Shown piece by piece: positions 1 to 64,000 of a DNA stretch of 64,000 nt. The notes under the pieces are model-generated. The model was not told where the DNA came from. It was given only the letters and a program-made list of their open reading frames with translations, and ran no database searches. Every line of letters starts with the position of its first letter. The stretch's first letter is position 1. Position numbers and translations under genes: made by a program. This DNA comes from Gammaproteobacteria bacterium (lineage in GTDB: Bacteria; Pseudomonadota; Gammaproteobacteria; Enterobacterales; Alteromonadaceae): the NCBI GenBank assembly GCA_018825965.1, contig JAHKAA010000050.1, positions 62,001 through 126,000 of the forward strand. The letters run 5' to 3'.

Positions 1-1
1 T

Positions 2-1684
2 TTATCCACTGTACTGACAGTTAAAAAGCAGGACGAGTTAGGTGATATGTTTGCTGCTTTTAATGTGATGGTACGACAACTGCGGGTGTATCGTGAGCGT
101 GAGAGAGCCTATCAGCAGCAGTTAGAAGACAAAGTGGCTGCCAGAACTCAGGATTTAGCCAATGCTAATCAGCAGTTGGAAGATGCTAATCAGCAATTGA
201 TTCTGGCACGCGAAGTGGCTGAGCAGGCTAACCGTCTGAAAAGCGTGTTCCTGGCCAATATGAGCCATGAAATTCGCACTCCTCTGACTGCCATTATTGG
301 TTTTAGTGAGCAGGCTATCCATGAAAACGACCCTCACCGCCAGTTGGATTATTTGAGTCGGGTGTTGCGTAGCGGCGATCACTTGCTGGCACTGATTAAC
401 GATATTCTCGACTTGTCTAAAATAGAAGCCGATAAATTAGACTTGCTGACCGAACAGGTGAATCTGCTCACTATAGTGGATGATATTTATCAGTTGACCA
501 AACAGCAGGCCGGGCAAAAAGGTCTGCAATGTTTGCTGGAATTAAATTATCCCTTACCTCAATTTATTTATACCGACACCTTACGATTTCGTCAGGTGCT
601 GCTGAATCTGACCTCTAATGCTGTGAAATTTACCCAAAAAGGTAAAGTGGTGATCCATGTTTCTTATCAAACCCCAGAAGAAGTGCTGCGGATCAAAATT
701 AAAGACACCGGCATAGGTATTACCGATCAAGAACTGAGTAAGTTGTTCCAGCCTTTTGTGCAAGCCGATGCCGCTGTCACCCGTAACTTTGGAGGTTCAG
801 GGCTTGGCCTTTGTATTTCAAAAAAACTGATGGAACAGATGCAGGGCGATATTCAGGTGGAGAGTGTCAAAGGTATTGGCAGTTGTTTTGAGATCCTAAT
901 GGCTTGTGAGCATCAGCATATTAGTCTGGTGCAGAGCTATCAGCGTCCTGCTGAGGAAGCTTTGGAGCTTGCAGTGCCAACAGACTACCACAAGCTCAAA
1001 GTGCTGGTGGCTGAAGACAACCCGGACAATCAGCTGCTTATTCAGGTGTTGTTGCAGAAGTTAGGTATTCAGGCGGTGATTGTTGAGAATGGTCATAAGG
1101 CCGTAGAAAGGGTGCTGCTGGAAAGTTTTGATTTGGTCTTGATGGATATGCAGATGCCAGAAATGGGAGGGGAAGAAGCCACAGCCCTGATACGTCATGC
1201 GGGTATGGACTTACCTGTAGTGGCTCTGACCGCCAACGTGATGAGTGAAGATCAAAACCGTTATTTGAAGGCTGGCTGCCAGGCCGTTTTATCCAAACCT
1301 ATAGTGCAAAAAGATTTCTTAGCTGTGATACAAAGGTTTTGTCAGGCAGACACTACACTGGATGAGCAACTGGAAGCACAATTAGCCTCGGATCCTGTCA
1401 TTATGCAGCTTAAACAAGACTTTAAACTGGCGCTTCCCGCCATGCTGCATGACTTCCAGTTGTGGTTGTCTTCAGCCAACTGGAGTCGGCTGCAATACGA
1501 AGCTCATAGTGTCAAAGGCAGTGCCGGCAGTATGGGGTATCCGCAGTTAACCGAACTGATGTCAACACTGGAGCAAGCGGCAAAAAATGCGGATACTGAG
1601 CAGATTAGTCTGTTGATCGCTGAATTTGTGGCTCTGGTGTCAGCAGAACAAGGTTCAGAGCAGGAGGTGAGTAGTGAGTCATAA
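2..1684 (+). CDS. Hybrid sensor histidine kinase (5' end outside window)
   Basis: The reading frame is open from base 2, so the start and sensor region lie upstream. The first visible residues (DELGDMFAAFN) look like the end of a HAMP domain, followed by a coiled coil. The HisKA phosphoacceptor is in FLANMSHEIRTPL. The ATPase domain has its N box (NLTSNAVKFT) and G boxes (DTGIGI, GGSGLGL). A receiver domain follows with its Asp in LVLMDMQMP, then a C-terminal HPt domain with its His in AHSVKGSAGS. This is the layout of an ArcB/BarA-type phosphorelay kinase; the final output regulator is not evident here. The 3' end overlaps the next gene by 11 bases. The signal sensed cannot be told. Confidence 0.93.
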   Translation, partial: LSTVLTVKKQDELGDMFAAFNVMVRQLRVYRERERAYQQQLEDKVAARTQDLANANQQLEDANQQLILAREVAEQANRLKSVFLANMSHEIRTPLTAIIGFSEQAIHENDPHRQLDYLSRVLRSGDHLLALINDILDLSKIEADKLDLLTEQVNLLTIVDDIYQLTKQQAGQKGLQCLLELNYPLPQFIYTDTLRFRQVLLNLTSNAVKFTQKGKVVIHVSYQTPEEVLRIKIKDTGIGITDQELSKLFQPFVQADAAVTRNFGGSGLGLCISKKLMEQMQGDIQVESVKGIGSCFEILMACEHQHISLVQSYQRPAEEALELAVPTDYHKLKVLVAEDNPDNQLLIQVLLQKLGIQAVIVENGHKAVERVLLESFDLVLMDMQMPEMGGEEATALIRHAGMDLPVVALTANVMSEDQNRYLKAGCQAVLSKPIVQKDFLAVIQRFCQADTTLDEQLEAQLASDPVIMQLKQDFKLALPAMLHDFQLWLSSANWSRLQYEAHSVKGSAGSMGYPQLTELMSTLEQAAKNADTEQISLLIAEFVALVSAEQGSEQEVSSES

Positions 1685-2090
1685 CAGCTTTGAGCTGGCT
1701 TTGGAGATAAATCGCGATAGTATCTGGTTAGCCGACTGGCCTTTGTGTCAGCTTCGGGTGCAAAACGATGCCAATTATCCCTGGTTTATTTTGATCCCAA
1801 GACGTCCGGGCATGGTTGAAATTATTGATTTAACGCAGGACGATCAGGACCAGCTATGGCGGGAAAGTGCTTATTTGTCAGTCTTCCTGAAATCAGCCTT
1901 TCAGGCCAAAAAACTGAACCTGGCTGCGCTTGGCAATATGGTGCCGCAATTACATCTGCACCATATAGTGCGTTATGAGAATGATGCGGCCTGGCCCGCT
2001 CCTGTCTGGGGTAAAGTACCAGCCAGAGCTTATACTGAAGCTGGCTTGCAGCAATTAAAACAAAAGCTGGCGTTATTAACCCTACCCTGA
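1674..2090 (+). CDS. HIT-family protein
   Basis: A 138-residue protein with a histidine-triad-like motif, QLHLHHIVR, near residue 95, and the N-terminal WFILIPRR strand typical of HIT nucleotide hydrolases and transferases. Short bacterial members are usually annotated as diadenosine-tetraphosphate-type hydrolases, but the substrate cannot be read from the sequence. The ATG lies inside the 3' end of the hybrid kinase gene (11-base overlap), suggesting coupled translation. The preceding GGAGGT is a strong ribosome-binding site that supports this start. The link to the kinase may be only transcriptional. Confidence 0.8.
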   Translation: MSHNSFELALEINRDSIWLADWPLCQLRVQNDANYPWFILIPRRPGMVEIIDLTQDDQDQLWRESAYLSVFLKSAFQAKKLNLAALGNMVPQLHLHHIVRYENDAAWPAPVWGKVPARAYTEAGLQQLKQKLALLTLP

Positions 2091-2196
2091 TGATGGTTTC
2101 AGCCTAAACTAGTAGAATTACCACTTTCTTTGTGGTGCATCTGAGTTAGCATTAGGCCTCAATTGTCTGAAATTTATTGTTGTAAGGAATCGTGTT

Positions 2197-3036
2197 ATGT
2201 CGGCTGAAAATGCCTTATTGACCATATTGGTTGAGAAGATCCGCACAGATATGCTGGTGCTGCCAACTTTACCAGAAATGGCTATTCGGGTCAGGAGAAC
2301 AGCGGACGATCCGGACAGTAACCTGCAGATGATGACGGATGTGATAGCACAGGATCCCGCTTTAGCTGCCCGTATGATCAAAGTGGCCAACAGCGCTTTT
2401 ATGGGGCGCTCTATTAAAGTGAACTCGCTGAATCAGGCGATCACCCGTATAGGTTTAAGCCAGGTAAAAAATATTGCTACAGCTATGGCAATGGAACAAC
2501 TTTTTGTCTCTCAGCACGAGCAAATCAAAGAAAGGATGTCACAAGTCTGGCGCGACAGCGTCAATGTCACCAGCATAGCCCTGGCCTGTTTAAAACTTTA
2601 TCTGGCAAAGAACAAACACAGCAATTTAAATCTGGACGTGATGACGCTGGCAGGTTTGATGCACCTGATTGGCGCTTTACCCATTTTGACCGAAGCTGAG
2701 CGGTATCAGACTGTGTTTGGTGATCCGCAGTTTTTAGAAAATGCCCTCAACACCTTATCAGGGCAGATAGGCTCCAGCATTATGCGTGCCTGGGATTTTT
2801 CAGAGACCTACGTACAGATAGTGCTGAACTGGAACAATTCGTCCTATCAGCTTGACCAGGTTTGTTATATCGACTTTATCCGGCTGGGTGCTCTGGTGCA
2901 AAGCCCATTGAAAGGGACAGCCCGTTTACAGGCCTTTCAGCCCTATATTGAACGCAACATAGTGCCGGACGCTAACTTTATGGATATCGCAGAAATTCGT
3001 CTGATTTCTCAGGAAGTAAAAGCGTTATTTAGCTAA
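2197..3036 (+). CDS. HDOD domain protein
   Basis: A 279-residue protein that is almost entirely one HDOD domain. Visible hallmarks are LPTLPEMAIRVRR at the start, QDPALAARMIKVANSAF, and SLNQAITRIGLSQVKNIA. HDOD proteins are HD-related output or scaffold modules in bacterial signalling and usually lack catalytic metal ligands; no full HD motif is seen here. The ATG is preceded by TAAGGA at good spacing. It lies downstream of the phosphorelay kinase and HIT genes and ends at a clear terminator. No effector domain is attached, so the output is unknown. Confidence 0.88.
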   Translation: MSAENALLTILVEKIRTDMLVLPTLPEMAIRVRRTADDPDSNLQMMTDVIAQDPALAARMIKVANSAFMGRSIKVNSLNQAITRIGLSQVKNIATAMAMEQLFVSQHEQIKERMSQVWRDSVNVTSIALACLKLYLAKNKHSNLNLDVMTLAGLMHLIGALPILTEAERYQTVFGDPQFLENALNTLSGQIGSSIMRAWDFSETYVQIVLNWNNSSYQLDQVCYIDFIRLGALVQSPLKGTARLQAFQPYIERNIVPDANFMDIAEIRLISQEVKALFS

Positions 3037-3055
3037 GTAACACAATCTGGAATCA

Positions 3056-3083
3056 AGCCCTGCAGTGATGCAGGGCTTTTTTT
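3056..3083 (+). terminator. Rho-independent terminator after the HDOD gene
   Basis: Stem GCCCTGCA / TGCAGGGC (3057-3064 with 3069-3076), loop GTGA, then seven T. It sits 20 bases after the HDOD stop codon and just before the convergent rdgC stop. Confidence 0.92.
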
Positions 3084-3092
3084 GATTGCGCT

Positions 3093-3989
3093 TTACTGAA
3101 CGGCAATATTGGCTTTTAGCGGCAGCAAAGCCTGACGTAAGGCGTCTGTCATCAGCAATAAATCGGCATCTAAGCGACCAATCACATCATCCCAACCCAT
3201 TTCTTCGTTAGAACCCGACAGCAAGTCGTGGAATTTCAGACGTTTAATGCTGCCGTCTTCACAGATCAAAAAGGTGACTTTTTCGTCTTGTTCTAACGCC
3301 AGCTTAGTCACCAGTTTATCCTGCAAATGGCTTTGCACTTCGTCAGCACTGAGCAAGTGATTGATAAAACGTACTTTAGCGCCTTCTTCATCCGGAGCTT
3401 TTAATTCAGCTTCAGCACCTAACTGAAAACCTTCCGGTAATTCTTTGCCTTGTAACCAGAAATGTAGCTGCTGATTGAGCTGATGATTATCTAAAAGTGG
3501 CATGGCAGGTAAGGAGCCAAAAGCCTTACGCAACAAAGCCAGTAACTCTTCTGCTCTGCTGGCGCTGCTGGTATCCACTAGTAACCAACCTTGTTGTTTG
3601 TCGTACAAGGCGGTCGTTACGCTGGATTTGCTGAAAGCACGGGGTAACAGGGTTTGGATCAGTTCTTCTTTTAACGCCTGTTTTTCTTTACGGCTTAAAG
3701 GACGGCCTTTTTCCTGCTCCATCGCATCAATTTTGGGTGCCAGTTCTTCGTTGACCACTGAACCTGGCAGTACTTTTTCCTGACGTTTTACTGCAAACAA
3801 CATCACGTCATTGGTCTGGTGGCAATACTGTTTCAGGCTTGGATGCAAAGGGCTGGTGAAACCCATTTTTATCGCTTCCTGTGAGGTACAAGGGGTAAAT
3901 TTAAATGCAGCTAAGGCCTGCTCTAATTGATCCTGATCGGTGTTCAGGTTTTCGGTGACCTGATATAAACGTAAATTTTTAAACCACAT
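3093..3989 (-). CDS. rdgC: Recombination-associated protein RdgC
   Basis: A 298-residue protein close to the usual RdgC length (about 300). The start MWFKNLRLYQ, the segment GFTSPLHP, and the middle KEKQALKEELIQTLLPRAFSK are characteristic. RdgC is a ring-shaped, nucleoid-associated dsDNA-binding dimer that restrains RecA-dependent recombination. It is a monocistronic gene convergent with the HDOD gene. The stop codon lies close to the shared terminator hairpin. The sequence looks intact with nothing missing. Confidence 0.96.
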   Translation of the reverse strand: MWFKNLRLYQVTENLNTDQDQLEQALAAFKFTPCTSQEAIKMGFTSPLHPSLKQYCHQTNDVMLFAVKRQEKVLPGSVVNEELAPKIDAMEQEKGRPLSRKEKQALKEELIQTLLPRAFSKSSVTTALYDKQQGWLLVDTSSASRAEELLALLRKAFGSLPAMPLLDNHQLNQQLHFWLQGKELPEGFQLGAEAELKAPDEEGAKVRFINHLLSADEVQSHLQDKLVTKLALEQDEKVTFLICEDGSIKRLKFHDLLSGSNEEMGWDDVIGRLDADLLLMTDALRQALLPLKANIAVQ

Positions 3990-4065
3990 AATTTGACTAC
4001 TCTAGCTTGAAGAATTGCGGCTTAGTATACAGAGTTCAACTGTCAGATTTTGAGTTTTTCAGCGG

Positions 4066-4099
4066 AAAAAACCAAAGTGCAGCTCACAGCACTTTGGTT
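4066..4099 (-). terminator. Rho-independent terminator after the sensor kinase
   Basis: On the minus strand an AACCAAAGTGC / GCACTTTGGTT stem (arms 4089-4099 and 4070-4080) is followed by a run of T (the A run at 4066-4070 on the plus strand). It starts 9 bases after the kinase stop codon at 4108. Confidence 0.85.
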
Positions 4100-4107
4100 G
4101 TTTAGGA

Positions 4108-5856
4108 TCAGGAATTACGTTTTAAGTTTTTTGGGAAACGAATATGGTAACTCAGGCCATGGCCAGGCTCGCTGCTGACCTGTATTGAGCCGCCCAGCGT
4201 CTGACGGACCAGATTATAGGTAATATGAGTGCCTAAACCGCTGCCGCCCTGATCACGTTTTGTGGTGAAAAACGGATGGAAGAGTTTTTCCAGTTGTTCC
4301 TGAGTCAGGCCACGGCCATTGTCAGAGTAGGTAATATCAACCATCTGGCCTTCATCCAGTACGGTAATGCGGATATAACCTTCTTCCAGCTCTTCAAAAC
4401 CATGAATAAGTGAGTTCATCAAAAGGTTGGTGAAAATCTGTGAAATGGCTCCGGCAGGGCAACTCAGCATCAGGCTTTCCGGGCAATTCACATCAATATG
4501 ATGGCGGGTTTTTTTAAAGTTTGGCTGTAAAGACCGGATCACTTCGTGCAGGTACTCGGCCAGATTAATAGTACGAATAGCATCACTGGTCTGGTCTACT
4601 GCGATTTGTTTAAAGCTGGCAATCAGCTCAGAGGCACGGGTCAGATTGGATTGCAATAAAGAGGTGCTTTGTTTGGCTTCTTCAATAAAATGCTCCAGCA
4701 CTTTGGGTGACAAAGTTTTATCTTTGTAGGCTGCGTCTAAGGCATTCAGCTTTTCAGCAAGGAAACTGGTGGCTGTGACGCCAATGCCCACAGGGGTATT
4801 GACTTCATGGGTTATGCCTGCAACAAAACCACCTAAAGCTGCCATTTTTTCCGACTGCACTAAGCGATCCTGGGCTTGCTTTAAATCATCCACAGTTTTT
4901 TCCAGCTCGCTTTGTTTACCACGTAAAGCTTCTTCACTATGGCGGCGGCGTTCTATTTCTTCCCTTAAGGCTTGTTGTTTAACTTCCAGTTCTTGTTTTT
5001 GCTGTTGTAAATCCATCATAGCCTGACTTAAGCCTGAGGTTTTACGTGCCACTTCCTGCTCCAGCAATAAGTTGTGCTGGTCAAGTTTTTCATTGGAATG
5101 CAGCAGTTGTTTCTGGGTGCTTTCTAACTGAACTTTATAATCCTGTACACGAGCGATCAGGCGGTTAAAGGCATCTGCCATCACACTCAATTCATTGGCT
5201 TCATCATGCCGGACTTCAACTTTAGTGCCTTCCAGATGATCCAGTTCCAGATCTTCAATTTGTTGCGTCAGTTCACTCAGAGGTAAGGTCAATTGACTAC
5301 GGAAAGCCAGTAAAAACAGGATAATTAAAAAGGTGGTTTTTAACATCGCATTACCGACCAGAAAATAAATACCAATCTTAATCCGATCAAGCACAACAGC
5401 GCGGCTGGAGAACAGAGTGACGTCGCCGACCTGAGTGGCGCGGCCGGAGAACTCAAAAATAAGTGGAAAGGTATAACCAAATAAACCTGAGTTTTGTTCT
5501 GTTAATCGAATACCTTCCTGCACCAGTTGATTGCTGTACCGTTCGCTGATATCTATATAACGGCCCAGTTGTGTAATAACAGCGCCACTATCATCCCTTA
5601 CTATAATGCCTTCGATGGCTGGGATCGCCAGCAAACCGTCAGCGATAATCAGTGCCTGTTGGGTGTTTAACTCCCAAATAGCGCGGGTCAGACTGCCGGA
5701 AAAGGTCTGTTGTAACGTTGCCAATTCACCATTGATATGGTCTTTGGTGTTGAAGTACTCCGCAACAATCTGGCCTAAAGTCACAATAAAGGTCAGGATA
5801 AAATACACTGACAAAACTTTAGTCAGCAGCTTACGCGATAAACTTTTCTGCTGCAT
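4108..5856 (-). CDS. Membrane sensor histidine kinase (orphan)
   Basis: About 582 residues. There is an N-terminal membrane segment (KVLSVYFILTFIVTLG), a periplasmic domain of about 130 residues, and a second membrane segment (NAMLKTTFLIILFLLAF). These are followed by HAMP, a long Q/E-rich coiled coil, a HisKA-like box with His in GITHEVNTPVG, and an ATPase domain (NLLMNSLIHG, DNGRGL, GGSGLG). I place the start at the ATG at 5856 because AAGG precedes it at good distance; an upstream in-frame ATG at 5904 adds 16 residues but lacks a ribosome-binding site. It has no receiver domain and lies divergent to a REC/CheC/GGDEF operon, so that lone receiver is a likely partner (inference). Confidence 0.9.
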   Translation of the reverse strand: MQQKSLSRKLLTKVLSVYFILTFIVTLGQIVAEYFNTKDHINGELATLQQTFSGSLTRAIWELNTQQALIIADGLLAIPAIEGIIVRDDSGAVITQLGRYIDISERYSNQLVQEGIRLTEQNSGLFGYTFPLIFEFSGRATQVGDVTLFSSRAVVLDRIKIGIYFLVGNAMLKTTFLIILFLLAFRSQLTLPLSELTQQIEDLELDHLEGTKVEVRHDEANELSVMADAFNRLIARVQDYKVQLESTQKQLLHSNEKLDQHNLLLEQEVARKTSGLSQAMMDLQQQKQELEVKQQALREEIERRRHSEEALRGKQSELEKTVDDLKQAQDRLVQSEKMAALGGFVAGITHEVNTPVGIGVTATSFLAEKLNALDAAYKDKTLSPKVLEHFIEEAKQSTSLLQSNLTRASELIASFKQIAVDQTSDAIRTINLAEYLHEVIRSLQPNFKKTRHHIDVNCPESLMLSCPAGAISQIFTNLLMNSLIHGFEELEEGYIRITVLDEGQMVDITYSDNGRGLTQEQLEKLFHPFFTTKRDQGGSGLGTHITYNLVRQTLGGSIQVSSEPGHGLSYHIRFPKNLKRNS

Positions 5857-6130
5857 GAAACAACCTTGTTTGATTCGGCTTGATGATGGATACCATTGAA
5901 ACACTAACTTATAGAAGATCTGTTTAAATGAAAATACTATATGTAATAAATAACTTAGAGACTAGGCAACAAGAGCTGCTTTGGCAATACGCTGCAGTAA
6001 ATTGTTAGATTAAGGCAAAAGACGCATTTAATGGTGTTCAATTGCAGTTGCATTCAGTATGGTATCGGTGTCCAATAATTGAACGCATAGACGTGAAAAC
6101 AAATAAAACCATAATAACGAGGCTGTGTTA

Positions 6131-6496
6131 ATGGCGTTACCTGTATTAATTTGTGACGACTCTTTACTGGCACGAAAACAAGTGCGTAAATCTTTACCTG
6201 AGTCTTTTGACGCCGATATTCTGACTGCTGGCAATGGTGTGGAAGCTTTAGCTATTCTGCGTAGTCAGGAGATTGGTTTAGTGTTTTTAGATCTGACGAT
6301 GCCCGAGCTGGATGGCATAGGAGTGCTTGAAGCTATTAAGCAGGACGGTCTGGATTGTTTTGTTATTGTGATTTCTGCTGATATTCAGCCGGAAATGCAA
6401 AAACGGGTCACAGAGCTGGGGGCTTTGGCTTTTGTCCACAAACCTGTTAATCCGGAAAAACTTGTCGTCATTTTGAAACAATATGGACTGATATGA
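6131..6496 (+). CDS. CheY-like single-domain response regulator
   Basis: A 121-residue protein that is one receiver domain: acidic pocket VLICDD near the start, phosphoacceptor Asp in LVFLDLTMPELDG, Ser in VIVISAD, and Lys in VHKPVN. There is no output domain. The ATG at 6131 is preferred over a GTG at 6125 because GAGG at 6119-6122 is 8 bases away from it. The stop overlaps the next ATG (ATGA), so it is coupled to the CheC-like protein, which could be its phosphatase. The divergent kinase at 4108-5856 could phosphorylate it. Confidence 0.92.
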   Translation: MALPVLICDDSLLARKQVRKSLPESFDADILTAGNGVEALAILRSQEIGLVFLDLTMPELDGIGVLEAIKQDGLDCFVIVISADIQPEMQKRVTELGALAFVHKPVNPEKLVVILKQYGLI

Positions 6497-7104
6497 GTAC
6501 AGTATTCTCTGAAGAACAAAGGGATTGTTTGCAGGAGCTGATCAATGTTGCTATGGGCCTGGCCAGCGACAAACTTGCCCGCTTTTTAAATACCTTTGTG
6601 CATTTACAGGTACCTGCAATAGAGCTGGTAAACTCAGCTCAAATTCCCGCTCAATTTGAAGCCCGTTACAGTCATACCGAAGCTGCCTTAGTCAGTCAGG
6701 GATTTTTAGGTAATGATGGCTTAAGGGGAGAGGCTATAGTCCTGTATCAACTGGACAACGCGCATCGTATTGCTGCTTTGTTGGGTTATGACACGGACAG
6801 TGCTTCTGAGCTTGAAATGCTCACTGACATCAGCTCTATTTTAACCACTACTTTTTTAAATGGGCTGGCTGATCAAATTGACAATAGTTTGTCCTACAGT
6901 GCACCCAGGGTGTTGTCATCCCGCCAAAACAATGTCTCAGAGGCTTTGCAGGAAACCGCCTTTCACTGGGAACTGGCATTAAAGGTAGACATCAGTTATC
7001 AGCTGGTCGATCATTCTTTTAATTGCGATATGTTGTTATTAATACCAGGAGAAGCTGTGTTAAATATCCAGAAAATTCTTGATCGGATTTTGGAAGAGTA
7101 TTGA
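6493..7104 (+). CDS. CheC/CheX-family phosphatase-like protein
   Basis: 203 residues. The N-terminal helix QELINVAMGLASDKLA carries the E-x-x-N signature of CheC/CheX/FliY phosphatases. The second helix, LTDISSILTTTFLNGL, is a degraded second site with Asp for Glu and Ser for Asn. These proteins dephosphorylate CheY-type receivers. The gene overlaps the preceding CheY-like gene by 4 bases and is followed by a diguanylate cyclase overlapping by one base (TGATG). No other chemotaxis gene is nearby, so its target is probably the lone receiver before it. Activity is inferred. Confidence 0.75.
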   Translation: MSTVFSEEQRDCLQELINVAMGLASDKLARFLNTFVHLQVPAIELVNSAQIPAQFEARYSHTEAALVSQGFLGNDGLRGEAIVLYQLDNAHRIAALLGYDTDSASELEMLTDISSILTTTFLNGLADQIDNSLSYSAPRVLSSRQNNVSEALQETAFHWELALKVDISYQLVDHSFNCDMLLLIPGEAVLNIQKILDRILEEY

Positions 7105-8072
7105 TGTCTGAAGACTGGTTAACAGGCCCTGTATTGGAGCAATTAAATAGTGGCGTGCTGGTGGTAAACGAACAGTTGCAACTGGTGTACCTGAATAGCT
7201 TTTTGCAACGCCATAGTTCAGTACAACTTTCTGATGTCAAAGGAAAAAGCTTATTTCAGGTATTCACTGATGTACCTGAAGCCTGGCTCAGACGTAAGTT
7301 TGCTTCAGTGCTTGAATTACAAAGCCCATCCTTTAGCAGTTGGGAGCAACGCCAATATATTATTAAGTTGCCGCACCTGAGACCTGTCACCAGTTCCAGT
7401 CAATATATGGCGCAAAATTGCACTATGCTGCCGCTGAACGATCCAGAGGGCCGACGTTATGTTTGTTTACTGATTGAAGACGCAACTGATGCTTTTGTCT
7501 ACCAGCAACATTTACAAAGCACGCTACAAAAACTGGAACTAAGTAACCGCATTGATGGTTTAACCCAGGCTTTAAACCGACGGTATTGGGAAGAGCAGTT
7601 AAAACTGGAAGTGCAACGGGCGCAGCGTTATCAGCAGCCTTTGTCGTTGTTATTGTTTGATCTGGATAAATTTAAACAGCTTAATGATCAGTATGGTCAC
7701 TTAGGTGGTGATTGTGTTTTGATTGAGCTAACGGCACGGGTCAGAGTTTTGTTACGTGACACCGACTGGTTTGGCCGTTACGGTGGTGAGGAGTTTGGCA
7801 TAGTACTGACCAATACAGCTTTGGCTGGTGCTTTGGAAGTGGCTGAACGTGTTTGTCTGGCAGTCAACAGCACAGCTGTCACATTCCATGATCAATCTAT
7901 AGCAACATCCGTCAGTATAGGTGTGGCACAACTGGATGCTGTGGGTGACAGAGCGCACGAAGTGCTGATAGGTCAGGCTGATATAGCACTTTATAACGCC
8001 AAAAGAGATGGTCGCAACAGAGTCGTCGTTTTTAGTGCGGGTGAAACCGAATTTTTGCTGAAGGCGAATTAA
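7104..8072 (+). CDS. PAS-GGDEF diguanylate cyclase
   Basis: 322 residues, no membrane segment. An N-terminal PAS-like domain (SGVLVVNEQLQLVYLN, residues about 12-130) precedes a GGDEF domain from about 160. The active site is GGEEF in FGRYGGEEFGIVL and an inhibitory RxxD site (RDTD) lies five residues before it, so an active, product-inhibited cyclase is expected. It starts at ATG 7104, overlapping the previous stop. As third gene of the REC / CheC-like / DGC operon it may turn the receiver's phosphorylation state into a c-di-GMP output. How the receiver would reach it is not visible. Confidence 0.92.
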   Translation: MSEDWLTGPVLEQLNSGVLVVNEQLQLVYLNSFLQRHSSVQLSDVKGKSLFQVFTDVPEAWLRRKFASVLELQSPSFSSWEQRQYIIKLPHLRPVTSSSQYMAQNCTMLPLNDPEGRRYVCLLIEDATDAFVYQQHLQSTLQKLELSNRIDGLTQALNRRYWEEQLKLEVQRAQRYQQPLSLLLFDLDKFKQLNDQYGHLGGDCVLIELTARVRVLLRDTDWFGRYGGEEFGIVLTNTALAGALEVAERVCLAVNSTAVTFHDQSIATSVSIGVAQLDAVGDRAHEVLIGQADIALYNAKRDGRNRVVVFSAGETEFLLKAN

Positions 8073-8084
8073 GCTTTAGTGAAT

Positions 8085-8124
8085 TTTAGAATAATCTAAA
8101 CATTTAGATTGACAGACGTCTAAA
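8085..8124. promoter_or_regulatory. Cluster of TCTAAA/TTTAGA half-sites before the thr promoter
   Basis: Four half-sites alternate: TTTAGA 8085-8090, TCTAAA 8095-8100, TTTAGA 8103-8108, TCTAAA 8119-8124. The centre is a perfect 8-bp inverted repeat, AATCTAAA-CA-TTTAGATT (8093-8110), touching the likely -35 box at 8109. There is no T tract, so it looks more like an operator than a terminator. The binding protein is unknown. Confidence 0.45.
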
Positions 8125-8138
8125 ACTTTGAGCATATA
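8109..8138 (+). promoter_or_regulatory. Putative thr operon promoter
   Basis: A good -35 box, TTGACA (8109-8114), with a weak -10, CATATA (8133-8138), at 18-bp spacing. This would start RNA at or just before the leader ATG (8145), so either the leader is translated leaderless or the -10 is elsewhere. Only the -35 is convincing. Confidence 0.4.
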
Positions 8139-8144
8139 GAGAGT

Positions 8145-8207
8145 ATGAAAAAGACACAAATCCGCAATACACTCACCATTATTATTACCACCAACCCTGC
8201 GGGGTAG
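8145..8207 (+). CDS. thrL: thr operon leader peptide
   Basis: A 20-residue reading frame (MKKTQIRNTL, then TIIITTNPAG) with five Thr and four Ile codons, the composition expected for attenuation by charged tRNA-Thr and tRNA-Ile. It lies 79 bases before thrA and directly before a terminator hairpin. The stop codon TAG (8205-8207) touches the left arm of the antiterminator. No clear ribosome-binding site precedes it; only AGAGAG directly abuts the ATG. E. coli ThrL is 21 residues with the same logic. Confidence 0.85.
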   Translation: MKKTQIRNTLTIIITTNPAG

Positions 8208-8266
8208 GAGGTCGGCGGCGTATTGTTTTCAAAAAGGCCCGTGACCTCCCTGTCACGGGCCTTTTT
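8207..8266 (+). terminator. thr attenuator (terminator with competing antiterminator)
   Basis: The terminator stem is GGCCCGTGAC / GTCACGGGCC (8236-8245 with 8252-8261), flanked by five A and five T. GGAGGTC (8207-8213) is exactly complementary to GACCTCC (8243-8249), which includes part of the terminator's left arm, so the two structures exclude each other. A ribosome stalled on Thr/Ile codons would leave 8207-8213 free and allow read-through. One reaching the stop codon would cover it and allow termination. Confidence 0.88.
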
Positions 8267-8286
8267 CGTTTAGCAAGGAGTAAAAC

Positions 8287-10746
8287 ATGAGGGTGCTTAA
8301 GTTTGGTGGTTCGTCTCTGGCGTCGGTAACCCGCTTCCTCGAGGTGGCGGATATAGTGCAACAACAAGGGGGTAACCAGAGTGTTGGTCTGGTGTTGTCT
8401 GCGCCTCAGGGTGTCACCAACTTGCTGGTGGAACTCACAGATCTGGCTTTTTTAGGTTCGGATTATCAGCCGCTGCTGCTGCAGTGGAAGCAGCGTCTGG
8501 CACAGTTAATAGCAGAAGCCGCTATGCGGGTCAGTAGCGAACAGTTAAAAGCAGTGCAGCAACTGGCGGACGAACAAGAGCAAAAGCTGACTGAACGTTT
8601 GCAGGGCATAAGCTTATTAAGTTATTGCCCTGATCATATCAAAGCGCAAATTTTAGGTATGGGAGAGCAGTTTAGCGTTTGTCTGATGACAGCTCTGTTT
8701 AAATCCCGTCAGGTGGATGTGGCGCTGCTGGACTCCGTGGCTTTGGTGAAAAGTCAGGGCGATTACTTAAATGCAGTGGCTGATATTCCTGCTTCTGAAC
8801 AGACTTTTGCTGCGGCTTTGGCTAAACAATCGGCTCAGGTTTATGTGATGGCGGGTTTTGTGTCCAGCAATGCTCAAGGTGAGCTGTGTTTATTAGGTCG
8901 TAATGGTTCTGACTACTCAGCTGCTATTGTTGCTGCCGCGGTCAAAGCTTCAGTCTGTGAAATCTGGACCGATGTGGATGGTGTCTACAGCGCCGACCCA
9001 CGTCAGGTGAAACAAGCCAAACTGATTGAGCATTTATCTTATGATGAAGCCATGGAGCTGTCGTATTTTGGCGCCAAAGTGCTGCATCCAAAAACTATAG
9101 GCCCGCTGGCACGTTTTCAAATTCCTTGTTATATCAAAAACACTTTAAATCCGGCAGCTCCCGGCACTTGCATTGATGCAAATAACAACGGTGACTCGCT
9201 GGTGAAAGGTATTTCCAGTCTGGAACATCTGGCGCTGATCACTGTCTCTGGCCCAGGCTTAAAAGGCGTGGTCGGTATGGCCTCCCGCGTTTTTGCCACT
9301 ATGGCGCGTGAGCAAGTATCGGTCAGTTTAATCACTCAGTCTTCTTCCGAATTTAGTATCAGCTTTTGTGTCGCTCAGCTGGATTTAGCCGCTGCGAAAA
9401 AAGCGCTGGAACTTGAGTTTGAGCTGGAATTGCAAGGTAAGTTATTAAGACCACTGCAAATCTTATCCGATATGGCCATCGTCAGCTTAGTGGGTGACGG
9501 TATGCGTCAGCACCGTGGTGTAGCAGCTAAGTTTTTCGCTTCACTGGCACAAGCCCGGGTCAATGTGGTTGCTATAGCACAGGACAGTAGCGAACGTTCT
9601 ATCTCAGCTGTGGTAGAACAAAAGGCTTGTCAGAATGCTGTGAAGGTGTGTCACGAGAACTTCTTCAGCCATATTCCAAGCATTGATGTATTTCTGGTGG
9701 GTTGTGGTGTGGTTGGCAGTGAATTACTGGCGCAGTTCCAGCGTCAGCAGCAGTTTTTGCAGCAACGTAACGTCAAGCTGAAGGTGTACGGCATTGCCAA
9801 TTCCAAAGCCTTATTGCTGGATGAAAAGGGCATCGACTTAAGCCAATGGCAACAGCAAATGCAGCTAGCCAAAGCGCAGTTTTCTGTGGCGGATTTAAGC
9901 CGTTTTGTGCAGGAACAGCATTTAACTAATCCGGTACTGATTGATTGCAGCAGCGCAGAACCTGTGGCTAATTTGTATGTTGATTTCTTAAAAGCCGGTT
10001 TCCATGTAGTCACGCCCAACAAAAAAGCCAATACAGGCTCTTTGGACTATTACCATCAGCTGCGTCAGGTGGCACAGCAGCACCGTCGTCGTTTCCTGTA
10101 TGAAACCACTGTAGGCGCAGGTTTACCTGTGATCGACACCTTGCAGGGCTTGTTTAATGCCGGTGACGAGCTGGTGGCTTTTGAAGGCATTTTATCCGGT
10201 TCTTTATCTTATATTTTTGGTTTGCTGGAGCAGGGCGTTGCTTTATCACAAGTCACCACTCAGGCCCGTGATTTAGGTTTTACCGAACCGGATCCTCGTG
10301 ATGATTTATCGGGGATGGACGTAGCGCGCAAGCTGTTAATTATGGCGCGTGAGTCTGGCCTGATGCTGAATTTGGCTGATGTTGAAGTGGAGGGTGTTTT
10401 ACCCAATGACTTTGCCCCAGGTACAGATGTAGCCACTTTTATGCAGCAGTTGCCACAGCTGGATAAAGCTTTTGCAGAACGTATTGCAGAGGCTAAAGCT
10501 AAAGGCCAGGTGCTGCGTTATATAGGCGAAATTAATGAAGGTCGCTGTAAGGTGGCGATCAAAGCTTTGGATCTGGATCATCCGCTGGCCAAAGTGAAAG
10601 ATGGTGAAAATGCCTTGGCTATTCATACCCGTTATTACCAGCCGATTCCTTTTGTATTGCGTGGTTATGGTGCTGGTGCTGCGGTCACAGCAGCAGGTGT
10701 GTTCAGTGATGTAATGCGGACTTTGTCCTGGCAGCAGGAGATGTAA
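8287..10746 (+). CDS. thrA: Bifunctional aspartokinase / homoserine dehydrogenase I
   Basis: 819 residues, the usual ThrA length (E. coli 820). The N-terminal aspartokinase starts [10 protein letters not shown] and has the [13 protein letters not shown] loop. ACT regulatory segments follow (about 310-460). The C-terminal homoserine dehydrogenase has its NAD(P) motif (VGCGVVGSE) near residue 465 and the [11 protein letters not shown] and [10 protein letters not shown] segments. It catalyses steps 1 and 3 from aspartate to threonine, with feedback by threonine expected. AAGGAG precedes the ATG. It is the first structural gene after the attenuator. A second, monofunctional aspartokinase lies at 59396-60604. 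Confidence 0.98.
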
Positions 10747-10747
10747 T

Positions 10748-11680
10748 ATGAAGTCGTATTTTGCGCCTGCATCCACAGGGAATTTTTCTGTTGGCTTTGA
10801 TTTATTAGGCGCTGCTTTTGAGCCTGTGGACGGCTCTTTGTTTGGTGATGAACTGCGTATTCATGGTGAGCAGCCAGAGCTGAGTTTAAGCCTGACTGGC
10901 CCTTATGTGCATCAGTTGCCAAAAGACACAGGCGATAACTTAGTGCTGAAGTGTTTTTATGCCTTTGAAAAGGCAATAGGCCAAACTTTGCCGCGACTGC
11001 AGCTGGAGCTGGTAAAGAACCTGCCGGTGGGCAGTGGTTTGGGGTCCAGCGCCTGTTCTATTGTTGTGGCCTGTTATGCCTTTAATGACTATTTCGGTAA
11101 ACCTTTAGATGACTATCAGCTGTTGCAGCTTATGGCACAGCTGGAAGGGGGCGTCAGTGGCTCTGTGCATTACGATAACGTCGCTCCGTCTTTTTATGGC
11201 GGCTTATTGTTGATGTTGCCGGACAGCCCTTTGTTATGCCGGGCTTTACCCTGGTTTGAGCACTGGCAAGTGGTGCTTTGTTATCCCGGTACTGTGCTGT
11301 CAACCAAAGAAGCCCGTGCTGTATTACCACAGCAACTGACACTGAAGCACAGCATAGCTTTTGCCGGCATGTTAAGCCGTTTTATCAGCGCTTTGTATGC
11401 CAAAGATGAAACAGAAGCTTTTGCCGCTTTACAGGATTTAGTGGCAGAACCAGCCCGTCAGCATCTGATGCCGGAATTGTTGCCTATACGCGAAAAGTTA
11501 ACAGCTCAGGGTATAGGCCATGTCGGTATCTCAGGCGCTGGCCCTACTATTTTTGCGGTCTGCCAAAACGATACTCAGGCCCAATTTGCCGCTGATTATT
11601 TACAACAGCATTACGCTAAAAACTCAGATGCCATGACTACAGTTTGTCGTCTGGCGAGACAAGGCGCACGTGCGCTGTAG
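10748..11680 (+). CDS. thrB: Homoserine kinase
   Basis: 310 residues, a GHMP-family kinase. The ATP-binding glycine/serine loop is PVGSGLGSSACS at about residue 93, and the C-terminal motif GISGAGPT is near 255. It phosphorylates homoserine to O-phosphohomoserine. The ATG is two bases after the thrA stop, so translation is probably coupled. Length and start match E. coli ThrB. Confidence 0.98.
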   Translation: MKSYFAPASTGNFSVGFDLLGAAFEPVDGSLFGDELRIHGEQPELSLSLTGPYVHQLPKDTGDNLVLKCFYAFEKAIGQTLPRLQLELVKNLPVGSGLGSSACSIVVACYAFNDYFGKPLDDYQLLQLMAQLEGGVSGSVHYDNVAPSFYGGLLLMLPDSPLLCRALPWFEHWQVVLCYPGTVLSTKEARAVLPQQLTLKHSIAFAGMLSRFISALYAKDETEAFAALQDLVAEPARQHLMPELLPIREKLTAQGIGHVGISGAGPTIFAVCQNDTQAQFAADYLQQHYAKNSDAMTTVCRLARQGARAL

Positions 11681-11689
11681 GATGTAAAA

Positions 11690-12979
11690 ATGCAATTAAC
11701 AAATACGAAAGTCGCTTCACAACAAGTCAGTTTTTTAGATGCAGTACGTATTGGTTTGGGCGAGCAGCAGGGGTTGTTTTTCCCAACCCAGTGGCCCACT
11801 CTGGATATTGATGCTTTATTGGAGCTGCCTTTTGTTGAGCGCAGTGCCAAAGTGCTGGAAGCTTTAATAGGTGATGAGCTTTCTGCTGAACAAATCCATC
11901 AAATGGTAAGCAAGGCTTTTCAGTTTCCGGCGCCTTTAGCGCAAGTCACGGAGGATGTGGCCTGTTTAGAGTTATTCCACGGCCCCACTTTAGCCTTTAA
12001 AGACTTTGGTGGCCGTTTTATGGCGCAGGCTTTAATTCAGGCGCAAAAGCAGCAGAATGTCAGTAAAACCACTATTGTCACCGCCACTTCAGGGGATACA
12101 GGTGCTGCTGTGGCTCATGCTTTTTATCAGCAGGCTGGTGTGGATGTGGTGATTTTATTTCCAAAAGGAAAAATCAGCCCGTTGCAGGAAAAGCTATTTA
12201 CTACCTTGGGCCATAACATCCATACATTGGCGGTAGACGCCGACTTTGACCAATGCCAGGCGCTGGTGAAAGATGTGTTTAACGACCGGGATTTAGTCAA
12301 GCAGTTGAATATCAACTCAGCGAACTCTATCAATATCAGCCGCTTATTTGCTCAGATTTGTTATTACTTTGAAGCTGTGGCTCAGGTACCAAAAGATAAA
12401 AGAGATCAAATTGTTATTGCTGTACCTAGTGGTAACTTTGGCAACCTGACCGCTGGTTTGATTGCCAAGGTATTAGGTTTACCTATCAAACGTATGATAG
12501 CCGCCACTAACTTAAACGACACAGTGCCACGTTACTGGAAAGAGGGTCAGTGGGCGCCGAATAAAACTGTGGCAACCTTATCCAATGCGATGGATGTCAG
12601 TGCGCCGAATAACTGGCCACGGGTTGAAGCTTTATTGGCGCAAGGCAAAATTTCCCGCGACGATTTAGAAGCTGTGATGGTCGACGAAGAAGATACCCAG
12701 GTCTCTATGCGTTTATTGGCGCATTTAGGTTATGTCAGTGAGCCTCATGCTGCTATTGCTTACAAAGCCTTAAAGCGCAGTTTGCAGGACGGTGAATTTG
12801 GTATTTTCTTAGGCACTGCTCATCCGGCGAAATTTAAAGAGCAGGTCGAAAACATCCTCGGCAGCCCTATAGCTCTGCCGCCTGAATTAGCTGCTGTGGC
12901 ATCTGAGACAAGTTTAAGTGCAGATATGGCGCCGGATTTTGTACAATTACGCCAATTCTTACTGACTCTGGATAAATAA
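11690..12979 (+). CDS. thrC: Threonine synthase
   Basis: 429 residues. This PLP enzyme converts O-phosphohomoserine to threonine. The PLP lysine is in PTLAFKDFGG near residue 105; TATSGDTGAA and VPSGNFGNLTAG bind the cofactor phosphate and substrate. It begins 9 bases after thrB. The ung start codon follows three bases after its stop, so the transcript very likely continues. Confidence 0.98.
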   Translation: MQLTNTKVASQQVSFLDAVRIGLGEQQGLFFPTQWPTLDIDALLELPFVERSAKVLEALIGDELSAEQIHQMVSKAFQFPAPLAQVTEDVACLELFHGPTLAFKDFGGRFMAQALIQAQKQQNVSKTTIVTATSGDTGAAVAHAFYQQAGVDVVILFPKGKISPLQEKLFTTLGHNIHTLAVDADFDQCQALVKDVFNDRDLVKQLNINSANSINISRLFAQICYYFEAVAQVPKDKRDQIVIAVPSGNFGNLTAGLIAKVLGLPIKRMIAATNLNDTVPRYWKEGQWAPNKTVATLSNAMDVSAPNNWPRVEALLAQGKISRDDLEAVMVDEEDTQVSMRLLAHLGYVSEPHAAIAYKALKRSLQDGEFGIFLGTAHPAKFKEQVENILGSPIALPPELAAVASETSLSADMAPDFVQLRQFLLTLDK

Positions 12980-12982
12980 ACT

Positions 12983-13645
12983 GTGTCTTTAAACTGGCAA
13001 GACGTGATTGGGGCTGAAAAAAATCAGCCCTATTTTCTGCAAACCATGGAGTACTTAAAGCAACAACGTGCCGCAGGCCAGGTGATTTATCCACCTGAAG
13101 CCTTGGTGTTTAATGCCTTTAAGCTGACGCCTTTTGCAGAGATGAAAGTGGTAGTGATAGGACAGGACCCTTACCATGGTCCCAATCAGGCCCATGGTTT
13201 AAGTTTTTCTGTGCCTGCAGGAGTGGCCATTCCGCCTTCTTTGCGTAACATCTACAAAGAGCTGGCGCTGGAGTATGTGGATTTTCAGGTGCCCAAACAT
13301 GGTTGTCTGGAAAGCTGGGCAGAGCAAGGGGTGTTGTTACTCAACACTGCCTTGACTGTGGTGGCAAACGAAGCGAATTCCCACCGCAATTTAGGCTGGG
13401 AGCAGTTTACCGATCAGGTGATCCGGGCTATCAGTGCCAACGCAGAAGGCATCATCTTTTTGTTATGGGGCAGCCATGCGATTAAAAAATCGCAGCTGAT
13501 CGATAAAACGAAACACCATATTCTGACTGCACCTCATCCTTCACCTTTGTCAGCGCACCGCGGCTTTTTAGGCTGCGGACACTTTGCAAAGGCGAATGAA
13601 TTGTTACAGCAGCAAGGTAAAACCCCGATCTGCTGGCAAGTTTAA
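12983..13645 (+). CDS. ung: Uracil-DNA glycosylase
   Basis: 220 residues, family 1 UDG. The water-activating loop is [18 protein letters not shown] (about residue 60), the uracil-binding Asn is in LLLNTALTV, and the DNA-intercalating loop is [11 protein letters not shown]. It removes uracil from DNA to start base-excision repair. The start is GTG at 12983, three bases after thrC, fixed by alignment to other Ung N-termini ([12 protein letters not shown]). The ribosome-binding site is weak, so it may depend on coupling to thrC. No promoter or terminator separates it from thrC. Confidence 0.97.
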
Positions 13646-13700
13646 CCCGTCGATAACGGGCGGGTACAAGACCAGCCCCCAGGTTAGATGACAGTCAAAT

Positions 13701-13732
13701 AAAAAGCCCCGACACTGCTGTCGGGGCTTTTT
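13701..13732. terminator. Bidirectional terminator between ung and DUF3545
   Basis: Stem AAAAAGCCCCGACA / TGTCGGGGCTTTTT (13701-13714 with 13719-13732), loop CTGC. A/T runs on both sides let it serve the thrLABC-ung operon on plus and the convergent DUF3545 gene on minus. Confidence 0.93.
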
Positions 13733-13733
13733 A

Positions 13734-13910
13734 TTAACTTAATTCGATGTCAACTAACTCAGGCTCTATGGTCCAGTCTATGTCTTCCAGTTCTCGTTTC
13801 AAGCGCTGGCGTTCTTTGACTGCTTCAATTTCGCGCCACTTGCGTTTGACTGCACGGCTCTTGGTCGCAGGACGCTCCAACATATTCAGTAAATCTTCGA
13901 AGCTTTCCAT
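13734..13910 (-). CDS. DUF3545 family small protein
   Basis: A 58-residue protein starting MESFEDLLNMLER, with a basic middle (AVKRKWREIEAVKERQRLKREL) and an acidic C-terminus (WTIEPELVDIELS). It matches the small DUF3545 family known from Alteromonadales and Vibrionales; the function is unknown. GAGGGG lies just before the ATG, and the stop codon is directly next to the bidirectional terminator. The predicted structure is mostly one charged helix. No partner is evident; pgi follows downstream on the same strand after about 100 bases' distance on the other side of its start. Confidence 0.8.
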   Translation of the reverse strand: MESFEDLLNMLERPATKSRAVKRKWREIEAVKERQRLKRELEDIDWTIEPELVDIELS

Positions 13911-14030
13911 GGTTGCCCCTCTGAGTTGTTGTTATTTTCAACAAATTAGTACCACACTTTGTCTAAAAATAAAATAACTCTTTGACACAAATATGAACGA
14001 AAAATGAATGTTTTTCGTTCATTCAAAAGG

Positions 14031-15659
14031 TTAGCCCAAGTTCAACTGTTTAAATTTTGCGATAAGTGCCTCTGTGGACGCATCAAAGTTATTTTTTTGT
14101 TGATCAGATAACACCTGATAAATAGGCGTTGATAACTGCTTACCCAGCTCCACGCCCCACTGATCAAACGAATTGATATTCCAAAGCACACCCTGACAAA
14201 ACACCTTCTGCTCATAAAGCGCTATTAAGGCGCCTAAGTAATAAGGCGATAATTCCGGCAGTAATAAAGTGTTGCTTGGCTTGTTACCAGGCGACACTTT
14301 ATGGGGGGCCAAAGCAATAGCTTCTGCTTCTGATGCACCGCTTGCCAAGACTTCTGCTTTGGCTTCTTCAAAAGTTTTGCCTTGCATCAGTGCTTGAGTT
14401 TGAGCAAAGCAGTGTGCCGCTAATCTGTGGTGATGATCGCTAAGCTCGTGGCTGACTTTGGCAGGCAGAATAAAGTCTGACGGCACAGCCAATACACTTT
14501 GATGCAATAACTGGTGGTAAGCGTGCTGACCATTGGTGCCAGCATCGCCCCAAATCACCGGAGCAGTGGCATCTGTGAGTGGCTTGCCATCGACATCCAC
14601 CCCTTTGCCATTACTTTCCATATCCAGTTGCTGCACATAAGAGGGCAGGAAACGTAAATAATGGCTGTATGGTAATAAGGCTTGTGCCTGACAGCCTTTG
14701 GCATTGATATACCAGACGCCAAGCAAAGCTAAAATGACAGGCATATTTTGCTCAAGGGGGGCGTTGATAAAATGCTGGTCCATATCACGGGCGCCTTTAA
14801 GCAGTTGTTGAAACTGCTGCATGCCCAGTTGCAATGCAACAGGGAAGCCTATGGCAGACCATAACGAATAACGACCACCCACCCAGTCCCACATTGGCAG
14901 TATATGTTCAGCCACAATGCCAAACTCTGCTGCAGCTTTGATATTGGACGAGGTAGCCCAGAAATGCTGAGCTATAGCGGCTTTGTCTGCACCTTGATCA
15001 GTGAACCATTGACGCACAGCCAAGGCATTTTGTTTGGTTTCTTCGGTTCCAAAAGACTTGGACGCAACAAAGACCAGAGTAGTCGCAGGGTTTAAGTTTT
15101 TCACCACATCAGAGACGACTGCGCCGTCTATATTGCCGGCAAAGTGAATACGCACCGGGCTTTGGTTAAAAGGCGCTAAAGCTTCACAGGCCATTTGTGG
15201 GCCCAATAAAGAGCCTCCAATGCCAATCCAGATCAGATCCGTGATGGCATCACCCTGATAGCCTTTGTATTCACCCTGATGCAACTGGCCAATCAGTTCC
15301 GCCATTTGTGCATGGCAGGCCTGAATTTCTGGTTGCAAATCAACACCATCTAACACTAAAGGAGTGTTTGTATCTGCACGTAATGCCATATGCCAGACGG
15401 CACGTTGCTCAGTGTTGTTAATTTTGTCGCCCTGAAGCATCTGCTGAGTTTTACTTTGGATCTGGCTTTGTTTCGCCAGCTCCAGCAGCTTTTGCCAGAT
15501 GCTATCTGTGATCAGGTTTTTGGCAAAATCCAGGTGAATACCGCAGGCACTGACCTGAAATTTTTCAGCACGTTTTGGATCTGCGGCAAACTCCTGACGC
15601 AAGGACAAAGGCTGTTGCGCCAGCTGTTTTAATTCAGCCCAGACTGCAGACGACATCAT
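14031..15659 (-). CDS. pgi: Glucose-6-phosphate isomerase
   Basis: About 542 residues. It interconverts glucose-6-phosphate and fructose-6-phosphate. Visible motifs are WIGIGGSLLGP, VFVASKSFGTEETKQNA, MWDWVGGRYSLWSAIGFP, and the catalytic region around LDMESNGKGVDVDG. I start at the ATG at 15659 (a second ATG follows directly at 15656) because AGGAG lies 5-8 bases before. A GTG at 15680 would add seven residues without a ribosome-binding site. It sits downstream of tal on the same strand with a 58-base gap, so the two are probably co-transcribed. Confidence 0.97.
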   Translation of the reverse strand: MMSSAVWAELKQLAQQPLSLRQEFAADPKRAEKFQVSACGIHLDFAKNLITDSIWQKLLELAKQSQIQSKTQQMLQGDKINNTEQRAVWHMALRADTNTPLVLDGVDLQPEIQACHAQMAELIGQLHQGEYKGYQGDAITDLIWIGIGGSLLGPQMACEALAPFNQSPVRIHFAGNIDGAVVSDVVKNLNPATTLVFVASKSFGTEETKQNALAVRQWFTDQGADKAAIAQHFWATSSNIKAAAEFGIVAEHILPMWDWVGGRYSLWSAIGFPVALQLGMQQFQQLLKGARDMDQHFINAPLEQNMPVILALLGVWYINAKGCQAQALLPYSHYLRFLPSYVQQLDMESNGKGVDVDGKPLTDATAPVIWGDAGTNGQHAYHQLLHQSVLAVPSDFILPAKVSHELSDHHHRLAAHCFAQTQALMQGKTFEEAKAEVLASGASEAEAIALAPHKVSPGNKPSNTLLLPELSPYYLGALIALYEQKVFCQGVLWNINSFDQWGVELGKQLSTPIYQVLSDQQKNNFDASTEALIAKFKQLNLG

Positions 15660-15717
15660 ATAAACTCCTGTAGTGTTCACTGTGGTGAAAAATAGTAAGC
15701 CTGTAACCAGGCTGTAA

Positions 15718-16674
15718 CTAGGCCTCTAATTGGGCCTGAATCAGACTTTCCAGCTTGCGCTGATCAACGGCAAATTTACGAATACCTTCCGACAGTTTTT
15801 CTGTCGCCATCGCATCTTCATTCAGTGCCCAGCGGAATTCTGCTTCAGTTAAAGCAGCAGTTTCTTTTGCTGTAGCACCTGTATCTTTCAGGTGCACAGT
15901 TAAGGTGCCTTGTTGCTGGCTGAGCTCTTCCAGTAATCCAGGGCTGATGGTTAAACGGTCACAGCCTGCTAAGGCTAAAACTTCGCCTATATTGCGGAAG
16001 CTTGCACCCATCACCACGGTTTTGTGGCCATAAGTTTTGAAGTAACGGTAAATTTCACGCACAGAAACTACACCAGGATCGGTTTCTGCCGTGTAGTCTT
16101 GTTTGGTGGCTGCTTTGTACCAGTCCAGAATACGGCCAACAAAAGGCGAAATTAAAAACACACCAGCTTCAGCACAGGCACGGGCTTGTGCCATATGGAA
16201 TAACAGCGTCAGGTTGCATTGAATACCTTGTTGCTCCAACTCACGGGCAGCCTGAATACCTTCCCAGGTTGAAGCTATTTTGATCAAAATCCGATCTTTG
16301 CTGATGCCATTTTCTTCATACAAAGCGACCAATTGCAGTGCTTTAGTGATGCTGGCCTGGGTATCAAAAGACAAGCGGGCATCCACTTCAGTAGACACAC
16401 GACCTGGCACTAACTTGCTGATCTGAGTACCAATATCAACCGCAAACTTATCACTGGCGATGCTGACTTGTGTTGCCAGATCTGAGCTTTTGCTTTTGGC
16501 GTAAGCCACAGCCTGAGCCAACAAAGGCTTAGCAAACTCCAACTGACTGGCGTTTAATAACAAAGAAGGGTTAGTGGTGGCATCTACAGGGCGGAACTGT
16601 TCAATGGCACCTAAGTCGCCACTGTCAACTACAACCGTAGTCACTGCTTTTAGCTGTTCTAGTAATGTGCTCAT
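15718..16674 (-). CDS. tal: Transaldolase B
   Basis: 318 residues, the length of E. coli TalB. The Schiff-base lysine is in [12 protein letters not shown] near residue 132; [11 protein letters not shown] and [11 protein letters not shown] are typical. It belongs to the non-oxidative pentose phosphate pathway and precedes pgi on the same strand, a plausible sugar-phosphate operon. Confidence 0.98.
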
Positions 16675-16905
16675 ATTGTTTTATTACCGTTTTTCTGATC
16701 ACAACTTCGTGATATTAAGTTTTATACTAAATAAATGTAGGAAAATTACAACATAAAAACCTGCTTTTAGGGCAAGTTTCCGACATTTCGAATGGGTGCT
16801 GATACAGCTGTTGCAGTGCAAGGAGCATGCGCCTTTCATGTTAACCTGAGCTTAACATTAAAAAAAGTAAAAACCATGGCAAAGCCGCGTCCGTATTGAG
16901 TTTTA

Positions 16906-16935
16906 TTGTCGAATCAAAGCTGATGTTTTGATATA
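16906..16935 (+). promoter_or_regulatory. Possible yaaA promoter
   Basis: TTGTCG (16906-16911) and GATATA (16930-16935) at 18-bp spacing, about 36 bases before the yaaA ATG. It is a plausible sigma70 promoter by eye. The rest of the 275-base divergent gap is A/T-rich and shows nothing else clear. Confidence 0.35.
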
Positions 16936-16970
16936 GTCTCCAGCCTTAGTTGTACAGGAAGCCAAAACCC

Positions 16971-17750
16971 ATGTTGATGGTGATATCACCCGCCAAAGAT
17001 TTAGATTATCAAAGCCCATTACCAGTCCAGGCATTCAGCCAACCCGCTTTGCTTGATCAAAGCCTTGAATTGATGCCTTATTGCCGCGATCTGACACCTG
17101 CTCAGCTGTCCAGCCTGATGCATATCAGCGACAAACTGGCGGGCCTGAATGCGGCGCGTTTTGCAGAGTGGTCCACGCCTTTTACGCCGGACAATGCCCG
17201 TCAGGCTCTGTTTGCTTTTAATGGCGATGTGTATCAGGGTTTGCAAGCGTCCAATCTGAAACAAAAAGATCTGGACTATGCCCAGCAGCATTTACGTATT
17301 TTAAGTGGTTTGTATGGGGTGTTAAGGCCTTTGGATCTGATGCAGCCATACCGCCTTGAAATGGGCACTTCGTTAGAAAATGGCCGTGGCAAGAATCTTT
17401 ACCAGTTCTGGGGTGACCGCATCAGTACTGAACTAAACCAGCAGCTCGGGCAGCTAAATTCACAAACTTTGTTAAATTTGGCTTCTCAGGAATACTTTAA
17501 AGTTGTGGATAAAAAAGCGCTGAATGCCAGGGTAGTGAACGTGGAATTTAAAGACTTCAAAAATGGTCAGTATAAAATCATCAGTTTTTTTGCGAAAAAA
17601 GCCCGTGGTCTGATGGCACGTTTTGTCATTGAGCAGCAGATCAACGAAGTTGAAGGGTTAAAACAATTTAACAGTGCTGGTTATCAGTTTAGCTGCGCCG
17701 AATCTAAAGCCGATAAACTGGTGTTTACACGAATGCAACAGCAAAACTAA
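16971..17750 (+). CDS. yaaA: Peroxide stress protein YaaA
   Basis: 259 residues (E. coli YaaA 258). The family start is [37 protein letters not shown] and [20 protein letters not shown] are conserved. YaaA lowers intracellular iron-driven damage during peroxide stress and is a DNA-binding protein of the UPF0246 fold. The ATG at 16971 fits the family; a TTG at 16950 would add seven residues. A terminator follows closely. Confidence 0.95.
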
Positions 17751-17780
17751 TACTTCGCCGTTTTTAGGCGAAGTAAGCTG

Positions 17781-17808
17781 AAAAAGCCGCATAAAACTGC
17801 GGCTTTTT
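17781..17808. terminator. Bidirectional-type terminator after yaaA
   Basis: Stem AAAAAGCCGC / GCGGCTTTTT (17781-17790 with 17799-17808) with an 8-base loop, 30 bases after the yaaA stop. Confidence 0.88.
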
Positions 17809-17870
17809 GTTGCGCTTTTTTAATTGGCTTTTGCTAAAATGCGCGGCTCTATTGATCTGAGTGTTGCCCT

Positions 17871-19169
17871 ATGAAATTCCCTGGTCGTCGTAAACTCAAA
17901 CATTATTTTCCTGTGTCTCAGCCTAAGCTGACCTTACCCAGCTACGAAGTGCGGCCAGAGCTGGACACTTATATTGTGGGTTTGGACCAAACCATAGTGG
18001 ACGTAATAGCCAACGTCAGCGATGAGTTTCTGGAAAAGTACGGCATAGGTAAAGGCTTATCGAATTTAGTCGAACATGGTAAAGCCGATCTGATTTATCA
18101 GGAACTGGTCGGTTCCAATGCTATTTCTGATCACTTTGCTGGCGGTACTATTGGCAATACAGTGCACAACTATTCAGTACTGGCCGACGATAAATCTGTG
18201 TTATTGGGTGTAATGTCGTCCAATATCCAACTGGGTTCTCCTGCCTATCACTATTTATGCCATACCAGCAGCAAAGTGGATATGAACCATCTGCAAGGTG
18301 TGCCAGGTGATATAGGTCGTGGTATTACTCTGATCACGCCGGATGGCGAACGCACTTTTGTGATTGACCCGGGTGATATGGACGAGTTAACTGCTGCTTA
18401 TATTCCAACAGATATTATCTCCAGGGCCGCTGCCGTTGTAGTGAGTGCTTATCCGCTGCGCGCGACCGACCAGCCTATTCAACACGCCATGGTCAAAACT
18501 TTATCTGATGCCAAAGCTGCTGATGTACCTGTAGTGATGAGCTTAGGGACTAAACATTTAGTGGAAGAACATCAGACCCTGATCCAGCAAACTCTGGCGC
18601 AGTATGTCAATGTGCTGGCGATGAATGAACTGGAAGCTGAAGCTTTGACTGGTTTTTCTGATCCTCTGTTGGCTGCAGAAGCGGCTTTGGATTATGTCGA
18701 TATGGTGCTGTTAACCGCAGGTCCTGAAGGTTTGTATTTATGCGGATACACAGACGCATCAGTTAAACGTGAAACTACAAATCCAATTAAATCAGGTGCT
18801 TTGGCTGATTACAACGAGTTCGAATTCAGCCGCCCTATGCAGAAAAAAGACTGTCAGCAGCCAGTGAAAGTTTACTCGCACATAGACCCTTATTTAGGTG
18901 GGCCTGAGCGGATTAAAAACACCAATGGCGCAGGCGATGGTGCTTTAGCTGCTATTTTGCATGATATAGCCGCCAACCATTTCCACCGTCAAACCTTGCC
19001 TTTATCCAGTAAACACGAACAGCCTTATCTGGCTTATTCGTCTTTTGCTCAGATCTGTAAGTACGCCAACCGCGTCAGTTACGCTATTCTGGTGCAAAAC
19101 GCACCACGCTTATCCAAAGGCTTACCGGAAAAAGAAGACTCTCTGGAAGAGAGTTACTGGGAGAGATAA
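17871..19169 (+). CDS. gsk: Inosine-guanosine kinase
   Basis: 432 residues, nearly the length of E. coli Gsk (434), and alike from the start (MKFPGRRKLKHYFPV) to the end (EDSLEESYW). It is a PfkB-family kinase that salvages inosine and guanosine to IMP and GMP. The catalytic anion-hole motif is TNGAGDGALAA near residue 350 and the substrate region is HFAGGTIGNTVHNYSVLADD. It is a single-gene unit between two terminators. Confidence 0.97.
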   Translation: MKFPGRRKLKHYFPVSQPKLTLPSYEVRPELDTYIVGLDQTIVDVIANVSDEFLEKYGIGKGLSNLVEHGKADLIYQELVGSNAISDHFAGGTIGNTVHNYSVLADDKSVLLGVMSSNIQLGSPAYHYLCHTSSKVDMNHLQGVPGDIGRGITLITPDGERTFVIDPGDMDELTAAYIPTDIISRAAAVVVSAYPLRATDQPIQHAMVKTLSDAKAADVPVVMSLGTKHLVEEHQTLIQQTLAQYVNVLAMNELEAEALTGFSDPLLAAEAALDYVDMVLLTAGPEGLYLCGYTDASVKRETTNPIKSGALADYNEFEFSRPMQKKDCQQPVKVYSHIDPYLGGPERIKNTNGAGDGALAAILHDIAANHFHRQTLPLSSKHEQPYLAYSSFAQICKYANRVSYAILVQNAPRLSKGLPEKEDSLEESYWER

Positions 19170-19206
19170 CAACAGTCTGATGCTGCATAAAAAATCTGAC
19201 CAGCTG

Positions 19207-19242
19207 AAACCTCATCAAAGCTATGCGTTGATGAGGTTTTTT
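19207..19242 (+). terminator. Terminator after gsk
   Basis: Stem AACCTCATCAA / TTGATGAGGTT (19208-19218 with 19228-19238), loop of nine bases, then T run; 38 bases after the gsk stop. Confidence 0.9.
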
Positions 19243-19348
19243 CGTTAAGGCCGGTTGTCGCAGGTTGGGCCTGATAAAACATAGTGCTTTACAGCAAGGT
19301 CCTGAAGCTTCTATGCTGCGGTTATGAGTTCTAAACCCGGTAAATACT

Positions 19349-20200
19349 GTGTGGCAGCAGGTTGTATTGCTAAGTTGTTTGAGTTTTTTTGCCGTTGCAG
19401 AACCTTTGGATGTACAGTTTCAAAGTAAAATGTCCCCGGATTGGCTGACCCGGGAGCCGGCTGGCAACGAAAGTTTAGAGTTGAGTCTAATGCGGCTGAT
19501 TTTCGCGCATAACTCCGGATTACGCCCGGATTTTGCATTAGTTAATCATACCAAAGCCAGTGAATTGACCCGGACTTCCCCCAATAGCTGCATGGCCAGC
19601 ATTCTGAAAAATCCACAACGAGAAGCTGAGTTTTTGTTCAGCAAGCCATTTTCCGCTATTGAAGGACTGAAACTGTATTTGCCAGCAGAGAGCCTGTTCC
19701 ATCAGCCACTACAAAGCAAGTTAAAGCAATGGGGCGGCAAAGTCAGATTACGTGAATTATTACTGACTGAACCAGACTTTATCCTGGGGTTGGATAGGGA
19801 ACGCTCTTACGGCTCTAACTTAGATCTGTTGTTCAAAGAGAATGCGGTGAGCCGTAATTTATACTTTAAACAAAGTGGCGCACAGATAGCCCGGCTTTGG
19901 CCTATGCTGCAGCAACACAGAGTTTCAGCTGTGCTTGAATATCCTTTTATGTTGGCGACTACTGATGCCAGTCAACTGGAAGGTTACAGTGTGGCTGAGG
20001 CAGAACCTTTACAACTGGCGTATTTTGCCTGCAATAAAAGTGAAACAGGACAAGCTATTATCGACCAGTTGAATCAAAGTATTGAATCTCTGGTTGGTAC
20101 TCGAGGCTATCTGGGCTTGCATTTAAAAACAGTGCCGACAGAGCGGCAACAAGACTTTTTGCAGAACTACAACAGGCTGATGCCTGGAGATTTGGACTAA
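19349..20200 (+). CDS. Periplasmic substrate-binding-like protein
   Basis: 283 residues with a short signal-peptide-like start (VVLLSCLSFFAVA, cleavage near residue 17). The rest resembles family 3 solute-binding proteins of the TIGR02285 kind: MSPDWLTREP, CMASILKNPQREAEFLFSKPF, and AYFACNKSETGQ. These proteins are usually soluble, with no transporter next to them, and none is seen here. The start is GTG at 19349 without a clear ribosome-binding site, so the first residues are uncertain. It lies alone between gsk and the convergent srmB gene. The ligand is unknown; a sensory or orphan-binding role is possible. Confidence 0.6.
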   Translation: MWQQVVLLSCLSFFAVAEPLDVQFQSKMSPDWLTREPAGNESLELSLMRLIFAHNSGLRPDFALVNHTKASELTRTSPNSCMASILKNPQREAEFLFSKPFSAIEGLKLYLPAESLFHQPLQSKLKQWGGKVRLRELLLTEPDFILGLDRERSYGSNLDLLFKENAVSRNLYFKQSGAQIARLWPMLQQHRVSAVLEYPFMLATTDASQLEGYSVAEAEPLQLAYFACNKSETGQAIIDQLNQSIESLVGTRGYLGLHLKTVPTERQQDFLQNYNRLMPGDLD

Positions 20201-20218
20201 GCAGAAGTGTGAGTGAAT

Positions 20219-20255
20219 TCACCAGATCCGCTGTATTTGACAGCGAACCTGGTGA
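20219..20255. other. Two-part stem-loop between convergent genes
   Basis: TCACCAG (20219-20225) pairs with CTGGTGA (20249-20255), and inside it CGCTGT (20229-20234) pairs with ACAGCG (20240-20245). The two stems are separated by symmetric ATC/AAC bulges. There is no T tract, so it is not a classic terminator, but it sits where one is expected. Confidence 0.6.
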
Positions 20256-20270
20256 TCAGGGAATAAATAA

Positions 20271-21530
20271 TTAACCTTTAGCTCTGGCGGCTTTTTTCAG
20301 TGCTTTTTTCTTGGCCGCTGTTTTAGGTTTTTTCTGTTTGGTCGGTGCTTTGGCTTCTTTATGTTTAGGGCGTAAGCCTTCAATAAAACGGCGTTTTAAC
20401 GGCTGCTCTGTATAACGCTCTACTTTACCTACTACTCCAATATCGTGAGCTTCCACTAAGGAAATTGCAGTGCCTTTTTTACCAGCCCGGCCGGTACGGC
20501 CAATACGGTGGACATAAACATCGGCAGTGCGTGGCATATCGTAGTTAATTACATGAGTGATATCATCTATATCCAGACCACGGGCCGCTATGTCGGTCGC
20601 AACCAGAATACGCACCTGATTGTTGCTGAAACGGGCTAAAGCCAACTGACGTTTGTCCTGTGCCATTTCACCCTGTAACCAGCAACATTTTAAGCCTGCG
20701 GCTTCCAATTGACCTGTTAAGGTGGCTAGACGCTCACGGGTTTTCACAAAAACAATAACTTTGCTGACGTCTTCCTGTTTCAGGATATGAATAAGCAGCG
20801 CCAATTTGTGATCGGCATCGTCAGCCGCGTGCATCCACTGCAGAATTTTGGCTTTTTCACGACGTGGAGGTGCAGCTTCCACCAGCACAGGCTCACGCAA
20901 AGCCCGTTCAGAAAACTTGTTGACGCCATTGCCTTCCAGAGTGGCGGAGAACAACATGGTCTGACGACGACGTTTGGCTTCGAGAATAATGCGGTTCATT
21001 TCACCAACAAAACCCATATCCAGCATACGGTCGGCTTCGTCGAGGATCAGCACTTCCACTTCGTCAGCATGGAAACTTTCGTTATCCAGATATTCAATTA
21101 AACGACCTGGTGTAGCGACCAGAATATCGTTGTTTTTTTCTAAGGTTTCTTTATGACTGCCGTAGTTGATACCACCGGTGATCACACCAGCGTGCAGGTC
21201 GGTCAGCATAATCAGTTGCTGCACCTGTTCAAAAATCTGATAAGCCAGTTCGCGGGTTGGCGTCATGATCAAGACTCGGGCAAAACCCGGATCACGGCGC
21301 GGAAAATCCAATAAGTACTGAATAGCCGGCAATAAAAACGCCAGGGTTTTGCCTGTGCCTGTAGGCGCACTGGCCAGTATGTCGCGGCCTTCCAAAGCTA
21401 CAGGAATAGCCAGTTTCTGAATGCTGGTCGCTTCTTTAAAACCCGCTTTACTCAGGGTTTTTTCTAAGCTCTCATCCAGTTGAAACTCAGCAAAGGTCAT
21501 TTTTTCCTGTGCAGTGTTAATTTCGCTCAC
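20271..21530 (-). CDS. srmB: ATP-dependent RNA helicase SrmB (DEAD-box)
   Basis: 419 residues. The Q motif and motif I are SAPTGTGKT; DEAD is in LILDEADRMLDMGF; SAT and the C-terminal HRIGRTGRAG are present. The flanking sequence matches SrmB rather than RhlB/RhlE (TMLFSATLEGNGV, KGTAISLVEAHD). The C-terminal 40 residues are a basic K/A-rich tail. SrmB helps early 50S ribosome assembly. The divergent neighbour is trmN6, the same pairing as in E. coli, which supports the name. Confidence 0.93.
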   Translation of the reverse strand: MSEINTAQEKMTFAEFQLDESLEKTLSKAGFKEATSIQKLAIPVALEGRDILASAPTGTGKTLAFLLPAIQYLLDFPRRDPGFARVLIMTPTRELAYQIFEQVQQLIMLTDLHAGVITGGINYGSHKETLEKNNDILVATPGRLIEYLDNESFHADEVEVLILDEADRMLDMGFVGEMNRIILEAKRRRQTMLFSATLEGNGVNKFSERALREPVLVEAAPPRREKAKILQWMHAADDADHKLALLIHILKQEDVSKVIVFVKTRERLATLTGQLEAAGLKCCWLQGEMAQDKRQLALARFSNNQVRILVATDIAARGLDIDDITHVINYDMPRTADVYVHRIGRTGRAGKKGTAISLVEAHDIGVVGKVERYTEQPLKRRFIEGLRPKHKEAKAPTKQKKPKTAAKKKALKKAARAKG

Positions 21531-21643
21531 GCTGTTCTTACCTTCTGTTTAAATCACGTTTAATAAGATCGTGTTCTGTACTGACATACAAAACAGCTTC
21601 TTATACACTGCCACTCTTTTGGCCTTAGTGTGCAAGGACCCTG

Positions 21644-22372
21644 GTGAGCGGCTTTTGGTGTAAAGAATTTTTTGTTGGCCACGACCGTTGTGCGATGAAA
21701 GTCAGCACGGACGCCTTCCTGTTGGGCGCCTGGGCAACTTTACCCAAGGCTGGCACGGCGCTGGATATAGGCGCAGGTAGTGGCATTTTGTCTCTGATGC
21801 TGGCGCAGCGACTGCAAAAATCCGGGCTGAACCCATTGGTTTATGCAATAGAACTGGACCAGGATGCGGCCTTACAGGCGCAGGATAATGTGGCGGCCAG
21901 TCGTTGGGCGGCACAAATCCAGGTCATTCAGGCCGATATTCTAACCTATGCGGCGACGGATAACCAACCAGAGCATGGATTTGAACTGATTATCAGCAAT
22001 CCGCCTTATTTTCAGCAGAGTTTGGGCGCCATTGATCCAAAGCGGCATCAGGCCCGCCATACCGATAGCTTGTCATTTATTGATTTGGCTGTTGTTGCCA
22101 AAAAGTTGGCTACAGCAGATGGCCATTTTTGTTTGGTGTTGCCAACGGACGCCGATTTTATCTCTGTAGCAGAACAGGTTGGCTGGACTTTAGAGCGCCG
22201 TTGTCTGGTCAAAACTGCTGCACACAAGGTGGCTAAATTACAGTTATTGGATTTTAGTGCCGGTGCCGTAACCGGCCAGGTTGAACAGACAGAACTCTTG
22301 ATACAGCAAAGCCCAGGGCAGTACAGTGATGCTTATCGAACCCTTCTGGCCGATTTTTATTTAAGGTTTTAA
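21644..22372 (+). CDS. trmN6: tRNA1(Val) (adenine-N6)-methyltransferase
   Basis: 242 residues (YfiC/TrmN6). The SAM-binding motif is ALDIGAGSGILSLML and the adenine-N6 catalytic motif is ISNPPYF. The N-terminal GFWCKEFFVGHDRCAMKVSTDAF is typical of the family. It methylates A37 of tRNA1-Val. The start is GTG at 21644 with AAGGA four bases upstream. It is divergent from srmB and followed immediately by the YcaQ-like gene, with which it is probably co-transcribed. Confidence 0.93.
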   Translation: MSGFWCKEFFVGHDRCAMKVSTDAFLLGAWATLPKAGTALDIGAGSGILSLMLAQRLQKSGLNPLVYAIELDQDAALQAQDNVAASRWAAQIQVIQADILTYAATDNQPEHGFELIISNPPYFQQSLGAIDPKRHQARHTDSLSFIDLAVVAKKLATADGHFCLVLPTDADFISVAEQVGWTLERRCLVKTAAHKVAKLQLLDFSAGAVTGQVEQTELLIQQSPGQYSDAYRTLLADFYLRF

Positions 22373-22375
22373 GTG

Positions 22376-23563
22376 ATGACGTTGTCCTGCCCCTTTAGCC
22401 CCAAAGAGTTACGCCAGTTGGTATTGCAGCACCAGGGCTTGCTTCAACCCGCGTCCGGCAAAGCAGCTGTGGCAGAGGTTCTGAAACAAATCAGTTATGT
22501 GCAGCTGGATTCTATTTATGTGGTGGAACGGGCGCATCATCATGTGCTTTTTAACAGAGTGAAAAACTACCAGCCGACGCTATTAGACAAGGCGCTGGAG
22601 CAAAAACAAAGTTTTGAATACTGGTCGCACGCCGCTGCATTTTTACCCGCCGAAGATTATCGTTTTAGTTTGCAGCGCAAACGCTTACTGCAAAACGGCA
22701 ACAACCACTGGTTTAACCCAGAGCAACAACTGATGAATGACGTACTGGCCCGCATTGAAGCCGAGGGCCCACTGAAGGCCAGTGATTTTGCCAGTGAAAA
22801 TGGAAATGCGGGCAAGAAAAACGGTGCCTGGTGGGACTGGCAGCCGGCCAAGCAAGCACTGGAACAGCTCTTTATGCAAGGCAAGCTGATGGTGGCCAAA
22901 AGAGACAAATTCCAGAAGGTTTATGATCTGGCGGAACGGGTCTGGCCTGATCACCATCAACATCAGCCACCTACAGACTCAGAGTTTGCTGATTATCTAA
23001 TAGAGCGTTGTCTGCAAAGTCAGGCTGTGGCGACAGTGCAGCAAATAGGTTATCTGCGTAAAAATATGCAGCCCGTATTAAAGCAGCAGCTCAAACAACA
23101 GTTGGAGCAGGGCAGGCTGTTAAGTTTTCTGCTGGATGGCAAGACGTATTACCACAGACCCCAGTTAGCGCTGACTGACAATCTCCCCTCAAAACTGCCC
23201 AATAAAGTCTGGTTATTGTCGCCTTTTGATAACTTAGTGATCCAACGCGACCGGCTGAAGCAGTTATTTAATTTTGATTACCAGATTGAAGTTTATGTGC
23301 CCGCAGCCAAACGTCAGATAGGGTATTACAGCTTGCCGATTTTGTATAAAGACCAGTTTATAGGTCAGGTGGATGTCAAAGCAGACAGAGCCAGAAAAAC
23401 CTTATTACTGCAGCATTTAGTGTTGGATGACCAGGTAAAACTGACGGACACATTAAAAACGGCGCTGACCAAAGCTGTACTGGACTACGCCTCTTTTAAT
23501 GGCTGCGAGACCTGGCAACTGGTAAAAACCAGCGCCAGAACCCGTGACTGGCTTATGTATTAA
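22376..23563 (+). CDS. YcaQ/AlkZ-like DNA glycosylase (winged-helix)
   Basis: About 395 residues of the HTH_42 (YcaQ/AlkZ) family. The catalytic Q-phi-D motif reads QLD in SYVQLDSIYVVERAHHHVLFNR, as in the E. coli YcaQ branch that unhooks interstrand cross-links and alkylated bases. Three winged-helix domains are expected. ATG 22376 is chosen; GTG at 22373, one base after the trmN6 stop, is also possible, and both share an AAGG site. The stop codon overlaps the convergent esterase gene's stop (shared TTAA). Substrate assignment is by family. Confidence 0.82.
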   Translation: MTLSCPFSPKELRQLVLQHQGLLQPASGKAAVAEVLKQISYVQLDSIYVVERAHHHVLFNRVKNYQPTLLDKALEQKQSFEYWSHAAAFLPAEDYRFSLQRKRLLQNGNNHWFNPEQQLMNDVLARIEAEGPLKASDFASENGNAGKKNGAWWDWQPAKQALEQLFMQGKLMVAKRDKFQKVYDLAERVWPDHHQHQPPTDSEFADYLIERCLQSQAVATVQQIGYLRKNMQPVLKQQLKQQLEQGRLLSFLLDGKTYYHRPQLALTDNLPSKLPNKVWLLSPFDNLVIQRDRLKQLFNFDYQIEVYVPAAKRQIGYYSLPILYKDQFIGQVDVKADRARKTLLLQHLVLDDQVKLTDTLKTALTKAVLDYASFNGCETWQLVKTSARTRDWLMY

Positions 23564-25254
23564 AGCTTGGTTCGGTAGACGTACTTAGCCAAAGCATGTT
23601 GTTGTTTTTGCAGCTCAAGTACAAACAGCTGAGCAACCTTTACAGCCCCTTGCACCGACAAATGAGTATTGTCGGTTTTGCCTTGAGGATACTTCTGATA
23701 CAAGCCAGCTGGCACCTGAATAAAATAAGGCTGACTGCCTTGTGGCCCTAACTCTTGCCATAAATCACAGCTTTGCTGCTGCAAATCAAAAAAGTCGATT
23801 TGAGCCAGGTCGGCTTGCTGTTTAGCCTGGGCTGCATAAGCTGCTAAATCCCGCACTAAAGTTTTACCTTTAAAATTTCGTCTGCAAATGGAGCTGGCAA
23901 GCAGTGGAATAGCGGCCTTGGCTTTGACCTCGCGGATAAACTGCTGCAACAGCTGTGGGTAACGCGTATTCACCCCGGCATAACGCTTAGGGTCGTCTTG
24001 TTTTTGATCGTTATGGCCAAACTGGATCAATACATAATCACCAGCTTGCAGCTCATCGAGCAGCATTTGCCAGCGGCCTTCGTTTAAAAAGCGTAAGGTG
24101 CTGCGGCCATTGGCGGCTAAGTTAATCACTTGCAGTTGCGGCAGCATAAAGTCAGGCAATAACTGGCCCCAGCCACGCTCCGGATAAGCCAGGTTGGTTT
24201 TATCTGACATAGTGGAATCGCCGACCAGATAAAGTTTGGCTGGCATAGGCTGGGCTTTGGCTTTTAACCAGCCGCGTATGGTGTTTAACAACTGCTCTGG
24301 TTGCCACTGGCCCTGATAAACCCAATCTTCGGTGATCTGAGATACTGCTTTAGGCCAGTTGTTTTGCAACCAACCGTAATGGGCTCCACTGGAACCACTA
24401 AAATAACTGCGTTCACCCCATAAGTTGGCTCTGTCGCGGCTGGGTTCATCCGGATAGGTTTTGCGGAATATAGGTTTATCCGCCATCAAAGGCGAATACT
24501 GATTATTTTGCAGGTAAAACTGGGCGTCGTAATGGCGGCGACCGAGTAAAAAGCCTTGAATACCGGATAGCTTAGAGTCTGTGACCACTAACTTCGCGTT
24601 TTTGTCCAATTCACCATCATGCCAAAGTGAGGCTTCTGTCGCCTGACTATAAAACTGGCTCTGTTTTATCCAGGCTGTGCCGCGTGGGCAAACATAATCC
24701 ACATGGCCTTCAAAGTAGCAGTTGCTGTGGTAATACAGGCCTTTTTTGTTCCATAAACTTAAACTGTCGGCACCACCCGCTATCACCCGGCATTGGTCGG
24801 TGATAATACGGCTGGCCTGCTCAAAACCACGAATGGCAAACTGATGGTCGTGATCGCCATAGACTGCGCCGTAGCTATTAAACACAGTTAAATCCAACAG
24901 CACTATATCGGATGCTTTGATATTAACCACGGCAGAGCCCCAGTCGTCAGGCTGCTGTTTTAAATGGTTTTTACGAAGTTCGGCAAACTCAATAGTGGTG
25001 CTGGTTTTACCGCTGCCGGCCAAAACCACTTTGTCACGATTGAGGTAGAGTTTTTCTTTATAAATACCAGGGCCAATCTCTATCAATGCCCATTGCCCAG
25101 TGATGGGCAAGGAGTCCAGCGCCTGTTGAATGGAGTGAAAAGGCGCTGAGCCATCTAAAGCCACCTGCACGCGAAGTGGCTGCTCACTGGCGTGAAGCTT
25201 CAGGCAAAACAGGCACACCAGAAGCAGACTTAGCCTTATAAACAGGGACCACAT
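23560..25254 (-). CDS. Pectinesterase-rhamnogalacturonan acetylesterase fusion (CE8-CE12)
   Basis: 564 residues with a signal peptide (IRLSLLLVCLFCLKLHA). Residues about 25-325 are a CE8 pectin methylesterase: IEIGPGIYKEKL, a GADSLSLW segment at the usual first catalytic Asp, HVDYVCPRG at the second, and LGRRH for the LGRPW arginine. Residues about 340-550 are an SGNH-type CE12 acetylesterase: GDSTMSD (Ser), AANGRSTL (Gly), FGHND (Asn), TDNTHLS (Asp-His). One secreted protein would remove both methyl and acetyl groups from pectin. It lies four bases downstream of the GH105 gene in the same minus-strand operon. Confidence 0.88.
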   Translation of the reverse strand: MWSLFIRLSLLLVCLFCLKLHASEQPLRVQVALDGSAPFHSIQQALDSLPITGQWALIEIGPGIYKEKLYLNRDKVVLAGSGKTSTTIEFAELRKNHLKQQPDDWGSAVVNIKASDIVLLDLTVFNSYGAVYGDHDHQFAIRGFEQASRIITDQCRVIAGGADSLSLWNKKGLYYHSNCYFEGHVDYVCPRGTAWIKQSQFYSQATEASLWHDGELDKNAKLVVTDSKLSGIQGFLLGRRHYDAQFYLQNNQYSPLMADKPIFRKTYPDEPSRDRANLWGERSYFSGSSGAHYGWLQNNWPKAVSQITEDWVYQGQWQPEQLLNTIRGWLKAKAQPMPAKLYLVGDSTMSDKTNLAYPERGWGQLLPDFMLPQLQVINLAANGRSTLRFLNEGRWQMLLDELQAGDYVLIQFGHNDQKQDDPKRYAGVNTRYPQLLQQFIREVKAKAAIPLLASSICRRNFKGKTLVRDLAAYAAQAKQQADLAQIDFFDLQQQSCDLWQELGPQGSQPYFIQVPAGLYQKYPQGKTDNTHLSVQGAVKVAQLFVLELQKQQHALAKYVYRTKL

Positions 25255-25258
25255 GGCT

Positions 25259-27724
25259 TTAATCCTTTAACAACTGTGCCATTTGCACACCAGCCATAAT
25301 AAAAGGTCCTGTACCTTTGCTGTCGTTGCGGTAGATAGGCTCACTCATGTAATAGTGATAACTGCCATCCCGACCTGCACCTAAACCTGCGACTTGCACC
25401 ATGTTGGTCAGGCTGATGCTGCCATCCGGATGCATCAGTACAAATTCATTTAACAGGCCTTGCCAGGCTTTTTTGCTGATAGTCAGGTACTGCTCTTTTG
25501 GCAAATAGCCTTTATTGATGGCTTTGGCATAAAAATAAACAAACATGCTGCTGCCGCTCGACTCCAGGTAATTACCACGCTCACCGGCTTTATCCATGAT
25601 CTGATACCAGACGCCTGTTTCAGCATCCTGATACCTGGCTAAATCTGCTGCCAGTTCAGTCACCATATTCAGTAATGGCTGACGTAATTCAGTGTTATCC
25701 GCTGGTATATAATCCAAAACATCCACCAGCGCCATAGCTAACCAGCCAATAGCACGGCCCCAAAAGTAAGCGGAGCGACCAGTTTCTTTATCGGCCCAGT
25801 CCATTTGTCTGGACTCGTCCCATGCATGGAAATACAAACCTGTTTTGTCATCGCGTAACTGTTCGCGGGTCACTACAAACTCATGCACTGCCTGCTCCAG
25901 ACTAGCGCCTTGTTCAAACAGGCTGCTGTAATAGGCTAAAAACGGCATGCCCATATAAACTCCATCTAACCACAACTGATGTGGGTAAATCTTTTTATGC
26001 CAGAAAGCACCATTTGAGGTTTTAGGATGATGCTTTAACTGCTCACGTAAGGCTTGAGTGGCCAGTTGATATTTGGGCTCTTTTGTTTGTTCAAATACCC
26101 GCAGCAGCAGGTTGCCGCTATTGATGCTGTCGATATTAAATTTGCTGGCGTCGTAGCTCTGAATAGTGCCGTCTTCGGTAACAAAGGTATCGGCCATTTT
26201 ATTGATCACAGCCTGATATGCCGGATCTGCGGCGTATTTATTTAAATCATCAAAAGCCTGCAGCAGTAAACCCGTGGTGTATTCAAAAGCGACCGGGCGG
26301 TCACGCTCTGTATCCCAGCCACCTAAGTAATACTGACCTGCCTGGCGATTCAGCTCAGAGTTAGCCAGTTGCTGACTCCAGTACAAAGCCCGTTCGCTGG
26401 TCAGAGGCTGATTGGTTTGTGTGGTGGTGAATACTGTTTTTAAACTTAAGCGTGGAGTCAGAGTTAAACGTTCTACTTCCTGCTGCAGATACTCCACAAA
26501 CTGCTGCTCATTGGTGATGCCATTCAGTTCATGTTGCCAGGCCCCTAACAGGTAATAGTCCAGATGTTGCCCTGATACATTCATCACAGCGACATGGTTG
26601 TGTTCGTCTGTGGTTAACTCTTTGAGCTTGCCGCGTTTAAATAAAATCGCCATGCCCAAATTGGCACCATCCAGACTTTGTTTGCCATAAGTCGCGAGGT
26701 AAGTGTAGGTATGACCGCTGCTTTCCAGTGTGCCGGTCAGCAGTTGAGTGTCTGGAAGTTTTACTATACCAAGCGCCAGATTATCCAGTGGCTGGCTTAA
26801 GGTCAGGCGGTTTTGTAATAAACGGCTGCCCGCTGTCATGGATAAATGTGCTCTGATATCCAGAGTTTTACCGGCAATTTGCCAGTTTTTGTAGTCTATG
26901 GTCAGAGCTGAATACAGAGCGCCATTTTCGATAATATTGACTGTATGTCCGTCCAGCTTAGAGACTCGCTCTACCTGAGACCCATTCCAGTAGCCAAAAC
27001 CACCGGCACCCACAGCTTTGCCCACTTTGAGTACATCCATGCCCCAGTCTGCTGGTTCATGGTAAGACTGGTAACCGTCTAACCCCACTTGATGCAGTAT
27101 TGGTTGGCCGGTTTTATTGCCAAAAATATCAAAGCCATTGCGCCAGTCGAGATAAATACGGTACCCCACTTTGTCCGACTCAATGCCCGGACCTTCGTAG
27201 CGGATAAATTCACTGTGATCTGTGTACTGAGATGGAGGAGTCAGATGGCTTACATTTGCAAAACTACCACCGATATATTTTTTATCCTGCCACTGACCGC
27301 CGGTTTTTTGCGAAATTTCGGCCTGAGTTTGTTTAGGTTGTTCTGCGGTTGTGCCTGCGGTAATTTGCAGCGCTAAAGTTTCACCAGCACTCAGAGTAGG
27401 GCTGATAAGTAAGGTATCTTTTTGACCATCGGCATTGCGGTCAATCCACTGAGATGGCAACTGGCCTTTAGTGCTGGTTGCGATAAAAGCTGAATGTTGT
27501 ACCTGGCTTTCTGTCAGACCTAAATCTGCAGCTGACACATAGATGGCTTCCCGGGCTCTGGCAAAATCAGAAGGGTTGTGAATGCTTAAGCTAGCGATAG
27601 CTGCTTCTTCTGGCGGAACAACTCTCACCTGTTGTTCCGGTGCCGGGGCTGGTTTACCGCAGGCTGCTAAAAAACTTAAGGTGAGGCAGAAGATCAGTAA
27701 GGGTCGCTTTAAAACATAGATCAC
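25259..27724 (-). CDS. DUF4861-GH105 unsaturated rhamnogalacturonyl/galacturonyl hydrolase, lipoprotein
   Basis: About 821 residues. I start at GTG 27724, which gives a lipoprotein signal with lipobox LAAC (Cys 22) and an AGG upstream; an ATG at 27805 would put a 27-residue extension before it. Residues about 60-440 are a DUF4861 domain (NPSDFARAREAIY, YRIYLDWRNGFDIFGNKT). Residues about 460-815 are GH105: GYYLGGWDTERDRP-like start, HQLWLDGVYMGMPFLAYY with the catalytic Asp, and FWGRAIGWLAMALVDVLD. GH105 enzymes release the unsaturated uronic sugar from lyase products. The membrane anchor suggests periplasmic or outer-membrane action. It lies between the TonB receptor and the esterase gene. 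Confidence 0.88.
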   Translation of the reverse strand: MIYVLKRPLLIFCLTLSFLAACGKPAPAPEQQVRVVPPEEAAIASLSIHNPSDFARAREAIYVSAADLGLTESQVQHSAFIATSTKGQLPSQWIDRNADGQKDTLLISPTLSAGETLALQITAGTTAEQPKQTQAEISQKTGGQWQDKKYIGGSFANVSHLTPPSQYTDHSEFIRYEGPGIESDKVGYRIYLDWRNGFDIFGNKTGQPILHQVGLDGYQSYHEPADWGMDVLKVGKAVGAGGFGYWNGSQVERVSKLDGHTVNIIENGALYSALTIDYKNWQIAGKTLDIRAHLSMTAGSRLLQNRLTLSQPLDNLALGIVKLPDTQLLTGTLESSGHTYTYLATYGKQSLDGANLGMAILFKRGKLKELTTDEHNHVAVMNVSGQHLDYYLLGAWQHELNGITNEQQFVEYLQQEVERLTLTPRLSLKTVFTTTQTNQPLTSERALYWSQQLANSELNRQAGQYYLGGWDTERDRPVAFEYTTGLLLQAFDDLNKYAADPAYQAVINKMADTFVTEDGTIQSYDASKFNIDSINSGNLLLRVFEQTKEPKYQLATQALREQLKHHPKTSNGAFWHKKIYPHQLWLDGVYMGMPFLAYYSSLFEQGASLEQAVHEFVVTREQLRDDKTGLYFHAWDESRQMDWADKETGRSAYFWGRAIGWLAMALVDVLDYIPADNTELRQPLLNMVTELAADLARYQDAETGVWYQIMDKAGERGNYLESSGSSMFVYFYAKAINKGYLPKEQYLTISKKAWQGLLNEFVLMHPDGSISLTNMVQVAGLGAGRDGSYHYYMSEPIYRNDSKGTGPFIMAGVQMAQLLKD

Positions 27725-27837
27725 GGCTAGTACCTGTTGTGAAAGTAAAAACAAAATCGTGACTTGCAGCAGAGCACCACAAGTCACGCCAAAGCCGCCT
27801 TCCATGGCTAAGCCAGTTATATGTATCCAACCCTGGA

Positions 27838-30615
27838 TTAGAACTTGTATTGAGCGCCTAAGTAATACTGGCGACCTGTTTCATGGTAATAAGTCAGGCG
27901 GTTGCCCGCTGAATCTACCCATTGGTCGTCTACTTCGTCGGTCAGGTTTAAGGCTTCAAAACTAATCTTCCAGTTGTCGTTGATGGAATAAGAGATAGAG
28001 GCGTCTACGTTGGTTGTAGCATTGGTGCCTTCCATATCGTTGCCGTCACGACCTATGGCTGTGGTCAGGTACTTTCCCCGTTTTGCCATAGAAACACGGG
28101 CATTTAACGCCTCATGTTCGTAATAAATAGTGGCGGCAGAGGTGTTTTTTGACAAACCGTTTAAATCGCGGGTGGCCTGCACTACACCGGCAGCGCTGAT
28201 ATAGTCCATCTGTGCATCAACATAAGTGTAGTTACCGATAAAACCAAATCTGTTCCAGAACTCTGGCAAGAAGGTGAAAGGCAACTGATAGCTGACTTCC
28301 ATCCCTTTTAAATCACCACCAGGGCCATTCAGTGGTGTTGTCACCTGCCAGTCCACGTTTTCATTACAGTCTGCATTGTAACCTGGGCCTGCGGTACAGG
28401 CGTCGATAGCGGCCTGGATAGGTAAACCTGTTTCAGTAAAAGCTTTGGTTTCTCGTAAGGTTTGGACGTGACTATCGATATCTTTAAAGAAAAACGCCAC
28501 ACCTAACATCGACTCGTCAGAGAAATAGAACTCAAAACCTAAATCGTAAGTTTGAGCTTTCGTCGGTTCCAACTGTGGGTTGCCACCCCCTACAGAACGG
28601 CTGCCACCTGATACAGAAACAGAGACGTTAGGACGAATAGCGCCTAAACCAGCGCGAGCCATCACTTCTGCAGCACCAAAACGTATGATCACATCGTCCC
28701 ATGGCTCTAACGCCAGATTGAGTGAAGGCAATACTTCGTTGTAGTCATGCTCAGCTGTGATTTGTGTTGGCGTAGCAGCAAAGGTAGCCCAGGCTGTAGA
28801 AGTCTGGTCTGATTTGACATGACGTACACCGACGTTACCACGCAGAGGCATATCGTTGATGTCAGTATCAAAACCCAATTGCAGGTATGCGCCTAAGCTT
28901 TTTTCATTGGCAGAATAGTTATCAGGGCGCCGATTATCGGCACTGACGGCAAACTCGCCTGTGTTGCTGTAGATATTATACTGGGCGTCTATGGCCGCAA
29001 AATCAGGCACTAACCAGACAGGCTGGCTGCCTAAACCTGAATCATGTTGTTTTAACAAATCCGGCGTATAAACAATACCTGCACCATTTTCAGATTTGCG
29101 ACGGGCTTCGTAGGTTTCAAAGCTGAAGTCTTTATAATGCAAACCCGCTTTTAACGTCATATTGTCGCTTAGCAAGTAAGTAAAGTTCAGCTCTGCTGTA
29201 TCAAAGGTATTTTCTGCGCCCAGTGGACGTAAACGCACACTATTGGAGGTCCAGCCATTCGGCTCAAAGACTCCTGCACCATAAGTCAGAGCAGGGTTTT
29301 CTCTGTTGGCACCACGATAATCATAAGCAAATTCAACCCCACGTTTTTCTGCTACTAAAGTGGTTTGCACCGGATTGTCAAACTCTGAAGTGGCAGTGCC
29401 TATCATGGCATCCATACTCAGGTTGTCGGTCAGATGTTGTTTCAGCGCCAGATTGTATTGCAGGAATTCAGTACCGAGTTCATCAAAACGGTTTTCGGCA
29501 CGGATAGTGGCATTTTCAAAACTGCCGTAGGTCATGGTGTTGGTGTCATCAATAAAATAATCGACAACATTCATCACGCCTGTATTACCAGAGGCTGCAG
29601 TAGCTGTGGTGGGTCTGTTTGCCCCAGCGTTTAAAATACCTTGTAAAAATACTTCATTACGGGTCGCATCTGTTTTGGCATACAAAATATCCAGATCAAT
29701 TTTTGTATCGTCATTTGGCCTGAACTGAAAAGATGAACTTAAACCTAAACGGTCCAGATTATGAGTGTAGGAATCGTAACGCGGTAAACGTGGTCTGGCT
29801 GCGGCGTTAATTTCTTCCAGCTCAGGTGCTGTCGCATTACCCTGGTAAAAACCAAAGTCATTGACGCTGTTCCAGCGCACTGTGCTTGCGCCCTGATCTT
29901 TAATTTGGCGTTCCGAATAAGAGGCGGAAAATAAAGCGCCTACCTTACCGTCTGCAAAAATATTACTGACTAAAAATGAGGTTTTAGGATCCGATTTTTC
30001 AGACAAGTCGTTGTAACCCATCTGGCCTGAAGCCGCAAAAGTAAAACCATCATAATCAAAAGGCTGGGCCGCTCTTAAGTCTACAGTTGCCCCTAATGAA
30101 CCCTCTTCAACATCGGCCGACGCTGTTTTACGCACTGTCAAAGAGCTGAATAAATCGGAAGAAAAGGTATTGAAGTCAAAACCACGGCCACGGTTGGCAC
30201 CCCCAATCTGGTCTGTACCACCACTGGTAGAGACTGCTTCCATACCGTTAATACGAACACGGGTAAATTCAGGGCCCAGGCCCCGCACTGAAATCTGGCG
30301 GCCTTCACCTGCTGCACGCGAAATAGCAATACCAGGAATACGCTGTAAAGATTCTGCCAGGTTTAAATCCGGGAAGTCGGCAATATCTTCAGCCAGAATA
30401 GTGTCGATAGCGCCATCCGACTGGCGTTTTTGATTTAAAGCGTTGGATAACGAATCGCGGAAACTGCCTTTCACTTCGATCACTTCAATTCTTTCTTCTG
30501 CTTTTTGAGTGTCAACCGTCTCTTGTGCTGATACAGAAAATAGGGAAGTACAACCTGCAATAGCTAAAGCTAAAGCAACTTTATTCGGGTGAAATGGCGT
30601 GTTGGTTTTGGCCAT
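27838..30615 (-). CDS. TonB-dependent receptor, probably for pectin oligosaccharides
   Basis: 925 residues with a signal peptide ending near VSAQE. The plug domain begins IEVIEVKGSFRDSL (a TonB-box-like stretch) and contains LNLAESLQRIPGIAISR and RQISVRGLGPEFTRVRINGMEA, typical of the TIGR01782 carbohydrate-type receptors. A long beta-barrel follows and the last residue is Phe (YLGAQYKF), as for outer-membrane barrels. The upstream operators and the downstream GH105 and CE8-CE12 genes point to oligogalacturonide or rhamnogalacturonan fragments as ligand. The substrate itself is inferred. Confidence 0.93.
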   Translation of the reverse strand: MAKTNTPFHPNKVALALAIAGCTSLFSVSAQETVDTQKAEERIEVIEVKGSFRDSLSNALNQKRQSDGAIDTILAEDIADFPDLNLAESLQRIPGIAISRAAGEGRQISVRGLGPEFTRVRINGMEAVSTSGGTDQIGGANRGRGFDFNTFSSDLFSSLTVRKTASADVEEGSLGATVDLRAAQPFDYDGFTFAASGQMGYNDLSEKSDPKTSFLVSNIFADGKVGALFSASYSERQIKDQGASTVRWNSVNDFGFYQGNATAPELEEINAAARPRLPRYDSYTHNLDRLGLSSSFQFRPNDDTKIDLDILYAKTDATRNEVFLQGILNAGANRPTTATAASGNTGVMNVVDYFIDDTNTMTYGSFENATIRAENRFDELGTEFLQYNLALKQHLTDNLSMDAMIGTATSEFDNPVQTTLVAEKRGVEFAYDYRGANRENPALTYGAGVFEPNGWTSNSVRLRPLGAENTFDTAELNFTYLLSDNMTLKAGLHYKDFSFETYEARRKSENGAGIVYTPDLLKQHDSGLGSQPVWLVPDFAAIDAQYNIYSNTGEFAVSADNRRPDNYSANEKSLGAYLQLGFDTDINDMPLRGNVGVRHVKSDQTSTAWATFAATPTQITAEHDYNEVLPSLNLALEPWDDVIIRFGAAEVMARAGLGAIRPNVSVSVSGGSRSVGGGNPQLEPTKAQTYDLGFEFYFSDESMLGVAFFFKDIDSHVQTLRETKAFTETGLPIQAAIDACTAGPGYNADCNENVDWQVTTPLNGPGGDLKGMEVSYQLPFTFLPEFWNRFGFIGNYTYVDAQMDYISAAGVVQATRDLNGLSKNTSAATIYYEHEALNARVSMAKRGKYLTTAIGRDGNDMEGTNATTNVDASISYSINDNWKISFEALNLTDEVDDQWVDSAGNRLTYYHETGRQYYLGAQYKF

Positions 30616-30714
30616 GATCTCTACCTCGTCCTGTCTGGTTCAAAGCGTTCAGCCAGTACATGCCAGCTGTATTTTTAATAATGGAAGACGCTTTGTGCGA
30701 CTCCCTGTTGATTT

Positions 30715-30763
30715 TGTCTACCGGTGGCAAAAAGTGCTTGCAATTTCGTGCCACCGATGGCAA
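30715..30763 (-). promoter_or_regulatory. Paired LacI-type operators upstream of the TonB receptor operon
   Basis: Two 16-bp sites: TGTCTACCGGTGGCAA at 30715-30730 and GTGCCACCGATGGCAA at 30748-30763. Their centres are 33 bp apart. Read towards the receptor gene, the distal site starts TTGCCATCGGTGGCA, identical to the distal site before the polygalacturonase gene. The even-length, CG-centred palindrome is typical of LacI-family operators; the LacI gene at 36585 is the likely source. Confidence 0.75.
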
Positions 30764-30977
30764 AAAGCTAACACCAAGCTTAGATTACTGTCAAACGTCG
30801 CACAAAAAAAAATCAGTCATGTCCTGAGGTTTTATTTGGTTTTGATAGTTAACTTGTTGTTTTGTATAGGTAATGTTGCATAGTTTGCAGCCGGATAAAA
30901 TAGGTTTTGTTCCAGATGTGAAATTAATTCTGATTGGACTGAACTTCATGGGCATTTTGAGCATTAAATGTGCAATT

Positions 30978-31001
30978 GTTTAGCTAAGGGTTTAGCTAAG
31001 G
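30978..31001. repeat. Tandem 12-bp direct repeat
   Basis: GTTTAGCTAAGG occurs twice in a row (30978-30989, 30990-31001), followed by a partial third copy (GTTTTAGCG). Each unit contains the palindrome TTAGCTAA. It lies 74 bases before kduD and may be a regulator site. Confidence 0.6.
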
Positions 31002-31074
31002 GTTTTAGCGAACTGTTACGCAATAACTATGCAGTTAAAAAATGCAGTGCTTCAGACAAATAGGGAGTCAAAGA

Positions 31075-31833
31075 ATGTCGGCTTTATTTTCGTTAAAAGG
31101 GCAAAGAGCTTTAGTTACAGGTGCCAGCCGTGGCCTGGGTAAAGCTATTGCACAGGCCTTGGCAGCAGCCGGTGCCTCGGTGATTTGTTGCAGCTCTCAG
31201 GTAGAAGGTGCCAGAGCCACAGCCAGTCAGATTGAAACTCAGGGTGGTCAGGCTTTTGCGCTGGCCGCTGATCTTTCTGATTTGGATCAGGTGCGTTTAT
31301 TGGCAGAGCAGGCTTTAGCTCTGGGCCCGATACATATACTGGTGAACTGCGGTGGCACTATTTTCCGGGCTCCTGCGGTGGATTACCCGATGCAAGAGTG
31401 GCAGACCGTGATGCGGGTGAATCTGGATTCGGCATTTTTACTCAGCCAGTTGCTTGGCGCACAAATGCTTAAACGTGGGCAAGGAAAAATTATCAATATT
31501 GCTTCTATGTTGTCCTACAGCGGCGGTATTACGGTGCCGGCTTATACCGCCAGTAAACATGCCATTACAGGTTTAACCAAAGCTTTGGCGAATGAATGGG
31601 CCACTTCAGGTTTAAATATCAATGCGATAGCACCGGGTTATTTCCGTACCGACAATACCTTTGCGTTGCAGCAGGATGAAGTGCGTAATCAGGCCATATT
31701 AGCGCGCATTCCGGCAGGTCGTTGGGGAGAACCTGAAGATTTAGCAGGTGCAGCTGTATTTTTAGCAAGCAGTGCCAGTAATTATGTCAATGGTCATGTA
31801 CTGGCCGTGGATGGAGGCTGGCTGGCCCGTTAA
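31075..31833 (+). CDS. kduD: 2-dehydro-3-deoxy-D-gluconate 5-dehydrogenase
   Basis: 252 residues (E. coli KduD 253), a short-chain dehydrogenase. The NAD motif is VTGASRGLGKAI, the Ser-Tyr-Lys set is in IASMLSYSGGITVPAYTASKHA, and DGGW is near the end. It reduces 2,5-diketo-3-deoxygluconate to KDG. ATG 31075 is chosen because AGGGAG precedes it; an ATG at 31042 would add 11 residues. It is followed by kduI, the preceding step, which supports the name over other SDR enzymes. Confidence 0.9.
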   Translation: MSALFSLKGQRALVTGASRGLGKAIAQALAAAGASVICCSSQVEGARATASQIETQGGQAFALAADLSDLDQVRLLAEQALALGPIHILVNCGGTIFRAPAVDYPMQEWQTVMRVNLDSAFLLSQLLGAQMLKRGQGKIINIASMLSYSGGITVPAYTASKHAITGLTKALANEWATSGLNINAIAPGYFRTDNTFALQQDEVRNQAILARIPAGRWGEPEDLAGAAVFLASSASNYVNGHVLAVDGGWLAR

Positions 31834-31867
31834 GGCTAATTTATGCCAGTGAACGCAGGAGAATAAA

Positions 31868-32710
31868 ATGAATGTAATTTTTGAAAACCGTTTTGCTACA
31901 GCGCCCGATGATGTCAAACACTACGACACTGAAAAGCTGCGGCAGAACTTTCTGATCGACAACCTGATGCAGACCGATCAACTGGTGTTGTGTTACACCC
32001 ATTACGAACGTTTGATTGTTGGTAGCGCTGTGCCTGTTCAGGCTCCTGTCTTACTGCAAACAGTGGATGCGCTCAAAGCTGAATTTTTTCTGCAGCGCCG
32101 TGAACTGGGTGTGATCAATGTAGGTGGCACAGGTTATGTCGAAGTAGATGGCAATCAATATGAGCTGGCGAACAAAGAAGCTTTGTATGTCGGTATGGGG
32201 TGTAAAAATGTCAGTTTTCATAGTCTGAACCCTCAGGAACCTGCGAAATTTTATTTAAATTCCACTCCGGCTCATCATGCTTATCCGGTACAACATGTGC
32301 GGATGGCGGATTGCAAAAAGCTGGAGATGGGGGCTTTAGCTACCAGTAACGAGCGCATTATTTATCAGTTAATGATCAAAGAAGTAGTGCAAACTTGCCA
32401 GCTGCAAATGGGCTTAACAGTCCTTAGTCAGGGCAGCGTCTGGAATACCATGCCAGCCCATCAGCACGACAGACGAATGGAAGCTTATTTTTATTTTGAT
32501 CTGACCCCAGGTCAGGCGGTTTGTCACTTTATGGGGCAACCTGATGAAACCCGTCATTTGTGGATGGGCAATGAGCAGGCCGTAGTCTCTCCACCCTGGT
32601 CTATTCACAGTGGCGTCGGCACTGGCAGCTACGCCTTTATCTGGGGCATGGCGGGTGAAAATCTGGATTATCACGATATGGATAAGTTTGGCCCTGATCA
32701 ATTGAGATAA
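31868..32710 (+). CDS. kduI: 5-dehydro-4-deoxy-D-glucuronate isomerase
   Basis: 280 residues (E. coli 278), cupin-fold. Zinc ligands are expected in the MPAHQHDRRMEAYFYFD segment near residue 195 and the later PWSIHSGVG. It isomerises the open-chain unsaturated uronate released by lyases and GH105 to the KduD substrate. CAGGAG precedes the ATG. The 34-base gap to kduD indicates one operon. Confidence 0.97.
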   Translation: MNVIFENRFATAPDDVKHYDTEKLRQNFLIDNLMQTDQLVLCYTHYERLIVGSAVPVQAPVLLQTVDALKAEFFLQRRELGVINVGGTGYVEVDGNQYELANKEALYVGMGCKNVSFHSLNPQEPAKFYLNSTPAHHAYPVQHVRMADCKKLEMGALATSNERIIYQLMIKEVVQTCQLQMGLTVLSQGSVWNTMPAHQHDRRMEAYFYFDLTPGQAVCHFMGQPDETRHLWMGNEQAVVSPPWSIHSGVGTGSYAFIWGMAGENLDYHDMDKFGPDQLR

Positions 32711-32746
32711 GGGGCACGGGGCTCTGGGGAGGGCTTCGTTGAGTAG

Positions 32747-32762
32747 CAGTTTAGTTAAACTG
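32747..32762. promoter_or_regulatory. Palindrome between kduI and dctP
   Basis: CAGTTTA-GT-TAAACTG, a perfect 7-bp inverted repeat with a 2-base centre. It could be an operator or a short RNA hairpin upstream of the TRAP genes. It does not match the LacI-type site. Confidence 0.4.
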
Positions 32763-32864
32763 GGCGTAATTACTGCAACAGACAGTAGCCCTTCGACAGC
32801 GCCAGTAGTACGAGCGCTGATTCATTATAAAGAGACATCCCCTAAGTAATTGGTGTTGCAGGGA

Positions 32865-32960
32865 GGCGACGAGGGCTTGAGTCCCCATGAACATAGTAGC
32901 CCTATGTGATTTGGGCGAGAGTACTTCGTCAACAAAGCTGCGGCTTCAAGTACGACGGGG
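32865..32960. repeat. Structured intergenic element before dctP
   Basis: The 272-base gap between kduI and dctP ends in a multi-stem block. CCCA...TGGG encloses ACATAG / CTATGT (32891-32907). GTACTT (32921-32926) pairs with AAGTAC (32948-32953), enclosing AAGC / GCTT. Base use (many GGCGACGAGGG-type stretches) differs from the coding neighbours and it has no reading frame. It looks like a dispersed intergenic repeat, but only one copy is in the window, so this is inference. Confidence 0.4.
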
Positions 32961-32982
32961 AAAGCAACAGGCAGGTTAGACG

Positions 32983-33999
32983 ATGAAACTCTTTACACTG
33001 CGCGGCGTATTGCTGTGCTGCGGTTTAATGACGCTGCTTTTCACAGCAGGCTGTCAGCGCCAGCAAGAGCAGATCACCTTACGCATGGCCCATACACTGG
33101 ATCAGGAGCATGTGGTTCACAAAGCTATGGTTTATATGGCAGAGCGGCTGGAACATTATTCCAAAGGCCAGATGCATATTCAGATATACAGTGGGGGGCA
33201 GCTTGGCTCAGAACGTGAACTGATAGAACTGTTGCAGATTGGCAGTCTGGCTTTAACTAAAGTGTCGGCCAGTCCGCTGGAAGGTTTTGTGCCTAAAATG
33301 CAGGTGTTTAGTGTGCCTTATGTGTTCAGGGACAGCGCGCACTTATGGGCCGTATTAAATGGTTCCATAGGCCAGGATTTACTCCATTCAATGCAAAAAG
33401 CCCGCTTGCATGGTTTGGGTTATTACGATGCGGGTAGCCGCAGTTTTTATAGCACCAACAAAGCTGTGCATCAGCCTGCTGATTTAAAAGGTTTAAAGTT
33501 CCGCGTGCCCAACAGCCAGACTGCTGTGCAAATGGTACAAACCTTAGGTGGCGCTGCGACTCCTGTCGACTGGGGTGAACTCTACACCGCCTTACAGCAA
33601 GGTGTTGTGGATGGAGCAGAAAATAATCCACCCAGCTTCTATTTATCCCGTCATTACGAATTATCCAAATACTACAGTCTGGATGAACACACCTCAGTGC
33701 CGGATGTGATTCTAATCAGTTTAGCTGTCTGGGAAAGTCTGAATGCTCAGCAGCAAAGCTGGGTGCAACAAGCCATGAATGATTCAGTGCGTTATCAGCG
33801 TGAATTGTGGCAAGAGGCCAGTGATGATGCCTTAGCCAAAGTTAAAGCTGCCGGAGTGGAGGTGATTTATCCGGATAAAGCCGCTTTTGCCGCAGCAGTG
33901 CAGCCGCTGCATCAATCGCTTAAAGGTACTGAAGTGGGGGATTTGATGGCTGAAATTGCGTTGATCCAGGCTGAAACTGCAGGAGCGTCCAATGACTAA
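32983..33999 (+). CDS. dctP: TRAP transporter substrate-binding protein
   Basis: 338 residues of the DctP family with an N-terminal export signal ending FTAGC, possibly a lipoprotein. The carboxylate-binding Arg is in LKGLKFRVPNSQ and the family segment GVVDGAENNPPSFY follows. Neighbouring pectin genes suggest galacturonate or unsaturated uronates as substrate. The gene overlaps the next ORF by eight bases and is the first of three TRAP genes. Confidence 0.9.
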   Translation: MKLFTLRGVLLCCGLMTLLFTAGCQRQQEQITLRMAHTLDQEHVVHKAMVYMAERLEHYSKGQMHIQIYSGGQLGSERELIELLQIGSLALTKVSASPLEGFVPKMQVFSVPYVFRDSAHLWAVLNGSIGQDLLHSMQKARLHGLGYYDAGSRSFYSTNKAVHQPADLKGLKFRVPNSQTAVQMVQTLGGAATPVDWGELYTALQQGVVDGAENNPPSFYLSRHYELSKYYSLDEHTSVPDVILISLAVWESLNAQQQSWVQQAMNDSVRYQRELWQEASDDALAKVKAAGVEVIYPDKAAFAAAVQPLHQSLKGTEVGDLMAEIALIQAETAGASND

Positions 34000-34492
34000 A
34001 TTAGTGTTGTGGGTCGACTGGTTGTTAAAGCGTAGCTTAATGCTGCTAATGGCCAGCATAGTGCTGGTGGTGTGCTGGCAGGTGTTGTCACGGTTTTTAC
34101 TGACTAACCCCAGTTCAATGACCGAAGAAATTGCCCGCTGTTTATTATTGTGGATTGCCATGTTAGGCGCAGCTTACGCCTATCGTACAGGCCAGCATTT
34201 AGGTCTGGATATTGTCACCAGCCGGATGCCGCCTTTGTGGCAGCACCGTGTTGCTTTTGTGCTGACGGCTGCCGTGGTGGTATTTGCCTCCATTGTTATG
34301 GTGTGGGGGGGTGGCGAGCTGGTGTGGTTAGCCTGGGAGCTGAACCAAATGTCAGCCGCACTGGGGATCCGCATGGCCTGGATCTATATGGTCTTGCCTT
34401 TAGCCGGGATCTTGATCGCTTTTTATGGTGTATGTCAGCTGCGTTGTCTGGTGGCAAAAATTCAATTGGTCCCGGCAGAGGAGGCTGAATAA
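33992..34492 (+). CDS. dctQ: TRAP transporter small permease
   Basis: 166 residues with four hydrophobic segments, typical of DctQ. WLLKRSLMLLMASIVLVVCWQVLSRF starts the first, followed by SMTEEIARCLLLWIAMLGAAYAYR, the usual family signature. The ATG has AGGAG upstream and overlaps dctP; the stop shares an A with the dctM ATG (TAATG). Confidence 0.92.
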   Translation: MTKLVLWVDWLLKRSLMLLMASIVLVVCWQVLSRFLLTNPSSMTEEIARCLLLWIAMLGAAYAYRTGQHLGLDIVTSRMPPLWQHRVAFVLTAAVVVFASIVMVWGGGELVWLAWELNQMSAALGIRMAWIYMVLPLAGILIAFYGVCQLRCLVAKIQLVPAEEAE

Positions 34493-35787
34493 TGGAATGG
34501 TCTGTACTTATTTTAATTTCGGTATTTTTTACCTTGTTGTTACTGAATGTGCCTATCTCCTTTTGTATTGGTTTAGCCACTTTATGCACCATGTTGCTGT
34601 CGATGGATTTATTGCCAGCTGTCACTACGCTGGCGCAGCGTATGGCGGGTGGTTTAAATAGCTTTGCTTTGCTGGCTATCCCGTTTTTTGTGTTATCAGG
34701 GTTGTTGATGGGGCGGGGTGGTATTGCCAAACGATTAATTGAAGCAGCTATGGCTTTGGTCGGTAGCTTGCCTGGTGGCTTAGCGCTGGTGAATGTATTG
34801 TCCTGTATGTTATTTGGTGCTATTTCAGGTTCGGCAGTTGCAGCCACTTCTGCCATCGGCAGCTTTATGGTGCCTGAGATGAAAAAGCAGGGCTATGATG
34901 TCAACTACAGCGCAGCTGTGACTGCAGCGGCTGCAACCACAGGCATGTTAATACCGCCCAGCAATATTATGATCGTTTACGCCATCGCCAGTGGTGGTGT
35001 GTCTATTGCCGCTTTATTTGTGGCTGGTTATTTGCCGGGTATTTTGTTGGGTACAGCCTTAATGCTGGTCTGTGCTGGCTACGCCAAAATGAAAGGTTAT
35101 CCGCTGGCGGCCCGCTTGCCTTTGTCTTTAACCTTTAAAAAGCTGGCCGCAGCTATTCCAAGCTTGTTGATGATAGTGCTGGTGATAGGCGGCATTATTA
35201 GCGGGGCTTTTACCGCAACAGAAGCTGGTGCTATTGCTGTGGTTTATTCCTTTGTGTTGGCAGTCTGTGTGTATCGCGAAGTCAAAGTCCAGGAGCTGCC
35301 GGCTATTTTGCTGAAGTCGGCTGAAACTACGGCCATAGTGATGGCGTTAATAGCCACCTCTGCTGCTATGTCCTGGATATTATCTTACGAAAATATTCCG
35401 CAAACGGTCAGCCAGGGGTTATTGACCTTAAGCGAAAACCCACTGCTGATTTTGTTATTAATCAATATCATTTTGTTGGTGGTGGGCGCCTTTATGGATA
35501 TGACACCAGCAGTGCTGATTTTCACCCCTATCTTCCTTCCCGTGGCGGTGGAGCTGGGCATGAGCCCGCTGCATTTTGGCATTATGCTGATTTTAAACCT
35601 GTCTATTGGTTTAATTTCACCTCCTGTAGGTAGTGTGTTGTTTGTCGCTTGTGCTGTAGCCAAAACTAAACTGGAAGCTTTGATCAAACCGCTGCTGCCT
35701 ATGTATCTGGCCATGGTGCTTGTGTTATTGCTGGTGACTTATGTGCCGGCTATCAGTGAGTTTTTGCCTGATTTATTTGGGCTTTAG
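34492..35787 (+). CDS. dctM: TRAP transporter large permease
   Basis: 431 residues with about 12 hydrophobic segments, DctM family. Family segments include FALLAIPFFVLSGLLMGRGG, GAISGSAVAATSAIGSFMVPEM and MDMTPAVLIFTPIFLPVA. With DctP and DctQ it forms a sodium-coupled uronate importer (family knowledge). It ends eight bases before the IclR gene, so transporter and regulator are co-transcribed. Confidence 0.95.
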   Translation: MEWSVLILISVFFTLLLLNVPISFCIGLATLCTMLLSMDLLPAVTTLAQRMAGGLNSFALLAIPFFVLSGLLMGRGGIAKRLIEAAMALVGSLPGGLALVNVLSCMLFGAISGSAVAATSAIGSFMVPEMKKQGYDVNYSAAVTAAAATTGMLIPPSNIMIVYAIASGGVSIAALFVAGYLPGILLGTALMLVCAGYAKMKGYPLAARLPLSLTFKKLAAAIPSLLMIVLVIGGIISGAFTATEAGAIAVVYSFVLAVCVYREVKVQELPAILLKSAETTAIVMALIATSAAMSWILSYENIPQTVSQGLLTLSENPLLILLLINIILLVVGAFMDMTPAVLIFTPIFLPVAVELGMSPLHFGIMLILNLSIGLISPPVGSVLFVACAVAKTKLEALIKPLLPMYLAMVLVLLLVTYVPAISEFLPDLFGL

Positions 35788-35795
35788 GAGCTGTT

Positions 35796-36572
35796 ATGAC
35801 CAGTTATTTGATCCCAAATCTTGCCAATGCCTGTCGCATGATGGAGTTAGTGGCGGCCTCTGGTGCGGGTTTAACCTTATCCCAGCTGGAACAACAACTG
35901 GCAGTGCCCCGCACCAGTGCTTTTCGTATTTTACAAACCCTTTGTCAGCAACAAATGTTGTATAAAGAAGGCAAAAAATACCGGGTGGGCAGTAGTTTAT
36001 ACAAGATGGGGCTGGATTTATTGCAGCAGCATCATTTGCATCAGTTGGCTGTGCCTGTGCTGCATAAATTGACGATCAGCACTGGCCTCACCAGTCATCT
36101 GGCGTTACCGCGACCAGACGGTGCTTTAATAGCCGAAGTCTGTGACAGCCCTAATCCCAGTCATTTGGCAGCCAGGCCTGGTTTTTTGGCCGATTTGCAT
36201 TGTTCTGCCGGTGGCAAAGTGTTTTTGGCTTTTAACTACTTTGATCAACTGGCTACTTTGCCGGGTTTGCAGCAAATGAGCGCCAGAACAGCACAAAGCA
36301 TTACCGATCTCAGTCGCTTGCGGGTAGAATTGCAAAGCGTTTTAGGCCGGGGTTATGCGCTGGACGATCAGGAGTATCAAGCCAACGTGCGTTGTATTGC
36401 AGTGCCTATCCGCAATGCACAAGGCATAGTAGTGGCTTCAGTTGGGGTGACCGGGCTGGCAACTATTTTGTGTAAACAGCGTTTACCACAAGTGGTTGCG
36501 ACAGTGAAACAAGCTGCTATCGATATTAGTCTGGCGTGCTACAGGCCGGCTTTGCTGGCTAATGATAAATAA
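35796..36572 (+). CDS. IclR-family transcriptional regulator (KdgR-like)
   Basis: 258 residues: an N-terminal winged helix (residues about 10-70, LSQLEQQLAVPRTSAFRILQTL) and a C-terminal IclR effector domain (LHCSAGGKVFLAF, ALDDQEYQANVRCIAVPI). Gammaproteobacterial pectin genes are often controlled by the IclR protein KdgR, responding to KDG, so that is the likely role. It is in the dctPQM transcript. No KdgR-type operator could be read by eye in the locus. Confidence 0.85.
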   Translation: MTSYLIPNLANACRMMELVAASGAGLTLSQLEQQLAVPRTSAFRILQTLCQQQMLYKEGKKYRVGSSLYKMGLDLLQQHHLHQLAVPVLHKLTISTGLTSHLALPRPDGALIAEVCDSPNPSHLAARPGFLADLHCSAGGKVFLAFNYFDQLATLPGLQQMSARTAQSITDLSRLRVELQSVLGRGYALDDQEYQANVRCIAVPIRNAQGIVVASVGVTGLATILCKQRLPQVVATVKQAAIDISLACYRPALLANDK

Positions 36573-36584
36573 CAGGATAAGTGG

Positions 36585-37625
36585 ATGATACAAAAAAGTT
36601 CGACCATTAATGATGTTGCCCGTCTGGCTGGTGTATCAAAACGCACTGTGTCGCGGGTGATCAATGGATCTTTGAGTGTGGGTGACAGCACCAGAGTCCG
36701 GGTCGAGAAAATTATCGCTGAACTGAATTATTCGCCCAATACTCAGGCTCGTGGCCTGGCGTCGAGCCGCTCTTATTTATTAGGTTTAATTTACGATAAC
36801 CCGGATGCTTTGTACTTAGATGACGTGCAACGTGGTGTGCTGGAGATTTGTTCTACTCTGGGCTATGAGCTGGTAGTGCATCCTTGCCGGTACCGCAGCG
36901 AAACCCTGGTGCAGGATTGCCTGAATTTTATCAACAGATCCAAACTCGACGGTGTCATTGTATTGCCTCCGGTTTCTGAGCTGGAGTCTTTGGCTGAAGC
37001 GCTGAAAAACGCCGGACGACCTTATGTGCGCCTGACCTCTGTGGCTATTGACGAAGCTAAACATATAGTAGTGTCAGACGACAGATCCGCTGCTGCAGAA
37101 ATGGCGCGTTATTTTGCTCAGTTAGGCCATCAGGACATAGCTTTTATCAGTGGTCCTCAGCGATATAAGTCCTCTACTGAGCGGATGGAAGGATTTAAAT
37201 TAGGTTTATCTGCTTATGGCATAGCCCTGCAAGCCGAACGTATTCTGGAGGGAAATAATACCTATGAAACAGGCATTGAATGTGCCCGCAGTCTGTTGAG
37301 TCAAAGCCCTTTACCTACGGCAATTTTTGCCAATAACGATCAGATGGCCGCTGGGGTACTGAAAGTAGCGCATCAAATGGGCATCGCTATTCCAGAGCAG
37401 TTGTCTGTCGCTGGTTTTGATGACAACTTACTGGCATCCAGAGTGATACCAGCATTAACGACGATAAGGCGTCCGGTTCGGCAAATGGCGCAGTTAGCGA
37501 CCACCAAAATGATTATGGTGATTGAACAAAATGACAAAGCGGCACAACAAGTGGCGGCTAAAGTAGCGCCCACCCTGGTGGTGCGGGAATCCACAGCCAA
37601 GGCTGCAACAGTACTTCCTTCCTAA
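36585..37625 (+). CDS. LacI-family transcriptional regulator
   Basis: 346 residues. The helix-turn-helix is TINDVARLAGVSKRTVSRVINGS and the hinge is SPNTQARGLAS. The sugar-binding domain has LGLIYDNPDALYLDDVQRG, IFANNDQMAAGVL and VAGFDD. It is 12 bases after the IclR gene. Five 16-bp palindromes in the locus have the form expected for its family. It likely represses the receptor, polygalacturonase and uxa genes until an inducer appears; the inducer is unknown. Confidence 0.9.
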   Translation: MIQKSSTINDVARLAGVSKRTVSRVINGSLSVGDSTRVRVEKIIAELNYSPNTQARGLASSRSYLLGLIYDNPDALYLDDVQRGVLEICSTLGYELVVHPCRYRSETLVQDCLNFINRSKLDGVIVLPPVSELESLAEALKNAGRPYVRLTSVAIDEAKHIVVSDDRSAAAEMARYFAQLGHQDIAFISGPQRYKSSTERMEGFKLGLSAYGIALQAERILEGNNTYETGIECARSLLSQSPLPTAIFANNDQMAAGVLKVAHQMGIAIPEQLSVAGFDDNLLASRVIPALTTIRRPVRQMAQLATTKMIMVIEQNDKAAQQVAAKVAPTLVVRESTAKAATVLPS

Positions 37626-37717
37626 ACTCAGCTGAATTTCTGCGTTTTAGTTTTCCCGGTCCAAAAAATAGAGTAAGGTGGTTTTATTAGAAAAAATGAA
37701 ACCATCTGCTGATTGGG

Positions 37718-40690
37718 ATGGCGCTGATGTCTATTTTTGCAGAATTTATCAAATTGTTAAATAACAAAAATTTCAGTGTGATGGTCACTGTACTTTTGTT
37801 ACAGCTTTTTTTGGCATTGCCTTTTTCTGCCACAGCCGCAACAGCAGCTTTAACGGATTACTTCCGCGAAAGCTGGAATACCCGCCAGGGTTTACCCCAT
37901 AACACGATCAACAGTATCAGCCAGACTCCGGACGGTTACCTTTGGTTTGCCACCTGGGAAGGTGTGGCCCGTTACAATGGTCGCGAATTTAAAGTCTTTG
38001 GCCGTGAACAACAAACCGGTTTGCCAGACTCCGGCATCAGGGCTTTGCATTTGGATCCCAAAGGTCGTTTGTTGGTCGGTGGATCCCGTGGTGGTTTGGC
38101 CTTGCTACAGGATCAGCAATGGCGGCCAGTGGATGCGGTCTCGGCTTTAGTCAATGAAGTTCGGGGAGATGCCAAAGGCCAGCTTTGGGTAGGCACTGAA
38201 GGCGGAGGTTTGTTTTGCCTGCAAACGGATGGCTCCCGTCAGCAATGGACCCGGCATCATGGTTTACCCGGTAACACTTTATACAGCCTGCTGCATGATG
38301 ATCAGCAAGGGCTCTGGATAGGCACAGCTGAAGGCTTAGCTTATTTGCATCAGGGCAAACTAAGCACTGTGGTCAATAGCCCAAAACTTCCGGTATTCGC
38401 TTTGGCCTATTATCAGGGCAAGCTTTATCTCGGCACTGAACGGGGCTTGTATCAGCAACAAGGTACAGATTTCGTGTTAGTGCAGCCTGCACTGCATCAC
38501 ACCGCCATCTCCAGATTATTAGTTGATCACCAGGGTGATTTATGGATAGGCACTGTTGAGGAAGGTGTGTTCCGCCTGAGTAATTATGGTCTGGAGCAAC
38601 TGACAGTTCAGCAGGGGATGCCGAATAACAGAGTACTGGCTATTTATGAAGACAATGAACACAGCATCTGGCTTGGCACAAACGGTGGTTTATTTCGTTT
38701 ACGGGATGCACCTTTTACCACTTTAAGTACTGAGCAGGGCCTGCCGGATAATTTTGTCCGCACTGTATTACAGCATTCGGATGGCAGTGTCTGGATTGGT
38801 ACAGCCCGTGGTGTAGCACGTTACAAAGAGGGCCAATTGCTCGCTACAGCTAACCTGCTGCCGGAGCAGTCGGTATTAAGTCTGGCTGAAACGGCAAAAG
38901 GGGATGTGCTGATAGGAACTTATTCGTCCGGAGTTTTTCACTACAGCCAGGGCAAGATCACCAAACTGCTGGATCGCAACTCAGGTTTATTATCCAACGA
39001 AGTCAGGGCTATTTTGCCTTTGCCTGAAGGGGATATCTGGTTCGGTACAGCACAGGGTCTGAATCATTATCAACATCAGAACATCCGCAGTTACACCACT
39101 CGCGAAGGTTTGCCTGCGGATTTTGTAATAGCACTGCACAAAACAAAGGATGTGTTATGGGTGGGGACCGGCACCGGTGTCACCCGTCTGGTGAATGGCC
39201 AATTTGAGTCTTTATCATTATCGAGGTTCGATCAGGCTGAATATGCCTTTGATTTTTATGAACAACCGGAAAAAAACTTGCTATGGCTGGCGACAGACAG
39301 GGGCTTAGTGCGCTATCGATTAGATACGGCAGAACTGGCGATGGTGGGGCGTAAAGCCGGTATGCCCTTTGATAAATTTTTTCAGGTGCAGGCTGATGTG
39401 CATGGCAACTTTTGGTTGAGCAGTAACAGAGGTATTTTGCGGATCAGCAGTCAGGACGCGAATGCGGTAGCGGATGGCACCCTGGCTGGTATTTCTTTTG
39501 ATTTGTATGGTGAAAGCGATGGCATGCTCAGTGCTCAGGCCAATGGTGGATCAAACCCTGCGGCTATGATGGCAACAGACGGCTCGTTGTGGTTTGCCAC
39601 GGCTTCGGGCGTCAGCAGGGTGCAACCCAGCCGCTTGGATGCCTTTGCTGAAGCTATACCTCCTGTGGTTCTTGAAGAATTACTGGTGAATGGGGTAGCG
39701 AAAAAAATTAGTGGCAGTATTGAGTTACCACCGGACAGTGACAGGGTGGAGCTGCATTTCGCTGGTTTAGGTTATGTGATGCCTGAACGTATTCAGTACC
39801 GCAGCCGCTTAGTTGGGTTTGATGCCAACTGGCTGGACAGAGGCAAACAGAACTTTGCTGAATACACCAATCTGGCGCCGGGTCGTTATGAATTTTTGGT
39901 GCAGGCTGCCAATTCGGGGGGTCCATGGAGTGAAGCTGCCCGCATAGAACTGATTAAACATCCACACTGGTGGCAAACCCGTCATTTCCAGTGGTTGGGC
40001 ACCTTATGTTCTATAGCTGTGCTGTTGTTGTTGCTGTACTGGCGTATGTCCAGCCTGCGTAAGTCAGAGCAACGTTTAAAGCGTCAGGTTGCCGAAAAAA
40101 CGGCAGAATTGCAGCAAAAAGCCAACAGTCTGCAGGCGGCAGATGAAGAAAAGTCAGCTTTGTTGGCTCAGTTGCATCAACAGACTTTAGCTTTGGCTTT
40201 GCAGGCCAGGCAGGATGGTTTGACAGGTCTTGCCAATCGCCGTGCTTTTGATGAAGTGTTAAGTAAAGAATTCATGCGTTCGCAACGTTTAAAGCAGCCA
40301 CTGGCTTTGGCTTTTATTGATATCGATCACTTTAAACAAATCAACGATACCTGGTCTCATAACGCCGGTGATGTGGCATTAGTCGCCATAGCGGAAAAAA
40401 TCCGTCAGCATTCCCGTTCTGTTGACTGTGCTGCCCGCTGGGGGGGCGAAGAGTTTGCGTTACTGATGCCATCGACCAGTCTGGAACAGGCACAGTTGGT
40501 GTGTGAACGGTTACGACTGGAGATTATGGCGCTGGACTGGCTGGATATAGCAGAAGGCATCAGTATTACGGTCAGTATTGGTATCGCTATCAGTGACGAG
40601 CTGAATGATGCCAAACAATTGCTATTTTTGGCCGATCAGGCTTTGTATCATGCCAAACAACAAGGTCGGAATCGCGTCTGCGCTGCCTGA
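37718..40690 (+). CDS. Periplasmic two-component-propeller sensor with GGDEF output
   Basis: 990 residues. After a hydrophobic N-terminus (VTVLLLQLFLALPFSATA), about 600 residues hold repeated propeller strands (DGYLWFATWEGVARY, GLWIGTAEGLAYL, SVWIGTARGVARY). A Y_Y_Y domain follows (NLAPGRYEFLVQAANSGGPWSEAA), then a membrane helix (TLCSIAVLLLLLYW), a coiled coil, and a GGDEF domain with GGEEF and the RSVD inhibitory site. It is a hybrid one-protein sensor likely reading a periplasmic saccharide and making c-di-GMP. The start is uncertain: ATG 37718, 37727 or 37781; none has a strong ribosome-binding site. Confidence 0.9.
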   Translation: MALMSIFAEFIKLLNNKNFSVMVTVLLLQLFLALPFSATAATAALTDYFRESWNTRQGLPHNTINSISQTPDGYLWFATWEGVARYNGREFKVFGREQQTGLPDSGIRALHLDPKGRLLVGGSRGGLALLQDQQWRPVDAVSALVNEVRGDAKGQLWVGTEGGGLFCLQTDGSRQQWTRHHGLPGNTLYSLLHDDQQGLWIGTAEGLAYLHQGKLSTVVNSPKLPVFALAYYQGKLYLGTERGLYQQQGTDFVLVQPALHHTAISRLLVDHQGDLWIGTVEEGVFRLSNYGLEQLTVQQGMPNNRVLAIYEDNEHSIWLGTNGGLFRLRDAPFTTLSTEQGLPDNFVRTVLQHSDGSVWIGTARGVARYKEGQLLATANLLPEQSVLSLAETAKGDVLIGTYSSGVFHYSQGKITKLLDRNSGLLSNEVRAILPLPEGDIWFGTAQGLNHYQHQNIRSYTTREGLPADFVIALHKTKDVLWVGTGTGVTRLVNGQFESLSLSRFDQAEYAFDFYEQPEKNLLWLATDRGLVRYRLDTAELAMVGRKAGMPFDKFFQVQADVHGNFWLSSNRGILRISSQDANAVADGTLAGISFDLYGESDGMLSAQANGGSNPAAMMATDGSLWFATASGVSRVQPSRLDAFAEAIPPVVLEELLVNGVAKKISGSIELPPDSDRVELHFAGLGYVMPERIQYRSRLVGFDANWLDRGKQNFAEYTNLAPGRYEFLVQAANSGGPWSEAARIELIKHPHWWQTRHFQWLGTLCSIAVLLLLLYWRMSSLRKSEQRLKRQVAEKTAELQQKANSLQAADEEKSALLAQLHQQTLALALQARQDGLTGLANRRAFDEVLSKEFMRSQRLKQPLALAFIDIDHFKQINDTWSHNAGDVALVAIAEKIRQHSRSVDCAARWGGEEFALLMPSTSLEQAQLVCERLRLEIMALDWLDIAEGISITVSIGIAISDELNDAKQLLFLADQALYHAKQQGRNRVCAA

Positions 40691-40756
40691 GTTTAAGCGA
40701 CTTTCCTGCCTTTTGAGTTCAATAATGGAATCTTGCCTTTGAAGTTCTCTGACCAG

Positions 40757-40805
40757 TTGCCATCGGTGGCAAAATTTTTTGCCAAGCTCTTGCTACCGGT
40801 GGCAA
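40757..40805 (+). promoter_or_regulatory. Paired LacI-type operators upstream of the polygalacturonase
   Basis: TTGCCATCGGTGGCAA (40757-40772) and TTGCTACCGGTGGCAA (40790-40805); centres are 33 bp apart, the same as upstream of the TonB receptor. The proximal site overlaps the likely -35 box, fitting repression. Confidence 0.8.
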
Positions 40806-40817
40806 ATGCGTTATTAT
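40790..40817 (+). promoter_or_regulatory. Probable polygalacturonase promoter
   Basis: TTGCTA (40790-40795) and TATTAT (40812-40817) at 16-bp spacing, about 65 bases before the ATG. The -35 lies inside the proximal operator. Confidence 0.5.
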
Positions 40818-40881
40818 GCTTTTTAAATAAGCATAAAGCAGAAGAAAGCTCAAAGCTTTATGCAGAGAAAAGGGAAAACTA

Positions 40882-42306
40882 ATGCTGATACCTGATCTGA
40901 AAAAACGTTTTTTACTCAAAGCCTGTGCTGCTTCGGCGGTACTGCAGCCTTTGTTTAGTTTTAAAGTGACGGCTGCTGCGGCTAAAGTTGTAGACCCAGT
41001 CTGGGCTGTGGCTGAACAAATACTGCGGGATATCAAGCTTACATCCTTTCCTGATCGTGATTTTGTGATCACTGCTTTTGGTGCTGAAAAAAATCAACGC
41101 TGTGATTCAGCCATTAAAAAAGCCATAGCTGCTTGTCATGACGCGGGTGGGGGTCGTGTGGTGGTGCCAGAAGGTGTCTGGTCCACCGGTGCTGTGCATT
41201 TAAAATCCAATGTGAATTTACATCTGCAAAAAAATGCAGTCCTGTCTTTTGTTACCGATCCACAAGCTTATTTACCTGAAGTTTTTACCCGCTGGGAAGG
41301 GGTGGAACTGATGGGGTTTTCGCCGCTTATTTATGCTTATCAGCAACAGAATATAGCTGTGACAGGCGAAGGAATCCTGGAAGGTAATGCCAGTGCTGAC
41401 AACTGGTGGCCCTGGAAAGGAGTATGGAAACATACACCCTGGAAACTGGACCCTGCAACGGACCAAAAACCAGGCCGTGATCAGCTGTTTGCTATGACTG
41501 AAGCTGCTGTGCCTGTTGAAAAACGATATCTGGACAATAACAGATTAAGGCCACCCTTTATTCAGCCTTATGGCTGTGAAAGGGTATTAATTGAAGGCGT
41601 GACCATTCGTAATTCCCCCTTCTGGCTGATGAACCCTGTGCTTTGTAAAGACGTGGTGATCCGTGGCGTGAACTGCGTTAGTTTTGGCCCCAATTCTGAT
41701 GGCTGCGACCCTGAATCCTGCCAGCGTGTTTTGATTGAAAACTGTTTGTTTGATACAGGGGATGATTGTATTGCCTTGAAGTCTGGCCGCAATGCCGATG
41801 GCCGTCGTTTAGCCACTCCCATTCAACAAGTGGTGATCCAGGATTGTCTGATGAAATCCGGCCACGGTGGTGTTGTTATTGGCAGTGAAATATCGGGCGG
41901 AGCTAAACAAATATTTGCCCGGCGTTGCCGCATGAGCAGCCCAAGTCTGGAGCGCGGTTTACGTATTAAAACCAACTCAGTTCGCGGCGGATTAATTGAG
42001 CAAATCGCGGTAGATGATATTGAAATTGGTGAAGTGAAAGATGCCATTGTGATCAACTTCTATTACGAAGAAGGGGATGCAGGTAACTTTTTACCTCAAG
42101 TCAAAGATCTGAAAATCAGTAACTTCAGAGTGAAAAAAGCCCAGCGTGCTTTTGAAATTCGTGGTTTACCCCGTGCTGGTATCAGCGGTATTCAGATGAC
42201 GGATCTCAGCTTTGAACAAGCCAGAGTGGGTGTATTGGAAAATGCCAGCGATTTCAAATTAAGCAATGTCAGCATAAATGGCAAAGCATGGACTGGTCTT
42301 AAGTAA
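40882..42306 (+). CDS. GH28 polygalacturonase
   Basis: 474 residues. GH28 signature residues are all present: NSDGCDP, TGDDCIALKSG, GHGGVVIGSE and LRIKTN, in a parallel beta-helix. The N-terminus KKRFLLKACAASAVLQPLF is an export signal with a KR-type Tat-like motif. It hydrolyses galacturonan, and relatives of this length are often exo-acting, which I cannot verify. It is controlled by the two operators upstream and is followed by uxaA after 66 bases. Confidence 0.92.
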   Translation: MLIPDLKKRFLLKACAASAVLQPLFSFKVTAAAAKVVDPVWAVAEQILRDIKLTSFPDRDFVITAFGAEKNQRCDSAIKKAIAACHDAGGGRVVVPEGVWSTGAVHLKSNVNLHLQKNAVLSFVTDPQAYLPEVFTRWEGVELMGFSPLIYAYQQQNIAVTGEGILEGNASADNWWPWKGVWKHTPWKLDPATDQKPGRDQLFAMTEAAVPVEKRYLDNNRLRPPFIQPYGCERVLIEGVTIRNSPFWLMNPVLCKDVVIRGVNCVSFGPNSDGCDPESCQRVLIENCLFDTGDDCIALKSGRNADGRRLATPIQQVVIQDCLMKSGHGGVVIGSEISGGAKQIFARRCRMSSPSLERGLRIKTNSVRGGLIEQIAVDDIEIGEVKDAIVINFYYEEGDAGNFLPQVKDLKISNFRVKKAQRAFEIRGLPRAGISGIQMTDLSFEQARVGVLENASDFKLSNVSINGKAWTGLK

Positions 42307-42335
42307 ACAGCAAAGCGTGTTTTTTTAAATAAGTT

Positions 42336-42352
42336 TTGCCACCGATAGACAA
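42336..42352 (+). promoter_or_regulatory. Single LacI-type operator upstream of uxaA
   Basis: TTGCCACCGATAGACAA differs by one base from the proximal receptor site read on its own strand (TTGCCACCGGTAGACAA). The right arm is imperfect. No second site is found 33 bp to either side. It lies 20 bases before the uxaA ATG. Confidence 0.65.
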
Positions 42353-42372
42353 GCTATCAAGCAGGTTAATAA

Positions 42373-43920
42373 ATGACAGAACAAACAAAAGGTTGTAGCC
42401 CACATATTGCCGACCCGGCCGCTATTCAGCTGAGCCTGTTGCAGGTGCATCCACGCGACAATGTGTTGGTAGTGTTGCAGCCTTTAACTTCAGGCCAATC
42501 TTTAATTGAACCCTGGCGCGAAGTACAGGCAAAAGAAGATATTCAGCCTGGTCATAAAGTCGCCTTGAAGTTGATTAAAAAAGGCGAAGCTGTGATCAAA
42601 TATGGTTATGCCATAGGAGTAGCACAGGACGATATTCCGGCCGGTAGCTGGGTGCATTCCCATAATCTGAAAACTTTATTGTCCGACCAGATTGACTACC
42701 AGTATCAGGGCTGTAACGCCGATGACTTCACTTTCCCAGCCGAATTGCCTACGCATTTTATGGGCTATCGCCGTGCCAATGGCCGGGTCGGTACCCGCAA
42801 CGAGTTATGGATCTTAAATACGGTCGGTTGTGTCAATCGTGCTGCAATGAAAATTGCCGAAAAAGCCAATCAACAATTTGCCGGTTTAACAGACGGCGTT
42901 TTTGCGTACACCCATCCTTTTGGTTGTTCTCAGTTAGGTGATGATTTAAATCATACCCGCGCTGTATTGGCTGGCTTAATGCAAAACCCTAATGCTGGTG
43001 CTGTGCTGGTGCTGGGTTTAGGCTGCGAAAACAATCAACTGGCAGCTCTACTTAAAGCCTGCCCTGAACTGGATCCAAGCCGTTTACGTTCTTTTAATGC
43101 TCAGCAAGTAGAAGATGAATTAGAGCAAGGCCTGGAGGCCGCAGCAGAGCTTATCCAACTGATGCAACAGGACCAACGCACAGCCTGCCCTGTGTCCGAT
43201 TTAGTGGTTGGTATGAAATGTGGTGGCTCAGACGGTTTAAGTGGGTTAACGGCTAATCCGCTGGTGGGCCGTATTGCCGATTTAGTCTGCGCTGCTGGTG
43301 GCAAAGTGGTGCTGACTGAAACTCCTGAAATGTTTGGTGCCGAACAGGTATTGATGAGCAGGGCTGCCAACGAAACCGTGTTTTCCGACATAGTGACTTT
43401 GGTCAACGACTTTAAGCAGTACTTTATCGACAACAAACAACCCGTTTATGAAAACCCCAGCCCTGGCAATAAAGCCGGTGGTTTAACCACGCTGGAAGAA
43501 AAATCCTTAGGTGCCATTCAAAAAGGTGGCTCTGCCAAAGTGACGCAGGTTATTCCTTATGGTGCTTTAGTGCAGCAACAAGGTTTAACTTTGCTGCAAG
43601 GCCCTGGCAATGATGCTGTGTCGTCCACTGCTTTAGCGGCCAGCGGTGCCACTATGCTTTTGTTTACTACGGGCCGTGGCACACCTCTGGGTTTCCCTGT
43701 GCCTACAGTAAAAATTTCGTCCAACAGCGATTTAGCCAAACGTAAACCGCAATGGATAGATTTTGATGCCGGAGCTTTGTTGCAACAAGGCCAGAATGCG
43801 CAGGATTTTTCTTATCAGTTTTTCCGCTACCTGATCGATATCGCCTCAGGCAAGCAGACCCAAAACGAATTATCAGACAACAAAGAAATCGCCATTTGGA
43901 AAAATGGCGTGACCCTGTAA
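42373..43920 (+). CDS. uxaA: Altronate dehydratase
   Basis: 515 residues (E. coli UxaA 495). An N-terminal SAF domain (about 1-110) precedes the large UxaA/GarD catalytic part, with RVGTRNELWILNTVGCVN, THPFGCSQLGDD, GLGCENNQ and GMKCGGSDGLSG. It dehydrates altronate to KDG. It opens the uxaA-uxaC-reductase-eda-kdgK-gapN-like-pelA run, with gaps of 0-22 bases or overlaps. Confidence 0.96.
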   Translation: MTEQTKGCSPHIADPAAIQLSLLQVHPRDNVLVVLQPLTSGQSLIEPWREVQAKEDIQPGHKVALKLIKKGEAVIKYGYAIGVAQDDIPAGSWVHSHNLKTLLSDQIDYQYQGCNADDFTFPAELPTHFMGYRRANGRVGTRNELWILNTVGCVNRAAMKIAEKANQQFAGLTDGVFAYTHPFGCSQLGDDLNHTRAVLAGLMQNPNAGAVLVLGLGCENNQLAALLKACPELDPSRLRSFNAQQVEDELEQGLEAAAELIQLMQQDQRTACPVSDLVVGMKCGGSDGLSGLTANPLVGRIADLVCAAGGKVVLTETPEMFGAEQVLMSRAANETVFSDIVTLVNDFKQYFIDNKQPVYENPSPGNKAGGLTTLEEKSLGAIQKGGSAKVTQVIPYGALVQQQGLTLLQGPGNDAVSSTALAASGATMLLFTTGRGTPLGFPVPTVKISSNSDLAKRKPQWIDFDAGALLQQGQNAQDFSYQFFRYLIDIASGKQTQNELSDNKEIAIWKNGVTL

Positions 43921-43929
43921 GGAATTTAT

Positions 43930-45354
43930 ATGGCCAACTTTAAAGCTTTAGTACTTGATCAAGACAGATTATTTCCGGCCGATCCTACAGTTCGCGCCAT
44001 AGCCAGACGTTTATATGCAGGTATTAAAGACTTGCCTATTGTCAGCCCACATGGGCATACCGATCCAGGCTGGTTTGCCAGCAATGCCAACTTCGGCAAT
44101 GCCACCAGCTTATTGCTGCTGCCGGATCATTATGTGTTCCGCATGCTGTACAGCCAGGGCATTTCGCTGGAGTCTTTAGGTATTCGCACTAAAGACGGCA
44201 CGCCGGTCGAAACCGATTACCGCAAAATTTTCCACACTTTTGCCAAAAATTATCATTTGTTCCGTGGCACACCGTCACGCATTTGGCTTGATAGTGTATT
44301 TCATGACGTCTTTGGTTTAGAGCATGCGTTAAGCACAGACACTGCCGATTTGTATTACGACAGCATCAACGAGCAGTTGGTCAAACCTGAATTTAAGCCC
44401 CGTGCTTTGCTGGATAAATTTAATATCGAACTGATTGCCACTACCGAAGGTGCAGTCAATTCGCTAAAACACCATGCCGCTTTAAAAGGTACGGGTTATG
44501 AAAAACGGGTGATCACCACCTTCAGACCAGATGATGTGATAGATGCCGACCGCGCTGATTTTCTGGCCAATATCAAAAAACTGGCTGAGCAAACGGGTCA
44601 GGACACGCACAACTGGCATGGTTATTTGCAGGCGTTGCGTATTCGTCGGCAGTTTTTCCGCGATCATGGCGCTACAGCCACGGATCACGGCCATCCAACA
44701 GCTAAAACAGCGAATTTATCAGAGCATGAAGCAAGAGCTTTGTTTCAGCTGTGTTTATCAGGTACTGCCAGCAAAGAGCAAACCGAGTTATTCCGTGCTC
44801 AGATGCTGACGGAAATGGCCGGTATGAGCATTGAAGATGGCATGACGATGCAAATTCACCCTGGCGCTTTCCGTAACCATAACCCAGCTATTTTTGAGCG
44901 TTTTGGTGCCGACAAAGGCGCGGATATTCCAAGCCCTACTGAATTTGTCAGCAACTTAAAACCTCTGCTGGATAAATACGGCAACAATGCCGCTTTGAAC
45001 ATTATTTTGTTCACCCTGGATGAAACCACTTATGCCCGCGAGTTGGCGCCTTTGGCTGGCCATTATCCGGCGCTAAAACTGGGCCCTGCCTGGTGGTTCC
45101 ATGACAGCCCTGAAGGTATGTTGCGTTTTAGGCATCAGGTCACTGAAACCGCAGGTTTTTACAACACAGTTGGTTTTAACGACGATACCCGTGCGTTTTT
45201 GTCTATTCCGGCCCGTCATGATGTGGCGCGCCGTATTGACTGTCGTTTCCTGGCTGGTTTAGTGGCTGAACATCGCTTAAACGAAGACGAGGCTCATGAA
45301 CTGGCCCAGCAGCTGACCTATCAGTTGGTGAAACAAGCCTATCAGTTGGATTAA
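43930..45354 (+). CDS. uxaC: Uronate isomerase
   Basis: 474 residues (E. coli UxaC 470), amidohydrolase fold. Family segments include VSPHGHTDPGWFA, the metal-ligand-containing MTMQIHPGAFRNHN, and AWWFHDSPEGMLRFR. It isomerises galacturonate to tagaturonate and glucuronate to fructuronate. It is nine bases after uxaA. Confidence 0.97.
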   Translation: MANFKALVLDQDRLFPADPTVRAIARRLYAGIKDLPIVSPHGHTDPGWFASNANFGNATSLLLLPDHYVFRMLYSQGISLESLGIRTKDGTPVETDYRKIFHTFAKNYHLFRGTPSRIWLDSVFHDVFGLEHALSTDTADLYYDSINEQLVKPEFKPRALLDKFNIELIATTEGAVNSLKHHAALKGTGYEKRVITTFRPDDVIDADRADFLANIKKLAEQTGQDTHNWHGYLQALRIRRQFFRDHGATATDHGHPTAKTANLSEHEARALFQLCLSGTASKEQTELFRAQMLTEMAGMSIEDGMTMQIHPGAFRNHNPAIFERFGADKGADIPSPTEFVSNLKPLLDKYGNNAALNIILFTLDETTYARELAPLAGHYPALKLGPAWWFHDSPEGMLRFRHQVTETAGFYNTVGFNDDTRAFLSIPARHDVARRIDCRFLAGLVAEHRLNEDEAHELAQQLTYQLVKQAYQLD

Positions 45355-45365
45355 AAGGACAAAAA

Positions 45366-46865
45366 ATGAGCATTGATATTCCAGGTTTACAGCCAGCCTT
45401 GCTGCAGCAGTTGCAAGGCAAACTCAAGCTACCCGCTTATGATCCGGCGACTACAGGCATTGGCATAGTGCATATTGGCCCTGGCGCTTTTTTTCGGGCG
45501 CATCAGGCCTGGTACACAGACCTGGCTCTGAAATACGGCGGTGATTGGGGCATTTCTGTCGTATCGATGCGATCAAACGATTTAGCCAAGGCTCTAACAC
45601 CACAGCAGGGGTTATACAGTCTGGTATTGCTGGATAAGACAACTGAATATCAAGTGGTCGGCTCTATCCGTGAGTTGCTGGTGGCTGCCGAACAATACGA
45701 GCAGGTACTGCAGCGTTTAGCAGCGCCAACCAGCTTTTACGTCACCTTAACCATCACCGAAAAAGGCTACTGCTTAAATACCTTGGGCGAGCTGGATTTA
45801 ACTCACACCGATATTCAGCACGATTTAGACACTAACGTGAAAGCCCGTTCAGCTATAGGTTTGTTAGTGCAGGCGTTGGCTCTGCGGTTCGCCGCCAATG
45901 TGCCACCTTTTGTTGTATTGAGCTGCGATAACCTGACCGACAACGGCCATAAATTACGCAGTGCACTGCTTACTTTTGCCCGGCAAAAACAACCAGCTTT
46001 AGCTAACTGGCTGGAACAGCAACTGGTGTGCCCTTGCACTATGGTCGACAGCATTACCCCTGCCACAGATGAAGAATTGCCAAAACAACTGGCGGCAGAG
46101 CTGGGGTATCAGGACAACTGGCCTATTAAACGCGAAAAATTCTGTCAGTGGGTGATTGAAGATATTCTGCCCGCCCACAGACCGGCCTGGCATCAGGTCG
46201 GCGTCACTTACACTCAGGACGTTAAAGCTTTTGAAAAAGCCAAACTGCGCTTACTCAATGCACCCCATTCGGCTTTGGCTTATTTAGGTTCTTTGTGTGG
46301 TTTGGACACCGTATTTGATGCCATGCAGCAACCACAGCTGCGCGGTTTTGTGCAAAAACTGGCGCAGGACGAAATTATTGGCTCTTTTCATGCGCCTGCC
46401 GAATTAAACCCGGCACAGTACAGCAAGGATATTTTCCAGCGTTTTGACAACCCTGCCATCCGGCATTTGCTGGCACAAATTGCCTGGGATGGTTCACAAA
46501 AGCTGCCGATGCGGGTGTTTCCGGTTATTCAGGATAACTTAGCCTCAGGACGCTCTATTCGTTTATTAAGTTTGGTGGTCGCCAGCTGGCTGTTATTTAT
46601 CCGGTTGCGTTACCAGCAACAACCCGATACCGCTCTGGTGGATCCGCTAGCGGCCTCCTTATTGGATTGCGCTGCGGCTTGCACTGGTGATGCAGTCACA
46701 GACACAGCATTATTTTTAGCGCTAAGTCAGATTTTTCCTCCCGCATTGCAGCAGTCAAACGCCTTTAAAGTTGAATTAACTTCAGCTTACCAGCAGCTTT
46801 ACCCCTTACTTTTATTATCCAAAGGCACTGATGTTGCCGCTTTTTTACAGGATCTTGTTGAATGA
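45366..46865 (+). CDS. Fructuronate/tagaturonate reductase, UxuB-like
   Basis: 499 residues of the polyol/mannitol dehydrogenase family. The Rossmann start GIGIVHIGPGAFFRAHQAWYTD is much closer to UxuB (IVHLGCGAFHRAHQA) than to E. coli UxaB (IIQFGEGNFLRAF). Other conserved parts are LTITEKGYC, SCDNLTDNGH, and KLRLLNAPHSALAYLG with the catalytic Lys. It lies between uxaC and eda, and the pathway requires tagaturonate to altronate because UxaA, not UxuA, is present. Its substrate may therefore be tagaturonate despite UxuB-like sequence. Confidence 0.82.
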   Translation: MSIDIPGLQPALLQQLQGKLKLPAYDPATTGIGIVHIGPGAFFRAHQAWYTDLALKYGGDWGISVVSMRSNDLAKALTPQQGLYSLVLLDKTTEYQVVGSIRELLVAAEQYEQVLQRLAAPTSFYVTLTITEKGYCLNTLGELDLTHTDIQHDLDTNVKARSAIGLLVQALALRFAANVPPFVVLSCDNLTDNGHKLRSALLTFARQKQPALANWLEQQLVCPCTMVDSITPATDEELPKQLAAELGYQDNWPIKREKFCQWVIEDILPAHRPAWHQVGVTYTQDVKAFEKAKLRLLNAPHSALAYLGSLCGLDTVFDAMQQPQLRGFVQKLAQDEIIGSFHAPAELNPAQYSKDIFQRFDNPAIRHLLAQIAWDGSQKLPMRVFPVIQDNLASGRSIRLLSLVVASWLLFIRLRYQQQPDTALVDPLAASLLDCAAACTGDAVTDTALFLALSQIFPPALQQSNAFKVELTSAYQQLYPLLLLSKGTDVAAFLQDLVE

Positions 46866-47518
46866 CCTCGTTATCTTCCTTACTCAAAGGTGGCTTGTTG
46901 TTGCCTATTATTCAGGCCGAACAACCAGCCCAGGCTGTTGCTATTGCAAAGGCGATGCAACAAGGTGGTGTCACAGCAGTGGAAGTGGTGTTACGCACAG
47001 CTGCAGCCTTAGATTGCATCAGCGCTATTCGTGCTGAAGTGCCGGAGCTTTTAACAGGTGCCGGTACTATTTTGTCAGCTAAAGATGCCATTAATGCCAA
47101 AGCTGCTGGCGCTCAGTTTCTGGTCAGCCCTGCCAGTACGCCCGATTTACTCAAAGCTATGATCAATACCGAACTTGCCTTAGCGCCAGGTGTGGCTACA
47201 CCTTCTGAAATGGCGATGGCGCTGGAATTAGGTTTAACAGAACTAAAGTTTTTCCCGGCGCATTTAGCAGGTGGTATTGAAATGCTCAAAGCTCTGGCTG
47301 GTATTTTTCAGCAGGTGAAGTTTTGCCCCACAGGTGGTGTGCAACTGAATAATCTGGCAGAGTTTTTGGCTTTACCTAATGTGTTTGTGGCTGGTGGTTC
47401 CTGGTTATCACCTAAAGAATGGGTACAACAACAAAACTGGGCTGCCATTACTGAATTGACCCGTCAGTCTGTGACTGTGGCAGAGCAAAGCCGGGTTCGG
47501 CATAGCCGCGTTGCCTGA
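46862..47518 (+). CDS. eda: KDPG aldolase
   Basis: 218 residues. Catalytic Glu is in TAVEVVLRT, the Schiff-base Lys is in ELKFFPAH, and VSPASTPDLL and PTGGVQLNN are conserved. It splits KDPG to pyruvate and glyceraldehyde-3-phosphate. The ATG overlaps the reductase stop (ATGA). The C-terminus (residues about 200-218) is longer than usual and basic. Confidence 0.96.
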   Translation: MTSLSSLLKGGLLLPIIQAEQPAQAVAIAKAMQQGGVTAVEVVLRTAAALDCISAIRAEVPELLTGAGTILSAKDAINAKAAGAQFLVSPASTPDLLKAMINTELALAPGVATPSEMAMALELGLTELKFFPAHLAGGIEMLKALAGIFQQVKFCPTGGVQLNNLAEFLALPNVFVAGGSWLSPKEWVQQQNWAAITELTRQSVTVAEQSRVRHSRVA

Positions 47519-47540
47519 GGCAAAACTTAAGGATTGATCC

Positions 47541-48491
47541 ATGAAACAAGTCATAATTTTTGGCGAATGTATGGTCGAGTTATTCCAGCTTGTGGATAAC
47601 GTTTACCATCAGGCGTTTGCCGGCGATGTTTACAACACTGCTGTGTACTGCAAACGCAGTGCGCCACAACAGCTGAACCTGAAGTTTTTATCCGCAGTGG
47701 GCACTGATTTAGTTAGCGACAAACTGATAGCCCAACTGGAGCAGGAAAAACTCGATAGCTCCTTGGTGTTTCGCAGCAAAACAGCCCGCCCTGGCTTGTA
47801 TATGATCAATACCGACTGTTTTGGCGAACGTAGTTTTGTCTATTGGCGTGACAGCTCAGCGGCCAAACAAAGTCTGACTTTGTTTCGTCAACAGGGCTCT
47901 GTGGCGCAGTTGTTACCTGCGGATGTGTTTTATTTTTCCGGCATCAGTCTGGCGATTTTGTCACTGGATGATCGCAGCTATCTGTTTGCGCTGATCAAAG
48001 AGTTAAAAGCTCAGGGCGTACAAATCGTATTTGATCCAAACTACAGACCCGCACTTTGGCCTGATGCCGAAATTTGCCGTGCTAATTTTGATCAGGCTTA
48101 TGCCTTGTCAGATATAGCTTTGCCTGGGCTGGACGACCATAAAGTGTTGTACGGCAGCACCAGTGCTGCTGATGTGTTGACGCAATTGCAGAAACTGGGA
48201 GTCAAAGAAATTATCGTCAAAAATGGCCCGGCAGGTGTGTTGGGTTATAGCGATGGCAAGAGTTTCCAAAGCCCTGCAGTGCCTGTTAAAAAAGTGATAG
48301 ACACCACAGCAGCAGGGGATTCCTTTAATGGCGGTTATTTATCAGGTCGTCTGAATGGCTTGTCGCCTTTAGCCTCTTGCCAGTATGCGGCTGCTTTGGC
48401 CAGTTTTGTGGTCGAACACACAGGGGCTATTGTGACTAAAGAGCAGTTCCGTAGTTTTTCCGGTCGTTTTAATTTGAGTACATTTAGCTAA
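47541..48491 (+). CDS. kdgK: 2-dehydro-3-deoxygluconokinase
   Basis: 316 residues, PfkB-family kinase. GECMVELF opens it; FAGDVYNTAVY contacts the substrate, and DTTAAGDSFNGGYLSG is the catalytic anion hole with the general-base Asp. It phosphorylates KDG, the point where both uronate branches meet. It is 22 bases after eda. Confidence 0.96.
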   Translation: MKQVIIFGECMVELFQLVDNVYHQAFAGDVYNTAVYCKRSAPQQLNLKFLSAVGTDLVSDKLIAQLEQEKLDSSLVFRSKTARPGLYMINTDCFGERSFVYWRDSSAAKQSLTLFRQQGSVAQLLPADVFYFSGISLAILSLDDRSYLFALIKELKAQGVQIVFDPNYRPALWPDAEICRANFDQAYALSDIALPGLDDHKVLYGSTSAADVLTQLQKLGVKEIIVKNGPAGVLGYSDGKSFQSPAVPVKKVIDTTAAGDSFNGGYLSGRLNGLSPLASCQYAAALASFVVEHTGAIVTKEQFRSFSGRFNLSTFS

Positions 48492-48504
48492 AAGGAAATA
48501 AGTA

Positions 48505-50127
48505 ATGTCTGCTGATCTGTTTTTGTATTTTCCAACGCCTGCTGAGATCCCAAGCCAATGGCAACTCACAGGTCCGATAGAGCAGCGTGACTATTTACTC
48601 AATGGCACTCTCTGCCAGTGGCAAGGTGACTTAGCGCCTGTCTATAGCCCGGTGGAGTTACGAAATAGCGCAGGTGAGCTGACACCTACTTTATTAGGCG
48701 CAACACCTTTAATGGATGAAGCCGCAGCCAAAGCTGCTTTGGATGCCGCCTTAAAAGCTTATGATTTAGGCCGTGGCGTCTGGCCTTCAATGGCTGTGAT
48801 GGAACGTGTTGTGGCTGTGGAGAAATTCCTTGCCGCTATGCTTTTGCAACGCGACGCCGTGATCCGTTTATTGATGTGGGAAATTGGTAAACCTTTACCG
48901 GATGCCGCCAAAGAGTTTGACCGCACCTGCGATTATATCCGCGATACGATACAGGCTCTAAAACAGCAAGACCGCAGTGCCAGCCACTTTGTCATAGAGC
49001 AGGGCACTTTAGGCAAAATACGCCGCGTTGCTGTGGGTGTGGCGCTTTGTATGGGGCCTTTTAACTACCCGCTGAATGAAACCTTTACCACTCTGATCCC
49101 GGCTTTGATCATGGGCAACACTGTTATTTTTAAACCTGCCAAATACGGTGTTTTGCTGATCCAGCCACTGTTAAAAGCTTTTGCAGAGTCTTTTCCGCCC
49201 GGTGTTATTAACGTGATTTATGGCCGTGGTCGGGAAACTGTGGGAGCGTTAATGGAAAGTGGCAGTGTGGATTTATTTGCTTTTATCGGCACCAACAAAG
49301 GTGCCAGTGATTTAAAAAAACTGCATCCACGGCCACATCGCCTGCGTGCAGTGCTTGGGCTGGATGCGAAAAATCCGGCCATAGTGCTGCCGGACGCTGA
49401 TTTACAGTTAACTATCAAAGAAGCTGTTGCTGGTGCTTTGTCCTTTAATGGTCAGCGCTGCACTGCGTTAAAGCTCTTTTTTGTACAGCGTTCTATTGCA
49501 GACGCTTTTGTGCAGCAATTGTCGGACGCTATCAGTGCGTTGCGACTGGGTTTACCCTGGGCCGACAAAGTGCAAATTACGCCTTTGCCTGAACCTGGCA
49601 AAGTCGAGTTTTTAAAAGGTTTAATCGCCAATGCTATCGAACATGGTGCAGAGGTGATAAACCCTGACGGTGGCCAAAGTGCAGGTTCGTTAATGCGTCC
49701 GGCTTTGTTGTATCCGGTCAACAGTCAGATGAGGTTGTATCAGGAAGAGCAGTTTGGGCCTTTAGTGCCGGTAGTGCCTTACGACGATATCAGTGAAGTG
49801 ATCCATTATGTGATCCATTCTGATTTTGGCCAGCAACTGAGTATTTTTGGTCAGGACGCAAGGCAAATAGGTGAACTGGTGGATCTATTCGCCAATCAGG
49901 TCGGCCGTATCAATATCAACAGTCAATGCCAGCGCAGCCCGGACAGTTTTCCTTTTACCGGCCGGAAAAACTCAGCCGAAGGTACTTTATCGGTGGAAGA
50001 TGCCTTGCTGCAGTTTTCTATCCCCACCTTAGTGGCCTGTAAATACAACCCTGAACAAATAGCGCTGATGAAAGAGATGATTAAACAAGGTTCATCGCAG
50101 TTTTTAGCCACAGATTTTTTATTCTGA
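48505..50127 (+). CDS. GapN-like aldehyde dehydrogenase (NADP-dependent glyceraldehyde-3-phosphate dehydrogenase type)
   Basis: 540 residues, aldehyde dehydrogenase superfamily. The Rossmann region is GPFNYPLNETFTTLIPALIMG, the nucleophile Cys is in FNGQRCTALK, and EEQFGPLVPVVPYDD is typical. The general-base region reads VLGLDAKNPAIVLPDADL, with Asp where the family usually has Glu. Similarity is highest to the NADP-dependent, non-phosphorylating GapN group. That fits its place: it would oxidise glyceraldehyde-3-phosphate from Eda to 3-phosphoglycerate and make NADPH. The substrate is inferred from context. Confidence 0.72.
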   Translation: MSADLFLYFPTPAEIPSQWQLTGPIEQRDYLLNGTLCQWQGDLAPVYSPVELRNSAGELTPTLLGATPLMDEAAAKAALDAALKAYDLGRGVWPSMAVMERVVAVEKFLAAMLLQRDAVIRLLMWEIGKPLPDAAKEFDRTCDYIRDTIQALKQQDRSASHFVIEQGTLGKIRRVAVGVALCMGPFNYPLNETFTTLIPALIMGNTVIFKPAKYGVLLIQPLLKAFAESFPPGVINVIYGRGRETVGALMESGSVDLFAFIGTNKGASDLKKLHPRPHRLRAVLGLDAKNPAIVLPDADLQLTIKEAVAGALSFNGQRCTALKLFFVQRSIADAFVQQLSDAISALRLGLPWADKVQITPLPEPGKVEFLKGLIANAIEHGAEVINPDGGQSAGSLMRPALLYPVNSQMRLYQEEQFGPLVPVVPYDDISEVIHYVIHSDFGQQLSIFGQDARQIGELVDLFANQVGRININSQCQRSPDSFPFTGRKNSAEGTLSVEDALLQFSIPTLVACKYNPEQIALMKEMIKQGSSQFLATDFLF

Positions 50128-51359
50128 TGAAACTCTGGCCTGCGGTGCTGCTTGTATGCAGCTGTGCAGCCAGCGCGGCACTTTTACAACAGAAACCAGA
50201 AATACCAGACCGCAGCTGGCGGCAGCATCAACAGCAGTCAGAGCTATTGCGGCGATCAGACCAGCAACACCTGCAGCATGAATTACAACAAGCCGGGCTA
50301 AAGCAAGCTTTGCCTGCTGTGTATGATAAGGGCTTTGGTCGTAGTGCGCCTTTGCCACCTCATCAGTTGGAGTCTGCAGAAGCACAACGTATTGCGGTTA
50401 ATATTCTGAGTTTTCAGACGCCCTCAGGCGGCTGGAGCAAAAGAACCAATGTCTGGTCATCGCCACGCCAAACCGGTCAGCAGTTTGGTGTGGAACCCAA
50501 CTATGTCCCAACTTTTGACAACGACGCCACAGTTATACAACTGCATTGGCTGGCCGCTTATTATCCTCAGGCTGCCCCTCAGCTGCAGTCACAGATCCAG
50601 CACGCCGTACAAAAGGGCATAACTTTAGTTCTTCAGGCCCAATACCCCAATGGCGGTTTTGCCCAGACTTATCCACTTCGGGGTGGCTACCATGATGCTG
50701 TTACTTTTAATGATAATGTGATGGTGCAATTACTGACTTTGCTGCATCAGGTTGCGACAGAACCTCAATTTGCTTTTGTAGATCCTTCCCTGAAACAGCA
50801 GGCGGAGCAGCAGTTTGCTTTTGGAGTGCAATTGCTGTTAAAAACCCAGCTGAGATTAAAGGGCAAGTTAACCATCTGGGCTTCGCAATATGATCCGGTA
50901 CAACTTTTGCCAATCAAAGCCAGAGCCTATGAACTGCCTGCGTTAATTAGCAGTGAAAGTGCTGCTGTGGTCTTAATGCTGATGCAAAGGGTACAACCTT
51001 CTGATGCTGTAATCGCCAGTGTGGAAGCCGCTGTTGCCTGGTTCCAACAAAAACAAATCAGGGACACACAAATGATCCGAAGTGATAAAAGCGTTCAGTT
51101 TGTGCAGCAAAAAGGCGCTAAACCTTTATGGGCCAGATTTTATGATCTTGACAGGCAAGAACCGCTTTTTGTTGATCGGGATGGTCGCATAGTCAGCAGC
51201 ATGGCCGGGCTTTCGATTGAGCGACAATGGGGGTATGGCTGGTATCAGTCGAATGCAGCTCAGGTACTGAACGTCTACCCAGAATGGAAAAAAAGGATCA
51301 AGCGTCAAAAAAAGCAAACAACAGACCTGATGCGTCGCACAGGTCTGGGTGGTGATTAA
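50127..51359 (+). CDS. pelA: Pectate lyase, PL10 family
   Basis: 410 residues with a signal peptide ([12 protein letters not shown]). The PL10 marks are [15 protein letters not shown] (calcium and substrate region) and [19 protein letters not shown], the conserved motif with the catalytic Arg. It cuts de-esterified galacturonan by beta-elimination, giving the unsaturated products that GH105 and KduI/KduD handle. The ATG shares a base with the preceding stop (TGATG). It closes the operon; its stop overlaps the convergent yqhA stop (TTAA). Confidence 0.92.
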
Positions 51360-51865
51360 AAGTTATCTTTTTTGCTTGCGTCTTTGGTGATTTTGTCCAG
51401 ATAACCCATAGCAAAAGCGGATAAAACAAAGGTCATATGAATAAGCAAATACCACATAATTTTATCATTCGGGATATTTTGGGTATCCATAAATACTTTC
51501 AGCAAATGAATAGATGAAATAGCCACTATAGAAGCCGCGACTTTGTTTTTCAGTGAGTTGGAGTCCAGCTTACCTAACCAGCCTAGTTTGTCGCCAGAGT
51601 CATCAATATCCATTCTGGAGACAAAGTTCTCATAACCAGAAAACATCACCATCACTAATAAACCGCCAACCAGGGAGATATCAATTAAAGACAGCACCAC
51701 TAAAATCAGGTCTACTTCTTTCATGCTGAAAATAACGGGTACTATATGCAACACTTCCTGGAAAAACTTAATACCCAAGGCCAACAGCGCTAAGCTCAGC
51801 CCAAGATAAATAGGGGCCATCAGCCAGCGGGTGGCGTACATCGTTTTTTCTATTAGCTGTTCCAT
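51356..51865 (-). CDS. yqhA: YqhA/UPF0114 inner membrane protein
   Basis: 169 residues, four hydrophobic segments, very close to E. coli YqhA (164). Conserved stretches are [39 protein letters not shown], and [24 protein letters not shown]. Function is unknown. It is a single gene on minus with 162 bases to its divergent neighbour. Confidence 0.93.
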
Positions 51866-52045
51866 TATTGCTCCAGTCTCAATATTGACACCACTTTATG
51901 GGGGAAATACTACAGAAATTCAAGCGTCTGGCCGTTTTACTTTAATGTAAAATATCGCACAATGAGCGCCGTTACCCGAAACAATATGCACACTGAGTCT
52001 TGATGCTGTTAGTTTGTCCGGGCCACTATGCCAAGGAATTTCCGA

Positions 52046-54208
52046 ATGAAAAAAACACTGCTTGCGCTGGCTTTGTCCGTCGCTACTTTAGCCTATGCCG
52101 ATGAAGGTATGTGGCAACCTCATCAGTTACCTGAACTTGAACAACTCCTCAAAGAAAAAGGTTTGGAAATTGATGCCAAAAGTATCGCCCAATTAACCGC
52201 TTTTCCAATGAATGCAGTCATTAATCTGGGCGGTTGTACTGCTTCTTTTGTCTCTGATCAGGGTTTGGTTTTGACCAACCATCACTGCGCTTATGGCAGT
52301 ATTCAGCACAACAGCACAGCATCAAACAACCTGCTGGCAAAAGGCTTTTTAGCTGAAGATTTAGATGAAGAATTACCGGCAGCACCTGGCGCTAAAGTAT
52401 TTGTCACTCAGGAAGTGACCAATATCACAGCTCAGATTAATCAGGAATTAACGCCGCAACTGAAAGGCAAAGAGCGTTTTGAACGGATCAGCCAGTTGCG
52501 TATAGACCAAATCGCAGCCTGTGAGACGCCGGGTTATCGTTGTGATGTTTACAGTTTTCATGGCGGGCTGGAATATTACCTGATCAAACAAATGGAAATT
52601 CGCGATGTGCGCCTGGTGCATGCGCCTGCTTCAGGTGTAGGTAAATTTGGTGGCGATATTGATAACTGGATGTGGCCCCGTCATACAGGGGACTATGCGT
52701 TTTACCGTGCTTATGTAGGTAAAGACGGTCAGCCGGCAGATTTTAGTGCCGACAACGTGCCTTTTACGCCACCTTCTTATTTAAAAGTGTCTGCTAAACC
52801 ATTAAAAGAAAATGACTTTGTGATGGTCATTGGTTATCCGGGCCGCACCAACAGATACAACTCAGCCGCTGAAGTGGAAAACCAGTTCACCCAGGTGTTG
52901 CCTTTATCCAAAGCCTACCGTGAAGAAGCTATCGAAGTCATTAAGCAGCATTCTGCTGAAGGCTCGGAAGAACGTATTAAATACGAAAGCATTCTGGCGT
53001 CTTTGGCAAACTATGCGAAAAACTTCGAAGGCATGATCCACAGTTACAAAACCGGTGACATTCAACAGCGTAAAGATCTGTTTGAGAAAGGCCTGAACCT
53101 GTGGATTAAATCCAGCCCGGCTCGTCAGGCAAAATATGCACCTGCAGTGCGTAGTCTGCAGCAATTACTGGCAGAAGAGCAGGAAAACCAGCAACGTGAT
53201 CTGATTTTAGGTTATTTAAGTTATGGTCAGTTGTTTAACGCGGCCAAACGTTTGTACCGTTTAGCCCATGAACAGCAAAAACCAGATGCAGAACGCGAAA
53301 TAGGGTATCAGGAACGGGATTTAGGGCGTTTATCTGCCAGCATGAAACGTTTATCCCGCAGCTTTGATGCCAAAGTGGAGCAGGAGTTAATGCTGCATTT
53401 CCTGCAACACTACGCAAAATTACCCAAAGATCAGCGGTTAAAAACACTGGATGGTTATTTTGGTATTGGTTCTGGTGAGCTGGAGGTTGCAGCCCTTCGC
53501 ACTAAACTCGAAGGACTGTATCAGGCTACAACTTTGTCGGATGAAGTGGAACGTTTAGCCTGGATGGGGAAATCTGTGGATGATTTTAAAGCCAGTGAAG
53601 ACCCATTAATCCAATACGCTGTGGCTATGTACGACACTGATATGGCACTGGAAACTGCGGACAAAGAACACAAAGGAAAACTGGCAGTGGCCCGTCCGCA
53701 AGTGATGGAAGCCATTATTGCCTTTAATAAAGCCAATGGTAAGGCTGTGTATGCTGATGCCAACAGCACTTTACGTGTCACTTATGGTGCTATCAAAGGT
53801 TACCAGCCAAAAGATGCGGTGTCTTATCAGCCATTTACAACAGCTGTTGGTATTTTGCAAAAACAAACAGGTATAGATCCTTTTGATGCGCCACCCGCTC
53901 AGGTGAAAGCCTTAAAAGAAGGCGACTTTGGTATCTACAAAGACGCTGTGTATAACAATCTGCCGGTGAATTTCTTAAGCACAGTGGATACCACAGGCGG
54001 AAACTCAGGTTCACCCACACTGAATGGCAAAGCTGAATTAGTGGGTTTGTTATTTGATGGGGTGATTGAAGGCATAATAGGCGACTGGGACTACGACCCG
54101 GCCACCAACCGCTCTATCCATGTCGACAGCCGTTATATGCTGTGGCAAATGGAGAAAGTAGATGGAGCTACTAACCTGATTAAAGAAATGGAAATTGTAA
54201 AGGAATAA
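52046..54208 (+). CDS. S46-family dipeptidyl-peptidase (DPP7/DPP11-like)
   Basis: About 720 residues with a signal peptide (LLALALSVATLAYA). The triad is His in TNHHCAYG, Asp in GGDIDNWMWPRHTGD, and Ser in TTGGNSGSP. S46 enzymes release dipeptides in the periplasm. The S1-pocket position reads FDGV, as in DPP7 (Gly) and not DPP11 (Arg), so hydrophobic rather than acidic P1 is expected. ATG 52046 is chosen for the AAGGA before it and the clean signal peptide; ATG 52028 would add six residues. Monocistronic. Confidence 0.93.
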   Translation: MKKTLLALALSVATLAYADEGMWQPHQLPELEQLLKEKGLEIDAKSIAQLTAFPMNAVINLGGCTASFVSDQGLVLTNHHCAYGSIQHNSTASNNLLAKGFLAEDLDEELPAAPGAKVFVTQEVTNITAQINQELTPQLKGKERFERISQLRIDQIAACETPGYRCDVYSFHGGLEYYLIKQMEIRDVRLVHAPASGVGKFGGDIDNWMWPRHTGDYAFYRAYVGKDGQPADFSADNVPFTPPSYLKVSAKPLKENDFVMVIGYPGRTNRYNSAAEVENQFTQVLPLSKAYREEAIEVIKQHSAEGSEERIKYESILASLANYAKNFEGMIHSYKTGDIQQRKDLFEKGLNLWIKSSPARQAKYAPAVRSLQQLLAEEQENQQRDLILGYLSYGQLFNAAKRLYRLAHEQQKPDAEREIGYQERDLGRLSASMKRLSRSFDAKVEQELMLHFLQHYAKLPKDQRLKTLDGYFGIGSGELEVAALRTKLEGLYQATTLSDEVERLAWMGKSVDDFKASEDPLIQYAVAMYDTDMALETADKEHKGKLAVARPQVMEAIIAFNKANGKAVYADANSTLRVTYGAIKGYQPKDAVSYQPFTTAVGILQKQTGIDPFDAPPAQVKALKEGDFGIYKDAVYNNLPVNFLSTVDTTGGNSGSPTLNGKAELVGLLFDGVIEGIIGDWDYDPATNRSIHVDSRYMLWQMEKVDGATNLIKEMEIVKE

Positions 54209-54215
54209 TCCGTAG

Positions 54216-54236
54216 GGGCGGGGCTTGTCCCCGCCC
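54216..54236. other. GC-rich intergenic hairpin
   Basis: GGGCGGGG (54216-54223) pairs with CCCCGCCC (54229-54236), loop CTTGT. It is followed by GTCTTAAATT, not a T run. The same gap has GTAGGG-type words twice, as in short palindromic intergenic repeats. It may end transcription of the S46 gene. Confidence 0.55.
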
Positions 54237-54283
54237 GTCTTAAATTCCAATCCGATGCTGGATAGGGCTTGTACCCGGCCGTA

Positions 54284-55315
54284 TTAAGGCGTTACAGTAA
54301 AACTGATAGCCCCAAGCAATTGTCCCGAGTCTGTCACTACACGAATTTTCCATTTACCTACAGCATGGTGTGGAAATTGCTGTTTGCGTGTCCAGGCTCT
54401 GTAGCCTTGTTCCCGTCCGCCGGAAATATCCAGCCGAATACGTTCTACTGACTCACCATTGTGGACCCATTCATGGTAAATCTGTTCTTTCAGGCCTCGT
54501 GGTGCCCGTACTGAGGTATAGGCATATACACCTTCTTGCAATTGTGCCAGTGTCAGCTCTGTAAAGGCTGAACCAGGTAAACGTTGTTCATAATCCAGCT
54601 GTTGGCTGATTTGAATGTCGTTTAAACGCAACACCGGAGCAGGAATTAAGCTGCGACCAAACCATATAGCTGTGACAAGTGTGACTAACAGCAGCACTAA
54701 CACAGGTAAACGCCAGCGGCCTGGCTGCGCCAATAAAGGCCGGATACTGGGAATACTCAGCAACGCAGAAATACTCAAAGCCAGACCCAGACTTTGAGTC
54801 GTGGTCATAAAAAACAACAGTGGCAATACCACCATCAAGACGGCGAATAAAGAAAAGCAGTGATAAACCAGAAATAAAGCTCGTCGTCGGGTCAGCAGTT
54901 TGTTGTACAGCGGATCAATGACGGCCACTACAGCGCAGAACAAGAGCAATGAGGTAAAAAGCGCCTGGGGTTGATCCCAGTCGGTGGCTGCCAGAAAAAA
55001 GGGTAAGGCAAAAAACAAGGTTTCCTGGTGCAATAACTGAGTCACAAAGCTGGTTAAGTCTTTGGATAAACTTACGCCAAATTTCTTCAATAAGCCTTTG
55101 CGTAGCCAATATTCACCTGTCAGCCATACCCAGCCAACAACCATTAAAATGGCAAAAAACTGAGCGAACTGCTCACGCTGCTCCACTTGCCACAAGCTGA
55201 ATAAGCCAGTGCCAAAACCAAATAAGGCCATCAGGCCTGAGTACTTTTTTGTTAACTCAATAATCCAGACAAAAGCACTGCCTATTCTATTCATCAAACC
55301 CCCAACAGTATTCAT
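54284..55315 (-). CDS. DUF5924/DUF2914 membrane protein
   Basis: 343 residues. Residues about 1-220 have seven or so hydrophobic segments (FAQFFAILMVVGWVWLTG, ALFTSLLLFCAVVAVI, VLLLVTLVTAIWFG). The C-terminal 110 residues are a soluble DUF2914 domain (YAYTSVRAPRGLKEQIYHEW, GYRAWTRKQQFPHHAVGKWKIRVVTDSGQLLG). DUF2914 domains are periplasmic beta-sandwiches of unknown function. The ATG at 55315 has AAGGA five bases upstream. No partner is evident. Confidence 0.85.
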   Translation of the reverse strand: MNTVGGLMNRIGSAFVWIIELTKKYSGLMALFGFGTGLFSLWQVEQREQFAQFFAILMVVGWVWLTGEYWLRKGLLKKFGVSLSKDLTSFVTQLLHQETLFFALPFFLAATDWDQPQALFTSLLLFCAVVAVIDPLYNKLLTRRRALFLVYHCFSLFAVLMVVLPLLFFMTTTQSLGLALSISALLSIPSIRPLLAQPGRWRLPVLVLLLVTLVTAIWFGRSLIPAPVLRLNDIQISQQLDYEQRLPGSAFTELTLAQLQEGVYAYTSVRAPRGLKEQIYHEWVHNGESVERIRLDISGGREQGYRAWTRKQQFPHHAVGKWKIRVVTDSGQLLGAISFTVTP

Positions 55316-55550
55316 CCCTGTCCTTCTGCGGCGGTTTGAATTTATGCTACCGCACTATACGCTCTAATGACTCTGGAAAGCTGTTTTGGTTTCAGATGGA
55401 CGGTGCTTGCTGTTAATTTCCATAATCCACAGCTAAAACCGCCTTTTTCTGCTCCAGCTATTCTTAGTAACCCTGCTTTTGCAGTAAGATAAGCATCATT
55501 TCGTGACCATCTGGGTTGCGGCTGCAGAAGTGACAGAAGGGTTATAGTTC

Positions 55551-56273
55551 GTGGATCAGAAAGTTCAGGTAAAACTTATCATACGCCGGGTGCCCATGCA
55601 GGCTGCTCTGTCATGGCTGACTAAAGCCTGGGAATTATTCCGTCTGGCACCATCCACTATGATAGCTATGGTAGCCTTTATGACGGTGCTGAGTTTAGTG
55701 GCTCAACTGCATCCTGTACTTGCTGTCCTGCTGGTGCTGGCAAATCCATTTTTAACTGCTGGTTTCTACAAAAGCATAGTACTGCTGCAACAGCAAAAAG
55801 AAGTGAACTTCCAACTGCTTTTTAGTGTGTTTGGCGAAGCCCGTTACCGCCGCACTTTTATCAGGTTAGCCGGGGCGAACTTGCTGGCCAATATTCCGTT
55901 AATGCTGTTGGCTGCCAGGCTGATGGAGCAAACTCAGACTGGTATGGTTGACCCTGTCACCATGTTTTTATTGGCTGTGGTACTGAGTCTGGTGTTTATG
56001 TTATTTGCTTATGCAGTCGCTATAGCTTATTTCCTGAATGAACAACGTTTGCAGGCCATTTTAACGGCCAGCCTGACGGCCTGCTGGCGTAACGTAGGCG
56101 CCTTAACCTTATTTGGTATTCTGGCTGTGGCACTGGGTATGTTAGGTCTTGTTACTTTTGGTTTTGCTTTTATTGTGATTATTCCTGTGCTGCAAATCGC
56201 ATTCTTTTTATCCTTCAGCGCCTTTTTTGCCCTGCAACTGGATGATTCAGCGCCTGCTGTGCTGGAAGTATAA
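55551..56273 (+). CDS. BPSS1780-family membrane protein
   Basis: 240 residues with about six hydrophobic segments. The N-terminus RRVPMQAALSWLTKAWELFR matches BPSS1780 proteins, whose role is unknown. The start is GTG 55551 with GAAGG upstream; ATG 55596 is possible. The stop is two bases before the recX ATG, so recX is probably translated from the same transcript. Confidence 0.75.
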   Translation: MDQKVQVKLIIRRVPMQAALSWLTKAWELFRLAPSTMIAMVAFMTVLSLVAQLHPVLAVLLVLANPFLTAGFYKSIVLLQQQKEVNFQLLFSVFGEARYRRTFIRLAGANLLANIPLMLLAARLMEQTQTGMVDPVTMFLLAVVLSLVFMLFAYAVAIAYFLNEQRLQAILTASLTACWRNVGALTLFGILAVALGMLGLVTFGFAFIVIIPVLQIAFFLSFSAFFALQLDDSAPAVLEV

Positions 56274-56275
56274 GC

Positions 56276-56761
56276 ATGACAGAACCCCAGCCTTCGCAAC
56301 AACCAAAGCCTCTGACAGAGCAGGAATTGCGGCAATGGCTGTTGGGCTTGTTATCACGCCGTGAATACAGCGCGCTGGAGCTAAAACAAAAGCTCAAGCA
56401 AAAAGGCGCTTCGGCACAACAAATTACTGATTTGCTGGAGTGGGCGCAGCAGCGGGATTACCAAAACGAGCTACGTTATGCCCGCATGCAGGTCAATGCA
56501 AAGTTGCATAAAGGCTATGGATGGTTTTACATTAGCCAGTTTTGTGCACAGCAGGGCATTAAAAAAGAATTACAACAGCAACTGCTGGAAGAATTAGACA
56601 TAGATTGGTTTGAGGTCGCCACAAAGGCGTACCGGAAAAAATATGCTGATAAACCCATAGCGGATTATCAGGACAAACTTAAACGGATGCGTTACTTACA
56701 AAGCAGAGGCTTTGGCAGCGACACTATCCAACTTGTATTTGCAGAGCTTAAAGAAGAGTAG
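56276..56761 (+). CDS. recX: Regulatory protein RecX
   Basis: 161 residues. RecX helical repeats are visible: LLSRREYSALELKQKLKQKG, QQRDYQNELRYARMQVNAKLHKGYG, RYLQSRGFGSDTIQLVF. RecX limits RecA filament growth. Normally recA is directly upstream, but here a membrane-protein gene occupies that spot and recA is not in the window. It is followed by alaS, as in many gammaproteobacteria. Confidence 0.92.
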   Translation: MTEPQPSQQPKPLTEQELRQWLLGLLSRREYSALELKQKLKQKGASAQQITDLLEWAQQRDYQNELRYARMQVNAKLHKGYGWFYISQFCAQQGIKKELQQQLLEELDIDWFEVATKAYRKKYADKPIADYQDKLKRMRYLQSRGFGSDTIQLVFAELKEE

Positions 56762-56770
56762 GACATGTAT

Positions 56771-59389
56771 ATGACTTCGGCACAACTTCGCCGCGCTTTC
56801 CTGGACTTTTTTGCCAGTAAAGGCCACCAAATCGTTAGCAGCAGTTCGCTGATCCCGGGCAATGACCCGACTTTACTTTTCACCAACGCAGGTATGGTGC
56901 AGTTTAAAGATGTGTTTTTAGGTCAGGACAAACGCAGCTACAACCGCGCAGTGACAGCACAACGTTGTTTACGTGCAGGTGGTAAACACAACGATTTAGA
57001 AAACGTAGGTTATACAGCCCGTCACCATACCTTCTTTGAAATGCTGGGTAACTTCAGCTTTGGTGATTACTTCAAACAGGATGCTATTCAATACGCCTGG
57101 GAATTTTTAACTGAAGTACTCAAGCTGCCAAAAGAAAAACTCTGGATCACTGTGTACGCCACAGACGACGAAGCTTTTGATATCTGGACCAAAGAGATGG
57201 GGGTGCCAGCAGAGCGTGCTATCCGTATTGGTGATAACAAAGGTGCACCTTACGCCTCAGACAATTTCTGGGCTATGGGTGATACGGGTCCTTGTGGTCC
57301 TTGTACTGAGATTTTCTACGATCACGGCGATCATATCTGGGGTGGCCCACCGGGTTCACCGGAAGAAGATGGCGACCGTTTTATTGAGATCTGGAACAAC
57401 GTTTTTATGCAGTTTAACCGTCACGCCGATGGCCGGATGGAACCACTGCCAAAACCAAGCGTGGATACAGGCATGGGCCTGGAGCGTATTGCCGCCATTT
57501 TGCAAAAGGTGCATAGCAACTACGAAATTGACACCTTTGCTGCGCTGATTAAAGCCACTGCAGAGATCACAGGCGCAACTGATTTAAACGATAAGTCGTT
57601 ACGTGTCGTAGCTGACCACATTCGCAGCTGTTCATTTTTAGTGGCTGACGGTGTGATGCCATCCAACGAAGGCCGTGGTTATGTGCTTCGCCGTATTATT
57701 CGCCGTGCTATTCGTCATGGCAATAAGCTGGGTGCTAAAGGTGTGTTCTTCAGTAAATTGGTGGGCGCTTTGGCACAACAAATGGGTGAAGCTTACCCAG
57801 AGTTGATTGAAAAGCAGGCCGTGATTGAAAAAGTGCTGGCGCTGGAAGAAGAGCAGTTTGGTAAAACTTTAGAGCGTGGTCTGGGTATTCTGGAAGATGC
57901 TTTAGCAGAGCTTAATGGCAGCACAGTGATCCCGGGTGAAGTAGCCTTTAAGCTGTATGACACTTACGGTTTTCCGCTGGACTTAACCAGCGATGTGGCG
58001 CGTGAACGTGGTTTAACTGTGGATCAGGCCGGTTTTGAAGCCTCGATGGAAGCACAGCGTAAACGTGCTCAGCAAGCCTCTAACTTTGGTGCTGATTACA
58101 ATCAGGCTTTAACTTCTGCACAGTGCACTGACTTTACCGGTTATACCCAAATTCAGGGCAAAGCCAAAGTGGTCGAAATTCTGCTCGAAGGCAGTGCAGT
58201 TAACTCTTTGACAGATGGACAGCAGGCTTTGGTCATTTTGGATCAAACGCCATTTTATGCTGAGTCTGGTGGTCAATCCGGTGATGCTGGTGTGTTAACA
58301 CTGGCTAATGGCGCGGTCTTTACCGTGGCAGACACCATCAAAGTAGGTAAAGCTTTTGCCCATAAAGGCAGCTTAAAAGGCGCTTTGGCTATTGGCGATT
58401 TAGTGGATGCGGCCATTGATAATGCCCGCCGTGAAGCTATTCGTAAAAACCACTCGGCCACTCACTTATTGCACGCCGCTTTGCGTACTGTGTTGGGTGA
58501 ACATGTGACTCAAAAAGGCTCTTTAGTGGGTTCAGAGCGTTTACGTTTTGACTTCTCGCATTTTGAAGCAGTAAAAGCCGATGAAATCCGCCGTATTGAG
58601 CAAATGGTTAACGAGCAGGTGCAACAAAACCATGAAGTGCTGACTCGTCTGATGAATGTCGATGAAGCTAAAGCCGCAGGTGCTATGGCGCTTTTTGGTG
58701 AAAAATACGATGACGAAGTGCGTGTGCTGAGCATGGGCGACTTCTCTATTGAACTCTGTGGTGGTACGCATGTGTCCCGCACCGGTGATATCGGCCTATT
58801 CAAAATTGTGGTGGAAAGCGGCATAGCGGCCGGTATTCGTCGTATTGAAGCTGTAACTGGTGAAGGTGCTTTAGCTTTTGTGCATAAGCTGGAACAACAG
58901 GCTCAAACTGTAGCTTCGATGCTGAAGGGCGATCTGTTTTCTATTGCTGACAAAGTACAACAAGCCATGGACAGTCGCAAAGCGTTGGAAAAAGAGCTGG
59001 AGCAATTAAAAGCCAAACTCGCCAGTGCTGCCGGAGCTTCGTTACTGGAGCAGGTGCAGCTGATTAACGGCGTAAAAGTGCTGATTGCGGAACTCAAAGG
59101 TGCCGATCCAAAAGCCTTCCGCACTATGGTGGATGAACTGAAAAATAAACTAGGTTCAGGCATTTTGTTATTAGCGACAGCGGCCGAAGGCAAAGTCAGT
59201 TTAATTGCTGGTGTCACCAGTGATTTAACAGCCAAGGTTCAGGCGGGTCAGTTGATTAGCTGGGCTGCAGAACAAGTAGGTGGTAAAGGTGGCGGTAAGC
59301 CGGATTTAGCTCAGGCAGGGGGCACTGATGTGGCCGCTTTACCGCAGGTGCTGAAAGCTGCGGCCGACTATATTGCGGCTAAGCTGTAA
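56771..59389 (+). CDS. alaS: Alanyl-tRNA synthetase
   Basis: About 872 residues (E. coli 876). Class II core: [33 protein letters not shown], with [18 protein letters not shown]. The editing domain has the zinc-binding [11 protein letters not shown] and [13 protein letters not shown]-terminal C-Ala domain is present. ATG 56771 is chosen since AGGA lies seven bases upstream; ATG 56765 is too close to it. It is in the recX-alaS-lysC-csrA run. Confidence 0.98.
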
Positions 59390-59395
59390 AGCTCA

Positions 59396-60604
59396 GTGGC
59401 CTTATATGTACAAAAATTCGGGGGTACTTCAGTGGGTACCCCCGAACGTATCGAAGCTGTGGCAGAGCAGGTGATTCAAACTGTGCATGCCGGTCATAAA
59501 GTAGTAGTGGTGGTGTCTGCTATGGCAGGCGAAACCAACAGGCTGCTGGGGCTGGCGCATCAGATTGACAACCGTCCTGCGACTCGTGAACTGGATATGC
59601 TCGCCGCCAGCGGTGAGCAGGTCAGTATTGCCTTGCTGGCAATGGCGCTGATTAAACGCGGTCATCCGGCTGTGTCGCTGCTGGCTGATCAGATTGGTAT
59701 TCTGACCGACAATAAATTCAGCCGTGCCCGTATTTTATCTGTGGGCACAGAACGTTTATGGCAGGAGCTGGAGCAGGGCCATATTGTGATAGCCGCTGGT
59801 TTTCAGGGCCGCGATATTGAAGGCAATATCACCACTTTAGGCCGGGGCGGATCTGATACCACAGCCGTCGCTTTAGCCGCAGCCTTAAAAGCCGACGAAT
59901 GTCAGATTTTTACCGATGTGGATGGTATTTACAGCATAGATCCTCGTATTTGCCCTGATGCGCTCCGGCTGCCTTCTATAGACGCATCCAGCATGCTGGA
60001 ACTGGCCAGTTTAGGCGCTAAGGTATTGCACTCCCGTTCAGTCGAATACGCGGTTATGCATCAGGTGCCGGTTCGGGTGTTATCCAGCTTCAGACCCGAT
60101 CAGGGAACTTTAGTCTGTTATGAGGACCATAGCATGAGTGTTGCAGCGGTGACAGGACTGGCATGCCAGGCCGGAGAAGTCTGGTTGGAGCTGAATGAGC
60201 TCAGTAGTGAGCTACATATAGCTCTGCTGAAGGAGTTCGCCCGTTTAGCTATTGAGACCGACATGTTAAAGGTGCAGTATGCGCCGTCCGGTTTAGTGCA
60301 GATGCAGTTCAGTTTGAATCAAAATGATCTGAATACTGTTGAAGATATTTGTAATGAACTGAAAAAGAAGCAAAATTTTACGCTGCAAAGCAGGAAGTCT
60401 TTGGGCAAGTTATCTATAGTAGGGATAGGGTTAAAATCAAATCCTGTCATTACGGCGACAGTATTTGAACAATTGCAGTTATTAGCAGTGCAGGTAGTTG
60501 CTGTCAGTTGTGCTGAAATTAAATTATCTATCGTAGTGCCAGAGGCTGAGCTGAATAAAGTGGCGGTCGCTTTACACTCCGCTTTATTAGGTTCAGTTAA
60601 TTAA
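59396..60604 (+). CDS. lysC: Monofunctional aspartokinase
   Basis: 402 residues, start VQKFGGTSVG. Catalytic loop TLGRGGSDTTAVALAAALKADECQIFTDVDGIYSIDPR; two C-terminal ACT domains (about 265-400). The start is GTG 59396, six bases after alaS, with no good ribosome-binding site; alignment to the family fixes it. It supplies aspartyl phosphate for lysine/methionine alongside ThrA. The alaS-lysC-csrA order is typical of the lineage. Confidence 0.93.
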   Translation: MALYVQKFGGTSVGTPERIEAVAEQVIQTVHAGHKVVVVVSAMAGETNRLLGLAHQIDNRPATRELDMLAASGEQVSIALLAMALIKRGHPAVSLLADQIGILTDNKFSRARILSVGTERLWQELEQGHIVIAAGFQGRDIEGNITTLGRGGSDTTAVALAAALKADECQIFTDVDGIYSIDPRICPDALRLPSIDASSMLELASLGAKVLHSRSVEYAVMHQVPVRVLSSFRPDQGTLVCYEDHSMSVAAVTGLACQAGEVWLELNELSSELHIALLKEFARLAIETDMLKVQYAPSGLVQMQFSLNQNDLNTVEDICNELKKKQNFTLQSRKSLGKLSIVGIGLKSNPVITATVFEQLQLLAVQVVAVSCAEIKLSIVVPEAELNKVAVALHSALLGSVN

Positions 60605-60719
60605 CTTCAAGGTTTTCATAAATTTGTCAGCTGAGTTATCATAAAGCGGACAGGTATACGCGGTGTGATTACAACAAGCGTGACCATTGGAAGCTGGGAT
60701 CATACAAAAGGAGCAAAGA

Positions 60720-60923
60720 ATGCTTATTTTAACGCGTCGTGTTGGTGAGACACTGATGATTGGTGATGAAGTCACAGTCACAGTTTTAGGTGTGAAAGGA
60801 AATCAGGTTCGTATCGGTGTGAATGCACCAAAAGAAGTTTCAGTGCACAGAGAAGAGATTTATATGCGTATTCAAGCTGAAAAAGGCACCCCAGGTGGCT
60901 TCAGCGGCGATGACGATCAATAA
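60720..60923 (+). CDS. csrA: Carbon storage regulator CsrA
   Basis: 67 residues. The start [24 protein letters not shown] and the RNA-binding C-terminal strand ([14 protein letters not shown]) are intact. It is a dimeric RNA-binding protein that blocks translation by gripping GGA motifs in hairpin loops. ATG 60720 is chosen, with AAAGGAG before it. It lies about 560 bases before an array of hairpins several of which display GGA loops (see findings). Confidence 0.97.
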
Positions 60924-61034
60924 ATTTTATTAGTTAGCATTTTTAGAAGTTGTATATTTTTAACCCTTTGTAGCGAATATTTAGTCGAATTGTTTAAAAG
61001 GTCAGCAAACGCGCTTTCCAGCTCCAAAAATTGT

Positions 61035-61062
61035 TTGACTTATTTTCCTGAGACATTAATAT
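61035..61062 (+). promoter_or_regulatory. tRNA cluster promoter
   Basis: TTGACT (61035-61040) and TAATAT (61057-61062), 16-bp spacing, 20 bases before tRNA-Ser. The GC-rich stretch just after the -10 (ACGCCGC) is typical of stringently controlled stable-RNA promoters. Confidence 0.7.
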
Positions 61063-61081
61063 ACACGCCGCAACGTAGTGC

Positions 61082-61171
61082 GGAGAAGTGGCCGAGTGGC
61101 TGAAGGCGCACCCCTGCTAAGGGTGTATAGGGGAAACTCTATCGAGGGTTCGAATCCCTCCTTCTCCGCCA
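61082..61171 (+). tRNA. tRNA-Ser (GCT)
   Basis: Acceptor GGAGAAG / CTTCTCC, anticodon GCT at 61116-61118 in loop CTGCTAA, class II long variable arm, encoded CCA (61169-61171). Confidence 0.96.
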
Positions 61172-61188
61172 GTTGTACTGTTAAGATT

Positions 61189-61265
61189 GGATGCATAGCT
61201 CAGCTGGATAGAGTACTCGGCTACGAACCGAGCGGTCGGAGGTTCGAATCCTCCTGCGTCCACCA
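61189..61265 (+). tRNA. tRNA-Arg (ACG), copy 1
   Basis: Acceptor GGATGCA / TGCGTCC, anticodon loop CTACGAA, T arm GGAGGTTCGAATCCTCC, encoded CCA. 77 bases. Identical to copy 2, with a 40-base spacer between. Confidence 0.96.
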
Positions 61266-61305
61266 CTTAATTACAACGACGAAGCGAAAAAAGAAAGTAC
61301 CAGAT

Positions 61306-61382
61306 GGATGCATAGCTCAGCTGGATAGAGTACTCGGCTACGAACCGAGCGGTCGGAGGTTCGAATCCTCCTGCGTCCACCA
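61306..61382 (+). tRNA. tRNA-Arg (ACG), copy 2
   Basis: Identical in sequence to copy 1. Its 3' end and the following terminator are repeated once more at 61552-61605. Confidence 0.96.
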
Positions 61383-61418
61383 CAACTAAACCTGCTAAGT
61401 GCAGGTTTTTTTGTTTTT
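61365..61418 (+). repeat. 54-bp direct repeat, left copy (tRNA-Arg 3' end + terminator)
   Basis: Begins ATCCTCCTGCGTCCACCA (the last 18 bases of tRNA-Arg) and runs through the terminator. An exact second copy is at 61552-61605. Confidence 0.95.
61388..61418 (+). terminator. Terminator of the tRNA cluster
   Basis: AACCTGC / GCAGGTT hairpin, loop TAAGT, then T-rich TTTTTGTTTTT. It is part of the 54-bp direct repeat. Confidence 0.88.
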
Positions 61419-61480
61419 AGAATTCAATAAAATAAAGCTCAGAGTGGACGTGAGGAGGTGAGATCCTCCGTCAGGTTCGA

Positions 61481-61550
61481 CAAAATCGCCGGGAGCGATT
61501 TTGGACGAGCGAAGCTCGGCCCGCAGGGCAAGTGGCAGGACGCCACTTGC
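61481..61550. repeat. Four-hairpin cassette A
   Basis: Long-short-short-long: CAAAATCGC / GCGATTTTG with loop CGGGA (61481-61503); CGAGC / GCTCG with loop GAA (61506-61518); GCCC / GGGC with loop GCA (61519-61529); CAAGTGGC / GCCACTTG with loop AGGAC (61529-61549). It sits exactly between GGTTCGA and ATCCTCCTGCGTCCACCA, i.e. within a tRNA-Arg T loop. Confidence 0.85.
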
Positions 61551-61551
61551 G

Positions 61552-61605
61552 ATCCTCCTGCGTCCACCACAACTAAACCTGCTAAGTGCAGGTTTTTTTG
61601 TTTTT
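61552..61605 (+). repeat. 54-bp direct repeat, right copy
   Basis: Exact copy of 61365-61418: tRNA-Arg 3' end with CCA plus terminator, following cassette A. No upstream tRNA body, so it is not a functional tRNA. Confidence 0.95.
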
Positions 61606-61673
61606 CGCATCCCTGCGAAAAATCCCTTCGGGACCCGCCGTGCGGCGGTCCAAAAACGCTCCAGGCGTTTTTG
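61601..61673. repeat. Four-hairpin cassette B
   Basis: TTTTTCGCA / TGCGAAAAA with loop TCCC (61601-61622); TCCC / GGGA with loop TTC (61623-61633); CCGCC / GGCGG with loop GTGC (61635-61648); CAAAAACGC / GCGTTTTTG with loop TCCAG (61651-61673). The same long-short-short-long order as cassette A; its GGA loops read on the minus strand. Confidence 0.8.
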
Positions 61674-61766
61674 TGTATCTAAAATTCAGTCAAACAGATC
61701 GGCGATGGTGGACACAGGCGGATGAGATCCTCCTATCTCCTCGCAGAGCTCGTCGTGTTCAATCGG

Positions 61767-61836
61767 CAAGACGCCAAACTGTTGGCGTCTTGAGATCCCG
61801 ATTTCACGGTTCGACAAAATCGTCAGGAACGATTTT
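61767..61836. repeat. Further long hairpins of the array
   Basis: CAAGACGCCAA / TTGGCGTCTTG with loop ACTG (61767-61792). After GGTTCGA (61808-61814), AAAATCGT / ACGATTTT with loop CAGGA (61816-61836), similar to the first hairpin of cassette A with compensating changes. Confidence 0.75.
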
Positions 61837-61880
61837 CACTCGTACCATCCCTGATACTCGCCTTCGGCAGCGAAGCTGTG

Positions 61881-61953
61881 CAAAACGACGTCCTGTCGTT
61901 TTGTGGACGCGCTCCGCGCGGTCCCGCAGGGACGTTTGCCAGGACGGCAAACG
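61881..61953. repeat. Four-hairpin cassette C
   Basis: CAAAACGAC / GTCGTTTTG with loop GTCCT (61881-61903); CGCGC / GCGCG with loop TCC (61908-61920); GTCCC / GGGAC with loop GCA (61921-61933); CGTTTGCC / GGCAAACG with loop AGGAC (61933-61953). It is followed by AATCCTCCTGC, a tRNA-Arg 3'-end remnant, as cassette A is. Confidence 0.85.
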
Positions 61954-62012
61954 CAATCCTCCTGCCGCGAAGTCTTAGCTTCTGCAATGGCTCTTTTGCT
62001 CTTCAGATTTGC

Positions 62013-62042
62013 AAACCCAAACCCAAACCCAAACCCAAACCC
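62013..62042. repeat. AAACCC hexamer tandem repeat
   Basis: Five perfect AAACCC units followed by imperfect ones up to 62055, ending next to the CBS-protein stop codon at 62058. Confidence 0.9.
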
Positions 62043-62057
62043 AAACACCAAACCCAA

Positions 62058-62476
62058 CTAAGCCGCTCTTTCCCCGCCATAACAGTCCCCAAGCGTAGCC
62101 TCCAGCGCTCTAACCACTTGACCCCTGTTCAGCACCCCAACCACCACGCCATTCTCCAGCACAGGCAGCTGATGCAAATGCAGGCTGGTAAAGATCACTG
62201 CACTATCCACCACGCTGTCAGACGCCAGCACAGTGACTACCTTCTTACTCATCACCTGAGCTATCGTATTGTGCAGGCTGCAAAAGTAGCTGGCGTGTAA
62301 CATAGCGGCCAAACAATCCTGCTTCGACAAATAACCGACCAGATTATTGTCTTTATTAAACACCGGTGCGCCGGTCAGGTTAAACTGTCGTAGTTGCTGC
62401 ACAGCCTGAACTATCGTATCGTCTTGTTTTGCAGCCGTGGAAATTCACGCTGGAATATATCTTGTACTTTGCTCAT
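62058..62476 (-). pseudogene. CBS-domain protein, frameshifted
   Basis: From ATG 62476 (good AAGGAG before it) the frame reads MSKVQDIFQREFPRLQNKT and stops at a TAG at 62411-62413. The remaining CBS pair (TGAPVFNKDNNLVGYLSKQDCLAAM, HQLPVLENGVVVGVLNRGQVV) continues in another frame to the stop at 62058. The whole span is 419 bases, one short of a multiple of three, so a one-base loss near 62414-62440 explains it. An intact gene would encode about 139 residues, two CBS domains that bind adenosyl nucleotides. A GTG at 62402 could give a shortened protein. A sequencing error cannot be excluded. Confidence 0.75.
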
Positions 62477-62660
62477 GGTTTTCTCCTTTGAAGCTATGGA
62501 AGCTGCATAAGCCCGATAAATGCTTCAATGAAAACGAATTAATAAGCTTGCCAGTATCGTAATTTGCGATTAGAAAACGGGGTAACAAGCAGGGAAGGGG
62601 TCTTGTAGGAATGAAACGTATGTTTTATGTGCAGTTAAATCAGTGCAGACAGATTTTTGC

Positions 62661-62688
62661 TTTACCTTTGAACTCTCTTTTGTATAAT
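62661..62688 (+). promoter_or_regulatory. tRNA-Trp promoter
   Basis: TTTACC (62661-62666) and a perfect TATAAT (62683-62688), 16-bp spacing, 15 bases before the tRNA. The gap from 62477 to here shows nothing else. Confidence 0.7.
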
Positions 62689-62703
62689 GACGCCTCCAAC
62701 GCT

Positions 62704-62780
62704 AGGGGCATAGTTCCAATTGGTAGAACAGCGGTCTCCAAAACCGATGGTTGGGGGTTCGAATCCCTCTGCCCCTGCCA
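62704..62780 (+). tRNA. tRNA-Trp (CCA)
   Basis: Acceptor AGGGGCA / TGCCCCT, anticodon CCA in loop CTCCAAA, T arm GGGGGTTCGAATCCCTC, encoded CCA. Close to E. coli tRNA-Trp. Confidence 0.95.
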
Positions 62781-62792
62781 CTTCATTCTGAT

Positions 62793-63158
62793 ATGAATTC
62801 TTTATCGTCTAAGCAGCAACTGCTGCACTTACTCCAGATACAACCACTTGAATTACATCAAGAGTTTTCTGCTATGGCCAAAACGCCTGAAGCGGAAATT
62901 GGTGTGCTGGCAGAAGCTGTAGCTGAGCCTGTCGAACCAGCAGTGCCTGTTTACTCTGATCCAGACCCGGAACTGACCTTCTGCAAAGATGTCTTGGTGG
63001 CACTTCGCGAGTATCAACCAGAGCTGCGGTGGCGGTTAAACCCGGCCAGTACTGAACCTATGTTGCAAAACGGACTCTTAGTAACACCTTCGACTGAATT
63101 ATTACAGTCAGCCCAGCAGAAAAAGCTGCTCTGGTTGTGCCTCCAGCAAGAGAACTGA
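62793..63158 (+). CDS. holD: DNA polymerase III psi subunit (HolD)
   Basis: 121 residues, start MNSLSSKQQLLHLLQIQPLEL. The middle acidic linker (AEAVAEPVEPAVPVYSD) and the C-terminal LLVTPSTELLQSAQQKKLLW fit HolD, which ties the clamp loader to SSB through chi. HolD sequences diverge quickly; the downstream rimI supports the call, as in E. coli holD-rimI. The ATG is 13 bases after tRNA-Trp and lacks a clear ribosome-binding site. Confidence 0.78.
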   Translation: MNSLSSKQQLLHLLQIQPLELHQEFSAMAKTPEAEIGVLAEAVAEPVEPAVPVYSDPDPELTFCKDVLVALREYQPELRWRLNPASTEPMLQNGLLVTPSTELLQSAQQKKLLWLCLQQEN

Positions 63159-63161
63159 TGC

Positions 63162-63608
63162 ATGCCGTTAATACGTAGTGCCACCCCTGCCGATATCCCG
63201 GCTATGTTGCAGATAGAACAAGCCGCCAATAGCCATCCCTGGTCGGAAGGCACCTTTAGCACCTGCTTTGGCGAGCGTTATTTTAATGCAGTGTTGATGG
63301 ATGATAACGACGAAGTGATCGGCTTTTACATAGGTGAAAAAGTCGCGGTGGAAGCCAGTTTATTTAATATAGGACTGCTGCCCGAAGCTCAGGGCAAAGG
63401 TTATGGCCAGCAACTGCTACAGCACTTTATTGCACAGGCACAAGACTTAGGAGCGCTGGATTGTTGGCTGGAAGTACGTCAGTCCAATGCCAATGCTATT
63501 AAGCTGTATGAAAAATGTGGTTTTATTCAAACCGGTTTACGCCCAGGTTATTACCCAACAGCCACAGGCCGTGAAGACGCAATTTTAATGGCTTTGCCTT
63601 TAGGTTAA
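63162..63608 (+). CDS. rimI: Ribosomal protein bS18 alanine N-acetyltransferase
   Basis: 148 residues, GNAT fold. The acetyl-CoA loop is LPEAQGKGYGQQLL; WLEVRQSNANAIKLYEKCGFIQTG is the RimI signature. It acetylates the N-terminus of bS18. It begins three bases after holD, so they are one operon. Confidence 0.95.
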   Translation: MPLIRSATPADIPAMLQIEQAANSHPWSEGTFSTCFGERYFNAVLMDDNDEVIGFYIGEKVAVEASLFNIGLLPEAQGKGYGQQLLQHFIAQAQDLGALDCWLEVRQSNANAIKLYEKCGFIQTGLRPGYYPTATGREDAILMALPLG

Positions 63609-63684
63609 AGCCCCATCATCTTCTCAGGCAGATAATTTACCGGCCTGAAGTGGCTAAATTCTGTGCCTATGCTCTGCTTGCTGT

Positions 63685-63690
63685 TATAAT
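63685..63690 (+). promoter_or_regulatory. Probable prfC promoter (-10)
   Basis: TATAAT with an upstream TGT, forming an extended -10 (TGTTATAAT). No good -35 is seen. The likely 5' untranslated region is about 90 bases. Confidence 0.55.
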
Positions 63691-63723
63691 CGCGCGAAAT
63701 TTCCCTTTATACCCAAGTAACCC

Positions 63724-63758
63724 AAGCCCACTCTGCTTCTTGGCTATGTTGTGGGCTT
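63724..63758 (+). other. Hairpin in the prfC 5' untranslated region
   Basis: AAGCCCAC (63724-63731) pairs with GTGGGCTT (63751-63758) around a 19-base loop, 24 bases before the ATG. It is not a terminator; it may shield or position the start. Confidence 0.5.
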
Positions 63759-63782
63759 CGTTTATTGATCAAGTTGGATGGC

Positions 63783-64000
63783 ATGACTACCGAACTGTTT
63801 TTAGAAGAAATTAACAAACGCCGCACTTTTGCGATCATCTCTCACCCGGATGCCGGTAAAACCACCATCACTGAAAAAGTGTTGTTGTTTGGACAGCTGA
63901 TCCAAAAAGCAGGTACGGTCAAAGGTAAAAAGTCTGGCCAATACGCCACCTCCGACTGGATGGAAATGGAGAAGGAGCGGGGCATCTCGGTCACCACTTC
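63783..64000 (+). CDS. prfC: Peptide chain release factor 3 (3' end outside window)
   Basis: The first 72 residues of RF3: the P loop reads HPDAGKTT and the switch region [15 protein letters not shown], with [20 protein letters not shown] at the start as in E. coli. RF3 is the GTPase that recycles RF1/RF2. The order holD-rimI-prfC matches enterobacteria. Confidence 0.95.

Follow-up and report, generated by a model that had tools for sequence, protein, structure and literature searches.

The window analysed here, a stretch of 64,000 nucleotides taken whole, derives from a Rheinheimera-like genome, its aspartokinase being 92–98% identical to nine records of which eight are titled Rheinheimera. 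The locus of interest comprises a csrA-like gene, a tRNA operon and an array of hairpin cassettes interspersed with tRNA fragments, laid out as follows.

60720–60923: csrA-like gene, called by its sequence, upstream of the tRNA operon
61082–61171, plus strand: tRNA-Ser(GCT), the first gene of the operon, downstream of csrA (ARAGORN, Rfam)
61189–61265 and 61306–61382 (61189–61382 overall), plus strand: two intact, identical tRNA-Arg(ACG) genes (gene calls, repeat comparison)
61388–61413, plus strand: intrinsic terminator of the tRNA operon, with a second copy at 61575–61600
61444–61480, plus strand: left flank of cassette A, a degenerate inverted tRNA-Arg 3' half followed by GGTTCGA (repeat comparison, fold)
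61474–61480, plus strand: GGTTCGA, the 5' part of the first split T arm (letters)
61481–61551, plus strand: cassette A (fold and covariance model)
61481–61503: alpha hairpin of cassette A, 9 bp, loop CGGGA
61506–61518: hp2 of cassette A, loop GAA
61519–61529: hp3 of cassette A, loop GCA
61528–61550: beta hairpin of cassette A, loop AGGAC
61552–61610, plus strand: second tRNA-Arg 3' end (from the T-loop ATCC) with terminator, 97% identical to 61365–61423
61601–61673, minus strand: cassette B, in the opposite orientation and adjoining the terminator T-tract (covariance model, 88 bits; fold)
61706–61733, plus strand: second inverted tRNA-Arg 3' end, 82% complementary over 28 nt
61734–61807, plus strand: 'gamma' module of two stems, boundaries approximate and placed partly by eye
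61808–61814, plus strand: GGTTCGA, the 5' side of the second split T arm (letters)
61815–61955, plus strand: compound insert made up of an alpha hairpin (61815–61837), a 44-bp linker module and cassette C
61881–61954, plus strand: cassette C (covariance model, fold)
61956–61965, plus strand: ATCCTCCTGC, the 3' side of the second split T arm (letters)

The first-pass annotation of this DNA had placed three four-hairpin cassettes in the array, and the letters, the folds and the covariance model bear out all three. It had also taken them to be alike: the shared plan holds, and the minus-strand orientation of cassette B was missed. Cassette A is bounded by GGTTCGA and, from 61552, by ATCCTCCTGCGTCCACCA, the right side reading ATCCTCC. 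These are the flanks first described, with the correction that the fit is not exact, one extra base (G61551) lying at the right end. The right flank belongs to the 59-nt duplicate (97% identical) that comprises the tRNA 3' end and its terminator, and this duplicate begins exactly at ATCC. The last block (61815–61955) lies between the same T-arm flanks, again as first described, and is in addition compound; the first long hairpin of cassette C is common to a head-to-head unit on the minus strand (61842–61903, 29.8 bits). On its left, each split T arm is accompanied by the tRNA 3' end in inverted and degenerate form. The copy at 61706–61733 is 82–89% complementary in a self-comparison of the window, and the weaker copy at 61444–61469, which is 73% like 61708–61733, pairs with the right flank of cassette A in the fold. 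By eye, the left flank of cassette A is better preserved at loci L011 and L091.

Three further features adjoin the cassettes. The gamma module has constant ends, GCAGAGCTCGTCG and TTCAC, which enclose two variable stems and lie between tRNA or 5S fragments; modules of this type were also seen by eye at 5S copies (L003–L005) and at L099, L101 and L102, and the module seems to represent a further family of repeats similar in kind to the cassettes. A short tandem repeat (CCCAAA/CAAACC, 62018–62060) adjoins the array and varies in length among species of the genus (by eye). A CBS-domain-like gene (window positions 62400–62480) appears, by eye, to have two extra bases near its start relative to its relatives, possibly a frameshift.

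The cassette unit is defined by structure. Terminal alpha (approximately 9 bp, loop CNGGA) and beta (loop NGGA) hairpins with GGA in their loops enclose two short hairpins, hp2 and hp3 (mostly triloop GNA). Folded as single-stranded DNA, cassettes A, B and C each give the order long-short-short-long, with z-scores of -5.7, -6.6 and -4.2; among 200 shuffles of each, 0, 0 and 1, respectively, folded as well. Covariance model scores were 71.3, 88.0 and 43.5 bits, the last figure being that of the whole 61815–61953 block. The model (R1) was built from 20 same-genus rows chosen by a hairpin parser, starting from 22 candidates after a 97% filter; some were dropped by hand and near variants from the same listing were added. 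A scan of the window for hairpin chains by stem length alone gave 25 chains, missed cassette A and was kept out of the statistics.

That the stems vary while their pairing is kept, as the first-pass annotation had proposed, was confirmed both within the genus and outside it. Among 118 distinct copies from other genera, 97.9% of cells are paired (66.2% when shuffled), all 25 of the 25 pairs show change on both sides, and cells changed on both sides outnumber those changed on one side by 818 to 23; the first, same-genus set gave 103 two-sided against five one-sided changes. The rows of both sets were picked via hairpins or a hairpin model. This does not apply to 16 distinct inserts from across the genus, gathered solely by their flanks, GGTTCGA and ATCCTCCT, in which hairpins have been exchanged whole. 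Eleven of these are 66–73 nt and five are 139–141 nt in length, and GGA-loop hairpins are kept in 10 of the 11 short ones, the remaining insert (L101) consisting of hairpins with other loops. The loops, CNGGA in alpha and NGGA in beta, are conserved. With a parser that permitted G-T inside stems, G-T pairs made up 2 of 312 in alpha and 9 of 287 in beta. Since selected RNA structures usually pass through G-U, this scarcity favours pairing kept at the level of DNA, and the counts of two-sided and one-sided changes are as expected in that case.

Searches of the genome and of its relatives, including those with the covariance model, located the family far beyond the window. By DNA similarity the unit was traced in all 22 genomes of the genus and in 26 of the 40 compared overall. 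R1 gave 40 matches in the host genome (E<=1), spread over many contigs. Among 98 relatives 59 were positive, namely 22 of 22 in the genus (2–49 matches each), 28 of 37 elsewhere in the family and 9 of 39 in other families of the order; across the class, 103 of 274 genomes were positive at E<=1e-5. The loci analysed from other genera are the top-scoring matches, a choice that may favour T-loop-like subtypes. To gauge the background, the search was run on 71 aspartokinase loci from other gammaproteobacteria, of which 65 carry a tRNA-Ser or tRNA-Arg gene. Seven matched at E<0.1 (three strongly, four weakly at 20–25 bits); every match lay no further than about 120 nt from a tRNA-Ser, the remainder of the loci being free of matches. 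Units are found in both orientations, and they may stand alone, follow one another in tandem or be joined into compounds. BLAST of one cassette against plasmids and of another against E. coli genomes gave no match, which is a weak test as stems vary. No published description of the four-hairpin unit was found, judging on titles and the openings of abstracts in a search that took in few subscription journals.

Several copies have a distinctive context of their own. Six in the host genome (L178, L180, L181, L182, L188 and L190) share, by eye, a larger composite in which a GATACTTTC...GAAAGTATC palindrome is accompanied by a GGCGACC flank; to judge by its letters, this composite is a further recurrent insertion context. 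In another genome (G310), cassettes lie within ORFs of a BREX-like cluster (SNF2 helicase, PglZ, DUF6079 and methylase; L378) and leave the frames open, and a tandem array of 72-bp units on the minus strand (L380:2-3040) is read in frame, at 24 residues per unit, near the presumed start of a nuoG-like gene.

Across genera, the unit is found time and again in the T-loops of spare tRNA 3' copies. The 116 distinct copies from 19 genomes of other genera fall into 25 forward T-loop, 5 reverse T-loop, 2 D-loop, 6 5S-type (three of them doubtful, G070) and 78 other sites, rows shorter than 58 or longer than 82 nt having been dropped and units in T-loop tandem arrays (e.g. L334) having been scored as 'other'. 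The forward arrangement is GTTCGA|unit|NAATCC or a close variant. Eleven of the 19 genomes have T-loop sites, and near most of these sites an intact tRNA was found, for Arg (ACG, CCG), Ser (GGA, TGA), Glu, Val or Phe. At the tRNA-Phe sites the unit is antisense to the tRNA, like cassette B in the window. By eye, T-loop sites extend to still other lineages (L053, L362 and L370, with L367 and L373 beside tRNA-Phe), and at L074 and L048 a D-loop unit sits in a broken 5' copy of tRNA-Ser with the intact gene downstream. Many T-loop copies follow a hairpin with a TGAGA-like loop and a stem that matches the local T arm. The exact pattern of such a hairpin beside an intact, cassette-free T arm was found in none of 118 genomes, and the conserved left flank may belong to the element or to its insertion process.

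Alleles with and without the unit were compared by alignment at the two loci where unit-free alleles have been sequenced. In the host genome, one unit breaks an integron integrase gene between the residues RHSF and ATHLLEAG; the interrupted gene was identified by TIGR02249 (345 bits, cut-off 265) and Pfam Phage_integrase. A 72-bp insertion is present at this site in three genomes (L226, L227 and L228), seven others are cleanly empty (L229–L235), and there is no target duplication of more than 1 nt. The second locus is the terminator of rpmE (L31), which is empty in L236 and L237, carries one 71-bp unit in L214 and compounds in L006, L243, L246 and L247; for the empty alleles, one genome has 98% flank identity over 208 bp. 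Here TTTTTTA is common to the target and to the end of the unit, which leaves the ends ambiguous over 7 nt, and consequently a 7-nt duplication and an insertion by way of the shared A/T tract would look the same. Read from these alleles, the four-hairpin unit alone can evidently be inserted.

An insertion preference can be taken from the flanks, which place A, often GA, ahead of the unit. In one set of 63 distinct copies, A directly precedes alpha in 61 and is the second base past beta in 57; in another of 115, the corresponding shares are 94% and 86%. The two sets overlap, the larger being drawn from loci L213 upwards, with rows below 60 or above 80 nt dropped. Scored against local GC skew, the strand of the unit is positive in 40 of 75 copies classed as 'other', in 21 of the 25 T-loop copies in forward orientation and in 7 of 40 of a second 'other' set that mixes genera and includes orthologues and array copies; no consistent strand bias was found in those three sets.

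The first-pass annotation had suggested structure-selected mobile elements or processed small RNAs. The mobile option gains support from recurrence throughout the genome and the class, stem covariation, unit-free alleles at two loci, and T-loop insertion at other tRNAs elsewhere. The analysis does not bear out the small-RNA option, which is left as a minor possibility: loci differ in how the unit is oriented to tRNA transcription, and G-U is nearly absent. The same annotation had named restriction to this one locus, lack of covariation and lack of any trace of mobility as adverse outcomes; the family is dispersed, its stems covary and it has left filled and empty sites.

A mobile unit of this kind calls attention to what might move it. 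No transposase was seen among the commonest 25 of 148 Pfam families in the neighbourhood of cassettes, 93 of 145 non-redundant neighbouring ORFs having been scanned and the interrupted integrase ORF itself left out of the tally. The alternative that survives best, which we nonetheless regard as unlikely, is that a RAYT or IS200/IS605-like Y1 transposase encoded by the same genomes moves the cassettes as satellites of the REP/REPIN type. The cassettes share the style of REPs (short perfect palindromes, clusters, head-to-head pairs), and the absence of a target duplication at the integrase site fits such an enzyme. In group 3 GTAG REPs the loop is important in recognition, and mutations there hurt more than stem swaps, according to the text available of PMC8266576. 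Y1 genes are present in 19 of the 22 same-genus genomes, some being classic RAYT-like by eye, and in other genera a Y1 match occurs in 10 of 18 cassette-bearing as against 3 of 8 cassette-free genomes. However, of the 68 Y1 matches listed, 60 were examined with up to 1.5 kb of flank (17 of these loci being shorter than 3 kb), and a cassette lay near just one; with 59 of the 60 loci free of cassettes, Y1/RAYT was rejected as a flanking partner. No Y1 match was obtained for eight of the 18 cassette-bearing genomes outside the genus (two of the eight being single-contig) or for three same-genus genomes with 10–13 cassettes, and the GTAG tag is absent from the cassettes. It is possible that a Y1 enzyme acts in trans, or that Y1 was lost after the repeats had spread in the cassette-bearing genomes that lack it. 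Besides these loci, a cassette starts right after the stop codon of a large serine recombinase in two genomes from different families (L382:3764-5254 and L384:2475-3965). They are probably one shared island and look like it, and the recombinase was not adopted as a partner.

Less probable still, and in our judgement improbable, is that the cassettes are decoy RNAs of the CsrB/RsmX kind, transcribed from the tRNA operon beside csrA and titrating CsrA/RsmA with their GGA loops. GGA is indeed present in the alpha and beta loops, and a csrA-like gene lies upstream (60720–60923). Among 99 beta hairpins of other genera, A stands two bases before GGA in 58 and CAGGA[ACT]G, which we take to resemble the CsrA consensus, occurs in 25. 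An rsmX match at 61476–61598 scored 32.5 bits (E=0.004), below the cut-off of 56. Against decoys, cassette B and the units at tRNA-Phe sites are antisense, the matches in the host genome are scattered over many contigs, the first loop holds TCC in 19 of 63 parsed cassettes, and G-U pairs are almost absent. At cut-off, Rfam returned tRNA as the sole family in the window and, over the window and 18 cassette loci together, only tRNA, rRNA, tmRNA and one L31 leader. That nothing moves, tRNA 3' ends and terminators having been duplicated in tandem with the hairpins as intrinsic terminators evolving in place, can draw on the duplicated 3' end and terminator at 61552–61610, on the existence of tandem arrays and on RtT matches below cut-off, but it is scarcely credible given single units in an unrelated gene and after an unrelated terminator, both with unit-free alleles, and given that in the window the tRNA terminators score as terminators and the cassettes do not.

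We consider it probable that each cassette is one copy of a mobile, non-autonomous DNA repeat, some 70–73 bp long, REP-like, recognised by its structure and moved in trans. The repeat would be handled as folded single-stranded DNA. The putative enzyme, acting in trans, would read the loops and the feet of the hairpins and not the stems, and would insert the unit 3' of an A, often where the target itself can form a hairpin. Such targets would include T and D arms, 5S, terminators and other palindromes. Insertions into a redundant tRNA copy would be tolerated because an intact copy remains adjacent, and the broken copy would then erode. The arms would stay Watson-Crick because they are corrected or copied as DNA. 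Tentatively, and as a possibility that we rate below even, we would go further and suggest that this is class-wide mobile DNA in which just the shape and the loop letters are conserved, that its enzyme lies outside Y1/RAYT, and that insertion 3' of GA, with a preference for hairpin loops, makes tRNA T- and D-loops its homing sites beside an intact tRNA.

Short palindromic repeats abound in bacterial genomes, and the available text of PMC3733652, on CGTC repeats, asks how those without a transposase spread. The four-hairpin family exists, covaries and inserts as one unit; on the best reading it is a new REP-like, non-autonomous, structure-recognised mobile repeat. It offers one insertion with exact ends, an allelic series at a second locus, a target that recurs (A, often GA) and a broad range of hosts, which together make the search for the enzyme testable. 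Its use of the tRNA T-loop across genera is unusual. One survey of stem-loop families in bacteria discarded tRNA- and rRNA-related clusters, as described in the part of PMC2267715 available, and this may explain why the family was missed.

Among known repeats, the GTAG REPs and REPINs resemble the cassettes in being short perfect palindromes, present in many copies, mostly extragenic, clustered and paired head-to-head, as outlined in PMC8266576. The cassettes differ in having four hairpins in a fixed order and recurrent tRNA T-loop sites. Their consensus lacks GTAG, with A preceding alpha and GA or AA joining alpha to hp2. GTAG REPs flank their RAYT (Y1) gene, whereas cassettes were seen at one Y1 locus in 60 and also in genomes without Y1. 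A separate GTAG-type repeat (GTAGGGGCGACC...GGTCGCCC) with a short Y1 gene nearby (G021:C1:753943, near G021:C1:753410-753618) was noted by eye in the L236 and L237 flanks, which suggests that a REP/RAYT pair exists side by side with the cassettes. The CGTC REPs, as PMC3733652 describes them in its available text, have stems of 8–9 bp, loops of 4–5 nt, an A/T stem base, head-to-head dimers and no linked transposase, and some lie inside palindromes and in frame in genes. The cassettes are like them in stem and loop size, A/T stem base, head-to-head pairs and the unlinked transposase. On the textual descriptions in the same source, a CGTC REP is a tag plus one hairpin with a CCA tail, whereas a cassette has four hairpins, GGA loops, no constant CGTC tag and a tail other than CCA. 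Read on the reverse strand, CGTC, TGTC or GGTC commonly stands ahead of alpha, as TGTT also can; these letters belong to hp2 (by eye). At L364:1440-1640 a cassette interrupts, by eye, an apparent CGTC-type REP (CGTCATTCCGGCGAAAGCCGGA | ATCCAG).

Terminal hairpins, the lack of a target duplication at the integrase site (the ends at rpmE being ambiguous) and a preferred base before the insertion, as read from the flanks, recall IS200/IS605-type elements and their short derivatives; unlike these, no transposase-bearing version with cassette ends was found, and the cut would be at the hairpin foot. A classical MITE is also different, since alpha and beta differ in sequence and the duplication is at most 1 nt at the integrase site and ambiguous at rpmE. 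The tyrT/rtT locus of E. coli has repeats carrying the tRNA 3' end after a tRNA operon, a likeness which extends to matches of the RtT model here, below cut-off; to our knowledge no four-hairpin cassette occurs there. Finally, decoy RNAs of the CsrB/RsmX type are likewise series of hairpins with GGA loops, whereas the cassettes are dispersed DNA repeats found in both orientations.
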